Assembly: GCA_028583605.1 (NCBI GenBank)
Contig: CM053332.1
Span: 18,579,555-18,643,554, forward strand
Direction: 5' to 3'
Length of the DNA stretch: 64,000 bases
Origin: Dastarcus helophoroides
Taxonomy: Eukaryota; Arthropoda; Insecta; Coleoptera; Bothrideridae
Shown here: positions 1 to 64,000 of the stretch, one piece after another
Position numbering within the stretch: position 1 is the stretch's first letter
Layout of the letters: each line of letters begins with the position of its first letter
Position numbers and translations under genes: made by a program
Notes under the pieces: generated by a model
Databases searched by the model: none
What the model was told of the DNA's origin: nothing
The model's input: only the letters and a program-made list of their open reading frames with translations

Positions 1-1700
1 TGTCTTTCTTTTGTTCCATTGTTTGTATTATTAATTTGATTGAGTATTAGTTTGATGCATTTCTATTGGTCTAAGCCATTTCCTTCACTCATTCCCAAAA
101 AACAAACTGGTATTCCAAATATGCTGCAGTTGCTCTACGTCACACGATAAACACACGATAAAACCTAATTTTTGGGACACCAAATTGACCCTTCACTTTA
201 TTATAACATACTTTCTTCTTCTAATCGTTGGCTGGCGATATTTGGGTAAGTTATAAAGAATTAATGCTGTGAAAAATTTCAAATTTCTACGTTACATAAT
301 TGTGAGGAAAACCTCTTTCTGACTGACGGACGGACCGACACAAGGGTGAGATTATAAGGGTTGGGTTTTTTTCTTTTTAGGTGCGGAACCCTAAAATAGT
401 TCAAATTTAAAATAACACCATTACTGACCTGATGCTCCACGTGAGCACTTTAATATGCTGATGCAAAAGCAAATTAGGCCATACCCAATTCCTATGTTTG
501 TTCATGATCTAACCTGGAACTTTGAGGATCAAATTCTTATTAGTTAACAATTAGGCTTATCGCTGGCGCTGATAACACCCCAAAGTTTATTTGTTTTGTA
601 ACTATTAAGCCATATTGAGTTCGGGGCGACCAATAACCCGAACTGACTTAGAATCAGACAGGAAAGGTATATTAAATTCCTTGGAGGGTAGCATTAATAT
701 GTATGTCCATTTGAAATTCATGCCCTGTAGGATCTTCAGACAGCTTTGGCATACAGGAGTATTTTCCCGATTGAAAATCTAGTTGTCCATATGATATTAC
801 GTTTTCAGTGCAAACATTAGAAGTGAATTTCTCGCAATAGGTAAAAGCAAAATATTCAGCCAGAGTCGTATTTTGTTCTAATATGGAGCAAAACTAATAA
901 TGCAATGTAATGGATTATTAAATTTTGTTCGCATTATTTGATTTAATTAAAACATCAACAAATTCGATAAATTTGAAAGGGTAATTTATTGGAAAATTTG
1001 CAGGCTCATCGTTTCGTTGGAGTTCAATTCTAAAATCTATGGAATATTCGATGGCAAAATAAATAGAAACTTTTTAATTTACTTCAGGGAGATGTGAGAG
1101 CAGTATATTTCGCCCACGCAGCTGACTAAACAAGAGTTATTTTCTGTAAACTTTCTAGCTAAACTGGGACTAACAAAAAGTGTATGTCAAGGGAAGAAAT
1201 AAATAATTTAGGGCTCTTAGGAGACTTTAGATAAGCAACTGGTAAAAAACTAGGTGAAATGACATATTTATTGGGGCTCACATTTTGATAAGTGGCGGTT
1301 CATGACTCTCTGGTATATGAGGGTCGAGGGGAAAGTTTTTGGAGAAATAATTTTTTTTTAATTTTATCGAAATTTTTTAATTAAGAATTTAATACACATG
1401 CATGCAGTGCTTAGTTAGCACATTATGTATTCACCTTTTGAGGAAGAACTTTTTAAAAGAATTTTTCAAGAAAAACTAAAATAGTTTTTTTGTAACAAAG
1501 AATCGAACTTTTGGAAAATATTTGCAACTTCGAAGAAGAATCATCCAAATTTTCATAGGTCTTCATAAAAACCTTTTTCTTTTTTTATAAACAAACATCG
1601 AAGTACGTTGTTTGTATTTTAAAACAATGGAAAAAATGTAAAGAAACATAGTTCAAACAATATAAAAAAAATAAAGAAAAGTTGAATTTTAGAGAAGAAA
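1..1700. other. Gene-free AT-rich DNA with one dispersed-repeat motif
   Basis: No supported coding sequence on either strand. At about 318-395 a GACGGACGGACCGACA stretch is followed by ATAAGGGTTGGGT and GGTGCGGAACCCTAAAA. That arrangement is common at the ends of dispersed repeats in insect genomes; I recognise the motif but not the family. From about 1,360 the DNA becomes A-rich filler leading into a foldback element. Confidence 0.5.
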
Positions 1701-1710
1701 TATCTAAATT

Positions 1711-1962
1711 TTGATGGAACGGACTGGTCCTTGGTTATCTTCGAAAATTGAAATACAGAACTTGTCCCCTTAAACCAAGAAAGAATAAAAAACACAACAA
1801 AGGTTGCTCTAATGCGTTTCGACAACCAAGCTGTCATCTTGAGAGAGAAACTGTTTCTCTCTGAAAATGACAGCTTGGCTGTCGAAACGCGTTAGAGCAA
1901 CCTTTGTTGTGTTTTTTAATCTTTCTTAGTTTCAGGGGACAAGTTCTGTATTTCAGTATTTA
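1711..1962. mobile_element. Foldback element FB, near-complete copy
   Basis: Two arms of about 110 bp are inverted copies. Each runs from GGACTGGTCCTTGGTTATCTT through CTTGTCCCC and AACACAACAAAGGTTGCTCT to a GCGTTTCGACA / AGCTGTCATCTT centre. The right arm is cut short. No coding capacity. Other copies are listed separately; a whole copy is at 12,981-13,234. Confidence 0.85.
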
Positions 1963-1989
1963 AATTTATAAAAAAATCAAGATTTTTTT

Positions 1990-2275
1990 AAAGTTTAATC
2001 CACTTGCAAAGAGCAACCCCATTATTCCTTTAAAGCACTGCGAATAGGATGCGGAAATAACGATAGATGGAAATGAATCGTCTTCTAAAACAAGGATAGC
2101 CTATTTTAGGGAAAATTTCTTTCCGTAAAGAGTTGGAAGTTCTAAAGAAAAAAGAAACTGCGTAGACACAAGTCCTGCGAGCTAGACCGCACAGGAATTT
2201 GATATCTTCGCCTCTCTTGTATGCCTCAAAAATCTTGCCCTTGATGGGATCAATCCCCTCAAGCGATCGAATTTA
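1990..2275 (+). repeat. Dispersed repeat R280, copy 1
   Basis: About 280 bp starting near TTTAATCCACTTGCAAAG, with ACCGCACAGGAATTTG and CTCAAAAATCTTGCCCTTG further on. A second direct copy is at 59,385-59,665 and an inverted partial copy at 9,880-9,998. Origin unknown; no clear tRNA-like A or B box. Confidence 0.75.
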
Positions 2276-2276
2276 A

Positions 2277-2760
2277 AAACAAAATCTCGAAACCTCTGGA
2301 AAAGATCTAGAAAAAGGCTATATTTCTAGTAAAAAATTGAAACAATTTAAAGTGGTCGAAATCTCGAGAACATTTTAATTTCTGAATGAAAATTTAAGGT
2401 AAAGTCGAAATTTTGAGAAGAAATCTAAAATTTTCATAAGATATTTAAGTATCAATTTTGCAAAAAGTCGAAATTTAGAGAAAAAACCCGAAATTGCTAT
2501 AAAAGTAAATTTTATAAAACTCTCGAGATTTTCAGGAAAACTCTTGAAATTTTTATACATAAAAAAGCAAATTTTTCAGCAAAAAGACGAGCCTTCTGAA
2601 ATATTTAACGAAACCAAAAATTATACTAAAATATTACGAAAAATATGGCAACTCGTACAAATTTTGCAAAAAACATTACATTTTTTGAGAGAAAAATGCA
2701 ATATTTCAAGGAAAAAGTCGAAATTGTAAAAAAAACTTGAAATTTCGAGAAAAAAAAAAC
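2277..2760. repeat. A-rich degenerate repeat filler
   Basis: Loose reiteration of AAATTTCGAGAAAAAA-type words, the complement of the T-rich filler elsewhere. Open frames here are low-complexity Lys/Phe-rich read-throughs and not genes. Confidence 0.7.
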
Positions 2761-2960
2761 TTTTGGTGGAATGGATTGGTTCTTGGTTATCTTCAAAAAT
2801 TTAAATACAAATCTTGTCCCTTGAAACTAAGAAAGATTAAAAAACACAACAAAGATTGCTCTAACACGTTTCGATAGCCAAGCTATCATCTTCAGAAAGA
2901 TGTTGTGTTTTTTAATCTTTCTTGGTTTCAGGGGACAAGATTTGTATTTTAATTTTAATA
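2761..2960. mobile_element. Foldback element FB, copy
   Basis: Left arm from TGGAATGGATTGGTTCTTGG to GCCAAGCTATCATCTTC, then a shortened right arm ending in GGGGACAAGATTTGTATTTT. The right arm is the seed of the tandem array that follows. Confidence 0.8.
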
Positions 2961-3835
2961 ACCCTTTGTATTTCTCGAAATTTTGACTTTCTTGAGATTC
3001 GTTTTTTAAATCAAAATTTTGACCTTTTTTCTAAATGTTTATCATTTGTTAAGTTTGACTTTATTCTGAAAATTCTACTTTTTTTTTGCACGTTTCGATA
3101 GCCAAGCTATCATCTTCAGAGAGATGTTGTGTTTTTTAATCTTGCTTGGTTTCAGGGGACAAGATTTGTATTTTAATTTTAATAACCCTTTGTATTTCTC
3201 GAAATTTTGACTTTCTTGAGATTCGTTTTTTAAATCAAAATTTCGACCTTTTTTCTAAATGTTTATAATTTGTTAAGTTTGACTTTATTCTGAAAATTCC
3301 ACTTTTTTCCACGTTTCAATGGCCAAGCTATCATCTTCAGAGAGATGTTGTGTTTTTTAATCTTTTTTGGTTTCAGGGGACAAGATTTGTATTTTAATTT
3401 TAATAACCCTTTGTATTTCTCGAAATTTTGACTTTTGCCTTGAGATTCGTTTTTTAAATCAAAATTTCGACCTTTTTTCTAAATGTTTATCATTTGTTAA
3501 GTTTGACTTTATTCTGAAAATTCCACTTTTTTTTCACGTTTCGATAGCCAAGCTATCATCTTCAGAGAGATGTTGTGTTTTTTAATCTTTCTTGGTTTCA
3601 GAGGACAAGATTTGTATTTCAATTTTTATAACCCTTTGTATTTCTCAAGATTTTGACTTTTGCCTTGAGATTCGTTTTTTAAATTAAAATTTCGACCTTT
3701 TTTCTAAATGTTAATCATTTTCTAAGTTTGACTTTATTCTGAAAATTCCACTTTTTTTTCCACGTTTCAATGGCCAAGCTATCATCTTCAGAGAGATGTT
3801 GTGTTTTTTAATCTTTCTTGGTTTGAGGGGACAAG
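2870..3835 (+). repeat. Tandem repeat, about 222-bp unit, 4-5 copies
   Basis: Each unit holds part of a foldback arm (GCCAAGCTATCATCTTCAGA) plus T-rich filler ending in GAAAATTCCACTTTTTT. The word recurs near 2,878, 3,101, 3,323, 3,546 and 3,774, a spacing of 220-228 bp. The array formed after the foldback element had inserted. Confidence 0.85.
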
Positions 3836-5135
3836 ATTTGTACAAAACAAACAATTTAGAAAAAAGTGAAACTTTAAAGAAAGAAATGGAACTTTCAACA
3901 AAAATGTTAATTTAGAAAAAAAATTACCTAATTTTTTTAAAAAACATTGATAAATAAAAAAATCATTTAAATTATCCAAATTTAAGTAATTTTGAATTTC
4001 TAGATATAAATTTAAACAAAAGTCAAAATTTAAAGGAAATATGAGACGGGTTCAGTTTTGAGGGAAAAAATCGAAATTTCTTGGTTTGAGGGTACAAGAT
4101 TTGTACAAAACAAACAATTTAGAAAAAAGTGAAACTTTAAAGAATGAAATGGAACTTTCAACAAAAATGTTAATTTAGAAAAAAAATTACCTAATTTTTT
4201 TAAAAAACATTGATAAATAAATAAATAAAAAAAATCATTAAAATTATCCAAATTTAAGGAATTTTGAATTTCTACATATAAATTTAAACAAAAGTCAAAA
4301 TATTTAGGAATTATGAGACGGGTTCAGTTTTGAGGGAAAAAAATCGAAATTTCTTGGTTTGAGGGGACAAGATTTGTACAAAACAAACAATTTAGAAAAA
4401 AGTGAAACTTTAAAGAAAGAGATGGAACTTTCAACAAAAATGTTAATTTAGAAAAAAAATTACCTAATTTTTTTAAAAAACATTCATAAATAAATAAATA
4501 AAAAAATCATTAAAATTATCCAAATTTAAGGAATTTTGAATTTCTACATATAAATTTAAACAAAAGTCAAAATATTTAGGAATTATGAGACGGGTTCAGT
4601 TTTGAGGGAAAAAAATCGAAATTTCTTGGTTTGAGGAGACAAGATTTGTACAAAACAAACAATTTAGAAAAAAGTGAAACTTTAAAGAAAGAAATGGAAC
4701 TTTCAACAAAAATGTTAATTTAGAAAAAAAATTACCTAATTTTTTTTAAAAAACATTGATAAATAAATAAATGAAAAAATCATTTAAATTATCCAAATTT
4801 AAGGAATTTTGAATTTCTAGATATAAATTTAAACAAAAGTCAAAATTTAAAGGAAATATGAGACGGGTTCAGTTTTGAGGGAAAAAATCGAAATTTCTTG
4901 GTTTCAGGGGACAAGATTTGTACAAAACAAACAATTTAGAAAAAAGTGGAATTTTAAAGAAAGAGATCGGACTTTCAACAAAAATGTTAAAATTTAGAGA
5001 AAAAAAATACTTACATTTTTTAAAAAAACATTAATAAATAAAAAATCATTAAAATTATAGAAATTTAAGAAATTTTGAATTTCTACGTATAAATTTAAAC
5101 AAAAGTAAGAATATTTTGGAAATATGAGACGAAAT
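3818..5135 (+). repeat. Tandem repeat, about 261-272-bp unit, 5 copies
   Basis: Units begin CTTGGTTTGAGGGGACAAG near 3,818, 4,080, 4,353, 4,624 and 4,897, continue with ACAAAACAAACAATTTAG and end GAGACGGGTTCAGTTTTGAG. The last copy is the most diverged. The first bases of each unit are the end of a foldback arm. Confidence 0.9.
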
Positions 5136-6974
5136 CAGTTTTGAGGGAAAAAAATCAAAATTTGTACGAAAGCAACATTAAAGGAAAATCGAAAAATTTA
5201 AATTTCATGAAACTCGTTGCAGTTTCTGCAACATTTCTTTTAAAGGAAATGTTAAAATTTGAAGGAAAAATTTTAACGTTTGTCAAAAACGAGATCTCAA
5301 TAAAAATATTGAATATTTCTATATTTCAGTATAAAGATAAAGAGATAAAGATAAAAATTTACAGATTTTCCCTGAAATTTCTTTCACAACATTTCTTTTT
5401 TGCAAATTTTCAGCTTGTTCCCAAAATTTTAATTTTAGAGTCAAAATATTAGCTTAAGAAGAAATGAAATTTTTAAGTTGAAACTAGGAAATTTGCAAGA
5501 AAAATTGCTTGAAATTTGTATTTAGGAAATCGAGATTTGATAAGTTTGCTCCAGAATTTTTAGAAAAAGTTCTAATTTTCGGTTATAAACAAAATTTATA
5601 AGAAATAAAATTTTAGAAATTTTTTTATTTAAACTGAACAGTTTTAGAAATATAGAGAAAAAAAAATGTTTTTGTGTTCAAAATTACAAAATTTTGGCAT
5701 AGAGTTTAAAGCTATTGAACAAAGATTCTATTTTGTATATTTTAACACGAAATTTCAAAAAATTGATTTTAAATAAAAATTTTCCAAAAAATGTGAAACT
5801 TTGAAAATATGACCAAATTTAAAGAATAAATTTAAAATTTTTAGAAATAAAGTCAACACTGATAAAAAAAAGTTTAAATTTTGATCTTTGCGTTGAAATT
5901 TCACAAAAAAATCATAAAAAATTCTAACTTTAGATCCGATTTTTTGATAAGCGGCGCAATTTTAAATTCTAATTTTAAAATTTTTCGTTGGAAATCAAAT
6001 TTCCTACTTTTTATTTCGTAATTTTAACTTTTAAACTTGAAAGGTTAATTAAAAATGTAATTTCTTTTTGAATAGATCGAGATTGAACTTGAAATTTTAA
6101 AATTTATGTTTAATTACTTTTTTCATATTTTCGACTTTCCAATTTGGAGCTCGAAAATTATAAAAATAAATTTAAATGTTACTGAAAATGACAATAAAAC
6201 AGTGAAAAATTAGAGATAAATTTGAGAATACAGAAGAATTTCGAGTTTTTTTTAAATTTATGTTAAATAGGTTTCCAGATGGCATTTTGATTAAAATTCG
6301 AATACTGAATTCTTCAAAATCTCTAGATAAGGACTTTCAACTTTCAACATTTTTATAAAACAAAGTTGTGGCTTTAACTAGAAATAATAGGTCAAAATAT
6401 TGGAAAAATATCTTGAAATATATCTAAAAATAACCTCAAATCTCTTCCACTCCCCAATATTATAAATTTATAATTTTGTCTTGAAATTCCCATTCGAGAT
6501 TTTTTTTCGAAATTTTGCTATAAAAGCCATAAGTGAAAAGAAAACTGACGTTTAGCAACAAAATTACAAAATTTCTAGTGGAATTAAATAAAAAAACTTT
6601 AAATTCAAGTTCTAAAATGGGCTCAAAATTTCAAAAATGGGCTCAAAATTTTAAAAATGGGCTCAAAATTTCAAAAAAGGACTCAAAGTTTCAAAAATGG
6701 ACTCAAAATTTCAAAAATGGGCTCAACATTTTAAGAAGGAGTCCGAAATTTGGGAAACAATTTCTTCTTTAATACAGAAATGTTGACGAAATTGAATATC
6801 CTACTTTTTCCTCGAAATTTCACTCAAACTTCAATAATTAATTTAAATTTTGCAAACGTGTTTATTAATGGATTAAGTCTAATTTTCGTTATTTTGGCCT
6901 TAAATATTTTAATAGTAATGGCTATTCCTATTTTTTTGATGTTTTTTTTTTCAATTTAAAGCTTTAAACGCAAA
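5136..6974. other. AT-rich degenerate filler, no gene
   Basis: A- and T-rich sequence with no supported gene. The open frames of 60-100 codons are Lys/Phe/Asn-rich and have no recognisable domain. Confidence 0.55.
6606..6746 (+). repeat. 21-bp minisatellite, about 6 units
   Basis: The unit GGGCTCAAAATTTCAAAAATG is repeated with few changes. The period is a multiple of three, so it gives a spurious open frame of GLKISK-like repeats. I do not treat that as a protein. Confidence 0.85.
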
Positions 6975-7205
6975 TCCTTTGTTATCTTCAAAAATTGAAA
7001 TACAAATCTTGTCCCCTGAAACCAAGAAGGATTAAAAAATACAACAACGCGTTTCGATAGCCAAGCTATCATCTTCAGAGAGATACTTAAAAAGATATCA
7101 AAAGTATCCCTCTGAAGATGATAGCCTGACTATCGAAGCGCGTTGGAACAACCTTTGTTGTATTTTTTAATCTTTCTTCGTTTCAGGGGACAAGATTTGC
7201 ATTTT
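6975..7205. mobile_element. Foldback element FB, near-complete copy
   Basis: Left arm from TTGTTATCTTCAAAAATTG to AGCTATCATCTTCAGAG, spacer GATACTTAAAAAGATATC, then the inverted right arm to GGGGACAAGATTTGCATT. Its spacer and right arm recur inside the adjacent satellite. Confidence 0.85.
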
Positions 7206-9806
7206 AAATCTGAGAAAAAACTTCAAAATTTGCAAAAGAATTACAAATGTGGAAAAAATTTATAAAGGGACTTTTAAAAAAATCCAAGAATATCCTGCGA
7301 TGATATAAGAATGCATTTAATGCCTAAATGCAATGTTTTTTCTGGCATTTATTGCTAGGTTTTGAATGGTTCAATGTTATTTAACTAAAAAAAAATTAAA
7401 TTTTTATGTGTTGAAAATTTCAAGTAACGTTCAAGTGAGTCACTAACAGAAAAGGTTGTGAACCATTCAAAAAAAGGATTACAAATGTGAAAAAAAATTA
7501 TAAAGGGACTTTTAAAAAAATCGAAGAAGAGATACTTAAAAAGATATCAAAAGTATCCCTCTGAAGATGATAGCTTGGCTATCGAAGTGCGTTAGAACAA
7601 CCTTTGTTGTGTTTTTTAATCTTTCTTCGTTTCAGAGGACAAGATTTGCATTCTAAATTTGGGAAAAAAATTCAAAATTTGCAAAAGAATTACAAATGTG
7701 GAAAAAAATAATAAAGGGACTTTTAAATATATCCAAGAAAATCCTGCGACGATATAACAATGCATTTAATGCCTAAATTCAATGTTTTTTTCTGGCATTT
7801 ATTGCTAGGTTTCGAATGGTTGAATGTTATTTAACTAAAAAAAAACTAAAGTGTCGAAAATTTTAAGTAACGTTCAAGTGAGTCACTTACAGAAAAGGTT
7901 GTGAACCATTTAAAAGAAACGATTACAAATGTGGAAGAAAATTATAGAGGGACTTTTAAAAAAATCCAAGAATATCCTGCGATGTTATAAGAATGCATTT
8001 AATGCCTAAATGCAATGTTTTTTCTGACATTTATTGCTAGGTTTCGAATGGTTGAATGCTATTTAACTAAAAAAAAAAACTAAAGTTTTCATGTGTCGAA
8101 AATTTTAAGTAACGTTCAAGTGAGTCACTAACAGAAAAGGTTGTGAACCATTCAAAAGAGAAGATTACAAATGTGAAAAAAAATTATAAAGGGACTTTTA
8201 AAAAAATCTAAGAAGAGATACTTAAAAAGATATCAAAAGTATCCCTCTGAAGATGATAGCTTGGCTATCGAAGTGCGTTAGAACAACCTTTGTTGTGTTT
8301 TTTAATCTTTCTTCGTTTCAGAGGACAAGATTTGCATTCTAAATTTGAGAAAAAAATTCAAAATTTGCAAAAGAATTACAAATGTGGAAAAAAATAATAA
8401 AGGGACTTTTAAGTAGATCCAAGAAAATCCTGCGATGATATAACAATGCATTTAATGCCTAAATGCAATGTTTTTTCTGGCATTTATTGCTAGGTTTCGA
8501 ATGGTTGAATGTTATTTAACTAAAAAAAAACTAAAGTTTTCATGTGTCGAAAATTTTAAGTAACGTTCAAGTGAGTCACTAACAGAAAAGATTGTGAACC
8601 ATTCGAAAGAAACGATTACAAATGTGGACAAAAAATTATAAAGGGACTTTTAAAAAGATCCAAGAAAATCCTGCGACGATATAAAAATGCATTTAATGCC
8701 TAAATGCAATGTTTTTTCTGGCATCTATTGCTAGGTTTCGAATGGTTGAATGTTATTTAACTAAAAAAAACTAAAGTTTTCATGTGTCGAAAATTTTAAG
8801 TAACGTTCAAGTAACTCACTAACAGAAAAGGTTGTGAACCATTCGAAAGAAAGGATTACAAATGTGGACAAAAAATTATAAAGGGACTTTTAAAAAAATC
8901 CAAGAAAATCCTGCGACGATATAAAAATGCATTTAATTCCTAAATGCAATGTTTTTTCTGGCATTTATTGCTAGGTTTCGAATGGTTGAATGTTATTTAA
9001 CTAAAAAAAACTAAAGTTTTTATGTGTCGAAAATTTTAAGTAACGTTCAAGTGAGTCACTAACAGAAAAGATTGTGAACCATTCGAAAGAAACGATTACA
9101 AATGTGAACAAAAAATTATAAAGGGACTTTTAAAAAAATCCAAGAAAATCCTGCGACGATATAAAAATGCATTTAATGCCCAAATGCAATGTTTTTTCTG
9201 GCATTTATTGCTAGGGTTCGAATAGTTGAATGTTATTTAACTAAAAAAAACTAAAGTTTTCATGTGTCGAAAATTTTAAGTAACGTTCAAGTGAGTCACT
9301 AACAGAAAAGATTGTGAACCATTCGAAAGAAAGGATTACAAATGTGGACAAAAAATTATAAAGGGACTTTTAAAAAAATCCAAGAAAATCCTGCGACGAT
9401 ATAAAAATGCATTTAATGGCTAAATGCAATGTTTTTTCTGGCATTTATTGCTAAGTTTCGAATGGTTGAATGTTATTTAACTAAAAAAAAATTAAGTTTT
9501 CATGTGTCGAAAATTTTAAGTAACGTTCAAGTGAGTCACTAACAAAAAAGGTTGTGAACCATTCGAAAGAAAGGATTACAAATGTGGACAAAAAATTATA
9601 AAGGGACTTTTAAAAAAATCCAAGAAAATCCTGCGACGATATAAAAATGGATTTAATGTCTAAATGCAATGTTTTTTCTGGCATTTATTGCTAGGTTTCG
9701 AATGGTTGAATGCTATTTAACTAAAAAAAACTAAAGTTTTCATGTGTCGAAAATTTTAAGTAACGTTCAAGTGAGTCACTAACAGAAAAGGTTGTGAACC
9801 ATTCGA
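7206..9806 (+). repeat. Satellite array, 240-bp unit, about 10 copies
   Basis: AAGGGACTTTTAAAAA recurs at exactly 240-bp spacing near 8,641, 8,881, 9,121, 9,361 and 9,601, with looser copies to the left. Other unit landmarks are CATTTATTGCTAGGTTTCG and AACGTTCAAGTGAGTCACT. Two units near 7,530 and 8,215 carry a foldback half-element and are about 687 bp apart, suggesting a higher-order duplication. The right-hand units are very alike, so expansion there is recent. Confidence 0.95.
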
Positions 9807-9879
9807 TTACTAAATCAATCTAGGAGGATCTAGATTTCTCATATTTATCCTAATGTCATAAGTCAGTTTTCGACTATGT

Positions 9880-9998
9880 CACTAACTGTCCTTGTTTAAG
9901 AAGAGGATTCATCGCCATCTATCCTTCTTTCCGCATCCCACTTGCAGTGCTTTGAAGGCATAATGAGGTTGCCCTTTGCAGGTGGATTAAACTTTAAA
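9880..9998 (-). repeat. Dispersed repeat R280, inverted partial copy
   Basis: GCAGGTGGATTAAACTTTAA at the right end and AGAGGATTCATCGCCATCTA are the reverse complement of landmarks in the copies at 1,990 and 59,385. Confidence 0.7.
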
Positions 9999-10069
9999 AA
10001 AAATAACGAGATTTTCAGTTGCAATGTCACTAAAAATTAAGAAAATTTATAATCTCACGCACGCGCAGA

Positions 10070-10597
10070 TTTTCGTTATGCACTTCAGACTGTCGAGAAT
10101 CAAGAAATGCATGGCAACAGGCAGACTGTCCCGCTGACGTGAATCAGCTGCGTTCTTTGCTTTCTCTTTCCTATCGTCCCAGTTGGATTCCTCTAGTCCC
10201 TCCATAGACGTTGTAGAATTATATAGGAGACCCCCTATTTTTTTATAATTCAAACAAAGGCAAGTAATCAAAATTTTCAATTTTTTTCCAGCTAACGAGA
10301 TGCTTTTATTCAAATTTAAAGTTGCCCACTAGAAACGTAAAATTTAGCCAAAAAAAAAAGTGTAAACCTATCATCGTTATGCACTTTAGACTGCCGAGAA
10401 CCAAGAAATGCATGGCAATCGGCAGTCTGTCCCACTGACGTGAATCAGCCTCCTTCCCTCCTTTTTCCTATTATCTCAGTTGGATTTCTGAATAGACCTT
10501 GTAGAACTATATGAGCGATCCCCCTATTTTTTGTAATTTAAAAAAATACAAGAGATCAAAATTTAATTTTTTTTTCCAGCTAACGAGATAATTTCAT
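10070..10597 (+). repeat. Direct duplication, about 301-bp unit
   Basis: CGTTATGCACTTCAGACTG at 10,074 recurs as CGTTATGCACTTTAGACTG at 10,375. Both are followed by AAGAAATGCATGGCAA and GACGTGAATCAGC. The second unit is interrupted by the element at 10,598 and resumes at 11,606. Confidence 0.85.
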
Positions 10598-11597
10598 CAG
10601 TGGCGGCCGGTCTTAAAAAGCGCAAGAGCGCGCGCTCTTAGTAAAATGAGCGATCTATTCTTTTCTGTTTAATGTAAAAGTCTTGGATTTAGCACATTTT
10701 TAAACACAAAATAATGATATACTAATTAACTAATAATACTTCTGAGTGAATTGGAATAAAGTACCCAAAAGTTTGATTCCATTATATTAAATATTATAAG
10801 GAAATTTAAATAGGTTGTTGCGCGCAGAATTATGCATCTAGCGTGGCTGCCGTGTGATGCCTATCAACGGCCTCCACGGGATAAGGAGAAATAAACTACA
10901 GAACACCACGTTAAAGCTAGCCCTGGGTACGCCGCTCCGCGCTTATGCAATATTGCCAAATGGTGATTACGAGTCAGAGTTTGGAGTGTGTATTTACGGT
11001 TTATGATGCTAAATGCGTAGGTGCCCGCTGATCTGATTGCGATTGCTAATTGTGACATTCTAGGGTCTAATTATTAATTTGTAAATTTGGATTTAAACAA
11101 TTTTGATGAGAAAGTAATGAACACTTTATTTCTTTAAAAGATCGTAGAGCGGATTTTGTTTCAAAAAATATTTTTTTTGTGTTTTTGTAGAGTTTAATTA
11201 GAACTTTCTAATAAAATATTTTTTATTTTCAAATGTAATTTTCATGAAAAAGTAATATAATTTTATTCCTATGAAAACAAACAATTTTAATTAAGTAACC
11301 CAGAACCCTAAGGACGGGCACAGAGTACCTTAAAGGAGCTCAGAAATGTCGATAATGTTTTTTTTTTTTGTATTCCATGAAAATAATTTATAAATGATAA
11401 CCCAAAAATATTTTGGAGGTTATAAGATGGTAATTAAATTTAATTCGTAAAAATACTATTAAATATCACACCTTTTGTATCACTTTTGTTTCTCTTAAAT
11501 TTAATACCTTGCTATGACACTAGAGTCACTTAAACTCTTAACTACTAATATTTTTGCATCTGCGCACCCCCTGTCAAAAAGTCACCAGCCGCCACTG
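10598..11597. mobile_element. Non-autonomous hAT-type element, 1,000 bp, with 8-bp TSD
   Basis: Ends are CAGTGGCGGCCGGT and, inverted, CAGTGGCGGCTGGT (13 of 14 match). It is flanked by AATTTCAT at 10,590-10,597 and 11,598-11,605, a perfect 8-bp target duplication as expected for hAT transposases. It interrupts the second unit of a 301-bp duplication, and that unit resumes exactly after the right TSD. No transposase frame. Confidence 0.93.
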
Positions 11598-11639
11598 AAT
11601 TTCATCCAAATTTAAGGTTGCCCACTAGAAACGTGAAAT

Positions 11640-11800
11640 TTAAGCCAAGAAAAGTGTAAACCCCTCTCTGAAGGTGATCTCTTGGCTACAGAAACGCGTT
11701 AGAGCAACCTTTGTTGTATTTTTTAATCTTTCTTGGTTTCAGGGGACAAGATTTGTATTTCAGTTTTGAAGACAACCAAGGACCAGTGCTTCATGAACCT
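11640..11800 (+). mobile_element. Foldback element FB, right half
   Basis: From CTCTGAAGGTGATCTCTTGGC through GCGTTAGAGCAACCTTTGTT and GGGGACAAGATTTGTATT to a degraded ACAACCAAGGACCAGTG end. The left arm is missing. Confidence 0.75.
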
Positions 11801-12007
11801 CTTTGTTCTCCCAAAAATTAGAATTACATTATTCTTGATGCAAGTGGCTAAAACACCATTTGCTTGCAAATAACTGTAGTCATGATTTGTCACAATCGAT
11901 TTTACTTGCTCAACTTTCGATAACTGTACTCGGAGGGGGTGCACTTCAGGATACACATTTACAAAAAGGTGCTATTTTAGCCCCAAGAATGCGCCCTTAA
12001 AATATAT
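11801..12007. other. Short gene-free stretch
   Basis: No repeat or coding signal that I can support. Confidence 0.4.
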
Positions 12008-12381
12008 TGTTACGTGCGTTATCGGTTCGAATTGATGCACGTGATGGATTATTCCCACTTTATTACTGAACTCAACTTTGATCACCACAATTGACAATTA
12101 ACTCACTTATTATTGACTTCTACTAACTCAATAATTAAACTGATTCTAACTGACTGGCTCGAGGGAAAGCTGACCGCCTTTTATAATTTTGGCCCCCAGC
12201 TTCTAGAACTTTTCGGCAGATAAGGTTTATCGTTTGCCGAAATTTCTGGAACGCTTATCTGTCATTTGTTTCGTTATCGCGGCCGCTTTCCCCTTATCAG
12301 ATCCTTCTAGAAACTTTTTTTATTTACTAAATTATACAATTCGATTCTAAATTCTATTCCATCTATTTACATTGCGTTACA
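12008..12381 (-). mobile_element. Solo LTR, 374 bp
   Basis: On the minus strand it runs from TGTAACGCAATG to ACGCACGTAACA (TG...CA). It shares AAGGGGAAAGCGGCCGCGAT, ATAAGGC-like core-promoter context and AATAAAGTGGG with the LTRs at 38,576 and 39,528. No internal retroelement region next to it. The 5-bp flanks do not match, so the target duplication has decayed or been lost. Confidence 0.8.
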
Positions 12382-12980
12382 CTATTCATTGAATTTCGAA
12401 TCATCGTGTGCCACATCGCCTTTTGAAACAATTTTCCTGTAGAATTTTCGTCACTGAAGTAAATGTTGGGCCGTTTTCAGTTCGTAATTAAAAAAGAGTC
12501 GCTCCAACCCCGACGACTGATGGCTATCAGTTTGGAGCTCTCCGAAACGACTGAAGCATAGTTTCAGCTCACACGTAACCCAGTTACGCAGCAGACTGAT
12601 TTACGAGCTAGGGTAAGTTTAAATGATGTTTTATTTATCTGAGGCACAATCACATTTATTTAGATGTGATTAACCCATATTCGAGCTGGTATGTTGAAAC
12701 GCAAACAAATTCGTTTTAAAATATGCTAATGTATGGTGATACTGCTCTAGAATTCTATGCATATCAAAGTTTAAAGGATGAGCCTCGGTGGCTGGGTTAG
12801 ATTAATTGTAAGGGCTGTATTTAAATGTTAAGATTATTACAATTTTACGACCGCCTCAGGAAACCTCACAAGATGAGTTAGGTTTGGAGTTTGTTACATT
12901 TGGTAAAGGGAATCGCGTTTTAATACTCCACTTTTCAAACATTCGATTTTTTAAAATGTGCAAGTTTAACTTTTTTTTAG
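12382..12980. other. Gene-free DNA
   Basis: No supported gene or repeat. Confidence 0.4.
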
Positions 12981-13234
12981 TGGAATGGACTGGTCCTTGG
13001 TTATCTTCAAAAATTGAAACACCAATCTTGTCCTCTGAAACCAAGGAAGATTAAAAAACACAACAAAGGTTGCTCTAACGCATTTCGACATTCAAAAGAG
13101 ATCTCCCTGAAGATGATAGCTAGGCTGTCTTATAGCGTTAGAGTAGCCTTTGTTATGTTTTTTAATCTTTGTTGGTTTCAGGGGATAGATTTGTATTTCA
13201 ATTTTTGAAGATAACCAAGAACTAGACCGTTCCA
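12981..13234. mobile_element. Foldback element FB, complete copy (254 bp)
   Basis: Both outer ends are present: TGGAATGGACTGGTCCTTGG on the left and, inverted, TGGAACGGTCTAGTTCTTGG on the right. Best copy for defining the element. Flanks TTTTAG and TCAAAA do not give an obvious target duplication. Confidence 0.88.
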
Positions 13235-14124
13235 TCAAAATCAGTTTCTTTATAAAATATACCTAAGCCTTAAAATGTCAGCTGTCAAATTATAAAATAA
13301 TATGACTTAAAATAAAGTTGACTGAAGCCTATTATTATATTCGATAGCTGATTAAATAAGCAGACACACATATCTCATGTTGATAGCAGAATGATAATGG
13401 ACCTCGAACGGGAGGCTTACGCCCTGATATCAATCAACCCACCCTATATTAGGATTCCAGAAAAACGCGACTAATCATGGTTCTTGGGAACAAAGAAATT
13501 AAGTTTCCAGCATCCCCTTTTAAGATAAAAAGGCACCTTAAATTCCTAAACATTTTATTCTGCAACGTTGAAAAAAAGCCCAATTTTGTTAGATAAATTG
13601 GGGAAAAACTTTTATATTTATTAGCCCTTACAGGATCGACAACGGGGTGAGTTATCTATTAGCTATTAAACGATAGCATTAATCTAAAAATAACATTGTA
13701 GGTCGAGGTTAACGCTTCTTAGTCCATGTAATACATTAATCGATACAATAAAATAGTTTGTATTAGTTTGTATAAGCTAGAGTTCATTTCATTCATGCTT
13801 AACATTGTGTTTACCTGTAAAGGAATTGAGACGGTATTTTATGGCAAACGGAGGAAAATGTTTGTTCAGTTAAGGGAAAACAGTCGCCACGGGGAGGAAA
13901 TGCCTTATCGATATTTACATCGTGCTTTCGTATATTTACAAACATCTTATTAAAATCACGAGACAAAAGGCGCACGTTTTCTCAAAGATAAACATACGAG
14001 CCAAAACTTCTAACCACAGACTTGGCCAAGCGCTCCCAAGGCTAAACATTTCAATATATCTAAGGAGTTGAATTTGACCATTACACGTGTATATAGTATA
14101 TATATATAGTATATACTGAGTAGA
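13235..14124. other. Gene-free DNA
   Basis: No supported coding sequence. A 61-codon frame at 13,768-13,953 has no recognisable domain. A TATA-rich run sits at 14,090-14,117. Confidence 0.45.
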
Positions 14125-14610
14125 TATATCATGGGGATTCTGCGCCAAATGACGTCACGCTTCGCTATCAAATGAAAGGGCGTGTACTTGTCTAACAGGT
14201 AGTTTTACTTGTCTAACAGTTTATTTCACTTGTATAGCTACTTGTCTAACAGTTGATTTCAGTTGAACAGCTATTTGTCTAACAGATGGTTAGTTGTTAA
14301 CAACTACTTGGTTAGATAAGCAGCTATCCAACTAAAACCAACTATTAGACAAGTAGCTGTACAACTAAAACCAACTATTAGACAAGTAGTTGTTAACAAC
14401 TAACCATTTGTTAGACAAGTAGCTGTTTAACTGAAATCAACTGTTAAACAAGTAGCTACACAACTGAAACCAACTGTTAGACAAGTAAAACCACCTGTCA
14501 GACAAGTACAAGCCCTTTCATTTGATACCCAACATGCCCCGCCCCTCTAGTTCTTCAGGGACATGACATCCGAACGGTGACGTCATTTGGCGCAGAATCC
14601 CCATGATATA
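14125..14610. mobile_element. TA-flanked foldback MITE (486 bp)
   Basis: Perfect 34-bp terminal inverted repeats at 14,125-14,158 and 14,577-14,610 (landmark GGGGATTCTGCGCCAAATGA). Further inside, TATCAAATGAAAGGGC is also inverted, and the interior is a minisatellite of ACTTGTCTAACAG words that flips orientation at the centre near 14,315. TATA at both edges allows a TA duplication, as for Tc1/mariner-type MITEs, but the superfamily is not established. Confidence 0.9.
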
Positions 14611-14960
14611 CCTACTACCGTGTTATCGCTAATTAATGGGTAACAAGTCTATATTAGTTATTTTGACGAATAAATATTTTTATTTTTTACACTTAAAACT
14701 TTTTACATTTTTTTGTTTTTTTAATCAATCGGTCTAATGAAAAGTAAAACGCAAATTCAAAAAATAAACGATCACAAACGACTCAAACTAAAATATTAAT
14801 TCTACAAAATAAATAACGATACGACGAACTGGTTTATTTAATTTTGAAGCATATTAACGTTAATTAGCAATTAGGTTGTTGTTTATAAAAAATATGTCAA
14901 CGATAGCCCACATCATAGGTGCACTGTACTTACATTAACACTCGAGTGCCTCTTTTCGGA
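14611..14960. other. Gene-free DNA
   Basis: Nothing I can support. Confidence 0.4.
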
Positions 14961-15334
14961 ACTACTTTAGATCTATTGGAAGCATGAAAAAACTGATGAT
15001 TCGTCGGTAACCTACACATGGTTTAAAAAATCTCCATCGTATCACAGAGGGTCACAAAAAATAAAACGTCGGAAAATTACTCTCGAGTATTAACCACTTG
15101 CACCAACAACAGCGAATTAATTCATTACTTGCAGCGTTGATATCAACGTTTTAATCCATCTCGCGATTTCACTTTTTTTATTTTCTCGTAACTTTCTTCT
15201 GCAATTCGTTGTTACTCGATTTTCATACAACAAACCAAATCACCCAACGAGTTCTCCGCAACTATCGGTGCCGCCAGGATCATTTAATGTTTTTCGTATT
15301 GTCATTTAGACATAACCCAGCAATTTTGATAAAA

Positions 15335-15502
15335 TAAACTGGTCCTTGGTTATCTTCAAAAATTGAAATACAAATCTTGTCCCCTGAAACCAATAAAGAT
15401 TAAAAAACGCATCAAAAGAGAGGGAAGATGGTAGCTTGGCTGTCGAAACGCGTTGGAACAACATTTGTTGTGTTTTTTAATTTTTCTTGGTTTCAGGAGA
15501 CA
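15335..15502. mobile_element. Foldback element FB inside duplication unit 1
   Basis: GGTCCTTGGTTATCTTCAAA on the left and TTTTTCTTGGTTTCAGGAGA on the right, with a short centre AGAGAGGGAAGATGGTAGC. The right outer end is missing. Confidence 0.8.
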
Positions 15503-16142
15503 GCAATGTTTTATTTATTTGTTTCACCCGAGTTCCACCTGCCCAGCCGTAAATTCTTCTTTTTTCTATTTATTTGGGCTTAGGAGTCAGTGGCAGCTCA
15601 AAAAAGGGTTTAAAATATGATTTTAAAATATTCTTTTTTAACGTAATTATACCTAAAAAAAATTGTTAATCACCTATGCGTATTATACTCATTTTTCTCA
15701 ATCTTTCCCTCAAATTAATGCCATTAGGACTAAATCACACTGTTAGAACTTTTTAAAAAAACTATAGAAAACATTTAGCCGCTGAAATACCGTAAAGTGC
15801 AAACTGAAAAAAGTGATGATTCGTCGGTAACCTACACATGCTTTAAAAAATTTTCATCGTATCTATCACAGAGAGTCACAAAAAATAAAACGTCGGAAAA
15901 TAGCTCTTGAGTATTAACCAGTTGCACCCACAACAGCGAATTTAATTCATTACTTGTAGCGTTGATATCAACGTTTACATAATCTCGAGATTCCACATTT
16001 TTTTAATTTTCTGGTAACTTTCTTCTGCAATTCGTTGTTACTCTATTTTCATACAAAAAACTAAATCATCACAACCATCAGTGCCGCCAGGATCATTTAA
16101 TGTTTTTCGCATGATCGTTTAGACATATAGGCCAGCAATTTT

Positions 16143-16330
16143 GGTGGAATGGACTGGTCCTTGGCTATCTTAAAAAATTTAAATACAAAGCTTGTCCCCC
16201 GAAAACAATAAAGATTAAAAAACGCAACAAAAGAGAGAGAAGATGATAGCTTGGCTGTCGAAACGCGTTGGAACAACCTTTGTTGTGTTTTTTCATTTTT
16301 CTTGGTTTCAGGGGACAAGATTTGTTTTTC
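16143..16330. mobile_element. Foldback element FB inside duplication unit 2
   Basis: Same arrangement as at 15,335, with TGGAATGGACTGGTCCTTGG at the left end and GGGGACAAGATTTGTTTTTC at the right. Confidence 0.8.
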
Positions 16331-16640
16331 AATAACACAGCAATGTTTTATTTATTTGTTTCACTCGAGTCCCATCTGCCCAGCCTTAAATTCTTCTTCT
16401 TTCTATTTATTTGGGCTTTGGAGTCAGTGGCAGCTCAAAAAGGGGTTTAAAATATGATTTTAAAATATTTTTTTCAACGTAATTATACCTAAAAAAAATT
16501 GTTAATCACGTATTCGTATTATACTCATTTTTCTCTATCTTTTCTTACAATTAAGGCCATTATGACTGAATCACACTGTAACAACTTTTAAGAAAAACTA
16601 TAGAAAACATTTAACCGCTAAACTACCCTAAAGTGCAAGT

Positions 16641-17800
16641 TGAAAAATGTATAATAACACTGTAAGCTCCTAGTTTTAAGTTTTCACTTCTATCGGCAGT
16701 CTCATTACTATTTTTTTAGTATAATATTTAAAAATAGTTCATCTGGCGCACGCAAATTAAAAATCGTTAACAGTAATAGGAAAACCAATTTTCCTTTTTT
16801 TTTAAGCTAAGACTAGGATTAATCTAAATAATATCACTTCAGCCATGATAAAAATTAAAACTTCGTGAAGTTTTCTCTTTTGTACTTTTCTATAGGATTA
16901 TTTACATAAGAGAAATCTAATGAAAGCTGCACATGAAAAATTGAGTCTGATTTACTTAATAAAAATTTTTGTGTATGATAAAAGAACTTCAAAAACTTTA
17001 ACAAGTTAAATCCTAAGGATATGTTAAATCGAAATCGTTTTCATATAAAAATGGGGAAGGGCAATCTGCAGTAATATATTGATGTGACAAAATAAGGATG
17101 CGAGAAAAGTCGTTCCAACTTTGATAGCTTTCTAGCTTTCCTTATCATTTTATAAACTTACCCGATGGACCGCTTAAATTTTCATTTTCATTCAAGAGGG
17201 GACGACTTCAAAAACACTTCGATTTTCAGTTTAAATCACGACAAGGATATCACAGATTATTGAAGCGGGGAGTCAAGGCGAACATAAACCATAAAGACTA
17301 AAAATCGAGAATATTAATAGCAGGCAAATTTTGCGACTGATCCAAACAAGTAATTTAACCGAATTAGGAAATAAATTTTTTGAAAATTTCTTTAGACGCG
17401 TTGAGCCACTTTGATGGGGGGTAAACTTATGGTTTAGTATCGCCATCATGCGTTATCATCGGCTAAACTGTCTTACGAATATAAACCTCTAAAAAAATAA
17501 GGTTTCAAAACTAAAAAACTTACATAATAAGAAATAGCATTTTAAATACCAATTTGACATAATATGTCACGTGTCACAGACCTCATCGACAATTTGTGTG
17601 ATAAACTTCACATTTTTATCCTTTATGTTGGTATTAGAAATAAAAAGCTAAATGTATGTGCTGCAGAAATGATATTTGTTGACAGATGTTGAATATTATT
17701 ATTCACTATCAATAAACATTAAATTTGTTTCTACATGACTACAAAAATCCAAAGCACCAATATAAAAAGTAGATCAATTTGTGACTTCGTGGGTTCGAAC
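16641..17800. other. Gene-free DNA with one small duplicated segment
   Basis: 16,672-16,795 (landmark TTTTCACTTCTATCGGCAGT) is repeated at 18,503-18,630 on the far side of the microsatellite. The rest shows no gene. At 17,788-17,802 GTGGGTTCGAACTA resembles a tRNA B box, but no A box or tRNA fold accompanies it. Confidence 0.5.
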
Positions 17801-18449
17801 TACACTACACACTACACTACACACTACGCTACACACTACACTACACACTGCACTACGCACTACACTACACACTACACTACACACTACATTACACACTACA
17901 CTACACACTACACACTACACTAAACACTACACACTACACTACACTACACACTACACACTACACTACACACTACACTACACACTACACACTACACACTACA
18001 CTACACACTGTACACTACACACTACACACTACACACTACACACTACACTACACACTACACTACACACTACACTACACACTACACTACACACTACACTACA
18101 CACTACACACTACACTACACACTACACTACACACTACACTACACACTACACTACACACTACACTACACACTACACTACACTACACACTACACTACACACT
18201 ACACACTACACTACACACTTCACTACACACTACACTACACACTACACTACACGCTACACTACACACTACAATACACTACACACTACAATACACTACACAC
18301 TACACTACACTACACACTGCACTACACACTACACTACACACTACACTACACACTACACTACACACTACACTGCACACTACACTACACACTACACTACGCA
18401 CTGCACTACACACTACACTACACACTACACTACACTACACACTACACTA
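17801..18449 (+). repeat. Large G-poor microsatellite of ACTAC / ACACTAC words, about 650 bp
   Basis: A mix of 5-base CACTA and 7-base CACACTA units, with rare G substitutions and almost no G on the plus strand. It gives long spurious TTLHTTLH-like and HYTTHYTT-like frames that are not proteins. It is not the insect telomere repeat TTAGG. Confidence 0.97.
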
Positions 18450-18959
18450 GACAATGTAACGTTCTAGCGCCGGGTGATAAATAGTATATTTCACTCAACG
18501 GTCCTAGTTTTAAATTTTCACTTCTATCGGCAGTCTCATTACTATTTTTTTTTTAGTATAATATTTGAAAATAGTTCTTCTGACGCAGGCAAATTAAAAA
18601 TCGTAAACAGTAATAGGCAAACCAATTTCTTAAAACACACAAACCAGGTCAGATCCCAACGATTAATCTAACCCAGGGGTCGGCAAACTTTTAAGTCAAA
18701 AGAGCCAACTGCAATAAAAAAATTGGTTTCGTGAATTTCAAAGAGCTACAAATTTTTATTTCTGATTTTACATTTTATATTAAAATTAAATCAGATAAAA
18801 TGTGGGACCCCTTTGATTCATGCAGTCAAACGAAAACGTATTCACCCCAAAACACTTTTTATTTCTCAAAATTTAAAGCTTTATTTCAAAGTTTGCCCTT
18901 TTCTCGTAAATTCGACTTTTTTTAACTCTTCTCCGTATTCGTCTTTTTTAACTAGTGTT

Positions 18960-20200
18960 TTAATCCAAAAATTAGATTTTTTTCCCTAAATCTTCCTTTC
19001 TTCTTAAAATTTGACAATCTGTGAAAATGTTTACTTTCTTCCAATTCGACTGACTGGAAGACTCGACCTATTTCTTAAAAATTCGTCTTTTGTCGATTCT
19101 TACTAAAAAAAAGTAAAAATTTGGGGATATTTCGAGCTTTTTCTCAAAGTTTCCTTTTTTTATAATGTATGTCTATTTTAAAATTTGGCTTTTTTCCAAA
19201 ATTACATTTTTTTGATTTTGTTCTAAATTGACTTTTTTCTCTAAATTTCTATTTGTTTTAAATAACGTTCCTTTTCCAAATCTCACCATTTTCTCCAAAT
19301 ATGAATTTTTGCTGAACATTTAAATTTTTATTTATTTTCTGGAAATTTCGACCTATTTCGCAAAATTAGATTTTCTTTCCCTAAATCTTCCTTTCTTCTT
19401 AAAACTTGACAATATGTAAAAATGTTTACTTTTTTCTAATTCGACTGACTGGAAGACTCGACCTATTCCTCAAAAATCCGTCTTTTGTCGATTTCTTACT
19501 AAAAAAAAGTAAAAATTTGGGGATATTAAATGAAATAGTTTTTGAATATTTCAAGCTTTTTCTCAAAGTTTTCTTTTTTCAAAATTTAGATCTATTCTAA
19601 AATTTGGCTTTTTTTCAAAATTACATTTTTTTGACTTTGTTCTAAATTGCACCTTTTTTCTCGAAATTTCTATTCTTTTTAAATAACGTTCCTTTTCCAA
19701 ATGTCGCCATTTTCTCCAAATATGGACTTTCGCTGAACATTTAAATTTTTATTTATTTTCTGGAATTTTCGACCTATTTTGCAAAATTAGATTTTTTTTC
19801 TAAATCTTTCTTTCTTCTTAAAACTTGACAATATGTAAAAATGTTTACTTTTTTCTAATTCGACTGACTGGAACACTCGACCTATTTCTCAAAAATTCGT
19901 CTTTTGTCGATTTCTTACTAAAAAAAAGTAAAAATTTGGGGATATTAAATAAAATAGTTTTTGAATATTTCGAGCTTTTTCTCAAAGTTTCCTTTTTTCA
20001 AAATTTAGATCTATTCTAAAATTTGGCTTTTTTCCAAAATTACATTTTTTTGACTTTGTTCTAAATTGCGACTTTTTTCTTGAAATTTCTATTCTTTTTA
20101 AATGACGTTCCTATTCCAAATTTCGCCATTTTCTCCAAATATGGACTTTTGCTGAACATTTAAATTTTTATTTATTTTCTGGAAATTTCGACCTATTTCG
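18960..20200 (+). repeat. Tandem repeat, about 420-bp unit, about 3 copies, inside the 8.4-kb element
   Basis: TTCGACTGACTGGAAGACTC near 19,047 recurs near 19,440 and, with one change, near 19,859. Each is followed by GTCTTTTGTCGATT and GTAAAAATTTGGGGATAT. Two near-identical 64-codon frames start at 19,406 and 19,825, which only reflects the repeat. Confidence 0.85.
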
Positions 20201-20599
20201 CAAAATTAGGTGTTTCTCGAAATTCCAACTTCTAACTGAAAATTCGACATTTTATTATGTTTCTGCAAGCTGCGATTTTATCAACGAAATTCAGCTATTT
20301 TCGGAATGTTTGACTTTATCTAAAAATTTGATTTTGTTTGTAAAATTTGACTTTCTTTGAGAAATTTTGACCTTATTTTAGTTCAATGCTGTTTTCCAAA
20401 CTGGACATTCTTTATTATTTAAAAATTATCTTGCCAATTTTATCAAAATTCGAATTTTTCTGAAAATTTGAAGTTTTTTTTTATTCGTCTTGCTTTCGAA
20501 ATTTTAAATTTATTCTCAAAATTTAACTTTTTCTTAAAAATTACCAATTATATATTTTCTTCTTCTCTGAAAAACTTCAACTTTTTAAAATTCGACAAT

Positions 20600-23500
20600 T
20601 TTTTTTAAGCTTTGAGTTATTTACAATTTATCTTTTCGAGATTTTACAATTTTTCACAAAAATCAAATTTGTCTAAAAATTTCAGGTTTTTAAATTTGTT
20701 CTAGGTTTTAATCTATTGTCAAAATTTGACTTTTTTTTTCTAAAATGTTGCTTTTTTCAGAATTTTTAACAAATTCGTAATTTTCAAAATCTCTTTTTTT
20801 TTAATTTCGGATTTTTCCGGAATTGTCAACTTTCATTTTAACGAAATTCATCTATTTTCAAATTTTAAAATTTAATTTTTTTTTTTAGAATTTGACTTTC
20901 TCTGGGAAATTTGGACCTTTGTTTAATATTTGACACTTTAAAGTTGGAAGTTTTATTGACATTCTCAATAATTTCGAAATTATTCTACCAATTTTCTCAA
21001 AATTCCATTTATCTGAAAATTTGGAGTTTTTTTATTTCGTCGAGTTTTTGAAATTACAAATTTATTCCTAAGATTTAATTTTCCTTAGAAGATTTAAAGT
21101 TTTTATCAAAATCTAAAATTTTTCTTAAAATTTTGACTTTTTCCTTGAAATTTTTCCTAAAATTTGACTTTTCTCTACTTTTCTGAAAAGCCTCCAGTTT
21201 ACTTTTCCAATTTCCCTTTTATGTGAAAATTTTAAGTTTTCAAATTTGTTTTGAGTTTCAATCTATTGTCGAAAGTCGACGTTTTTTTTTCAGAAATTTT
21301 GCCCTTATTTCAGAACCTTAGACAAATTCATTTTTTTAAATCTCTTCATTTTTCCCAATGTTTTTTTGAAATCTCTTCCTTTTTTTCAAAATTCGCCCTT
21401 TTCTGGGAAATTTTGATCTTTTTTAAAGTTAAACACTTCTCAAAATTTTTTGAAATTTTCTTTCAAAATCGTTTTACAAATTTTCTCAAAATTCAAATTT
21501 ATCTAAAAATTTGGATTTTTTTAAATCCTTTTGCTTTCGAAATTTCAAATTTATTCTCAAAATTTAACTTTCTCTAGAAAATTGTAAATTTTTTATCGAA
21601 GCTTCGAGCTTTTCTTAAAATTTAGACTTTGTCTTTGGAATGTTTCCTAAAATTTGAGTTTTTCCTTCTTCGTTGAAAGACCTAAACTTTTTTTAAATTT
21701 CAACATTTTTTTCTAAGTTTACAATTTATTTCTCTTTTTGAAATTTTGCAATTTTTCAAAATTCAAAATTGTCTACCGATTTCAGGTTTTTAAATTTGTT
21801 TTGGGTTTCAATCTATTGTCGAAATTCGACATTTTCTTCTAAAATTTTGCCTTTTTTGAGAACTTTCGATAAATCTATTTTTTTCGTAGTTTCTCCCTTT
21901 TTTCCAATTAGGCAAATCATTTTTTTATCTCTTCATTCTTACCAATTTTTTTTTCGAAATCTCTTCCTTTTTCTCAAAATTCGGCTTTTTCTGGGAAATT
22001 TTGACTTGTTTTTTTGAAATCTCTTCCTTTTTCTCAAAATTCGCCGTTTTCTGGAAAACTTTGATCTTTTTTTAAAATTAAACACTTCTCGAAATTTTTT
22101 GAAATTTTCTTTCGAAATCATTTTACAAATTTTCTCAAAATTCGAATATATCTAAATATTTGGATTTTTTTAAATCCTCTTGCTTTCGAAATTTCAAATT
22201 TATTCTCAAAATTTAACTTTCTCTAGAAAATTGTAAATTTTTTCGTGCTTTTCTTAAAATTTAGACTTTGTCCTTGAAATGTTTCCTAAGATTTGAGTTT
22301 TTCCTTCTTTTCTGAAAGACTTTGTCTTTTTTAAATTTCAACATTTTTTTCTAAGCTTCCAGTTTATTTCTCTTTTTGAAATGTTGCAATTTTTCAAAAA
22401 ATTCAAAATTGTCTACCGATTTCAGATTTTTAAATTTGTTTTGGGTTTCAATCTATTGTCGAAATTCGACATTTTTTTCTAAAATTTTCCCTTTTTGGAG
22501 AACTTTCGATAAATCTATTTTTTCATAGTTTTTCCTTTTTTTCAATTAGGCAAATCATTTTTTTTATCTCTTCATTCTTACCAATTTTTTTTCAAAATCT
22601 CTTCCTTTTTCTCAAAATTTGGCTTTTTCTGGGAAATTTTGACTTGCTTTTTTGAAATCTCTTCTTTTTTCTCAAAATTCGCCGTTTTCTGGAAAATTTT
22701 GATCTTTTTTAAAATTAAACACTTGTCGAAATTTTTTGAAATTTTCTTTCGAAATCATTTTACAAATTTTCTCAAAATTCGAATATATCTAAATATTTGG
22801 ATTTTTTTAAATCCTCTTTGCTTTCGAAATTTCAAATTTATTCTCAAAATTTAACTTTCTCTAGGAAAATTGTACATTTTTTAGTCGAAGCTTCGAGCTT
22901 TTCTTAAAATTAGACTTTGTCTTTGGAATGTTTCCTAAAAATTTGAGTTTTTCCTTCTTCGTTGAAAGACCTAAACTTTTTTTAAATCTTCAACATTTTT
23001 TTCTAAGTTTACAAGTTTACTTTCTCTTTTTGAAAATTTTGCAATTTTTCCAAAAAATTCAAAATTGTCTACAAAATTCAGGTTTTTAAATTTGCTTTGG
23101 GTTTCAATCTATTGTCGACATTTTTTCTAAAATTTTGCCTTTTTGAGAACTTTTGATAAATCTATTTTTTTCGTAGTTCTTCCTTTTCTCCAATTAGGCA
23201 AATCATTTTTTTTATCTCTTCATTCTTACCAAGTTTTTTTTTCGAAATCTCTTCCTTTTTCTCAAAATTTGGCTTTTTCTGGACAATTTTGGCTTGTTTT
23301 TTTTAAATCTCTTCTTTTTTCTCAAAATCCGCCGTTTTCTGGAAAATTTTGATCTTTTTTTAAAATTAAACACTTCTCGAAATTTTTTGAAATTTTTCTT
23401 TCGAAATCAATTTACAAATTTTCTCAAAATTCGAATTTATCTAAAAATTTGGATTTTTTTAAATCCTCTTTCTTTCGAAATTTCAAATTTATTCTCAAAA

Positions 23501-26300
23501 TTTAACTTTCTGTAGAAAATTGTAAATTTTTTGTCGAAGTTTCGAGCTTTTCTTAAAATTTAGACTTTGTCCTTGAAATGTTTCCTAAGATTTGAGTTTT
23601 TCCTTCTTTTCTGAAAGACTTTGTCTTTTTTAAATTTCAACATTTTTTTCTAAGCTTCCAGTTTATTTCTCTTTTTGAAATGTTGCAATTTTTCAAAAAT
23701 TCAAAATTGTCTACCGATTTCAGGTTTTTAAATTTGTTTTGGGTTTCAATCTATTGTCGAAATTCGACATTTTTTTCTAAAATTTTCCCTTTTTGGAGAA
23801 CTTTCGATAAATCTATTTTTTCATAGTTTTTCCTTTTTTTTCAATTAGGCAAATCATTTTTTTTATCTCTTCATTCTTACCAATTTTTTTTCAAAATCTC
23901 TTCCTTTTTCTCAAAATTTGGCTTTTTCTGGGAAATTTTGACTTGTTTTTTTGAAATCTCTTCTTTTTTCTCAAAATTCGCCGTTTTCTGGAAAATTTTG
24001 ATCTTTTTTAAAATTAAACACTTGTCGAAATTTTTTGAAATTTTCTTTCGAAATCATTTTACAAATTTTCTCAAAATTCGAATATATCTAAATATTTGGA
24101 TTTTTTTAAATCCTCTTGCTTTCGAAATTTCAAATTTATTCTCAAAATTTAACTTTCTCTGGAAAATTGTACATTTTTTGTCGAAGTTTCGAGCTTTTCT
24201 TAAAATTCAGACTTTGTCTTTGGAATGTTTCCTAAAATTTGAGTTTTTCCTTCTTCTTTGAAAGACCTCAACTTTTTTTAAACTTCAACATTTTTTTCTA
24301 AGTTTACAGTTTACTTCTCTTTTTAAAATTTTGCAATTTTCCAAAAAAATTAAAATTGTCTACAGATTTCAGGTTTTTAAATTTGCTTTGGGTTTCAATC
24401 TATTGTCGAAATTCGACATTTGTTTCAAAATTTTGCCTTTTTGAGAACTTTCGATAAATCTATTTTTTTCGTAGTTACTTCCTTTTTGCCAATAAGGCAA
24501 ATTATTTTTTTTATCCCTTCATTCTTACCAGTTTTTTTCGATATCTCTTCCTTTTTCTCAAAACTTGGCTTTTTCTGGAAAATTTTGACTTGTTTTTTTT
24601 TAAATCTCTTGTTTTTTCTCAAAATTCGCCGTTTTCTGAAAAATTTTGATCTTTTTTAAAATTAAACACTTCTCGAAATTTTCTGAAATTTTTTTCGAAA
24701 TCAATTTACAAATTTTCTCAAAATTCGAATTTATCTAAAAATTTGGATTTTTGAAAATCCTCTTGTTTTCGAAATTTCAAATTTATTCTCCAAATTTAAC
24801 TTTCTCTGGAAAATTGTAAATTTTTTATCGAAGCTTCGAGCTTTAATTAAAATTTAGACTTTGTCTGTGGAATGTTTCCTAAAATTTGAGTTTTTCCTTC
24901 TTCGTTGAAAGACCTAAACTTTTTTTAAATTTCAAAATTTTTTTCTAAGTTTACAGTTTATTTCTCTTTTTGAAATTTTGCAATTTTTCAAAATTGAAAA
25001 TTGTCTACAGAATTCAGGTTTTTAAATTTGTTTTGGGTTTCAATCTATTGTCGAAATTCGACATTTTTTTTTATAAAATTTTGCCTTTTTTGAGAACTTT
25101 CAATAAATCTGATTTTTTCGTAGTTTCTGCCTTTTTTCCAATTGGGCAAATAATTTTTTTTACCTCTTTATTCTTAGCAATTTTTTTTCGAAATCTCTTC
25201 CTTTTTCTCAAAATTTGGCTTTTTCTGGGAAATTTTGACTTGTTTTTTTGAAATCTCGTCTTTTTTCTTAAAATTCGCCTTTTTCTGGAAAATTTTGATC
25301 TTTTTTTAAAATTAAGCACTTCTCGAAATTTTTTGAAATTTTCTTTCGAAATCATTTTACAAATTTTCTCAAAATTCGAATTTATCTAAAAATTTGGATT
25401 TTTTTAAATCCTCTTGCTTTCGAAATTTTAAATTTATTCTTAAAATTTAACTTTCTCTGGAAAATTGTAAATTTTTTATTAAAGTTTCGAGCTTTTCTTA
25501 AAATTTAGACTTTGTCCTTGAAATGTTTCCTAAGATTTGAGTTTTTTCTTTTTTTCTGAAAGACTTTGTCTTTTTAAAATTTTAACATTTTTTTCTAAGC
25601 TTCCAGTTTATTTCTCTTTTTGAAATGTTGCAATTTTTCAAAAAATTCAAAATTGTCTACCGATTTCAGATTTTTAAATTTGCTTTGGGTTTCAATCTAT
25701 TGTCGAAATTCGACATTTTTTTCTAAAATTTTGCCTTTCTGGGAACTTTCGATAAATCTAATTTTTTCGTAGTTTCTCCCTTTTTTTCAATTAGGCAAAT
25801 CATTTTTTTATCTCTTCATTTTTACCAATTTTTTTCGAAATCTCTTCTTTTTTCTCAAAATTTGGCTTTTTCTGGGAAAGTTTGATTTTTTTGTTAAAGG
25901 TTATCACTTCTCAAAATTTTCTTGGAATTTTCTTTCAAAAATATTTTACCAATTTTCTCAAAATTAGAATTAATCTGAAAGTGTGGAGCTTTCTTTTAAT
26001 TCGTCTTGTTCTCGAAGTTGCAAATTTATTCTGAAAATTTAGCTTCCTCTGAAAAATTGCAATTTTTTATCGAAATTTCGAGATGTTATTAACTTTTTCC
26101 ATGAAATTCTTTCTAAAATTAGACTTTTTTCTTCTTCACTGAAAAACTTAGACTTATTTAAAGATCAAGAATTTTCTTTAAGGTTCCAGTTAATTTTTGC
26201 AATTTCTCGTTTCGAAATTTTACTATATTTCAAAAAAATCAAATTTGTCTAAAAATTTCATTGTCCTGAGTTTCAATCTATTATCGAACTTCTACGTTTT
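20600..26300 (+). repeat. Tandem array, about 640-655-bp unit, 8-9 copies, inside the 8.4-kb element
   Basis: CAATCTATTGTCGAAATTCG recurs near 21,811, 22,451, 23,107, 23,747, 24,400, 25,043 and 25,695, with diverged copies near 20,712, 21,261 and 26,277. Other landmarks are CAAATTTATTCTCAAAATTT and CTTTCGATAAATCTA. Poly-Phe/Lys frames of 60-140 codons on both strands come from the array and are not genes. Confidence 0.93.
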
Positions 26301-26349
26301 TTTTTCCTAAGATTTTACCTTTTATTGAGAACTTTTGATAAATTCATAT

Positions 26350-26600
26350 TTTTTGAAATCTCTTCCTTCTTCTCAATTTTTTCGAAATCTCTTCCATTTT
26401 CTCAATTTTTTCGAAGTGGCTTTCGTTTTCTCAATTCTTTCGAAATCTCTTCCATTTTCTCAATTTTTTCGAAGTGGCTTTCGTTTTCTCAATTCTTTCG
26501 AAGTCGCTTTCTTTTTCTCAATTTTTCAAAGTCGCTTGCTTTTCATCAATTTTTTCGAAGTCGCTTTCTTTCTCTCAATTTTTTCGAAATCTCTTTTTTT
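26350..26600 (+). repeat. Short minisatellite of CTCAATTTTTTCGAA words
   Basis: About ten reiterations of TTTTCTCAATTTTTTCGAA followed by ATCTCTTCC or GTGGCTTTCG, period about 27-30 bp. It is the end of the large array. Confidence 0.8.
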
Positions 26601-27096
26601 CAAATTTGGTCTCTTCTGGAAATTTCAGCTGTTATTTCGAACTTTGATATTTGCCGTTTCTGTAAATTTAGATTTTTTTTCTCACGAAAAGTAATTCGCG
26701 AAATCTCAAGGCTGTCGAAAAAGTTACAAATAAAAAAATAACAATCATAAAAAAAATATTTTTTAGAAATTTCGACTCCCCAAGTTGATCTTTTATAAAT
26801 TTGTAATTTCATGTGTTTTTTTCAAAATGTTAATATAAATCAATCAAAAATTTCGAAAAAATACTTCTTGAAATTATAACTTTTTGGTTAAAATTTAAGT
26901 AAAACCTAAAAATTCCTAGAAAGGTATTTTTGAAAATTTCGACTTCTGTAGGTCACTTGTTTAATGAGTGTCTGCGTGTCTGTCCACCCTAGCTTTTAAT
27001 TATTTATTTTTTTAGGGAAATTAAAGAGCCGCAATTTTCTTTTAAAAGAGCCGCATGTGTCTCTCGAGCCGCGGTTTGCCAACCCCTGATCTAACC

Positions 27097-27569
27097 GAAT
27101 TAATAGACTAACAATTTTTCTGGCAGCATTTAAAAATAACGAAAATGATCCCTCGCGTGCTGTCTGGTAAATTGCATGATAAATTTTAATGACAGTTAAA
27201 TGGCACAGCTCGCTAAACATTATATCTGCGGACGGAATTTATATTTTTATGGAAGGAATTCGGGCAAGGCGAAACCTATTTTAGGAGAGTTCATGTTGTT
27301 TCGGGAAAACGCGCTTTCGAGGCTCCCTAGCTTTGGAAGATTATTCCGGGTCGGATTTGAGACGGCTGAGAAATTAGAGATCGAAGGGGTGCCATGCACC
27401 GCATTTCGAACTAGTCGGAAACAAAGAGCGAATTTGTTGTAATCTAGAGAAAAACCGAGGGATAGGTTTAGGGGTTTACCTAAAGGGATTGGAAATGTAA
27501 AACGTATTGACGATACGTTTCCGTATATATTAGGTTTTGCCAACACAACGGATAAAGTGTATCAATGTT
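27097..27569. other. Low-copy DNA, no recognised gene
   Basis: Higher GC than its surroundings. Overlapping open frames of 80 codons (plus, 27,200-27,442) and 99 codons (minus, 27,247-27,546) have no domain I recognise. CAACGGATAAAGTGTATCAA near 27,547 matches, inverted, the unit near 51,030, so its right part belongs to the hammerhead repeat family. Confidence 0.4.
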
Positions 27570-27955
27570 ACTAATGCACAGACCAATAGGTTTGAACATT
27601 TATTAGATTCGAAGTGTGGAAACCAAATACCGGTTTCGATCTTGTTAGATCTCGTCAGTTTGGTATATCCAACTCGAATGCTAACAAATGTTTCGACAGG
27701 TAAGTACTAAAACATTCACAGACGTCAAGCGAGTGACTCTTAGTACTAGCACCTATTGGTCCATAGAGAAACTATGGCCATCGCCAACGATGTCGTATGC
27801 AAGTAGAATGCAACGTAGACTACAAATTCATGCAGCCCTCCAGGCGGCGTGTATAGTGAATCATAGGTAGCTGAACTACCAACAGTTGAAACACTGCCAC
27901 CTAGCGAAGCGGTTGCCCTCTAGGAAAGTTCCCAGAAGACAAGGATTCTAATGCA
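27570..27955 (-). mobile_element. Hammerhead-bearing repeat unit (HHR unit), full copy of about 386 bp
   Basis: From CTAATGCACAGACCAATAGG through the hammerhead to GAAACACTGCCACCTAGCGA and AGACAAGGATTCTAATGCAC; the same words start and end the unit, as in a circularly permuted tandem. Related copies are at 42,526-43,640 and 50,578-51,260. No coding frame. The size and the ribozyme fit the non-coding metazoan retrozymes thought to be mobilised by Penelope-like elements (inference). Confidence 0.8.
27606..27680 (-). ncRNA. Hammerhead ribozyme, type I, intact core
   Basis: On the minus strand: stem I strand ACCAAA, core CTGACGA, stem II GATCT-AACA-AGATC, core GAAA, minimal stem III ACC/GGT, cleavage triplet GTA, stem I return strand TTTGGT pairing fully with ACCAAA. 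An outer stem I helix is formed by TTGGA and TCCA(C/A). All invariant core bases are present. Stem III has no loop in a monomer (ACCGGT is self-complementary), the minimal form known in Penelope-like elements, which may act as a dimer. Predicted cut between 27,628 and 27,627. Confidence 0.87.
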
Positions 27956-28026
27956 CCTATGATTCACTATACACGCCTGGAGGGCTGCATGAATTTGTAG
28001 TCTAGGTTGCATTCTACTTGCATATT
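27953..28026 (+). repeat. Inverted fragment of the HHR unit
   Basis: CTATGATTCACTATACACGC to GTTGCATTCTACTTGCATA is the reverse complement of 27,795-27,872, giving a head-to-head junction. The same arrangement occurs at 50,590-50,805. Confidence 0.85.
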
Positions 28027-28609
28027 TATTAATGTTAGTTCAATTTTGCGCGTGGCTCATAAAAAGCATAACAATTTTCTTAATATATTTCCCAATAGTA
28101 CATAAACTATGGATATTTTTTGACCCTCAGTATTGAGTGCAGTGGAGGCTGGTACAAGGAGGGCAATGGGGTACAGTCCTCCTAATAAATTTTCTCTAAC
28201 ATCTAACAGATGGATTTTTCATATACTTATACTTAGCGTGTATGTAACTTTTCCGATATGTTCAATAATTAGTACTATTTACTATCAAACGTATCAGTAA
28301 TTATTACTCCCTCAAATCAAGAGTCTAATTTAAAAGTTGTCACCTAGCCACCGAATATCTCCCATATAACTCTGCAACGAAGATATTTAAGTGGGGGCTA
28401 TTGCAAGTCAGTGAGGCAATCTGCCGCTTGTCGTGCATTCTCGACAGTCTAAAGCGTATAACGGCATCCCCTATTTTCTCGGTTTTTGTGACATTGCAGC
28501 TATGAACTTCACCAGTAACATAATCGAAATAATATAAAATAAGACACTGACTCGTCACATTGGGATATACTTAAAAAAACGTAGGTCCTTCCGGAGATTT
28601 ACTGACAAA
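28027..28609. other. Gene-free DNA with a possible hAT-type end
   Basis: CAGTGGAGGCTGGTACAAGG at 28,140 resembles a hAT terminal repeat but no partner end was found. No supported gene. Confidence 0.4.
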
Positions 28610-31600
28610 TAGAGTCTGAAAGCGGTGACAGTAAAAATTTAAGTTTTGGTGCCGTAAATGGCAAATAAAATAGGCGAAAATGGCAATAAAAACGTATAAA
28701 ATGGCATTTATAAATTTTTATTATTATTATTTTTATATGTATATGGAAAAAGACCATTCTCTCATGGCAATGTTGTACCAGATTGATGTCACTTTTCCCC
28801 CACCTAGCCTTTGCAGTTAACTGAAAATACATATTCAACCAGAAGAGGAGTTTATCCAGAAATTTTCATTTTTATATTTCAAAATTCGTTTTTTTCTCGA
28901 GGTTTTAAGTTTTTCCAAGAAATATTTTTTTTTAAATTTCGAATATATTTTTGGAATTCGATTTTTTTCCTTAAAATCTGATTTTCTCAAAGTGCCGAAT
29001 TTTTATTTCAAAATTCGTCGTTTTTTCTTCGAAATCTCGTTGTTTCTCAGAATTCAGATTTTTCGGAAAATTTTAAGTGTTTTTAAAATACGAGTTTCCT
29101 CAGATTTCTTAATTTTTTTTTTTCAATTTGGTCGATCATTTGATAAAACAGTAAAAATCTTTAAAAAATATTTATTTACAGATTGTGGGCTTTGGAAATA
29201 TATCGCATTTTTATAAAAAATATAACCTGAGAGAAAAGTATCTTTCAAAAAATTTAAACCTTATTATCAAATTTGGTTTTCTCTGCGAAATTTTCATTCT
29301 GTTTTAAAATGGCAAAGTTTCCTCCAAATTCACCTTTTTCTTGAAAGGATAACTTTTGTAAAAATTCGTCTTTTTTTCCAAAATTATGATTCTATTGACA
29401 AAATTCGACTTTTTTCAAATTAAAATTTCAATTTCTCACAATCTCGACTTTTCTCTCAAAAATTCGATCTTTTTCTCGATTATTTTCCTATGTCGGGCTT
29501 TTTCTGTGTGTTTCGATATTTTTAGAATCTATCTTTCCGGAATATTTTCAACTAATTCCTTAATTTTTGCCTTCAATTTTGACATGTTTTTCGAAATTTA
29601 AACTTCTTTTATAAAAGTCGTTTTTTTATTTCAGATGTATTCCTAAAACTTGTCGTCTTTTTTTCTCAAAATTTTGATTTTTTATCTTCAAATTCGTCAG
29701 TTCTTATTAAATTTTTGCCATTTCTCAAATTTGTTTTTTTTTTTGTGAAAATTTCGACCGTTTTCACAATTCTAATTTCTGCAACTTTCGCCTTATTAAC
29801 CAAAATGTGATTTTTTTTAAACTTGGTCGATATTTTGATAAAAATATTGACCAAATTTGATAAAAAATATCGACCAAATTGAAGAAAAATATTGATGGAA
29901 GTTCTGTAAAAAGGTAAAAATTACTTTTTTTGAAAGTTCAAATTTATTCTCAAATTTTCTTTAAATCAGACTTTCTCTGAAAAATTTCAATTCTATTTTG
30001 AAAGTAAGGCCTTTTTCATCAAGAGTCGTCCTTTCCCAAATTTAGAGTTTTTTTTAATTATTGGTCATTTATTTTCAAATTTTAACTTTATTCGCAAAAT
30101 TTGACTTCTTTGTGGTAAAATTTGACTTTCTGAGAAAAATTTTGGATTTGTTTTCAATTTTAGATATTTTCCTTGTAATTTCGAGCTATCCTCAAAATGT
30201 TGATTTTTTTTCGAAATTCTGTTGCATTTGACTTTTAGAACCTGACTTATTAAAAATTTTCGGTATTTTTTTTCTACCTTTTTTGTGAAATTTTGATTTT
30301 TATCTCTTTTCAGATTGAGAAACCTCAGTATTTCCGTGAAATTCATCTTTTTCTGGAGTTTTTTTTAATTTTAGGTATTTTCCTTATAATGTCGAGCTTT
30401 TCCTCGAAATGTTGATTTTTTTTTCGAAATTCTATTGTATTTCTTAACACTGGGCTTTTCAAACCTGACTTCTCAAAATGTTGAATTTTTCCCTTAGATT
30501 CATTTTATTCCAAAATTTCTTTCTTTTTCTATATTCGTCGTTTTCGAAATTGTGATTTCATTTAGATTTTTTTTTGAAAAATCTGATTTTCTAATAATGT
30601 TCAATTTTAGTTAAAGTTCATTGTTTTTATTTTCGAATTATTTTTTTTCTGAAAACTTCGGTTTTTTTATTAGATCTATCCTCAAATTTAAACTTACTTA
30701 TCAAAATTTGTCTGTTTGTCAAAATTTTGCGAACAATATTTGTTTGAGAACTTTCATATTTTTCAAAAATAAATTTTTCTGAAAAGATAAATATTGCAAG
30801 CAATTTTATTTACTCTTGAATAATTTCTCAAAAAAATTGACAAATGCAAATTTGTTTTTTTGTGATAATTTCGACCTTTTTCACAATTCTAATATCTACA
30901 ACTTTCGCCTTATTAACCAAGATGTGATTTTTTTGAATTTGGTCAATATTTTGACAAAAAGACAAAGATTTGGAGAAAAATATTGATTGGGAGATTTTGA
31001 AAAATATTTTTTAAAAGTTCTATGAAAAGACAAAAATTGCTTTGTTTTGAAAAGTTTAAATTTATTCTTAAAATTTCTTAAAATCAGACTTTCTCTGAAA
31101 AATGTCAATTCTATTTTGAAAATAACGACTTTTTCATCAAAAGTGGTCATTTCCCAAATTTAGAGTTTTTTTAAAATTAATTAATTTAATTTAATTTAAT
31201 TAATTTTTAATAGTTGGTGTGTTTTGAATTTATTTGCAAAATTCGATATCTTTGTGGTGAAATTTGACTTTTCAAGAAAAATTCTGGATTTCTTTTCAGT
31301 TTTAGGTATTTTTCTTATAATGTCGAGCTTTTTCTCAAAATCTTGCTTTTTTTTCGAAATTCTGTGGTATTTTTTAACACTGGATATTTAAGACCTAACT
31401 TTTTTTCGTTTTTTTTTGCATTTTTCGTGAAATTTTTATTTTTATTTCTTTCCAGATTTACATCGGTATTTCCTTAAAACTCGTCTTTTTCTTGAAATAT
31501 TGAATTTTTCCCTTAGATTTATTTTATCCCTAGATTCCACTCTTTCTCTATATTCGGACTTCTTGTCCATTTTAGATATTTTTCTTATAATGTTAAGCTC

Positions 31601-34303
31601 TTCCCCGATATGTTGATTTTTTTTTCTAATCGTGTTGTACTTCTTTTGGGCTTTTAGAACCTGACTTTTTGGAAATTTTTGGTAATTTTTTTACCTTTTT
31701 AGTGAAACTTTGATTTTTATCTCTTTTCAAATTGAGAAACCTCAGTATTTTCTTAAAATTCATCTTTTTCTTAAAATTTTGAATTTTTCCCTTGATTTAT
31801 TTTATCCAAAAGTCCTTTCTTTCTCTAAATTCGTCGTTTTCGAAACTGTGATTTTTTTAGATTTTTCTTTGAAAAATCTGATTTTATAATAATGTTCAAT
31901 TTTAGTTATAGTTCATTGTTTTTATTTTCGAATTATCTTTTTTCTGAAAACTTCGGTTTTTTTATTAGATCTATCCTCAAATTTAAACTTATTCTGATTT
32001 TCTAAAAATGTTCAATTTTTGTCTCAAAATTAGTTGTTTTTATTTTCGAATTATCTTTTTTCCGAAAACTTTGATTTTTTTAACAGAACATTCCCCAAAT
32101 TTCAACCAACTTATCAAAATTTGTCTGTTTGTCAAAATTTTGCAAACAATATTTGTTTGAGAACTTTCATATTTTTCAAAAATGAATTTTGCTAAAAAGA
32201 TAAACATTGTAAGCAATGTTATTTACTTTTAAGTAATTTCTCAATAACATTGACAAATGCAAATATTCATTTATTTGAAAATGTTGTTCAAAATTTTGTT
32301 TATTTTTTTTTTAAATGCGTCTTTTTTCGACGTAAATCGACTTTTTTTTAATAACTTTCAATAATTTTTTCTGGAAAAGGTAACCTTTTTTCTAAGTTTT
32401 ATCATTTTCTTTGATTTCTTCTCAAAATTTAGTTATATTTTCAATATTGGGCATTTTCTGAAGGTTCAAACTTTTTTCGAATTTGACTTACCAGAAATTT
32501 GTATTGATTTCATGAGATTCAAATTTTTACTACAATTTCCATTCTTCATGGTACAATTTCCATATTAAGTTTTTTCTCGAACTATCTTCTCGTAAAATAA
32601 ATCTTTTTCCCAAAATTCGCCTTTTTCTAAAAAAAGCGTATTTCTATAAATTTTGACTTTATTCTCAAAATTATACTTTTTCGACTTTTCTTTTAAAATT
32701 CGATCTTTTTCAAAATTCCGCCATTTTCCTTTTTGTAGGTTTTTTTTCTGAAAAGTTTGACCTTTCTAAATTTGACTTCTTTGTAGAAATTTCAGCTCGT
32801 GTATCAAGATTCGCATTATTTTAGAGATTTCAAATTGTAATTTCAAAATTTATTTAAATTTCGATTTTTTTCCGAGAAGGAATATTGTATGAAATTACAA
32901 CTTCTTTTTCAAAATTCAACTTCTCCTAGAACTTGCAACTTTTCTTCACAAAAGTGACTTTTAGTAATTTTGACTTTTCGAATTTTTTGAGGTTTTTCGA
33001 TCTTTCCGAAATATTATTATACTGCCTTAGTTTCAATTTGATTTTTAAATTTTTTTTCCCCAAAACCGGTTTTCTTATTGGAAATGCGACCCTTTTTTTT
33101 TAAATTTTGACTGTATTTTTCAAAAATCGTTTATTTTTTCAAATTATTTTCATTAGTATTTAGCTTTCTCTGAAATTTTTTTTGAAATTTGACTTTTGGG
33201 GGTTCTGGCTTGGTTTGCATAATTCGTCTAATTTTCAAATTGTTGACTTGTACTTCAAAATTATATTTATGAAAATTAGATCTTTTTCTCTAAACAACAC
33301 CTTAAAATTCGTTTATTTTACCAAAATTGTATCAAAATTTTAATATAAAGCTAACACTTCGTCTAATTTTTAAAATTTTGACTTTTACTTCAAAATTATA
33401 TTAATGGAAATTATATCATTTTTTCTAAATAACACCTTAAAATTCGTTTATTTTACCAGAATTGTATTAAAATTTTAATATAAAATTAACAATTCCAACA
33501 AATATTTCTTGTAAATTTCAAGATTGTCAAAATTTGAATAAGGTAAAAATTCTGATCTTTTGAAATTTGCTTTCTCTTTCAAATGCTCAAAATTATACTA
33601 TTTCGAATTTTCTTCCAAAATTCGATCTTTTTTAAAATTTCGCCATTTTTCTTTTTGTAGGTTTTTTTTCTGAAAAGTTTGACCTTTTTAAATTTGACTT
33701 CTTTGTAGAAATTTCAGCTCGTGTATTTCAAGATTGTCAAAATTTGAATGAGGTAAAAATTCTGATCTTTGGAAATTTGCTTTCTTTTTCAAGTGCTGTC
33801 TTTTTCACAAAATTCGACTATTGGAAATTTTGAATTTTTGTTTTTAAAATATAGATTTTTTTTTAAATATTCGGAAAGTTTTGATTTCTATTTTTAAATC
33901 GATTTTTTAACGATTAGGTAATTTTTGAAATTTCTATCCCCAGTTCATGTAATTAAAATATAATGTAGCTTACGTTTACAAATACTCAACCGAAAGATTT
34001 TTTACAAATTATGACTTTTTTCTTCATGGATTTTTCAAGATAATTAATGCTTCCACCTGAAGCAAATTCTGCCTATGCCATGGTTAATGGATCAGATATT
34101 AAACACTCATTAATCAAATAAAGATAAATTATGAGAATTATAATTATTATAAAATTTGAATTGATGCAATTTAAATCTTTTTTTATGTCTTTCCTTTTCT
34201 AAATATAAGGCAAATAAATGGCAATAACACCAAAAATGGCAAAATAACCCCAAAATTGTCAAAAATGGCACCAAATGGCAAATGGCATAACTTCCGGGCT
34301 CTA
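28610..34303. mobile_element. Second large hAT-like element (5,694 bp), degenerate 8-bp TSD
   Basis: Left end TAGAGTCTGAAAGCGGT; right end inverted TAGAGCCCGGAAGTTAT. Subterminal regions rich in ATGGCAAATAAA words are also inverted (28,645-28,700 and 34,205-34,290). Flanks CTGACAAA (28,602-28,609) and CGGATAAA (34,304-34,311) match at 6 of 8 positions, consistent with an old hAT-type duplication. The interior is T-rich tandem repeat with internal duplications (29,740-30,130 like 30,860-31,230; 30,355-30,720 like 31,560-32,150). No transposase. An inverted truncated copy lies at 43,636-47,942. Confidence 0.75.
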
Positions 34304-35744
34304 CGGATAAAACAAGTAGAAAACAATTCAAAAACTAATAAAACCGTGTTAAGAAAGTTCAACAAAAGGCAAAATTGCTCCAAAGTATTTCACTGTTAAA
34401 TCCAAGGGATTTGGAGTGGTTTTGATTTCTGTTGAATATATTATAATTGTGGCTTAGCTGAGAGTTAACTTTTCCACTTAGGGGTTTTGGCAATGGTTGA
34501 CAAGGTTTTGGCTTGAAAATCAACCATTTTTTAGCACATAAGGTTAAATAAACTGCCTCAACATGCCATGCATAGATGATATTCTACGCAGCAGATTGTG
34601 ACTCGCCAACATTATTTAATTGTTATCGGTGGCACCTTTTGTGATTAATTATGTTTATCTGCTTCATTTAAATATAAAATTTGTGTTATAATTTATTTAA
34701 ACAACAACGAACGACCCAATAATCCACGATTACGTAAATAATACCTATATAGAATTTCGTTTTCCCACACCTATTATTTAGCGGTTTTGTTGCAGCGATA
34801 CTAAATGATCATTTATGCAAATTATTCAAATATATTATGGCCGAACAAGCTCCCTTGAAGCGCTCGATAACAGAGCCCCTGTTAAACATTAATGACGTGT
34901 CAACTCCAGTCCTGAATTCAACGTTGAGAGTTAACTTCCGCCAGGAGAAAAGAAAATAAATATTTATTGTGTAGAGGAGTCGTCTTTATATTTACTGCCT
35001 TTTTGTTCTGCTGTGTCGGCAATAAAGCGAAAAATGTTACTGCGTTACTCCGATAATGGCCCATATATTTTAGTCGAGCCAGCGAGAAGACACTTCAAAT
35101 TTACATTAAAAAATAGATTTACAGCTTGTTGTACATTGGATTTATTTGCGAAGGCTGGAAGACAATAAAAGATGGTATTCTTGGTTCTTTTGTTAATGGG
35201 GCAATGATATATTTGACACCGAAATGTTTCGTCCATTCACACTTATTAAGAGAACTTTTGTTATGTTTTGTAACTAAAAAAATACAAACTGATCATTCTC
35301 AACTTAACAAACTGTTTTTGCAGTAAACTGTTGGTAACTTTGGATAATTGGAAAATTTAATTGACTTTAGTCAAATAAATTTTTCTTTCCCCATTCTAAA
35401 ACCGTCTCGAGATCCCAAAAATTCATCTGTATCTGTTGTTACCTTAGCCTATTTGAAGCAGCGACGGTTTGTCGAAAAAAAAGGATGACCCCAGGCTATT
35501 ATCATCTGCTTGGTTATATATCGGATTAGAAGTTGAAGCTAAGAGATTGCTTATGTGTAAGAGAAGCAAAGGAGGCAACAGAACAGACCCCTAAGGCACC
35601 ATTGTTAATCGAAAATGTCATCAACGATGATCCAAAGGAATCTTTCATTAAGCAAACTGCATATCAAATGACAGACTCAGTGGAAGTCCACAATCTGAGA
35701 GAACAAATCAAATTTCTGAAAATTGATCGAAATTTCAAATAAAA
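34304..35744. other. Low-copy DNA, no recognised gene
   Basis: Less repetitive than its neighbours. Open frames of 60-70 codons at 35,045-35,326 (both strands) and 35,533-35,742 have no recognisable domain. The last has a mixed composition with many charged residues but begins without ATG, and I cannot support it as an exon. Confidence 0.4.
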
Positions 35745-36648
35745 AAGTGGAAATTACTAAAAATATCGCCAAATTTTTAGAAGTCGAGATTTTACGATAA
35801 AATCAATAATCGCAGAACAGACAAAATTCCCCCAAAAAGGACACTAGGAAAATAAAAATTTTAAACAAAATACTCAAAATTCTGAAAAAAAAGTCAAAAT
35901 TTTGAAACTGAAACAAAAAGTAAACATATCTGTTAAATTTTTTTTAAAAGCAGAATTTTTAAGAAAGTTAAATTTTTAAAAAAAATAGTCAATATTTGTA
36001 AAAAAAACAGAATCTTCCAAAAAGGTCAAATCTTTGAAATAAGGTAAAAACTAAAAAAAAAATAAGATCGAATTTTTTTTAAAGAGTGAACATTTCGAAC
36101 AATCGCAATTGTTAAAGGTCAAAATTTTGAAAAAATTAAAATGTTGCAAAAGGCGAAATTTAAAAAAAAATGATAGAAATTAAAAAAGTCGAATTTTTCA
36201 AAGGGTCCAAAATTCGAGAATCGAAATCGGCCTTTTTAAAAAACTGAGCTTTTCAAGAAAGCAAACTTTTAAAGAAAGTCGAAAATTATAACTTTGAAAA
36301 AAAGTTCTAAATTTTGAGAAGCAGTCGAAAATTTAAAAAAATGGTTCGGATTTGTGATAAAAGTGAAAATTATGAAAAGGATAAAAAATTGTTCAAGTCG
36401 ACATTTTAAAAACATTGCAAAAATTTGCAAAAAATTGCAAACATTTGCAAAAAATTGCAAAAATTTGGAGTTTTCGATAAAAGTGAAAATTGTGAAATAG
36501 GACAAAATTTTGCAAGTCAACATTTAGAAAAAATAAAAAATTGCCAAAAAACATATCAAGAAATAATTTTAAAATTTTGGGAAAAAATATTACATTTTAA
36601 AGAAAATTGAAATTAAAAAAAAATAAAAATATTAACAAAAACACATTT
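35745..36648. repeat. A-rich degenerate repeat filler
   Basis: Loose reiteration of AAAATTTTGAAAAAAGTCGA-like words. It includes a short GCAAAAAATTGCAAAAATTT minisatellite near 36,415-36,470. Orientation is opposite to the T-rich filler right of 36,785. Confidence 0.7.
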
Positions 36649-36787
36649 TTTTTGATAAAACGGACTGGTCCTTGGTTATCTTCAAAAATTGAAATACAGA
36701 ACTTGCCCTCTGAAACCAAGAAAGATTAAAAAACACAACAAAGGTTGCTTTAACGCGTTTCGAGAGCCAAGCTGTCATCTTCAGAGC
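36649..36787 (+). mobile_element. Foldback element FB, left half
   Basis: From AACGGACTGGTCCTTGGTTA to AGCCAAGCTGTCATCTTCAG; the right arm is absent. The filler switches from A-rich to T-rich exactly here. Confidence 0.8.
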
Positions 36788-37103
36788 AATTATTTATTTT
36801 TTCAAAATGTCGACTTTAAAAGTTTTTTATCTTTTTCATAATTTTCAGTTTTATCAAAAATTCGATCCATTTTTCAAATTTTCGACAGCTTCTCAAAATT
36901 TAGACTTTTTTTGAAAGTTATGTCTTATTTTCGAAATTTCGAATTTTGCTCTAAATTTCTAAAGAGAATTTAATATTTCTGTTTTTTAACTTTAAACTCT
37001 TTTTAAAATTTCGTCTTGGCCTCATAATTTTTAAATTCTTTAAAAAGCCACTGTTTTAAACTTACCTTTTTTTCAAAATTTTGACTTTCTTGAAGTTTTT
37101 GAA

Positions 37104-37160
37104 TTTTTTTTCAACCTTTCAAAATGTTTATATTAAACATTTTGAAAGGTTGAAAAAAAA
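37104..37160. repeat. Perfect palindrome, 27-bp arms
   Basis: Arms 37,104-37,130 and 37,134-37,160 are exact inverted copies (core CAACCTTTCAAAATGTTTA) with the 3-base spacer TAT. Confidence 0.97.
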
Positions 37161-37351
37161 AGTTATTATTTCAAAAAGTCAAAAATTCAAGCTTACAATC
37201 AAAATTTTAGAAGAATCGTGGAAACTAAATTTTGGTTCCATGGAACCATTTTGGAACCATGGTTCCATATTGGAACCAAAATTTAGTTTTCACGATTTTT
37301 CTAAAATTTTAATTGTAAGCTTGAATTTTTGACTTTTTGAAATAATAACTT
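37160..37351. repeat. Near-perfect palindrome, 81-bp arms
   Basis: Arms 37,160-37,240 and 37,271-37,351 differ at only about 3 of 81 positions. Landmarks are AAGTCAAAAATTCAAGCTTA and CTAAATTTTGGTTCCA. The 30-bp centre has further GGAACCAT / ATGGTTCC inversions. A transcript would form one long hairpin. Confidence 0.96.
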
Positions 37352-37363
37352 TTTTCTCGTCTA

Positions 37364-37365
<2 letters not shown>

Positions 37366-37458
<93 letters not shown>

Positions 37459-37492
37459 CCTCTCTCTCTCTCTCTCTTTCAAATTTTGATTC
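37366..37492 (+). repeat. (CT)n microsatellite
   Basis: About 125 bp of CT dinucleotides with single C insertions near 37,437 and 37,459. It follows directly on the two palindromes. The minus strand reads as a spurious ERER frame. Confidence 0.98.
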
Positions 37493-38110
37493 TTTTTCAA
37501 AATTTTTAGCTTAGTCTCGAAAATAATGAGAATAGTAAAATGTAAACTTAGAATTTTAAGAAAAAAACGAAAATTTTGGGAAAAAACTCGACATTTATGA
37601 AAAAACAATCAAGTTTTTTTCGGTTTGATGAATATCAATTTTATCCCAAAATTTGGCTTTTTTCTAAATATTTTTTAGTTAGCACTCAAGTTTTATCTGT
37701 ATTTTTCCTAATTTTCCTGGAACGATGTCTTTATTTTTATCTTCTTCTGTTAGCGAAATTGGGGCTTGATTGATGAGACATGATTAATGACTTTTTTTTT
37801 AATTTAAAGAAGTTTTTTTGGAAGATTTATCAATTTTATATTCGTTTTTCCCATTTTATCTAAATTTTAAGTTATTTCAGCAAAATCGCGAAGTTTAAGA
37901 TCGAAATTTTGTCCGTAAAAAGTTCTGCATGTTTTCGGAAATCATAATTGTAATTTTGTAATTTCGAAATATTTTTTATACAATTTGGAATTTCATTTAA
38001 TTTTTAGCTTAAACTTTTACAAGAATTGTAAAAAAAAATCTGATTTAAAAAAAAAAACATTAAAATTTGAAGAGGGGCTGCACTCAACTCATCGAAGAGC
38101 CAAATTTGCC
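37493..38110. repeat. T-rich filler ending in a hAT-like terminus
   Basis: Degenerate filler. At about 38,087-38,120 GAAGAGCCAAATTTGCCCAC then CTTTGACATAG resembles the subterminal end of another hAT-type element. Its opposite end was not found. Confidence 0.45.
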
Positions 38111-38575
38111 CACCTTTGACATAGAAAAACGATGTGTAAACATTGTTAATTATTGAATGGCGCAAATTATATTGTGAATGTCGCCCCCTTAAGGTGCCTC
38201 CTGATGCGGTTGCCTCTTTGCATCATAGCACGGCACGGCCCTTTGACTACCTGTAATTAATTCCTTTAAATGAGAAATGTTCCATTACTTTTCAATAAAT
38301 GACAATTTACACATTACATTACATTTTTTATCAGAGTAATGCAATTACAATTCCTTTTCTGAAAAATGTAATTAAATTAGTAATGCATTACATTTTGTAA
38401 TGATTACTACCCAGCTCTGCCTGGAAGTTTGATTTGTTTCTCAAAAAGTCACATTTTATTCGAATTCCGGTAAATTTTTTTAAATAAAATCTCTCATAAT
38501 AATTTGACGAGAAGAGATCGGTACCAAACTTTGTCGAAGGCTTTTCAGGTATATACAGTCTGAGATTTATCATAT
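38111..38575. other. Gene-free DNA
   Basis: A run of TTACATTACATT-like words at 38,300-38,405 is the only structure I see; no gene. Confidence 0.4.
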
Positions 38576-38934
38576 TGTAGGGAAATGTAAATTATAGAAT
38601 TTAGTACGTAAGTAAATTTTCTAGAAAGATCTGATAAGGGGAAAGCGGCCGCGATAATGAAAGCAAACGTGAGATAAGCGTTCCAGAAATTTTCCGCAAG
38701 CGATAAGCCTTATCTGCGAGATTTTTCTAGAACCTTGAAGCCAAAACTATATAAGGCGGTCGCCTTTCCCTCGAATCAGTTAGTTAGAATCAGTCAGCGT
38801 AATTAGTGAGCTAGTTACAAGTCAATAAGTGAGTTAAGTTATTCAGTTGTAGTGTACCGAGTTTAGTTTGAAAATAAAGTGGGTATTATTCAGCAAGTGT
38901 TTAATAATCATTTCGAACCAATAAGCCCCTAACA
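38576..38934 (+). mobile_element. Solo LTR, 359 bp
   Basis: TGTAGGGAAATG to CCCCTAACA (TG...CA). It contains AAGGGGAAAGCGGCCGCGAT, the core promoter CTATATAAGGCGGTCG and the polyadenylation signal AATAAAGTGGG. Same family as 12,008-12,381 (inverted) and 39,528-40,000. No gag or pol nearby. Confidence 0.85.
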
Positions 38935-39527
38935 AAATTTTTCCACAAATTAATATACAGATATTGTCCCCTGAAACCAAAATAAAACAAAAAATACAAC
39001 ATTTGTTCCAACATTGCCATTAGTAAACAAATGAAAATTACTTCATTTTGGGAACAGATTTTTGGCGGAATCACATTATGATCAGAGGATTATTATGTCT
39101 CTACTCGTTAACAGAAGAGATGGTTTCGTATGAAAAGCACAATTTTTTTTCTTGTGTCAAAACTTCGTGTGCAAGTCGTAATTAGGGCGCAGCAAAGTGA
39201 TGGTTCTTGGAGACAGAGATAGGGTCTTCCATTCTGAAGGTGTTCATAAATCGAAAAACAAATTTTGGGTCTGCGAATGTAACATAACTGAATTTTTATT
39301 CAATTATGTTATGTTGAATCCATGAATCCATGAAAGTATTTGTGGAAAAAATTTGGCCAGGCGTACCCTAAAATTGTCTGTATGACCAGTGATGTTGGAC
39401 TCCCTCGCACACGCTCCAACCGGACATCCAAACGGGAGGGTAGTTTACGTCCGGAATCCTTTGCGCGGGAATTAATAACAATAATAGCCTCAAGCATAAG
39501 CTCCAAATTTTATAAAAATTAAAATAC
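38935..39527. other. Gene-free DNA with a foldback remnant
   Basis: 38,960-39,012 carries a short piece of a foldback arm (TTGTCCCCTGAAACCAA). The rest has no supported gene; frames near 39,309-39,522 overlap on both strands and have no recognisable domain. Confidence 0.4.
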
Positions 39528-40000
39528 TGTGGCGAAATATAAATTATAGAATTTAGTACGTAAGAAAATTTTCTAGAAAGATCTGATAAGGGGAAAGCGG
39601 CCGCGATAACGAAGCAAACGGCTAGATAAGCGTTCCCGAAATTTCGGCAAACGATAAGCCTTATCTGCCGGATTGTTCTAGAACCTGGAGGCCAAAACTA
39701 TATAAGGCGGTCGGCTTTGCCTCAAAGTCAGTTAGAATCAGTGTAGCAAACGACAGATAAGCGTTTCAGAAATTTCGGCAAACGCTAAGCCTTATCTTCG
39801 GGATTTTTCTAGAACCTGGGAGCCAAAACTATATAAGGCCAGTCGCCTTTCTCTCGAGTCAGTTAGTTAAAGTAAGTCAGTTAATCAGTGTAGTTAATCA
39901 GTGAGTTCATTATTCAGTTGCAGCGTTCCGCGTTTAGTTCAATAATAAAGTGGGTATTATTCAATTCACGTGTTAATCAATTCGAACCGAGAGCCCGCAA
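39528..40000 (+). mobile_element. Solo LTR with internal duplication of its promoter region
   Basis: Starts TGTGGCGAAAT and carries two copies, about 131 bp apart, of a block running from AGATAAGCGTT (39,624 and 39,755) through TCTAGAACCTGG to CCAAAACTATATAAGG. It therefore has two TATA boxes. One AATAAAGTGGG follows near 39,945. The right end abuts a foldback element, so the last bases are uncertain. Confidence 0.82.
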
Positions 40001-40195
40001 CTATACAAATCTTGTCCCCTGAAACCAAGAAGGATTAAAAAACACAACAAACTTTTAGGGCCTCTGTTGTGTTTTATAATCGTTCTTGGTTAGAGCAACC
40101 TCTGTTGTGCTTTTTAATCTTTCTGGTTTCAGAGGGACAAGATTTGTATTTCAATTTTTGAAGATAACGGAAGGACCAGTCCGTTCCACCAAAAT
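40001..40195. mobile_element. Foldback element FB, rearranged copy
   Basis: TACAAATCTTGTCCCCTGAA on the left, a shortened centre, and CAGTCCGTTCCACCAAAAT on the right. A partial third arm piece at 40,090 shows internal rearrangement. Confidence 0.8.
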
Positions 40196-41020
40196 TCTAA
40201 GTGTTATCTTTATTAACTATGTTTGAGTCTAATCCTACAATGTATTAAGCATCTAATTTTGTAAGAGTTATCACCCTTAATGGAGATTCAAATCCGGTTC
40301 AATGTTTTAGCGGAAAGTCCACATATTGCCCTACTGGGATAAAGATCTGCTGATAATAAAAACTTTGCAGTGCAAACACGTCTCCAATGGAAATTCGAAC
40401 CAATGAAGTTAAGCAATTTGTAGTTTATATAGATCATAAACATTTAATGACGAGCTATTACTTCGAGGGTAGTAAAATTGAACAAATGAATATTATCTAC
40501 ATTATGTTTAGTGGGCCCTAAAAACTTGTTTAGTAGGTTATAATCGAGAGTGTATGTGACAGGCATAAATCAATGAAGATTGCAACAAACAGATCCATGG
40601 AAAACAAAGTAAATGTCCCCATAACGACTTAAATAAGTACCCCATATAACGAAATTAACGTCTGCGTGTCTTTAACTAAAACAATAGTGAATCTATTAAA
40701 TTACTAATTTGTCGTTATTATTACCAGATTATGTACCTATGTACTTATGTACGATTTAACTAAAGTCACATAGACCAATAATGACGCATGTGTCTCGTAT
40801 TATATGTTACCGTTGAGTAATAAATATCACTCAACGATGTTACATAGCAACATCCATTAAATATAAGCCTCCTCAGTTTAACGGTGCATGAAGGTATCAA
40901 ACTTAACAAATAATGTCAACTAAATGTCAGTAACAAATCACTCAATGGGATTTTATTCACTTGAGTATTTATGGGGCCGAGTAATGGCTATGAAAACTTT
41001 TACCGCTACGTGTACTATAC
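40196..41020. other. Gene-free DNA
   Basis: No supported gene. A short frame near 40,405-40,475 reads FVVYIDHKHL, which loosely resembles the TDHKPL motif of Ty3/gypsy RNase H, but nothing around it supports that. Confidence 0.35.
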
Positions 41021-41635
41021 GTATGAGGCCAAGGATCAAGGCAAACGATGACATCAACGCAGCGGTGGAAAGACTGGAAATCACCATAACAAGTTCAATT
41101 CTGGCAGCGACCAAAACTTTCCGGCGTATAGAAGGAAGGGAACCCTTGCCGAATCACTTGGTGGGGCTGATAAGAGGGAAAAATCGTGCCAGGAAGAGAG
41201 CAAAATGGACCAATCTGCAAGCAGATAAGGCGGAAGTCAACAGGCTCATCCATGAGCTCCGAGAGCAGAAAATTTCTAAATTTCGGAAACACCTAAGGAG
41301 TTGCAACCTCGAAACTCCATCAGATCTCCGGCGAACAGCCAAAGCTCTAAAAGGAGATAGGAAACCTATCCCACCGATACACCGGACCTCAAGGAATGGC
41401 TAACTCAGATCAGGATAAGGCCGCAGTTTTCGCTGAGACCTTTGAACGACACTGTCAGGCTACACTTGAAGAAGTGGACTTAGACTTCGTAGAGAAGGTG
41501 GAAGAAGAGGTTCAAGTTCTTCAAGAGGAAGTGCCAGAAGAAGACGACGTCATCCAACCGACTAACGAGGAGGAAATCCAAAGCTTTCTGCGCAAGCTAA
41601 ACGTCAAAAAGGCTCCAGGTCCAGACGTCCAGAGA
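41021..41635 (+). pseudogene. LINE fragment (Jockey-like), linker between endonuclease and reverse transcriptase
   Basis: Two overlapping frames (to 41,403 and from 41,396) together cover a charged linker with RGKNRARKRAKW and KFRKHLRSCNLETPSDL, then a Glu-rich stretch, then KKAPGPD, the conserved block just before the reverse transcriptase fingers in Jockey-type LINEs. There is a frameshift near 41,395. The match stops abruptly at about 41,635, where T-rich filler begins. Endonuclease, catalytic RT motifs and 3' end are absent, so it cannot move by itself. Confidence 0.8.
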
Positions 41636-41639
41636 AGTT

Positions 41640-42525
41640 TGGTTCATTTGTCAAAAATTCGCCCTTTGCTAAAAACTTTATTAATTCTATAATAAAAAAG
41701 TAAAAATTTCGAAAAAACAATAATTTGAAAAATTGTTATAATAATATTTTAAGGTGATTTTCTTTTTTCCCAAAATTCGTCTTTCCATTTTTAAAATTTC
41801 GACTTATTTTCAAAATCTAACATTTTTTTTATAAATGACTTTTTCAACGTCTTTCCAATTTTAAAATTTAAGCCTATTTTTAAAATCCAACATTTTTGTG
41901 AGAAATGGCTTTTTCAACTTTGTTCTAAATTGCGATTTTTTTTTCGATATTTTGTCAATTTTCTGGAAATTTTGTCCTTCCTTTCAAAGTTCATTTCTTT
42001 TTCGAATTTTTCCCACGTTTCTAAGATATTGGTTTTTTTCTGAAACTTTCAGCTTTTTTTTAAATCCAACTTTCTACAAAGACTTGTTTCGCAACATTGG
42101 ATGTCTTATTTGAATATACTTTGTGTAAATCTTTTTTTTTCCCCAAATTTGGATGTTTAATATTTCTGCAAATTTCAACTTTTCTTTGTAAATTATTTTT
42201 GTTGTTGAAAGTTTCTCTGGCAAATTTAGAATTGCCACTTAACAGTTTAAAATTTCAACTTTCTACAAAGACTTGTTTCGCAACATTGGATGTCTTATCT
42301 GAATATACTTTGTGTAAATCTTTTTTTTCCCAAAATTGGATGTTTAATATTTCTGCAAATTTCAACTTTTCTTTGCAAATTATTTTTTTTTTTGACAGTT
42401 TCTCTGCCAAATTTAGAATTGCCACTTAACACTTTAAAATTTCAACTTTCTACAAAGACTTGTTTCGCAACATTGGATGTCTTATCTGAATATACTTTGT
42501 GTAAATCTTTTTTTTTTCACAAAAT
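41640..42525. repeat. T-rich filler and about 189-bp tandem repeat
   Basis: AAAGACTTGTTTCGCAACAT recurs near 42,077, 42,267 and 42,455, each followed by GAATATACTTTGTGTAAATC. The last unit runs straight into the hammerhead array, whose units also contain ATACTTTGTGTAAATC. Confidence 0.85.
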
Positions 42526-42709
42526 TGCATGCAAATGGAATACAAGCTAGACTGCAAATTTATGCAGTTATCCGGGCGTGTATTAATCATAGATAGCTAA
42601 ATTACCAACAGTTAAAACACTGCCCCCTAGCGAAGCGGTTGCTCTCTAGGAAAGTTCCCAGAAGACAAGGATTCTAATGCACAGACCAATAGGTTTGAAC
42701 ATTAATTAG

Positions 42710-42785
42710 ATTCGAAGTTTGGAAACTAGAAGAGATCTTCTTAGATCTCGTCAGCTTGGTATATCCAACTTGAATGGTAACAAAT
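42710..42785 (-). ncRNA. Degenerate hammerhead, core lost
   Basis: CTGACGA and stem II GATCT-AAGA-AGATC remain, but the GAAA core and stem III are replaced by TCTTCTAG. Predicted inactive. The copy at 43,131 shares the same change, so it was amplified with the tandem unit. Confidence 0.75.
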
Positions 42786-43097
42786 GTTCCAACAAGTAAG
42801 TACTAAAGACTCAACGAACGTCAAGTCTGTGACCCTCAGAGTACCGCCACATATTGGTCCATAGAGAAAATTATATATACTTTGTGTAAATCTTTTTTTT
42901 TCCCAAAATTGCATGCAAGTGGAATACAGCCTAGACTGCAAATTCATGCAGTTCTCCAGGAGTGTATAGTGAATCATAGGTAGCTGAATTACCAACAGTT
43001 GAAACACTGCCACCTAGCGAAGCGGTTGCTCTCTAGGAAAGTTCCCAGAAGACAAGGATTCTAATGCACAGACCAATAGGTTTGAACATTAATTAAG

Positions 43098-43173
43098 ATT
43101 CGAAGTTTGGCAACTAGAAGAGATCTTCTTAGATCTCGTCAGCTTGGTATATCCAACTTGAATGGTAACAAAT
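43098..43173 (-). ncRNA. Degenerate hammerhead, core lost
   Basis: Same state as the copy one unit to the left: CTGACGA and stem II kept, GAAA lost. Confidence 0.75.
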
Positions 43174-43485
43174 GTTCCAACAAGTAAGTACTAAAGACTC
43201 AACGAACGTCAAGTCTGTGACCCTCAGAGTACCGCCACATATTGGTCCATAGAGAAAATTATATATACTTTGTGTAAATCTTTTTTTTTTTCCCAAAATT
43301 GCATGCAAGTGGAATACAGCCTAGACTGCAAATTCATGCAGTTCTCCAGGCGTGTATAGTGAATCATAGGTAGCTGAATTACCAACAGTTGAAACACTGC
43401 CACCTAGCGGAGCGGTTGCTCTCTAGGAAAGTTCCCAGAAGACAAGGATTCTAATGCACAGACCAATAGATTTGAACATTAATTA

Positions 43486-43558
43486 GATTCGAAGTTTGGA
43501 AACCAAAGACCTGTTTCAATCTTGTTAGATCTCGTCAGTTTGGTATATCCAACTCAAA
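43486..43558 (-). ncRNA. Hammerhead ribozyme, core intact, weak stem III
   Basis: ACCAAA, CTGACGA, stem II GATCT-AACA-AGATT (one wobble pair), GAAA, ACAGGTC, then TTTGGT. Stem III pairs at only two positions, and the cleavage triplet is GTC. The outer stem I helix TTGGA/TCCAA is kept. Confidence 0.75.
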
Positions 43559-43576
43559 TCAACTTATTTGTATTTA

Positions 43577-43636
43577 TAAGATTCGAAGTTTGCAAACCAA
43601 ATACTAGTTTCGATCTTGTTAGATCTCGTCAGACGA
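43577..43636 (-). ncRNA. Hammerhead ribozyme, core intact but stem I truncated
   Basis: CTGACGA, stem II GATCT-AACA-AGATC, GAAA, ACTAGTA and TTTGGT are present. The 5' side of stem I is cut off where the inverted hAT-like copy begins. Stem III is ACTAGT instead of ACCGGT; both are self-complementary, so the change is compensatory. Confidence 0.75.
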
Positions 43637-45074
43637 GCTTTTCCCAATAAGTCAAATTTTACCACAAAGAATTTATGCGAATAAAGTTAAAATTTGGAAA
43701 AAAAGACCAATAATTAAAAAAAAAACTTTAAATTTGCGAAAAGACGACTTTTGACGAAAAAGTCGTTATTTTCAAAATAGAATGCAAAATTTTTCAGAGA
43801 AAGTCTGATTTTAAGAAAATTTGAGAACAAATTTGAACTTATCAAAAAGAGCAATTTTTACCTTTTTACAGAACTTACAAAAACTATTTTTCAGAATCTC
43901 CCAATCGATATTTTTCTCCAAATCTTTGTCTTTTTATCAAAATAGCGACCAAATTTTAAAAAAATACATTTTGGTTAATAAGGCCAAAGTTGCAGAAATT
44001 AGTAATTGTAAAAAGGGTCGAAATTTTCACAAAAAAAAACAAATTTAGAGAAATGGCGAAAATTTAAAAAAGAACTGACGAATTCGAAGAGCAAAATTCA
44101 AAATTTTGAGAAAAAAACGACCAGTTTTAGGAATACATTTGAAATTAAAAAAAAAACGAATTTTATAAAAGAAGTTTAAATTTCGAGAAAAATATCGAAA
44201 TTTGAAGGCAAACATTAAGGAATCATATTGAAAATAAAAAAAAGTAGGTTCTAAAAATATCGAAACTTACAAAAAAAGCCCGACATGAAAGAAATAATTT
44301 AAAAAAGAATCGAATTTTCCAGAGAGAAGCCGACATTTTGAGAAATTGAAATTTTAATTTGAAAAAAGTCGAATTTTGTGAATAGAATCATAATTTTTGA
44401 AGAAAAGACGAATTTTGACAAAAATAATCCTTTCAAGAAAAAGGCGAATTTGGAGGAAAAATTTGCCGTTTTCAAATAAAATGGAAATTTCGCAGAGAAC
44501 ACCAAATTTGAGAATAAGGTTTTAATTTTTTGAAAGAAAATTTTCTCGCAGGTTATATTTTTTATAAAAATGCAATATATTTCCAAAACCCATAATTTGT
44601 AAATAAATATTTTTTAAAAATTTTTACTTTTTTATCAAAAGATCGACCACATTTGGAAAAAATGCTAAATTTTAAGAAATCTGGGGAAAGTCGTATTATA
44701 AAAATAGGCGAAATTTTCAGAAAAATCTGAATTTTGAGAAACGACGAGATTTCGAAAAAAAACGACGAATTTTAAAATAAAAATTCGAAACTTGGAGAAA
44801 GTCAGAATTGAAGGCGAAAAATCGAGTTCGAAGAATATATTCGAAATTTCAAAAATAAAAAACGAATTTGTTGGAAAAACTCGAAATCTCAAGGAAAAAA
44901 TCCAATTTTGAACTATAAAAATAAAAATTTCTGGATAAACTCCTTTTCTGGTTGAACCTAACCCAGAGGGGGGAAAGTGGCATCAATCTGGAATCTGGTT
45001 CAACGTTGCTATGAGAGAAAAGTCTTTTTCCATATAAGTATATACCTATAATAACAAAAATTTCTAAATTTCAG

Positions 45075-45710
45075 GAACCCCTAAGAAGTTGCAACCTCGA
45101 AACTCCATCAGATCTCTGGCGCACAGCCAAAGCTCTAAGAGGAGACAGGAAACCTAACCAACCGATACACGAATCTCAAGATGACTTACTAGATTACTTA
45201 CCACTTACTTAGATCAGGCTCGCAGCTTTTGCCGAGATCTTTGAACGACACTGTCAAGCCATATTTAAAGAAGTGGATATAAACTTCGTAGAGGAGGTGG
45301 AAGAAGAGGTTCCAGTTCTTCAGGAGGAAGTGCCAGACGAAGACGACATCATCTAACCGACTAACGAGGAGGAAATACAAAGCTTTCTGTGCAAACTAAA
45401 CGTCAAAAAGTCTCCAGGTCCAGAAGGAATTCCAAACCAAGCTCTGAAGTCTCTTTTAAACCAAGCTGTCAAATACTTTGGAGCAATAGTCAATTCCATG
45501 TTTAGGTACCGGTATTTTCCCACAAGATAGAAGGCTGCAACGTTATCTTCATTCCTAAGCCACGTAAGGATGGAAAATTTTCCCAAAATTACAGGCCAAT
45601 TAGCCTCTTATCCAACTTGGGTAAGGTGGCGGAAAGGATTTTGAAGAAGCCTCTGCAGAATATCATCAGCGACCGCGACATCATTCCTAAGGAACAATTT
45701 GGGTCCCAAC
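45075..45710 (+). pseudogene. LINE ORF2 remnant: linker to RT fingers, frame broken
   Basis: DNA counterpart of 41,265-41,635: TTGCAACCTCGAAACTCCAT and a Glu-rich stretch with an in-frame stop near 45,355. Continues beyond the other copy with KKSPGPEGIPNQAL, the pre-RT block, and then several frameshifts. Confidence 0.8.
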
Positions 45711-45711
45711 T

Positions 45712-45999
45712 ATGCACTCTACCTCAGACCAGCTGCTGAGAGTGGTTGAAACAATCACTCAACGCATTTTTTTCGATATCTCCAAGGCATTTGATACAGT
45801 TTTGCACCAAGGACTAATCTACAAGATGCACCAGTTTGGAATACCTCTAATAATGGTTCAAATGGTAAGCTCGTTGCTGGACCAGCGCTCATTCAGAGCA
45901 AAGGTGGGACAGGAACTATCACACCAATTTAGGCTACAGCATGGGGTGCCTCAAGGCTCTGCCTTGTCACCTCTGCTATATTCTCTGTCCTTTATTTGA
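45712..45999 (+). pseudogene. LINE reverse transcriptase remnant with motifs A and B
   Basis: A frame of 95 codons. FFDISKAFDTV at residues 20-30 is motif A with the catalytic Asp at 22, and GVPQGSALSPLLY at 78-90 is motif B. The frame stops just after motif B, before the catalytic YADD, so no active enzyme is encoded. Jockey-type LINE by motif style. Confidence 0.9.
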
Positions 46000-46240
46000 A
46001 TAAATATACATTTTTGGTTCGCTGCTTTTAGCAAGGGAAGGGCAAGTGCCCAACCCTACCTTGTTCTAGTTACTCCCACGTGCAAGATCTAATAAGATCG
46101 AAACCTTTCTTTGAATTCCAAACTCTAAAGCAGATAAATGTTCAAACCAACCAATTTGTGCATTAGAACAAAGGCTTTATATAATAATGTAACAAAATGA
46201 AATTATAAAAATTTCTATTAGTAATTGTGTATTGTAAGGA
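46000..46240 (+). repeat. Non-LINE insert with a hammerhead relic
   Basis: Near 46,086-46,110 GATCTAATAAGATCGAAACC keeps stem II and the GAAA core of the hammerhead on the plus strand, but CTGACGA is lost. TTCAAACCAACCAATTTGTG and GCATTAGAACAAAGG are degraded HHR-unit words. Confidence 0.65.
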
Positions 46241-46636
46241 ACTCTCTCAGCCTCTTATCCAACTTTCTTTGATATCTTTAAGGCAACTGACACAGTTTGG
46301 CACTCTACAAGATGTACCAGTTTGGAATACCTCTAACAATGGTTCAAATGGTAAGCTCGTTCTTGAACCAGCGCTCATTCAAAGCAAAGGTGGGACAGGA
46401 ACTATCAAACCAGCTTAGGCTACAGTATGGGGTGCCTCAAGGCTCTGCCTTGTCATCTCTGCTGTATTCTCTGTTTACCGCAGACATCCCGAGAACCAAT
46501 CCAACAATTGATCCACACCTTATTGGCAACTTATGTAGGCGACACAGCTTTGGTGGCGTACTATTTCAATCCAGAGCTGGTCATCAAACGACTTCAGGAG
46601 GCAACAGATAGTCTACTAGATTACTTCGGTAAATAG
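46241..46636 (+). pseudogene. Second LINE RT remnant with motifs B and C
   Basis: GVPQGSALSSLLY is present in one frame and TYVGDTALVA in another, so a frameshift separates them. Motif C should be YADD; here it is YVGD, so the first catalytic Asp is replaced by Gly. Relative to 45,603-45,775 an internal deletion brings the upstream CTCTTATCCAACTT next to motif A, which is itself altered. Confidence 0.85.
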
Positions 46637-46805
46637 GAAAATCCAAGTCAACAGCAGACAAGACCCAAGCAGTCTTCTTCACCCGAAGAAGGCTCCAACC
46701 ATATGAACATATAAATGTTCGCGGGCAAAACGTTAGACTTCAGGCAAAGTGTTTAGGTGTAATTCTTGAAAAAGACTTACATTCCAGGCACACATTGATT
46801 ATGCA

Positions 46806-47156
46806 GTGTCCAAAGTCAAAATGCTGAAAGGACTGCTGCAAGCGATAATTCGTAGAAATGGTAACCTGTTCATTGGACTTCAAGTGTTACTATACAAATT
46901 AATCATACGACCAGCGATGACCTACGCATCTGTAGCTTGGTCACAGGCGACCGATAATCAGATGAAGAATCTCCAGGTGTTCCAGGACGTCTTTCTAAGA
47001 CAAGCCATGGACGCTCCATGGTTTGTGAGAAACAACCAACTTCATAGGGAAGCTGAGCTACCTTTGGTAAGAGATTTTCTTATGGAAATTAATTCGAGAG
47101 CGATGGTGAGAGCAAAAACGCATCCCAACGAACTAGTTCGACAGGCAGTGGATTAG
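46806..47156 (+). pseudogene. LINE C-terminal region remnant, copy 1
   Basis: Frame with LLYKLIIRPAMTYASVAW and a following Gln/Asn-rich helix, the region after the RT thumb in Jockey LINEs. It ends in an early stop. A tandem copy starts about 392 bp later. Confidence 0.8.
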
Positions 47157-47204
47157 GATCCAAACATCCCAACCAGGATTAGGAGACCAAGGATGGTCCT
47201 CTAG

Positions 47205-47676
47205 GCCAAAATTCTGAAGGAACTACTGCAAGCGATGATTGGAAGAAATAGTAACCTGTTCATTGGACTTAAAGTGTTACTATATAAATCAGTCATAAGA
47301 CCAGCGATGACCTGCGCATCTGTAGCTTGGTCTCAGGCAACGAATAATCAGATGAAGAAACTCCAGGTGATCCAGAATGTCTTCCTAAGACAAAGCCGTG
47401 GACGCTCCATGGTTTATGAGAAACAATCAACTCCATAGGAAAGCTAAACTATCCCTGGTAAGAGATTCTCTTAGGGAAACTAATTCCAGGGTGATGAAAA
47501 GAGCGGAAACGCATCCCAACGAGCTAGTTCGACTAGGCAGTGGATTACGATCTAAACGTCCTCAACCAGGATTAGGAGACCAAGGATGGTCCTCTAGGCT
47601 ACGACTTCCATTTCAAAAATTTTTGATTTGTTTGTTTCTTATGTTTCAGGCAAAACAGCTTACAATAGTGCTCTAG
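47205..47676 (+). pseudogene. LINE C-terminal region remnant, copy 2
   Basis: Two overlapping frames (47,235-47,438 and 47,398-47,676) repeat copy 1, e.g. LLYKSVIRPAMTCASVAW, with a frameshift near 47,400 at the MDAPWF region. The junction with copy 1 lies at CTCTAGGCCAAAATTCTG. Confidence 0.8.
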
Positions 47677-47942
47677 CACTATTGTACTGTTCCGACGGAG
47701 GAATTGGGGGCCAAGGGCCCGGCCCGAAGAAGTAGGGATTTTTAGTCGGTACCCGTAGTTTGAGCGGAAGTCCGACACTATCTGAGTATCTTCTCAGATG
47801 TCCTTAACGGATTTTCCCCTAGTTAAAAAAATAGAAATTTATAAATGCCATTTTATACGTTTTTCTGCCATTTTCGAGTATTTTATTTGCCATTTATGGT
47901 GCAAAAACTTAACTTTTTTATTGCTACAACTTCCGGGATCTA

Positions 47943-48930
47943 GTTTTACTTTATTTATATCGTTATGTATTATTTTACACTAATTACCCTTATAATTTAC
48001 AACAAATTCTTAGCACAGCTAACTCTATATCCAAGAGCTGCATAGACGAAGTTTTCGTGGCACCTTCTGCCACGTTCTGACCTTTCTTTTTTTATTTTAT
48101 TTACGTATCCATCAAAGAAATACTTTATTTTCGGAAGGTGCGTTATTCCTAATTGTATTAGCATCACCTCGGCGTCGCAGTAATTTATTCGGGATGCCTT
48201 ATGACTCCCCAAGTGCTTCCAATTGAATGGAACCAATTCCGCTTAATACGCCCTGATCAACTTTCGCCCAAGCGATGCTATAAATCAATATCACAAGAAA
48301 TTCCTCCTCTCCCGTCGGCGTATTTTTAATAGAAGAATTTTATAGATTATACGTAAAAGGGAAGACACGCATATCTCCGATGAAATATTTCTGAAATTGC
48401 GGCGAAAATGGCAGTGGGGTGTCTCAGGATCGATCCTACCGAATGGTCTCTAATTGTGACATTTTTGCAGTTAAATGCGGATGTGGTCTTTGCTGACGAA
48501 TTGAGGTTGCACGCATAATATAAAATTGTGCAAGGTCCATGCACCCGACTATATTGTTGCTAAGCATGCTTTTTACGAATGCCGTAACAAATCGGTGAAG
48601 CACGGAAGTTCTAACTTCATTACCTGCTAATGATAAAAAGTAGCTGGAAGTTTCCTGATATAAAAGTTTACTCTTCCGCTAAAGCTCGACTCGCTTATGT
48701 ATTTTAAGCACGAAATATATTTATGAATACATTGACTTCTCCTCTGTAGTTTGTTGCGTATACGTGTAAGGAAAATTTTCATTTGGATACAACTTTTAAT
48801 GAATAATAATTTATAAGCGTGCAGGTAAGAACAAATTGAAAGTGTTGAACAACTTTAACGTGACTTTGAAGAACGACGTTATCAAGGGGATTCACAGAGC
48901 TATTTCACTTTAGGTTGCCTGTTGATTAAC
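47943..48930. other. Gene-free low-copy DNA
   Basis: More balanced composition than its neighbours but no frame with a recognisable domain. Small frames at 47,997-48,236 and 48,347-48,544 (minus) are unsupported. Confidence 0.4.
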
Positions 48931-49200
48931 CCGGAGGTTCTCAAACTTTTTTTAGTTCGCGACGCCCTTTATTGTAACGAAATGAGGTGTTAATAATCGT
49001 GGAGTATATGAACCCCGTTAAGGGAATATACCAGAATATAAACATGTAAGTGAACATCTGACCTTCGCAAGTCTAGAACAGGTGAAAGGAAGATTTTTTG
49101 TCAACATGCCAAATCAAATTTTCGTATTATGAGGGGGGCTGGACCAAAAATGTTTGCCAAAGGAAAAATACGCAGCCTGCGAGCTATTCCAGAAATTTTG
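48931..49200 (+). mobile_element. Left end of a hAT-type element, partner not seen
   Basis: CCGGAGGTTCTCAAACTTTT followed by GTTCGCGACGCCCTTT is typical of hAT termini of the CAGAGGTTCTCAAAC type. No matching right end was found, so the extent is a guess. Confidence 0.35.
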
Positions 49201-50577
49201 ACTTTTATATTAAACTTATCTTTTTTTGAAAATAATTTCTTTTTAAATTTGTCTATTTTCTAAATTTCAATTTTAATATAAAAAGTTTGCTTTTTTTAAA
49301 TGCAACCTTTGTTGTCTTTTTTAATCTTTTTTGACTTCAAGGGACAAAATTTGTATTTCAAATTTTGAAGATAACCAAGGAGCAGTCCGTTCCACTAAAA
49401 TTATGGCTTCCCGGTCTACAAAACGAAATCTCTACTTTGAGCTAACTACAAAAATTAGATTAATATCTGTTGACATCTACGTCCTTAAAACATGCCGAAA
49501 AAATAAAGTTTTTCCAAATTTTATTAACATTAGTTAGAGCAACCTTTGTTGTGTTTTTTAATCTTTCTTGCTTTCAGGATAAAAGATTTGTATTTCAACT
49601 TATTTCAAAATCTGACTTTCTGATAAAATTTTCATTTTTTTCAAGAGTATCATTGTTAGAATTACGACCTTTCTTTCAAAATTAGTCTTTCTTTCAAAGT
49701 TTTAATTTTTTAAAAATTTTAACACTTCTGATTTTATTAAATAGCAATTTCTGAAAAGTTCATTTTGTTTCTAAAATTTTGTTGTTCTTTTAAAATTTTG
49801 ACTTTTTTCTGAAAATTGTTTCTAACAAGACTTATGTTTCTGCAAAATTTTTTTTCGAAATTCGTTATATTGAAAATCAACTTTTTCGTCTTGTTGAAAG
49901 GTCGACTTTTTTTCAATTTTTTCAGTACCATTTCATCCCCACTATCAGAAGAATTTTTTGATTTACTTTCTCTAAAAAAGGTCGTTTTTTTTAATGTTTG
50001 GTCTTTTTTTGCAAATTTAGAGAATTTTTCTAAAATTGACTTTCCCTAAACTGGTCGGTTTGGGAATTCAATTTGTTTTTGAAGTTCCTCTTTTCAAAAT
50101 TTGTACTTTATTTTTAAAATCTAACTTTTTCGTCAAAAAGTAAATTTCTAATAAATAATTGAACCCAGATATTTTTCAAAATGTTCAATATTTAGTACAA
50201 AAATTTGACTAGCTTCTAACTTGTCGTTTTTTTTTATTATTTTTCTTAAAGTTTTTTCAATCCAAGTCTTTTCAATCCAAGTTTTCTCAATCAAAGTTTG
50301 CTCAATCAAAGTTTGCTTAATCAAAATTTTCTGAAAATTCAGACTTTTATCTCAAAATTTGAAAGTTTTTCTTTTTTGAAATTTCGATGTTATCCTCCTC
50401 AAAAAACAGTGTTGACAGGCTACCTTTTTTGTTTAAAATGCTAGACTAGTACTTCCGGTGGCAAGTTGCAGGAACTTGGCTAGGATAAATGTATCAATAA
50501 AGCTTTTTTATGTTGCCATCAGTAGATCCTAAAACAATATATTTTTAAAAGCAATATCGCATTTTTTAACTCATTTT
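49201..50577. repeat. T-rich filler with two foldback fragments
   Basis: Degenerate T-rich repeat. Foldback pieces sit at 49,303-49,400 (TGCAACCTTTGTTGTC to CAGTCCGTTCCACTAAAAT) and 49,535-49,600 (GAGCAACCTTTGTTGTG). 50,250-50,330 has a short TTTTCAATCCAAGTTT minisatellite. No gene. Confidence 0.7.
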
Positions 50578-51260
50578 GATATGCAAGAAGAATGCAACCT
50601 AGACTACAAATTCATGCAGCCCTCCAGCCGTTTATAGTGAATCATAGGTGCATTAGAATCCTTGTCTTCTGGGAACTTTCCTAGAGAGCAACCGCTTCGC
50701 TAGGTGGCAGTGTTTCAACTGTTTGTAGTTCAGCTACCTATGATTCACTATACACGCCTGGAGGGCTGCATGAATTTGTAGTCTAGGTTGCATTCTACTT
50801 GCATACGATATTGTTGGTGATGGCCATAGTTTATCTATGAACCAATAGGTGGTAGTACTAAGAGTCACTCGCTTGACGTCTGTGAATGTTTTAGTACTTA
50901 CTTCTCGGAACATTTGTTAGCATTCGAGTTGGATATACCAAACTGACGAGATCTAACAAAATCGAAACCGGTATTTGGTTTTCAAACTTCGAGTCTAATA
51001 AATGTTCAAACCTATTGGTCTGTGTATTAGTAACATTGATACAATTTATCCGTTGAACTATGGCCATCGCCAACAATATCGTATGCAAGTAGAATGTAAC
51101 CTAGACTACAAATTCATGCAGCCCTCCAGGCGTGTATAGTGAATCATAGGTAGCTGAACTACCAACAGTTGAAACACTATCACCTAGCGAAGCGGTTGCT
51201 CTCTAGGAGAGTTCCCAGAAGACAAGGATTCTATAATGCACAGACCAATAGGTTTGATAG
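50578..51260 (+). mobile_element. HHR units in inverted and direct arrangement
   Basis: 50,590-50,805 contains inverted copies of TACAAATTCATGCAGCCCTC (palindromic junction as at 27,953). 50,806-51,050 then holds the hammerhead on the plus strand, and 51,060-51,260 a further unit fragment in the opposite sense. At least three rearranged unit pieces. Confidence 0.85.
50919..50995 (+). ncRNA. Hammerhead ribozyme, type I, near-intact
   Basis: ACCAAA, CTGACGA, stem II GATCT-AACA-AAATC (one C-A mismatch), GAAA, minimal stem III ACC/GGT, cleavage triplet GTA, TTTGGT return strand. The outer stem I is TTGGA with TTCAA, where a G-U wobble replaces a G-C pair, so pairing is kept despite the change. 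Predicted cut after 50,973. Confidence 0.83.
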
Positions 51261-52164
51261 ATTTTTAAATTCTAAACAAAAAATGTTTTGTCGCATTTTT
51301 TATCTGGAGAAGCCGTTTAAAAAAAGGTAAAAAGCTAAAAACAATTTAAAAAAAAAAATACACGGTAGGTTTTTTCTAGAACATTCGACTTTTTTCTCGA
51401 ATTAAGATCCAAATTCTATTTAAAAGAAAAAGTACGAATTCACCTCGACAGTCAAATTTTTTTCTCAAAATTCAATCTCATGTGTTTTTGCAAATTTTGA
51501 CTTTTGCCTCAAAAGTCGAAAATTCGTCTTTTATTAAGATTTCTACCTTTTTTTAAATATTTTTCGTTGTTTTTAATTTAAAATCTGTCGTCAAAATTCG
51601 ACCTTCTTCTCAAAATTTGATTTGTTGTTTAAATTTCGGTTTTTTTCTGTAAAATTTCCAAACTCAACATTTTTAAATTGGTATTTTGCTCGAAGTTTCA
51701 ATTAATTTTGAAAAATAATTGAAATTTCGAAAAGATTACCAACCTGAAAATGTTGAATATTGACATTTTCAGCAAAAGACTGAACTCTACAAACTGATGG
51801 TTTATCTTTATTTTTCAGAATTTGGACTTCGTTTCCACAATTCAACTTTTGGTTGGACTTTTTAATGGAAAATTTGATTACAAGCTTCAATCCTTTATTT
51901 CATTCTTTTTCTTTTCTTCTTCCTTCTTCTCTCCTTCTTCTTTTTCTTTTTTTTTTTCATTATTTTTATGAAAATATCTTCTTTTCTGCACATTTAGTTT
52001 AAAGTCATTTTCTGTTTCTAGTAAATTTCGATTCAAAATTCGTAATTGTTTTCCAAAATTTTTAATTTTTCTTTTCGAGAATGGTTGCAAATTTTATGAG
52101 AAATGTTAAAAATTTCTCCAGACGTTTCAATCCTATTAAAATCTTACTCTTTGTTTTTTTTTTT
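51261..52164. repeat. T-rich degenerate filler
   Basis: Same word family as elsewhere. Landmark AACATTTTTAAATTGGTATT near 51,667 recurs near 52,932, 54,847, 55,567, 56,467 and 56,826, so the filler to 57,030 is built of long imperfect duplications. No gene. Confidence 0.7.
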
Positions 52165-52380
52165 GGTGAAACGGACTGGTCCTTGGTTATCTTCAAAAAT
52201 TGAAATACAAAACTTGTCCCCTGAAACCAAGAAAGATTAAAAACACAACAAAAGGTTGCTCTAACGCGTTTCGACAGAGAGGCATCTATCTGAAGATCAT
52301 AGCTTGACTGTCGAAACGCGTGAGAGCAACCTTTGTTGTGCTTTTTAATCTTTCTTGGTTTCAAGGGACAAGTTTTGTAT
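52165..52380. mobile_element. Foldback element FB, near-complete copy
   Basis: AACGGACTGGTCCTTGGTTA at the left, centre GAGAGGCATCTATCTGAAGA, right arm to GGGACAAGTTTTGTATTT. Confidence 0.85.
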
Positions 52381-53364
52381 TTACATTTTTATAACCATTT
52401 GTATTTCTCGAGATTTTGACTTTTGCCTTGAGATTCGTTTTCTAAATCAAAATTTCGACTTTTTTTCTAAATGTTTATCATTTTTTAAGTTTGACTTCAT
52501 CCTTGAAAATTCTACTTTTTCTCTTAAAATTTAACCCTTGCTTAGAAAATTGGTCCCCTATTAACGTTCGTTTTTTTTAGAAATTTGAATTTTTTAATTC
52601 GACTATTTTCAGATGATTTTTTTTCTTTAATTCTTAAGATCTAAGTTTATTTTTAAATTGGGTCCTTTTTTTTCAAAATATTGAATTCTTCCTGAAATTA
52701 AACTTTTGTTTCAAAATTTGAATTTCTCTTGGAACAAGCCATCATATTTTGACAAAAATTACATTTTTTTTTAAATTAAAGACTTTTTTTAAGTTTACAT
52801 TTCTTAAGGTTTTGAATGTAATTACATTTTTTAATTCAAGCTATTTTAGATGGAATTTTGTCTCGAATTCTTAAACTTCGTCTTTTTTCTCAAAATATTA
52901 TTTTCTGTTTAAAGTTTGGTCTTTTTCTAAATATTACCAAATTCAACATTTTTAAATTGGTATTTTGCTCGAAATTTCAATTAATTTTGAGAAATAATTG
53001 AACTTTCGAAAAAAATAGCAACTTAAAAATGTTGAATATTGAAATTTTTAGCCAATGACTGAAGTTTAAAAACTCATTGTTTATATTTTTTTTCTAGAAT
53101 TTGGACTTGCAAAGTTTGATTGAAAGCTTAGATCCTCTCTTTGTTTCTTTTTCTTTTTTTCATTATTTTTATGATGGTTTGTTTTCTTCTGCACTTTTAG
53201 TTTAAAGTGAATTTTCTGTTTCTAGTACATTTTGATTCAAAATTCGTAATTGTTTTCAAAATTTCGAATTTTTTTTCTCGAAAATTGCTGCAAATTTTAT
53301 TAGAAATTTTAAAAATTTCTTCAGACGTTTCCACTTTCCTTTCAAAATATAACCCTTCTTTTTT
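52381..53364. repeat. T-rich filler, duplication unit
   Basis: Begins ACCATTTGTATTTCTCGAGA. The same start recurs near 53,790, and related starts near 55,253 and 56,158. Ends in the block TTCTTCTGCACTTTTAGTTT also seen near 55,080 and 55,985. No gene. Confidence 0.7.
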
Positions 53365-53575
53365 TTTGGTGGAACGGACTGGTTCTTGGTTATCTTCAAA
53401 AATTGAAATACAAAACTTGTCCCCTGAAACCAAAAAAGATTAAAAAACACAGCAAAAGTTGCTCTAACGCGTTTCGACAGAGAAGCATCTATCTGAAGAT
53501 CATAGCTTTGCTGTCGAAATGCGTAAGAGCAGCTTTTCATTCTTTCTTGGTTTCAGCGGAAAATATTTGTATTTC
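53365..53575. mobile_element. Foldback element FB, near-complete copy
   Basis: TGGAACGGACTGGTTCTTGG on the left and a right arm degraded after GCAGCTTTTCATTCTTTC. The flanking filler is nearly the same as that at 52,165, so the element and its flank were duplicated together. Confidence 0.82.
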
Positions 53576-56500
53576 AACTTATCTCAAAATCTGACTTTCT
53601 GATAAAATTTTCATTTTTTTTTCGAGAGTTTCATTGTTAAAATTACGATTTTTCAAAGTTTTAATTTTTCAAAAATTTATCCATTTCTGAGAATTGAATT
53701 TATTAAATCGCAGTTTCTGAAAAGTTCATTTTGTTTCTAAAATGTTGCAAATTTTATTAGAAACGTTACGTTACTTTCCTGTCGAAATATAACCCTTTGT
53801 ATTTCTGGAGATTTCTACTTTTGCCTTGAGATTCGTTTTATTTAATTAAAATTTCAACTTTTTTTCTAAATGGTTATCATTTTTATGTTCGACTTTATTC
53901 TGAAAATTTTACTTTTTCTTTTAATTTACACCTTGCTAAGAAAATTGGTCTCCCTTTTAGGTTCGTTTTTAAAAATTTGAATTTTTTAATTCGACTATTT
54001 TGAGATGAACTTTTTTCTCCAATTTTTAAAATTTCAGTTTATTCTTAAATTGAGTTTTTTTTCAAAATGTCGAATTTTTCCCAAAATTAAACTTTTGTTT
54101 CAAAATTTGACTTTCTCGCGGAAAGAGCCATCATATTTCTACAAAAATTAACTTTTTTTTTTAATAAAGACTTTTTTTGCAGTTTCCATTTTTTAATATT
54201 TCTCAAAGTTTGGTTTTTTGAGGTCAGTTAAAATTCGGCATTTTATATTTTACGAAATTTCGATTTTTTCCTTGAAATCTTTCTTTTCCTGAAGTTTCAC
54301 TATTTTTTTTTTCAGAAATCAAGTCGAAATTTTATGCTTTTTCTAAATCAAAATTTCGACTTTTTTTCTAAATGTTTATCATTCTTTAAGTTTGACTTTA
54401 TTCTGAAAATTCCACTTTTTCTCTTAAAATTTAACCCTTGCTAAGAAAATTGGTCTCCTATTGACGCTCGTTTCTTTTTAGAAATTTGAATTTTTTAATT
54501 CGATTATTTTCAGATTAATTTTTTTCTTTAAATCTTAAGATCTTAGTTTATTTTTAAACTGGGTCCTTTTTTTAAAAAATTTTGAATTCTTCCCGAAATT
54601 AAACTTTTGTTTCAAAATTTGACTTTCTCTTGGAACAAGCCATCATATTTCTACAAAAATTAACATTTCTTATTAAATTAAAGACTTTTTTTGAAGTTTA
54701 TACTTCTTAAGGGTTTGAATATATTAAATTTTTTTAATTCAACTATTTTTAGAGGGAATTTTTTCTCTAATTCTTGAAATTCGACCTTTTTCTCAAAATT
54801 TTATTTTCTGTTTAGAGTTTGGTCTTTTTCTAAATTTTTCCAAATTCAACATTTTTAAATTGGTATTTTACTGGAAATTTCAATTAATTTTGAGAAATAA
54901 TTGAAGTTGTAAAAAAAATAGCAACTGAAAAATGTTGAATATTGAAATTTTCAGCCAATGACTGAACTTTAAAAAATCATTGTTTATATTTTTTTCTCAG
55001 AATTTCGATTTCCAAAATTTGATTGGAAGCTTAGATCCTCTCTTTGTTTCTTTTTTTCATTATTTTTATGATGGTTTGTTTTCTTCTGCACTTTTAGTTT
55101 AAAGTCATTTTCTGTTTCTAGTCAATTTCGATTTAAAATTTGTAATTGTTTCCAAATTTTCGAATTTTTATTCTCGAAAATTGTTGCAAATTTTATTAGA
55201 AAGCCTAAACATTTCTACAGACGTTTTCACCTTCCTGTCACAAATTATCCCCTTGCATTTCTGGAAAATTAGACTTTTGCCTTGAGATTCGTTTTTCTAA
55301 TCAAAATTTCGACTTTTTTCGTAAATGTTTATCATTTTTTGGGTTCGACTTTATTCTGAAAATTTCACTTTTTCTCTTAAAATTTAACCCTTGCTAAGAA
55401 AATTGGTTTCCTTTTGAGGCTCGGTTATTTTTTTAGAAATTTCAATTTTTTTAATTCGAACGTTTTTAGATGGATTTTTTTTTTTCGAATCCTTGAAATT
55501 CGATCTTTTCCTCAAAATTTGATTTTCTGTTAAAAGTTCGGTCTTTTTCTAAAAATTTCCAAATTCCACATTTTTAAATTGGTATTTTGCTCGAAATTTC
55601 AATTTATTTTGAGAAATAATTGAACTTTCCAAAAGATTACCAACTTAAAAATGTTGAATTCTGAAATTTTCGGCAAAGTACTGAACTTTAAAAACTGATT
55701 GTTTATCATTTTTTTTTCGGAATTTGGACTTTATTTCAACAATTCAACTTTGTTGGACTTTTCAATGGAAAAGTTAATAAAAAGCTTTGATGCTTTATTT
55801 GTTTCTTTTTTGTTTTTGCATTATTCTTATAAAAGTCTTTTTTTTCTGCACTTTTACATTAAAGTCATTTACTGTTTCTAGTTAATTTCGATTCAAAATC
55901 CGTAATTGTTTCCAAAATTTGATTAAAAGCTTAGATCCTCTCCTTGTTTCTTTTTCTTTTTTTTCATTATTTTTATGATGGTTTGTTTTCTTCTGCACTT
56001 TTAATTTAAAGTCATTTTCTGTTTCTAGTCAATTTCGATTCAAAATTTGTAATTGTTTGCAAATTTTCGAATTTTTATTCTCGAAAATTGTTGCAAATTT
56101 TATTAGAAAGGCTAAACATTTTTCCAGACGTTTCGACCTTTCCGTCACATCATATCCCTTTGCATTTCTGGAAAATTAGACTTTTGCCTTAAGATTCGTT
56201 TTTCTAATCAAAATTTCGAATTTTTTCCAAAACGTTTATCATTTTTTGGGTTCGACTTTATTCTGAAAATTTCACTTTTTCTCTTAAAATTTAACCCTTG
56301 CTAAGAAAATTGGTTTCCTTTTGAGGCTCGGTTATTTTTTTAGAAATTTCAATTTTTTAATTCGACCGTTTTTAGTTGGATATTTTTTTTTTCGAATCCT
56401 TGAAATTCGATCTTTTCCTCAAAATTTGATTTTCTGTTAAAAGTTCGGTTTTTTTCTAAAAATTTTCAAATTTCACATTTTTAAATTGGTATTTTGCTGG

Positions 56501-57029
56501 AAGTTTTAATTAATTTTGAGAAATAATTAAAATTTCGAAAAGATCACCAACTTAAAAATGTTGAATACTGAAATTTTCAGCAAAATACTGAACTTTAAAA
56601 ACTGATTGTTTATCATTTTTTTTTTGGAATTTGGACTTTATTTCAAAAATTCAACTTTTGTTGGACTTTTCAATGGAAAAGTTGATTAAAAGCTTTGATG
56701 CTTTATTTGTTTATTTTTCGTTTTTTCATTATTCTTAGGAAAGTCTTTTTTTCTGCACTTTTGCATTAAAGTCATTTTCTGTTTCTAGATAATTTCGATT
56801 CAAAATTCGTAACCACCAAATTCAACATTTTTAAATTGGTATTTTGCTCGAAATTTCAATTAATTTTGAAAAATAATTGAACTTTCGAAAAAAAATAGCA
56901 ATTTAAAAATGTTGAATATTGAAATTTTCAGCTAATGACTGAAGTTTAAAAACTCATCGTTTATATTTTTTTTCAGAATTTCGACTTACAAAATTTGATT
57001 GAAAGCTTAGATCCTCTCTTCGTAATTGT
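53576..57029. repeat. T-rich filler in long imperfect duplications
   Basis: Units of roughly 0.9-1.4 kb share GACTTTTGCCTTGAGATTCG, TTAACCCTTGCTAAGAAAAT and AACATTTTTAAATTGGTATT in the same order. No coding sequence; frames of 60-80 codons are Phe-rich. Confidence 0.75.
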
Positions 57030-57210
57030 TGAAATACAGAACTTGTCCCCTGAAACCAAGAAAGATTAAAAAACACAACAAAGGTTGCTCTAGAGCTAGA
57101 GCTTAGAACAATCTTTGTTGTGTCTTTTAATCTTTCTTGGTTTCAGGGAACAAGTTTTGTATTTCAATTTTTGAAGGTAAACAAGGACCAGTCCGTTCAA
57201 TCAAAAATTC
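57030..57210. mobile_element. Foldback element FB, copy with short centre
   Basis: GAACTTGTCCCCTGAAACCA on the left, an abbreviated centre CTCTAGAGCTAGAGCTTAG, and the right arm to CAGTCCGTTCAATCAAAA. The left outer end is missing. Confidence 0.82.
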
Positions 57211-57304
57211 CAAAATTTCGAATTTTTATTCTCGAAAATTGTTGCAAATTTTATTAGAAAGGCTAAACATTTCTCCAGACGTTTCGACCTTCCTGTCACA
57301 ACAT

Positions 57305-59050
57305 TTTTGTCGAAACTAAAAGTTTTATCAACATTTTCTTTTCTTTCGAAATTACTTTACAAATTCTATCAAAATTTAAATGTATCTGAACATTTGGAGT
57401 TTTTTTTTAATTCGTCTTGTTCTCGTTCAAATTTATTACCAAAATTCAACTTTTTTGGAAAAATGTAACTTTTTAAAAGTTCGGCGATTTCTTCTAAGCT
57501 TTCAATTTTTTATAATTTCTCTTTTCGAAATTTTATAATTTGTCACAAAATTTAAATTTGTCTAAAAATTTCAAATTTTAAGTTTGTTCTGAGTTTGAAT
57601 CTACTGTCGAAATTCGACGTCATTTTTTAATTTTTTTCTTTTTTGAGATCTTTTCACAAATTTATTTTTTTCAAAATCACTTTTTTTCAAATTTCGGTAT
57701 TTTCTGGGGACTTTAACTTTTATTTCGAATTAAATTCATCTATTTGCAAACCTCAAAATTTGATTTTTATCTTAAAATTTAACTTTCTCTGGGAAATTTT
57801 GACCTTCTTTTAAAATTCAATACTTTTCTCGAAACTGGAAGTTTTATCGACGTTCTCTTTTCGTTCGAAATTATTTTACGAATTTTCTCAAAATTCGAAT
57901 TTATCAGAAAATTTGGGTTCTTTTTTCAATCGCCTGGTTCTAGAAATTTCAAAATTCTTGTCAAAATTTAAATTTCCCTGGAAAATTGCAAATTTTTTGT
58001 CGAAATTACGAGCTTTTCTTAAAATTTTGACTTTTTCCTTAAATATTTCCTAAAATTTAACTCTTTTTTTTTCTCTGAAAAACTTCAACCTCCATTCTCT
58101 TTTCTTTCGAAATTATTTAACGAATTTTCTCAAAATTCGAATTTATCAGAAAATTTGGATTCTTTTTTTAATCGCCTGGTTCTAGAAATTTCAAAATTCT
58201 TCTCAAAATTTAAATTTCCCTAGAAAATTGCAAATTTTTTGTCGAAATTTCGAGCTTTTCTTAAAATTTTGACTTTTTCCCTAAAATGTTTCCTAAAATT
58301 TGACTCTTTTCTTTTTCCCTGAAAAACTTTTTAAAGTTTGATAATTTTATTTAAGCTTTCAGTTTATTTTTACAATTTCTCTTTCTGATATTTTACAGTT
58401 TTTCAAAAAATTTAAATATGGCTAAAAATTTCAAGTTCTCAATTTGTTCCAAGTTTTAATCTATTGTCGAAATTCGACATTTTGTTTCCAAAGTTTTACA
58501 TTTTTTTGAGAAGTTTTCACAAATTCATTTTTTTCGAAATCTCTTCCCTTTTCTCAATTTTTTCGAAATCTCTTCCTTTTTCTCCTATTTCGGCTTTTTC
58601 TGGAAATGTTAGCTTTTATGACATTTGATGTTTCTGCAAATTTAGATTTTTTTTCTCACAAAAGTAATTTAACAAAATTTCAAGGCTGTAGAAAATTTAC
58701 GAATGAAAAAGTAAAAATCATGAGAAAAATATATTTTTAGAAATTTCGACTCTCCAAATTGGTCTTTTTCTAGAAATTTCAAATGTCATGCGTTTTTTCA
58801 AAATACTAATACAAATCAATCAAAAATTTCAAAAAAAAATTTCTTCAAATCATAACTTTTTTGTCAAAATTTAAACAAAACTTAAAAATTCCTATAAAAG
58901 TATTTTTGCAAATTTCGACTTCTGTAGGTCACTTGTTTAATGAGTACTCATTTTCTGTGTGTCTGTCCACTCTATCTTTTATTTATTTATTTTTTTAGTG
59001 GAATTTAAAAAGCCGCATGCGGCTCGCGAGCCGCGGTTTGCCGACCCCTG
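57305..59050. mobile_element. Truncated copy of the 8.4-kb hAT-like element
   Basis: The right end GCCGCGGTTTGCCGACCCCTG at 59,050 and the preceding CGACTTCTGTAGGTCACTTG with AATGAGT match 26,940-27,088. The interior (CTATTGTCGAAATTCGACAT near 58,455) matches the 645-bp array. GTCTAAAG follows the right end; no left terminus or second GTCTAAAG was found, so the left part is lost, with the break near 57,305. Confidence 0.85.
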
Positions 59051-59384
59051 GTCTAAAGTCATTTTCTGTTTCTAGTCAATTTCGATTCAAAATTCGTAAC
59101 TGTTTTCAAAATTTCAAATTTCTTTTCTCGAAAATCGTTGCAAATTTTATTAAAAAGGTTAAAAATTTCTCCAGACGTTTCGACTTTCCTGTCGAAATAT
59201 AATCCTTTGTATTTCTAGAGATTTCTACTTTTGCCTTGATTTTCGTTTTTTTTTAATTAAAATTTCAACTTTTTTTCTAAATGATTAACATTTTTTATGT
59301 TCGACTTTAGTCTTAAAATTCCACTTTTTATTTTAAAACTTAACTCGTACTAAAAAAATGTCTCGTTTTGAGGCTCCTTTTTTA
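59051..59384. repeat. T-rich filler
   Basis: Resumes the duplication-unit sequence (CATTTTCTGTTTCTAGTCAA) that the truncated element interrupts. No gene. Confidence 0.65.
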
Positions 59385-59665
59385 AGTTTAATCCACTGGC
59401 AAAGGGTAACCCCATTATGCTTTCAAAGCACTGCGAGTAGGACGCAAAAACAAGGATACATGGCGATGAATCGCCTTCTTAAACAAGAATAGGTTTTAAT
59501 TTTTGGGGAAAATTCCTTTCGGTAACAAGTTCTATAACTTGAAAGTTCTATAGAACTGTCTTCGTAGACAGAAGTCCTCACTGTGTCAAGCTGGACCGCA
59601 CAGGAATTTGCTGTCTCCGACTGTCTAGTACGCCTCAAGAATCTTGCCCTTGGGGGGCTCAGATT
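59385..59665 (+). repeat. Dispersed repeat R280, copy 3
   Basis: TTTAATCCACTGGCAAAGGG to CTCAAGAATCTTGCCCTTGG, parallel to 1,990-2,275. A 71-codon minus-strand frame here is a by-product. Confidence 0.75.
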
Positions 59666-60285
59666 GTTTTGGAAATTTGAATTTTTTAATTCGACTATTT
59701 TTAGATGAAATTTTTTTCCAATTCTTAAAATTTCAGTATTCTTAAATTGGGTTTTTTTTCAAAATTTCGAATTCTTTCTAAAATTAAACTTTTGTTGGAA
59801 AATTTGACTTTCTCGTGGAAAAAGCTATCATATTTCTACAAAAATTAACATTTTTTTTAACAAAGTCTTTTTTTGGAATTTACATTTCTCGTTTTTTTTT
59901 TTAATTTGAATTTTTTAATCCGACTATTTTCAGATGAATTTTTTTTTCGATTCTTAAGGTCTCAGTTTATTCTTAAATTGGGTCCTTTTTTTTAAATTTT
60001 GAATTCTTCACGAAATTAAACTTTTGTTTGAAAATTTGACTTTCTCTTGGAAAAAGCTATCATATTTCTACAAAAATTAACATTTTTTTTAACAAAGTCT
60101 TTTTTTGCAATTTACATTTCTTAATATTTCTCAAAGCTTGGTTTTTTGGGGTCAGTTAAAATTCCGCATTTTATGTTTTACGAAATTTCGATTTTCTCCT
60201 TGAAATCTTTCTTTTCCTGAAGTTTCACTATTTTTTTTTTTTTTTTTCAGAAATCAGGTCGAAATTTTATGCAGAGTGTGCCGAA
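59666..60285. repeat. T-rich filler, two similar units
   Basis: AAAAAGCTATCATATTTCTA near 59,818 recurs near 60,052, period about 234 bp. No gene. Confidence 0.75.
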
Positions 60286-60574
60286 TTTGGGTTAAAAGGT
60301 TTTATTATCGAATGCTATATCCAAAAATATGTATAGAGTTTCATATATATCTATATTAGGAGAAGCTTCGTTTTCGAGATACAGGGTGTTAAAGGTAAAA
60401 TCGAAATAAGGGTTTTTCATTGATTTTATCGAAATGTGACAAGATAAATAACTCAAATTTGGCACACCTATTTAGATTTTGATGTTTTATTTAATAAACT
60501 GTAGAATTCAATTTAATGTGGATCAGTGGTAGGTAAAACTAGAGAGAGCTTGATAAAATTGTCTCTACATTTAT
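60286..60574. repeat. Dispersed-repeat motif region
   Basis: GTTTTCGAGATACAGGGTGT near 60,370 with CAAATTTGGCACACCTAT at 60,455 and an inverted-like GTGTGCCGAATTTGGGTTA at 60,277. This is a recurrent motif pair in insect repeats; the paired ends suggest a short element of about 200 bp, but its family is unknown to me. Confidence 0.5.
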
Positions 60575-60577
60575 TTT

Positions 60578-60830
60578 TTGTGGAATAGACTGGTCCTTGG
60601 CTATCTTCAAAAATTTAAATACAAACCTTGCCCATGAAACCAAAAAAAGATTAAAAAACACAACAACAAAGCTTGCTCTAGCGGGTTTCGATAGCGAAGC
60701 TATCATCTTCAGGGAGTTACTGAATGATTTGAATATGAGAGCTTGGCTATCCAAATGCGTTAGAGTAACCTTTGTCGTGATTTCTAATCTTCCCTGGTTT
60801 CAGGAGACAAGATTTGTATTTCAATTTTTT
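60578..60830. mobile_element. Foldback element FB, near-complete copy
   Basis: TGGAATAGACTGGTCCTTGG on the left and a right arm ending GAGACAAGATTTGTATTTCA. More diverged than most copies. Confidence 0.82.
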
Positions 60831-62093
60831 ATCTATTAATCTATTACATTGATTTTGCTTGTCAAGGATAATTTTTTTTTCTAAAAACTGAAATCTTCCG
60901 CCTAGTTTTAAAATGTACTGATTGCTCTGTTGGTTAAGAAAGGGATAAATAGTTTTTAATTAAGATTGAAGATAAAAAAAAGATTTAGATACTCCCTTAA
61001 CGTGACAACACTCTAAAGGCCTAAGTTATATCACGAGACAGTTCAACTCTTCAGTAAGGTTTCCAAATCACTGAAAGGTAGGTCCAAATAATTTCTATCT
61101 CGCTCTGCGATACTTCACCGAACAATTTGTATAAAAATACAATCTGCATCCTAATTGGATCAATATATCACTTGGGCGCCCGCGACAACAAAAGCAAAGA
61201 AATGGGATGAACCGCAATGACGGACGAAAACAACAAATGACGACAACAAGATCTGAATTCTAATTATGCAACGGTACGGATCAAGTGCTCGCTGAAATAA
61301 AATATGCGTCAGATTTTAATGAAAAACGAAACCTTGAATACAAAAAAAAATGTGCCCGAAACGAAACGAGAAACTAGCGAGAATCGCTGAAAAATACGAA
61401 CACGAGCGTCTCTAATCGCTGAGTAAGGATTTCTAATTAGAGCATTTTTGATGTCTGCATTTTATGCAAGTCGAGATAAAAGATTCGTTTCGTAGCGAAA
61501 CTAAAGCCATAATTTGAGGATTTGAGAGAGTTGGCCGTTTCTAGCTTCTTTAAGCATAATACGAAATTTAATTGTCACTTTAAATTATTAAGTGAATTCG
61601 GGTGGAAGAATGAAAGAGGTGAACTGAACTCGGACTTAATTTATTCGTTTTTCAGAACTTTGTTACTTCACGGGAATATTCAAAACAAACTGAAGTAATT
61701 AACAGAATCTTAAAAGCTTAATAGAACGCTTTTGGTCCAGACCATTTTTATTCTAATAAGAGGGGATTTGAACCTTTATTTAGTATTATTTAAGTACCTA
61801 TAAGTCATGACTTATAGTTACTAAATCTTTTTTCGACTTTGTTCTCGAAATTGCCCTACTGCGAGCATATTTTTTAAAAGTTTCGAATTTCGTTTCAAAA
61901 TTCACCTTTTTTCCCGTTTTCGTCATTTTTCTCAAACAGTGGCTTTTACTGAAAATGTTATTCATTTTTTTGTGAAAATTCTCCTGTTTCTTAAAATTCA
62001 GCTATTTCGATGTTTATCTTAAAATGGGATATTTTATTATAGTGCCTACAAATTTTGCACTTATGATACACGTGATTTATAGGTATAATTACA
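60831..62093. other. Non-coding flank or intron next to the receptor exon
   Basis: No supported coding sequence. I looked on the minus strand for the TM6 (FxxCWxP) and TM7 (NPxxY) exon of the receptor and did not find it. 61,840-62,030 carries a short stretch of the T-rich degenerate repeat seen through the window. The rest looks like ordinary low-copy AT-rich DNA, consistent with intron. Confidence 0.5.
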
Positions 62094-62163
62094 CTTACCG
62101 TTCATATTTAGTTCAGTGGCAGCCTTACTGTTGCAGTCCCTGCTATTTAGTGCTGTGTTGTAC
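62094..62163 (-). other. Octbeta2R: Probable end of the octopamine receptor exon, with splice donor CG|GTAAGTGT
   Basis: On the minus strand the sequence CGGTAAGTGT is a near-consensus 5' splice donor; the last exon base would be 62,099. The stretch between the in-frame TGA and this donor is open in the frame shifted by one base and encodes a polar, Ser/Asn-rich segment, as expected for intracellular loop 3. The donor and open frame are seen directly. That this is the true exon end, reached through a one-base indel or an unrecognised splice, is inference. Confidence 0.55.
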
Positions 62164-63102
62164 TCAGGTGACCGTTGTTCCATAGGAAACAGCCGATCCA
62201 CTGCTAGTGCTCCTTCTCCCATTTATTTGCCCTATCGTTGTTAGCTCGCCATCAGACGGATGTAGATAATGATCACCGAACTTATCCCTATACGACGTCC
62301 GGTGTTGGTGTATTGAATTCAGTATGATATTAGACGAAGTTCTAGACAAGGCTTTTCGTTGTCTCACAGCTTCCTTATATATTCTAAAGTACATTGTCAC
62401 CATAACAATACCGGGTATCCAGAAACTTATCGAACTAGATATTATCGCGTAATATTTGTTAACGACAAAACTGCACACATTCGGGTATCTATCGCGTATT
62501 TCCAATTGTTCATCCGTCGTATACCAACCGAGAAAAATCGGGATAAAACTTATCAACGCCGGCATGATCCAAACGTTGGCCAGCATGAAGGAAACAGTGT
62601 TGTGCGTCATAGTGATCGGATACTCCAGAGGCCTCACGATGGCGTAATATCTGTCGACGCTTATGCAACAGAGGTGTAAGATGGAAGCAGTGGAAAAGTA
62701 AACGTCCAGGGAATTCCACACATCGCACATAAACGAACCGAACAACCATTTACCGCCTGTGAGCTCCACGCTAGCGTTGAAGGTCATCGCGCAAAGGGCC
62801 ACCAGGGTATCGGCCAAGGCTAAACTTACAACGTAGTAATTTGTTATCACTCTCAGTTTCCTATGTCTATGAACACTTATTATTACCAACGCATTGCCTA
62901 AAACGGCACTTATTATTATTGTTCCGAATATGAAACCTTTTATTATTAACAGTAAGAGGTCGGCCCAGTCCGGATGAGGATGTTCAATGCTTGTTATATT
63001 CGTGCGGTTAACTAATACCGATGAATTCTGAGCTACCGTCGGAATACTCGTCGCAGTAGCTGAAAGGGTTGCTGAAAAGGAAGCCATGGCGTTTACTATC
63101 AT
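62164..63102 (-). CDS. Octbeta2R: Beta-type octopamine receptor, 5' coding exon (TM1-TM5, start of loop 3); partial
   Basis: Class A GPCR for the monoamine octopamine, a plasma-membrane receptor that in insects couples to Gs and raises cAMP (family knowledge). Numbering from the ATG at 63,102 (A at -3, in-frame stop upstream; a second ATG at 63,087 has a better GCCATGG context): N-glycosylation sequons at N26, N32 and N35; TM1 about 48-74 with GN at 69-70; TM2 with LALAD ending at D98; disulfide Cys 126; amine-binding Asp 133; DRY 150-152; TM4 Trp 178; loop-2 Cys 210; TM5 with Ser 222, 223 and 226 and Pro 230; loop-3 motif [12 protein letters not shown] at 247-258. That loop and the TM3-TM4 region match Octbeta2R better than Octbeta1R or Octbeta3R from memory. 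The frame meets TGA at 62,164-62,166 after 312 codons, before TM6. A strong donor lies 65 bp further and the DNA between is open in another frame, so this is a partial gene with an unresolved exon end. Confidence 0.93.
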
Positions 63103-63215
63103 TGTGTTCCATGGACGCTTCAATTCGATTCTCTCCTTCGATCCTCAGTGTTCATCTTATTCTGCTCTATTCGTTCGAGTATCTTCTTTTGGTGTCACAT
63201 TCTATCTGAAACAAT
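63103..63215 (-). promoter_or_regulatory. Octbeta2R: 5' UTR and putative splice acceptor of the octopamine receptor exon
   Basis: On the minus strand TTGTTTCAG, ending at 63,206, is a good 3' splice acceptor. It would start the exon at 63,205 and leave about 100 bases of 5' UTR before the ATG. An in-frame TGA about 45 bases upstream of the ATG shows that the coding frame starts in this exon. Earlier non-coding exons and the promoter would lie to the right, possibly outside the window. Confidence 0.5.
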
Positions 63216-63283
63216 ACGAAACATAACATATCATATCATATCATATCATATCATATCATAATCATATCATATCATATCATATT
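63214..63283. repeat. Pentanucleotide microsatellite (ATCAT)n
   Basis: About 13 units of ATCAT with one interruption near 63,260. It lies just upstream of the putative splice acceptor of the receptor exon, inside the inferred 5' intron. Confidence 0.95.
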
Positions 63284-63384
63284 AATTACTTAATTTCTTG
63301 TAATTTAAAACACAATGAATGTCAAATGCTTGAAACAGTTTAGTTTAAGCGGAAATAATTCTCATCTGCATTAATATTGAGTTG

Positions 63385-63685
63385 CTGTGATAGAAATCGC
63401 GGGGAACATGGACCACCTTGTAGTAACCCAGTGTAGTCATGGCGGTCACTCATATGCACATGTCTAGTCTAGAATCTACTAGAGGATTTCCGAGTGGAAA
63501 CTTTGCAAAGAACTGCCCGGTATAAATACACATGCACTCAAATTGTGACTAAATCAGTGCAGAATTCGGTATTCGAATATTCAGTATTTAGTAAATAATC
63601 TTGTTCGCTGTTGGAGTATAGTTTAAATAAAGTGTTTTAAGTTTACTGAATTTTTAACAGGTAAAAATATTACAATATGTGCTTT
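63385..63685 (+). mobile_element. Possible solo LTR or promoter-like unit
   Basis: Contains a TATA-like GGTATAAATACA near 63,520, an initiator-like TCAGT about 35 bases downstream and an AATAAA near 63,628, in the order expected for the U3-R-U5 of an LTR. A start at TGTGATAG and an end near TTACA would give TG...CA ends, but I see no clean target duplication. It points away from the receptor gene. It could instead be a genuine promoter. Confidence 0.35.
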
Positions 63686-63701
63686 TTTTCAAAATTTGCC
63701 A

Positions 63702-64000
63702 GTGGCGCGCATACAATGAAGGCAAAAAGGCATTGCCTACCCTGATAAAATTGTAAAAGAAAATATAAATAAACATCTACTCGTAAATAAAACTAATTTT
63801 TCAGTAAATAGGTATAGTATTCCTTTTCATTAATACTTTGCTTCTCTTTTAGGCCATTAAATGAAAGGTATAAAACTTTAAAATGTATTAAAGGTTATTG
63901 CAAAGTTAATACGAATACGGTATTATTACAGTGGACCATCACACTTCATCACAGTATTCCTATATAGGTGGCCCATAAACCAAACCAATAGGTGGAATAC
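63702..64000. mobile_element. Left end of a hAT-type element, cut by the window edge
   Basis: CAGTGGCGCGCATAC at 63,702 has the CAGTGGCG start typical of hAT terminal repeats and resembles the termini at 10,598 and 11,597. No other end lies inside the window, so TIR pairing and TSD cannot be tested. Confidence 0.4.

Follow-up and report, generated by a model that had tools for sequence, protein, structure and literature searches.

A hammerhead motif on the minus strand of a 64-kb stretch of the Dastarcus helophoroides genome (the window, 64,000 nucleotides in all) is probably the ribozyme with which a small retrozyme-like element, non-autonomous and of about 375 nt per unit, cuts its own RNA; further copies of the element lie in the same window. 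The motif, its copies, the unit and the fold statistics were computed here; cleavage, dimerisation, circularisation and reverse transcription are steps that we infer after the description of animal retrozymes in PMC7229834.

Anatomy and copies of the hammerhead

A type I hammerhead is defined by a CUGANGA core strand, a GAA strand, an A15.1-U16.1 pair, an NUH cleavage triplet and a stem I with open ends. An earlier note had placed such a motif, with all core bases present, at 27606..27680 of the minus strand, and direct reading recovers the complete set in the copy that we call A (Table 1). The inner stem I of 6 bp pairs ACCAAA (27664-27659) with TTTGGT (27627-27622), and the outer helix that had also been described forms 12 pairs, bulged, between 27679-27668 and 27620-27607. 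The core strand CTGACGA (27658-27652) leads into a 5-bp stem II (27651-27647 with 27642-27638) capped by the AACA loop (27646-27643), followed by GAA (27637-27635), A15.1 (27634), U16.1 (27629) and the triplet GTA, or GUA in RNA (27630-27628), whose A at 27628 is H17. Inner stem, stem II with its loop, both core strands and triplet are thus all found as the note had them, and the same reading puts the predicted cleavage bond at 27628/27627, where it had been proposed. Core position 7, a variable position of the hammerhead, is C in place of the usual U. The internal loop UAU/U of stem I and the AACA loop II are both present. The minimum-energy fold of the region (z of −5.35, 200 shuffles) is a close relative of the hammerhead in which the core CUG is paired, not the hammerhead itself. 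Two features had been missed: stem III amounts to a single A-U pair enclosing a palindrome, and copy A is not the only copy in the window.

Table 1. Coordinates of the hammerhead copies, repeat units and associated pieces in the window.
Feature	Position	Strand	Description
Hammerhead copy A, type I	27607..27679	−	supported by sequence, HH9 match, fold z and pair counts
Stem III palindrome of copy A, ACCGGT	27629..27634	−	pairs as a single A-U within one RNA, or over 6 bp across two copies
Unit A, retrozyme-like, 377 bp	27578..27954	−	43.5% GC; holds copy A; aligned with other units
Inverted piece, about 70 nt, 5′ side of unit A	27955..28024	+	inverse of 27796-27868
3′ tail, 25 nt	27546..27570	−	common to the 50.6k element, one difference
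Hammerhead copy B	50925..50996	+	intact core; stem III ACCGGT; one stem II mismatch; HH9 26.1 bits
Unit B, 374 bp	50650..51023	+	holds copy B
Antisense pieces flanking unit B	50580-50649 and about 51056-51275	opposite to unit	
Hammerhead copy C	43485..43556	−	intact core; GTC triplet; stem III ACAGGT, non-palindromic; HH9 29.2 bits
Hammerhead copy D, 3′ part	43572..43632	−	starts at CTGACGA; lacks the 5′ strand of stem I; palindromic stem III, ACTAGT
Two array hammerheads	about 43163-43100 and 42775-42712	−	GAAA and stem III destroyed
Copy G, hammerhead remnant, truncated and decayed	46085..46169	+	between two reverse-transcriptase-like remnants
Tandem array, units of 390 and 387 bp	42529..43645	−	two full units with dead hammerheads and a partial third

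BLAST, a motif scan and nhmmer together find the hammerhead region at seven places in the window, as copies or remnants (copy A and six more). Cores are intact in three of the seven (A at 27.6k, B at 50.9k and C at 43.5k), and each of these three has the core strand, GAA, A15.1-U16.1, NUH triplet and open stem I of the type I definition. Their stems are paired in 71 of 72 cells, the changes amounting to four wobble substitutions and one mismatch; a G-U pair forms the base of stem II in copy C. Compensatory double changes number 0 in the 24 stem pairs of A, B and C, a test without power on three sequences, given that all shuffles reach the observed values. Between A and B, substitutions fall at 4 of 71 positions of the hammerhead and at 17 of 404 in the rest, with no excess conservation of the hammerhead. 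The hammerhead regions at 43572-43645 and 43485-43556 are spaced 94 bp from core to core, far below the unit length. Exact DNA patterns of the family gave no match in viral_contigs or genome_contigs, which hold viral and prokaryote records, so that this result says little.

The comparison with Rfam covariance models, which the earlier note had named as a check, came out in part: Hammerhead_HH9 matches copy A at 27604-27677(−) by E-value (3.4e-5 in 801 bases, 0.0027 in the whole window), while the score of 29.5 bits stays below the curated gathering score of 52. Gathering scores are reached by no Rfam family anywhere in the 64-kb window. The whole-window search also matches HH9 to copy C (E of 0.0032) and copy B (E of 0.031), and these three are the only hammerhead rows among the 32 listed. 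Thirteen of the 32 rows, nearly all of them microRNA models, outscore copy A in bits, and four microRNA-family rows at two places have better E-values, so that the HH9 E-value alone would not convince. We take the microRNA-model matches to be long inverted repeats, and the HH9 model is narrow, built as it is on conserved vertebrate intron ribozymes. The core and stems, the HH9 match and the two further copies with intact cores support the earlier assignment to a type I hammerhead within a repeat of an insect.

Several other features of the window were recorded. Long near-perfect hairpins at 7050-7140, 57031-57165, 52249-52336 and 53452-53539 match microRNA models below cut-off and are probably small inverted-repeat transposons; an arm of the hairpin at 7.1k resembles, by eye, a 224-bp tandem repeat at 2865-3842. 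A 12-bp ACTACACTACAC repeat occupies 17799-18447 in 54 copies. The octopamine beta-3R-like receptor encoded at 62164-63144(−) shares 85% identity with the Zophobas morio receptor. Among its 49 best matches, 25 rows name an organism and 24 of these are beetles, in keeping with a beetle host; the highest-scoring row is an ant protein (60% identity).

Repeat units, inverted pieces and folding of the unit

Copies A and B sit in units of 377 and 374 bp, and the tandem array is built of units of 390 and 387 bp; the units are AT-rich and partly tandem. The heptamer GCATTAG of unit A is repeated right after the unit (27577-27571). Allowing up to three mismatches, the 25-nt tail of A and of the 50.6k element occurs nowhere else in the window. 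Upstream of both A and B, an inverted piece of about 70 nt is fused to the 5′ side at the same junction. Unit B has another reversed piece, about 220 nt long, on its downstream side, and the two antisense flanks of this unit form a 70-nt direct repeat, 502 apart. No LTR was seen around unit A, and around unit B there is the 70-nt direct repeat made by the reversed pieces; flanks read by eye show no clear target-site duplication. A simple inversion inside a tandem array fails, on paper, to explain the layout of the 50.6k element. Our guess is that the inverted pieces arose by reverse transcription with a strand switch.

The only tandem array has a different character. Both of its full units and the partial third contain about 40 nt resembling the 187-bp satellite next to the array, and the full units share the same destroyed ribozyme, from which we conclude that at least some of the array's growth took place at the DNA level. 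The 187-bp satellite (42067-42531) directly adjoins the array (42529-43645), giving a chimeric satellite. Nothing points to a gene in the unit: the window has 45 stop-to-stop frames that are 90 aa or longer, and units A and B contain none of them; a frame of 90 aa is located within the array (42741-43013) and another touches its end (42251-42550). Two RVT_1 fragments, alike by eye, were seen at 45691-46611 with E-values of 8.4e-13 and 7.4e-4, the latter below the curated cut-off, and it is between these two that hammerhead remnant G is found.

Folded as a 377-nt circular RNA, unit A reaches −135.3 kcal/mol against a shuffle mean of −91.8 (sd 5.5), that is, a z of −7.87 (200 shuffles), part of this stability coming from the ribozyme's own stems. 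The opposite strand of the same unit folds to −102.4 kcal/mol, and in four of four units the hammerhead strand folds better than its complement. The z of the circle is −6.0 for unit B and −3.7 and −2.84 for the array units with dead ribozymes; controls, ten rows from five places (40 shuffles each) chosen arbitrarily and unmatched for GC, range from −1.99 to +1.43. That the ribozyme strand is the structured one, and most so in units with an intact ribozyme, fits a repeat that lives as RNA.

Stem III and pairing between two ribozymes

In copies A and B the four bases CCGG separate A15.1 from U16.1, leaving the A-U as the sole intramolecular pair. Stem III can be read in four copies and is palindromic in three of them, as ACCGGT in A and B and as ACTAGT in D, where both inner bases are changed relative to ACCGGT; copy C has ACAGGT, and the remaining three of the seven copies, with decayed stem III, fall outside this count. 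Three palindromes among four readable copies are a suggestive pattern only, to which copy C is a direct counter-example.

Predicted energies bear on the same point. With its A-U stem III, the hammerhead of the copy A monomer has −9.8 kcal/mol against a minimum of −18.9, which is 9.1 above the minimum; without stem III it has −15.3. The double hammerhead of copy A, at −39.9 kcal/mol, is only 0.3 from the dimer minimum of −40.2. The double form lies 13 kcal/mol above the dimer minimum in copy B (−25.5 vs −38.5) and 8.9 above it in copy C (−26.6 vs −35.5), the latter computed without stem III given its broken palindrome. In the predicted monomer ensemble, core bases C3, U4 and G5 pair with the stem III stretch at a mean probability of 0.98 in A, 0.93 in B and 0.87 in C. 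These fold energies leave out the loop-loop contacts, which favour the hammerhead, so that the monomer may still cleave. We predict cleavage by dimers, the mode known from newts and suggested for Aedes; with stem III nearly absent, monomer RNA may be a poor cleaver and dimer RNA a good one.

Origin of the repeat and relation to known hammerhead elements

According to the retrozyme model that we favour, read-through transcripts of tandem or circular units would be cut at GUA^UUUGG (27628/27627) by the type I hammerhead. Cutting would be mainly the work of two ribozymes with a common 6-bp stem III, a double hammerhead, because stem III is a palindrome without a proper loop. Monomers with 5′-OH and cyclic phosphate ends would then be closed into circles by a host ligase. 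An autonomous retroelement, Penelope-like or LINE, would supply the reverse transcriptase that copies the circles, and the copies would be inserted. Several observations speak against this model: Rfam gives no match at a gathering score, compensatory changes are absent from the stems (in the test without power), the double hammerhead lies well above the dimer minimum in copies B and C, the flanks show by eye no clear target-site duplication, the sole array, with its satellite-like sequence and dead ribozymes, looks expanded as DNA, and the inverted piece common to A and B is unexplained by it. For one Penelope-like element, moreover, insertion in vitro was independent of hammerhead cleavage (PMC11167929).

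In another account, the ribozyme belonged to a retrozyme now extinct and the copies, a decayed satellite, spread at present only as DNA through tandem duplication and segmental copying. The identical destruction of the hammerhead in both full array units, together with the local 187-bp satellite-like sequence, and the odd inverted junction and tail common to A and B are in line with such a history, which we nevertheless judge somewhat unlikely: all core bases and nearly every paired stem cell (71 of 72) are kept in A, B and C, and A and B, oppositely oriented, are separated by 23 kb and share no flanks beyond the 25-nt tail. That the pattern arose by chance in an AT-rich repeat is extremely improbable, even though a loose descriptor (core, stem II of at least 3 bp and stem I of at least 4 bp) finds 0.1 loci per simulated window and 13 of the 32 whole-window Rfam rows lie above the hammerhead score. 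Over 300 simulated windows with the dinucleotide make-up of the real one (Markov), this loose descriptor gave 31 loci against three in the real window, and the strict one, which requires 5 bp or more in stem II and 6 bp or more in stem I besides the core, gave two loci in all 300 against two in the real window alone, the real loci being members of one family and hence not independent. The core kept in three copies and the strong fold of the unit on the ribozyme strand likewise argue against coincidence.

Among the contexts listed by the earlier note, the non-coding retrozyme fits best. Another of them, the Penelope-like element, would make the motif part of a pseudo-LTR and not of a non-autonomous retrozyme, and has in its favour that such elements, in the available text of PMC7761336 and PMC11167929, bear hammerheads of type I in which stem III is short or missing and which may work in dimeric form. 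The hammerheads described there are minimal and without loop-loop contacts, whereas stem I of copy A is long and in two parts. Moreover, Pfam on 10 chosen frames and a simple GIY-YIG pattern, which fits none of the 221 frames that are 60 aa or longer, revealed no Penelope-type gene in the window. The reverse-transcriptase signals among the 10 Pfam frames are the two RVT_1 fragments, elsewhere in the window and one of them below cut-off, and units A and B are without any frame of at least 90 aa. We judge a Penelope origin improbable.

The retrozyme reading accords with what is described for animals in the available text of Cervera and de la Pena 2020 (PMC7229834), where non-LTR retrozymes with type I hammerheads are reported from many animals, insects included, as repeats of 150-450 bp with less than 50% GC that are expressed as linear and circular RNA. 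The beetle repeat shares the type I hammerhead, the unit size (374-390 bp), the GC content (43.5% in A), the partly tandem arrangement and a circle predicted to fold strongly. The same text credits most invertebrate retrozyme hammerheads with a stable helix III and good cleavage as monomers, and amphibian ones with a one-pair helix III, a palindromic tetraloop and much better activity as dimers. The beetle unit differs from most invertebrate retrozymes in its one-pair stem III, and also in its fused inverted pieces. In its stem III it resembles, by description, the newt and axolotl HHR_Amex1 satellite (unit of 330 bp against 374-390 bp in the beetle), which has a single-pair helix III with a palindromic tetraloop and cleaves poorly as a monomer and well as a dimer (PMC7229834). 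Among insect repeats, a stem III with a palindrome has already been described in Aedes aegypti (Perreault 2011, PMC3088659, available portion), where a dimer was also proposed; those hammerheads, likened by description, differ in their 10-bp dimer stem, and the Aedes motif tested there showed no cleavage in the assay. The Dolichopoda pDo500 satellite (PMC2837043, available portion) is, again by description, a tandem-repeat hammerhead of an insect for which single and double forms are discussed, and differs in that stem III pairs within one RNA even in the double form. No beetle hammerhead repeat is named in the titles or opening lines of abstracts among the matches listed from the open-licence literature, and the hosts named in the available portions of PMC6309819 and PMC2808323 are salamanders, schistosomes and cave crickets, with no beetle.

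The beetle repeat thus appears to be a new family within a class of mobile elements that has been described before, a probable addition to the animal retrozymes with an amphibian-like stem III in place of the stable helix III of most invertebrates. Should its ribozyme act chiefly as a pair, cleavage would fall on multimeric transcripts and spare the monomer circles. We also consider, as an unlikely possibility, that the palindrome serves as a dimerisation switch: in the monomer circle it would pair with the catalytic CUG and shield the circle from opening, and in multimers two palindromes would pair with each other and free two active cores. How animal retrozyme circles stay closed is left open in the available text of PMC7229834, where, for the circles folded there, a cause apart from self-pairing is suspected; if true, such a switch would be a built-in answer to this question for this beetle family.
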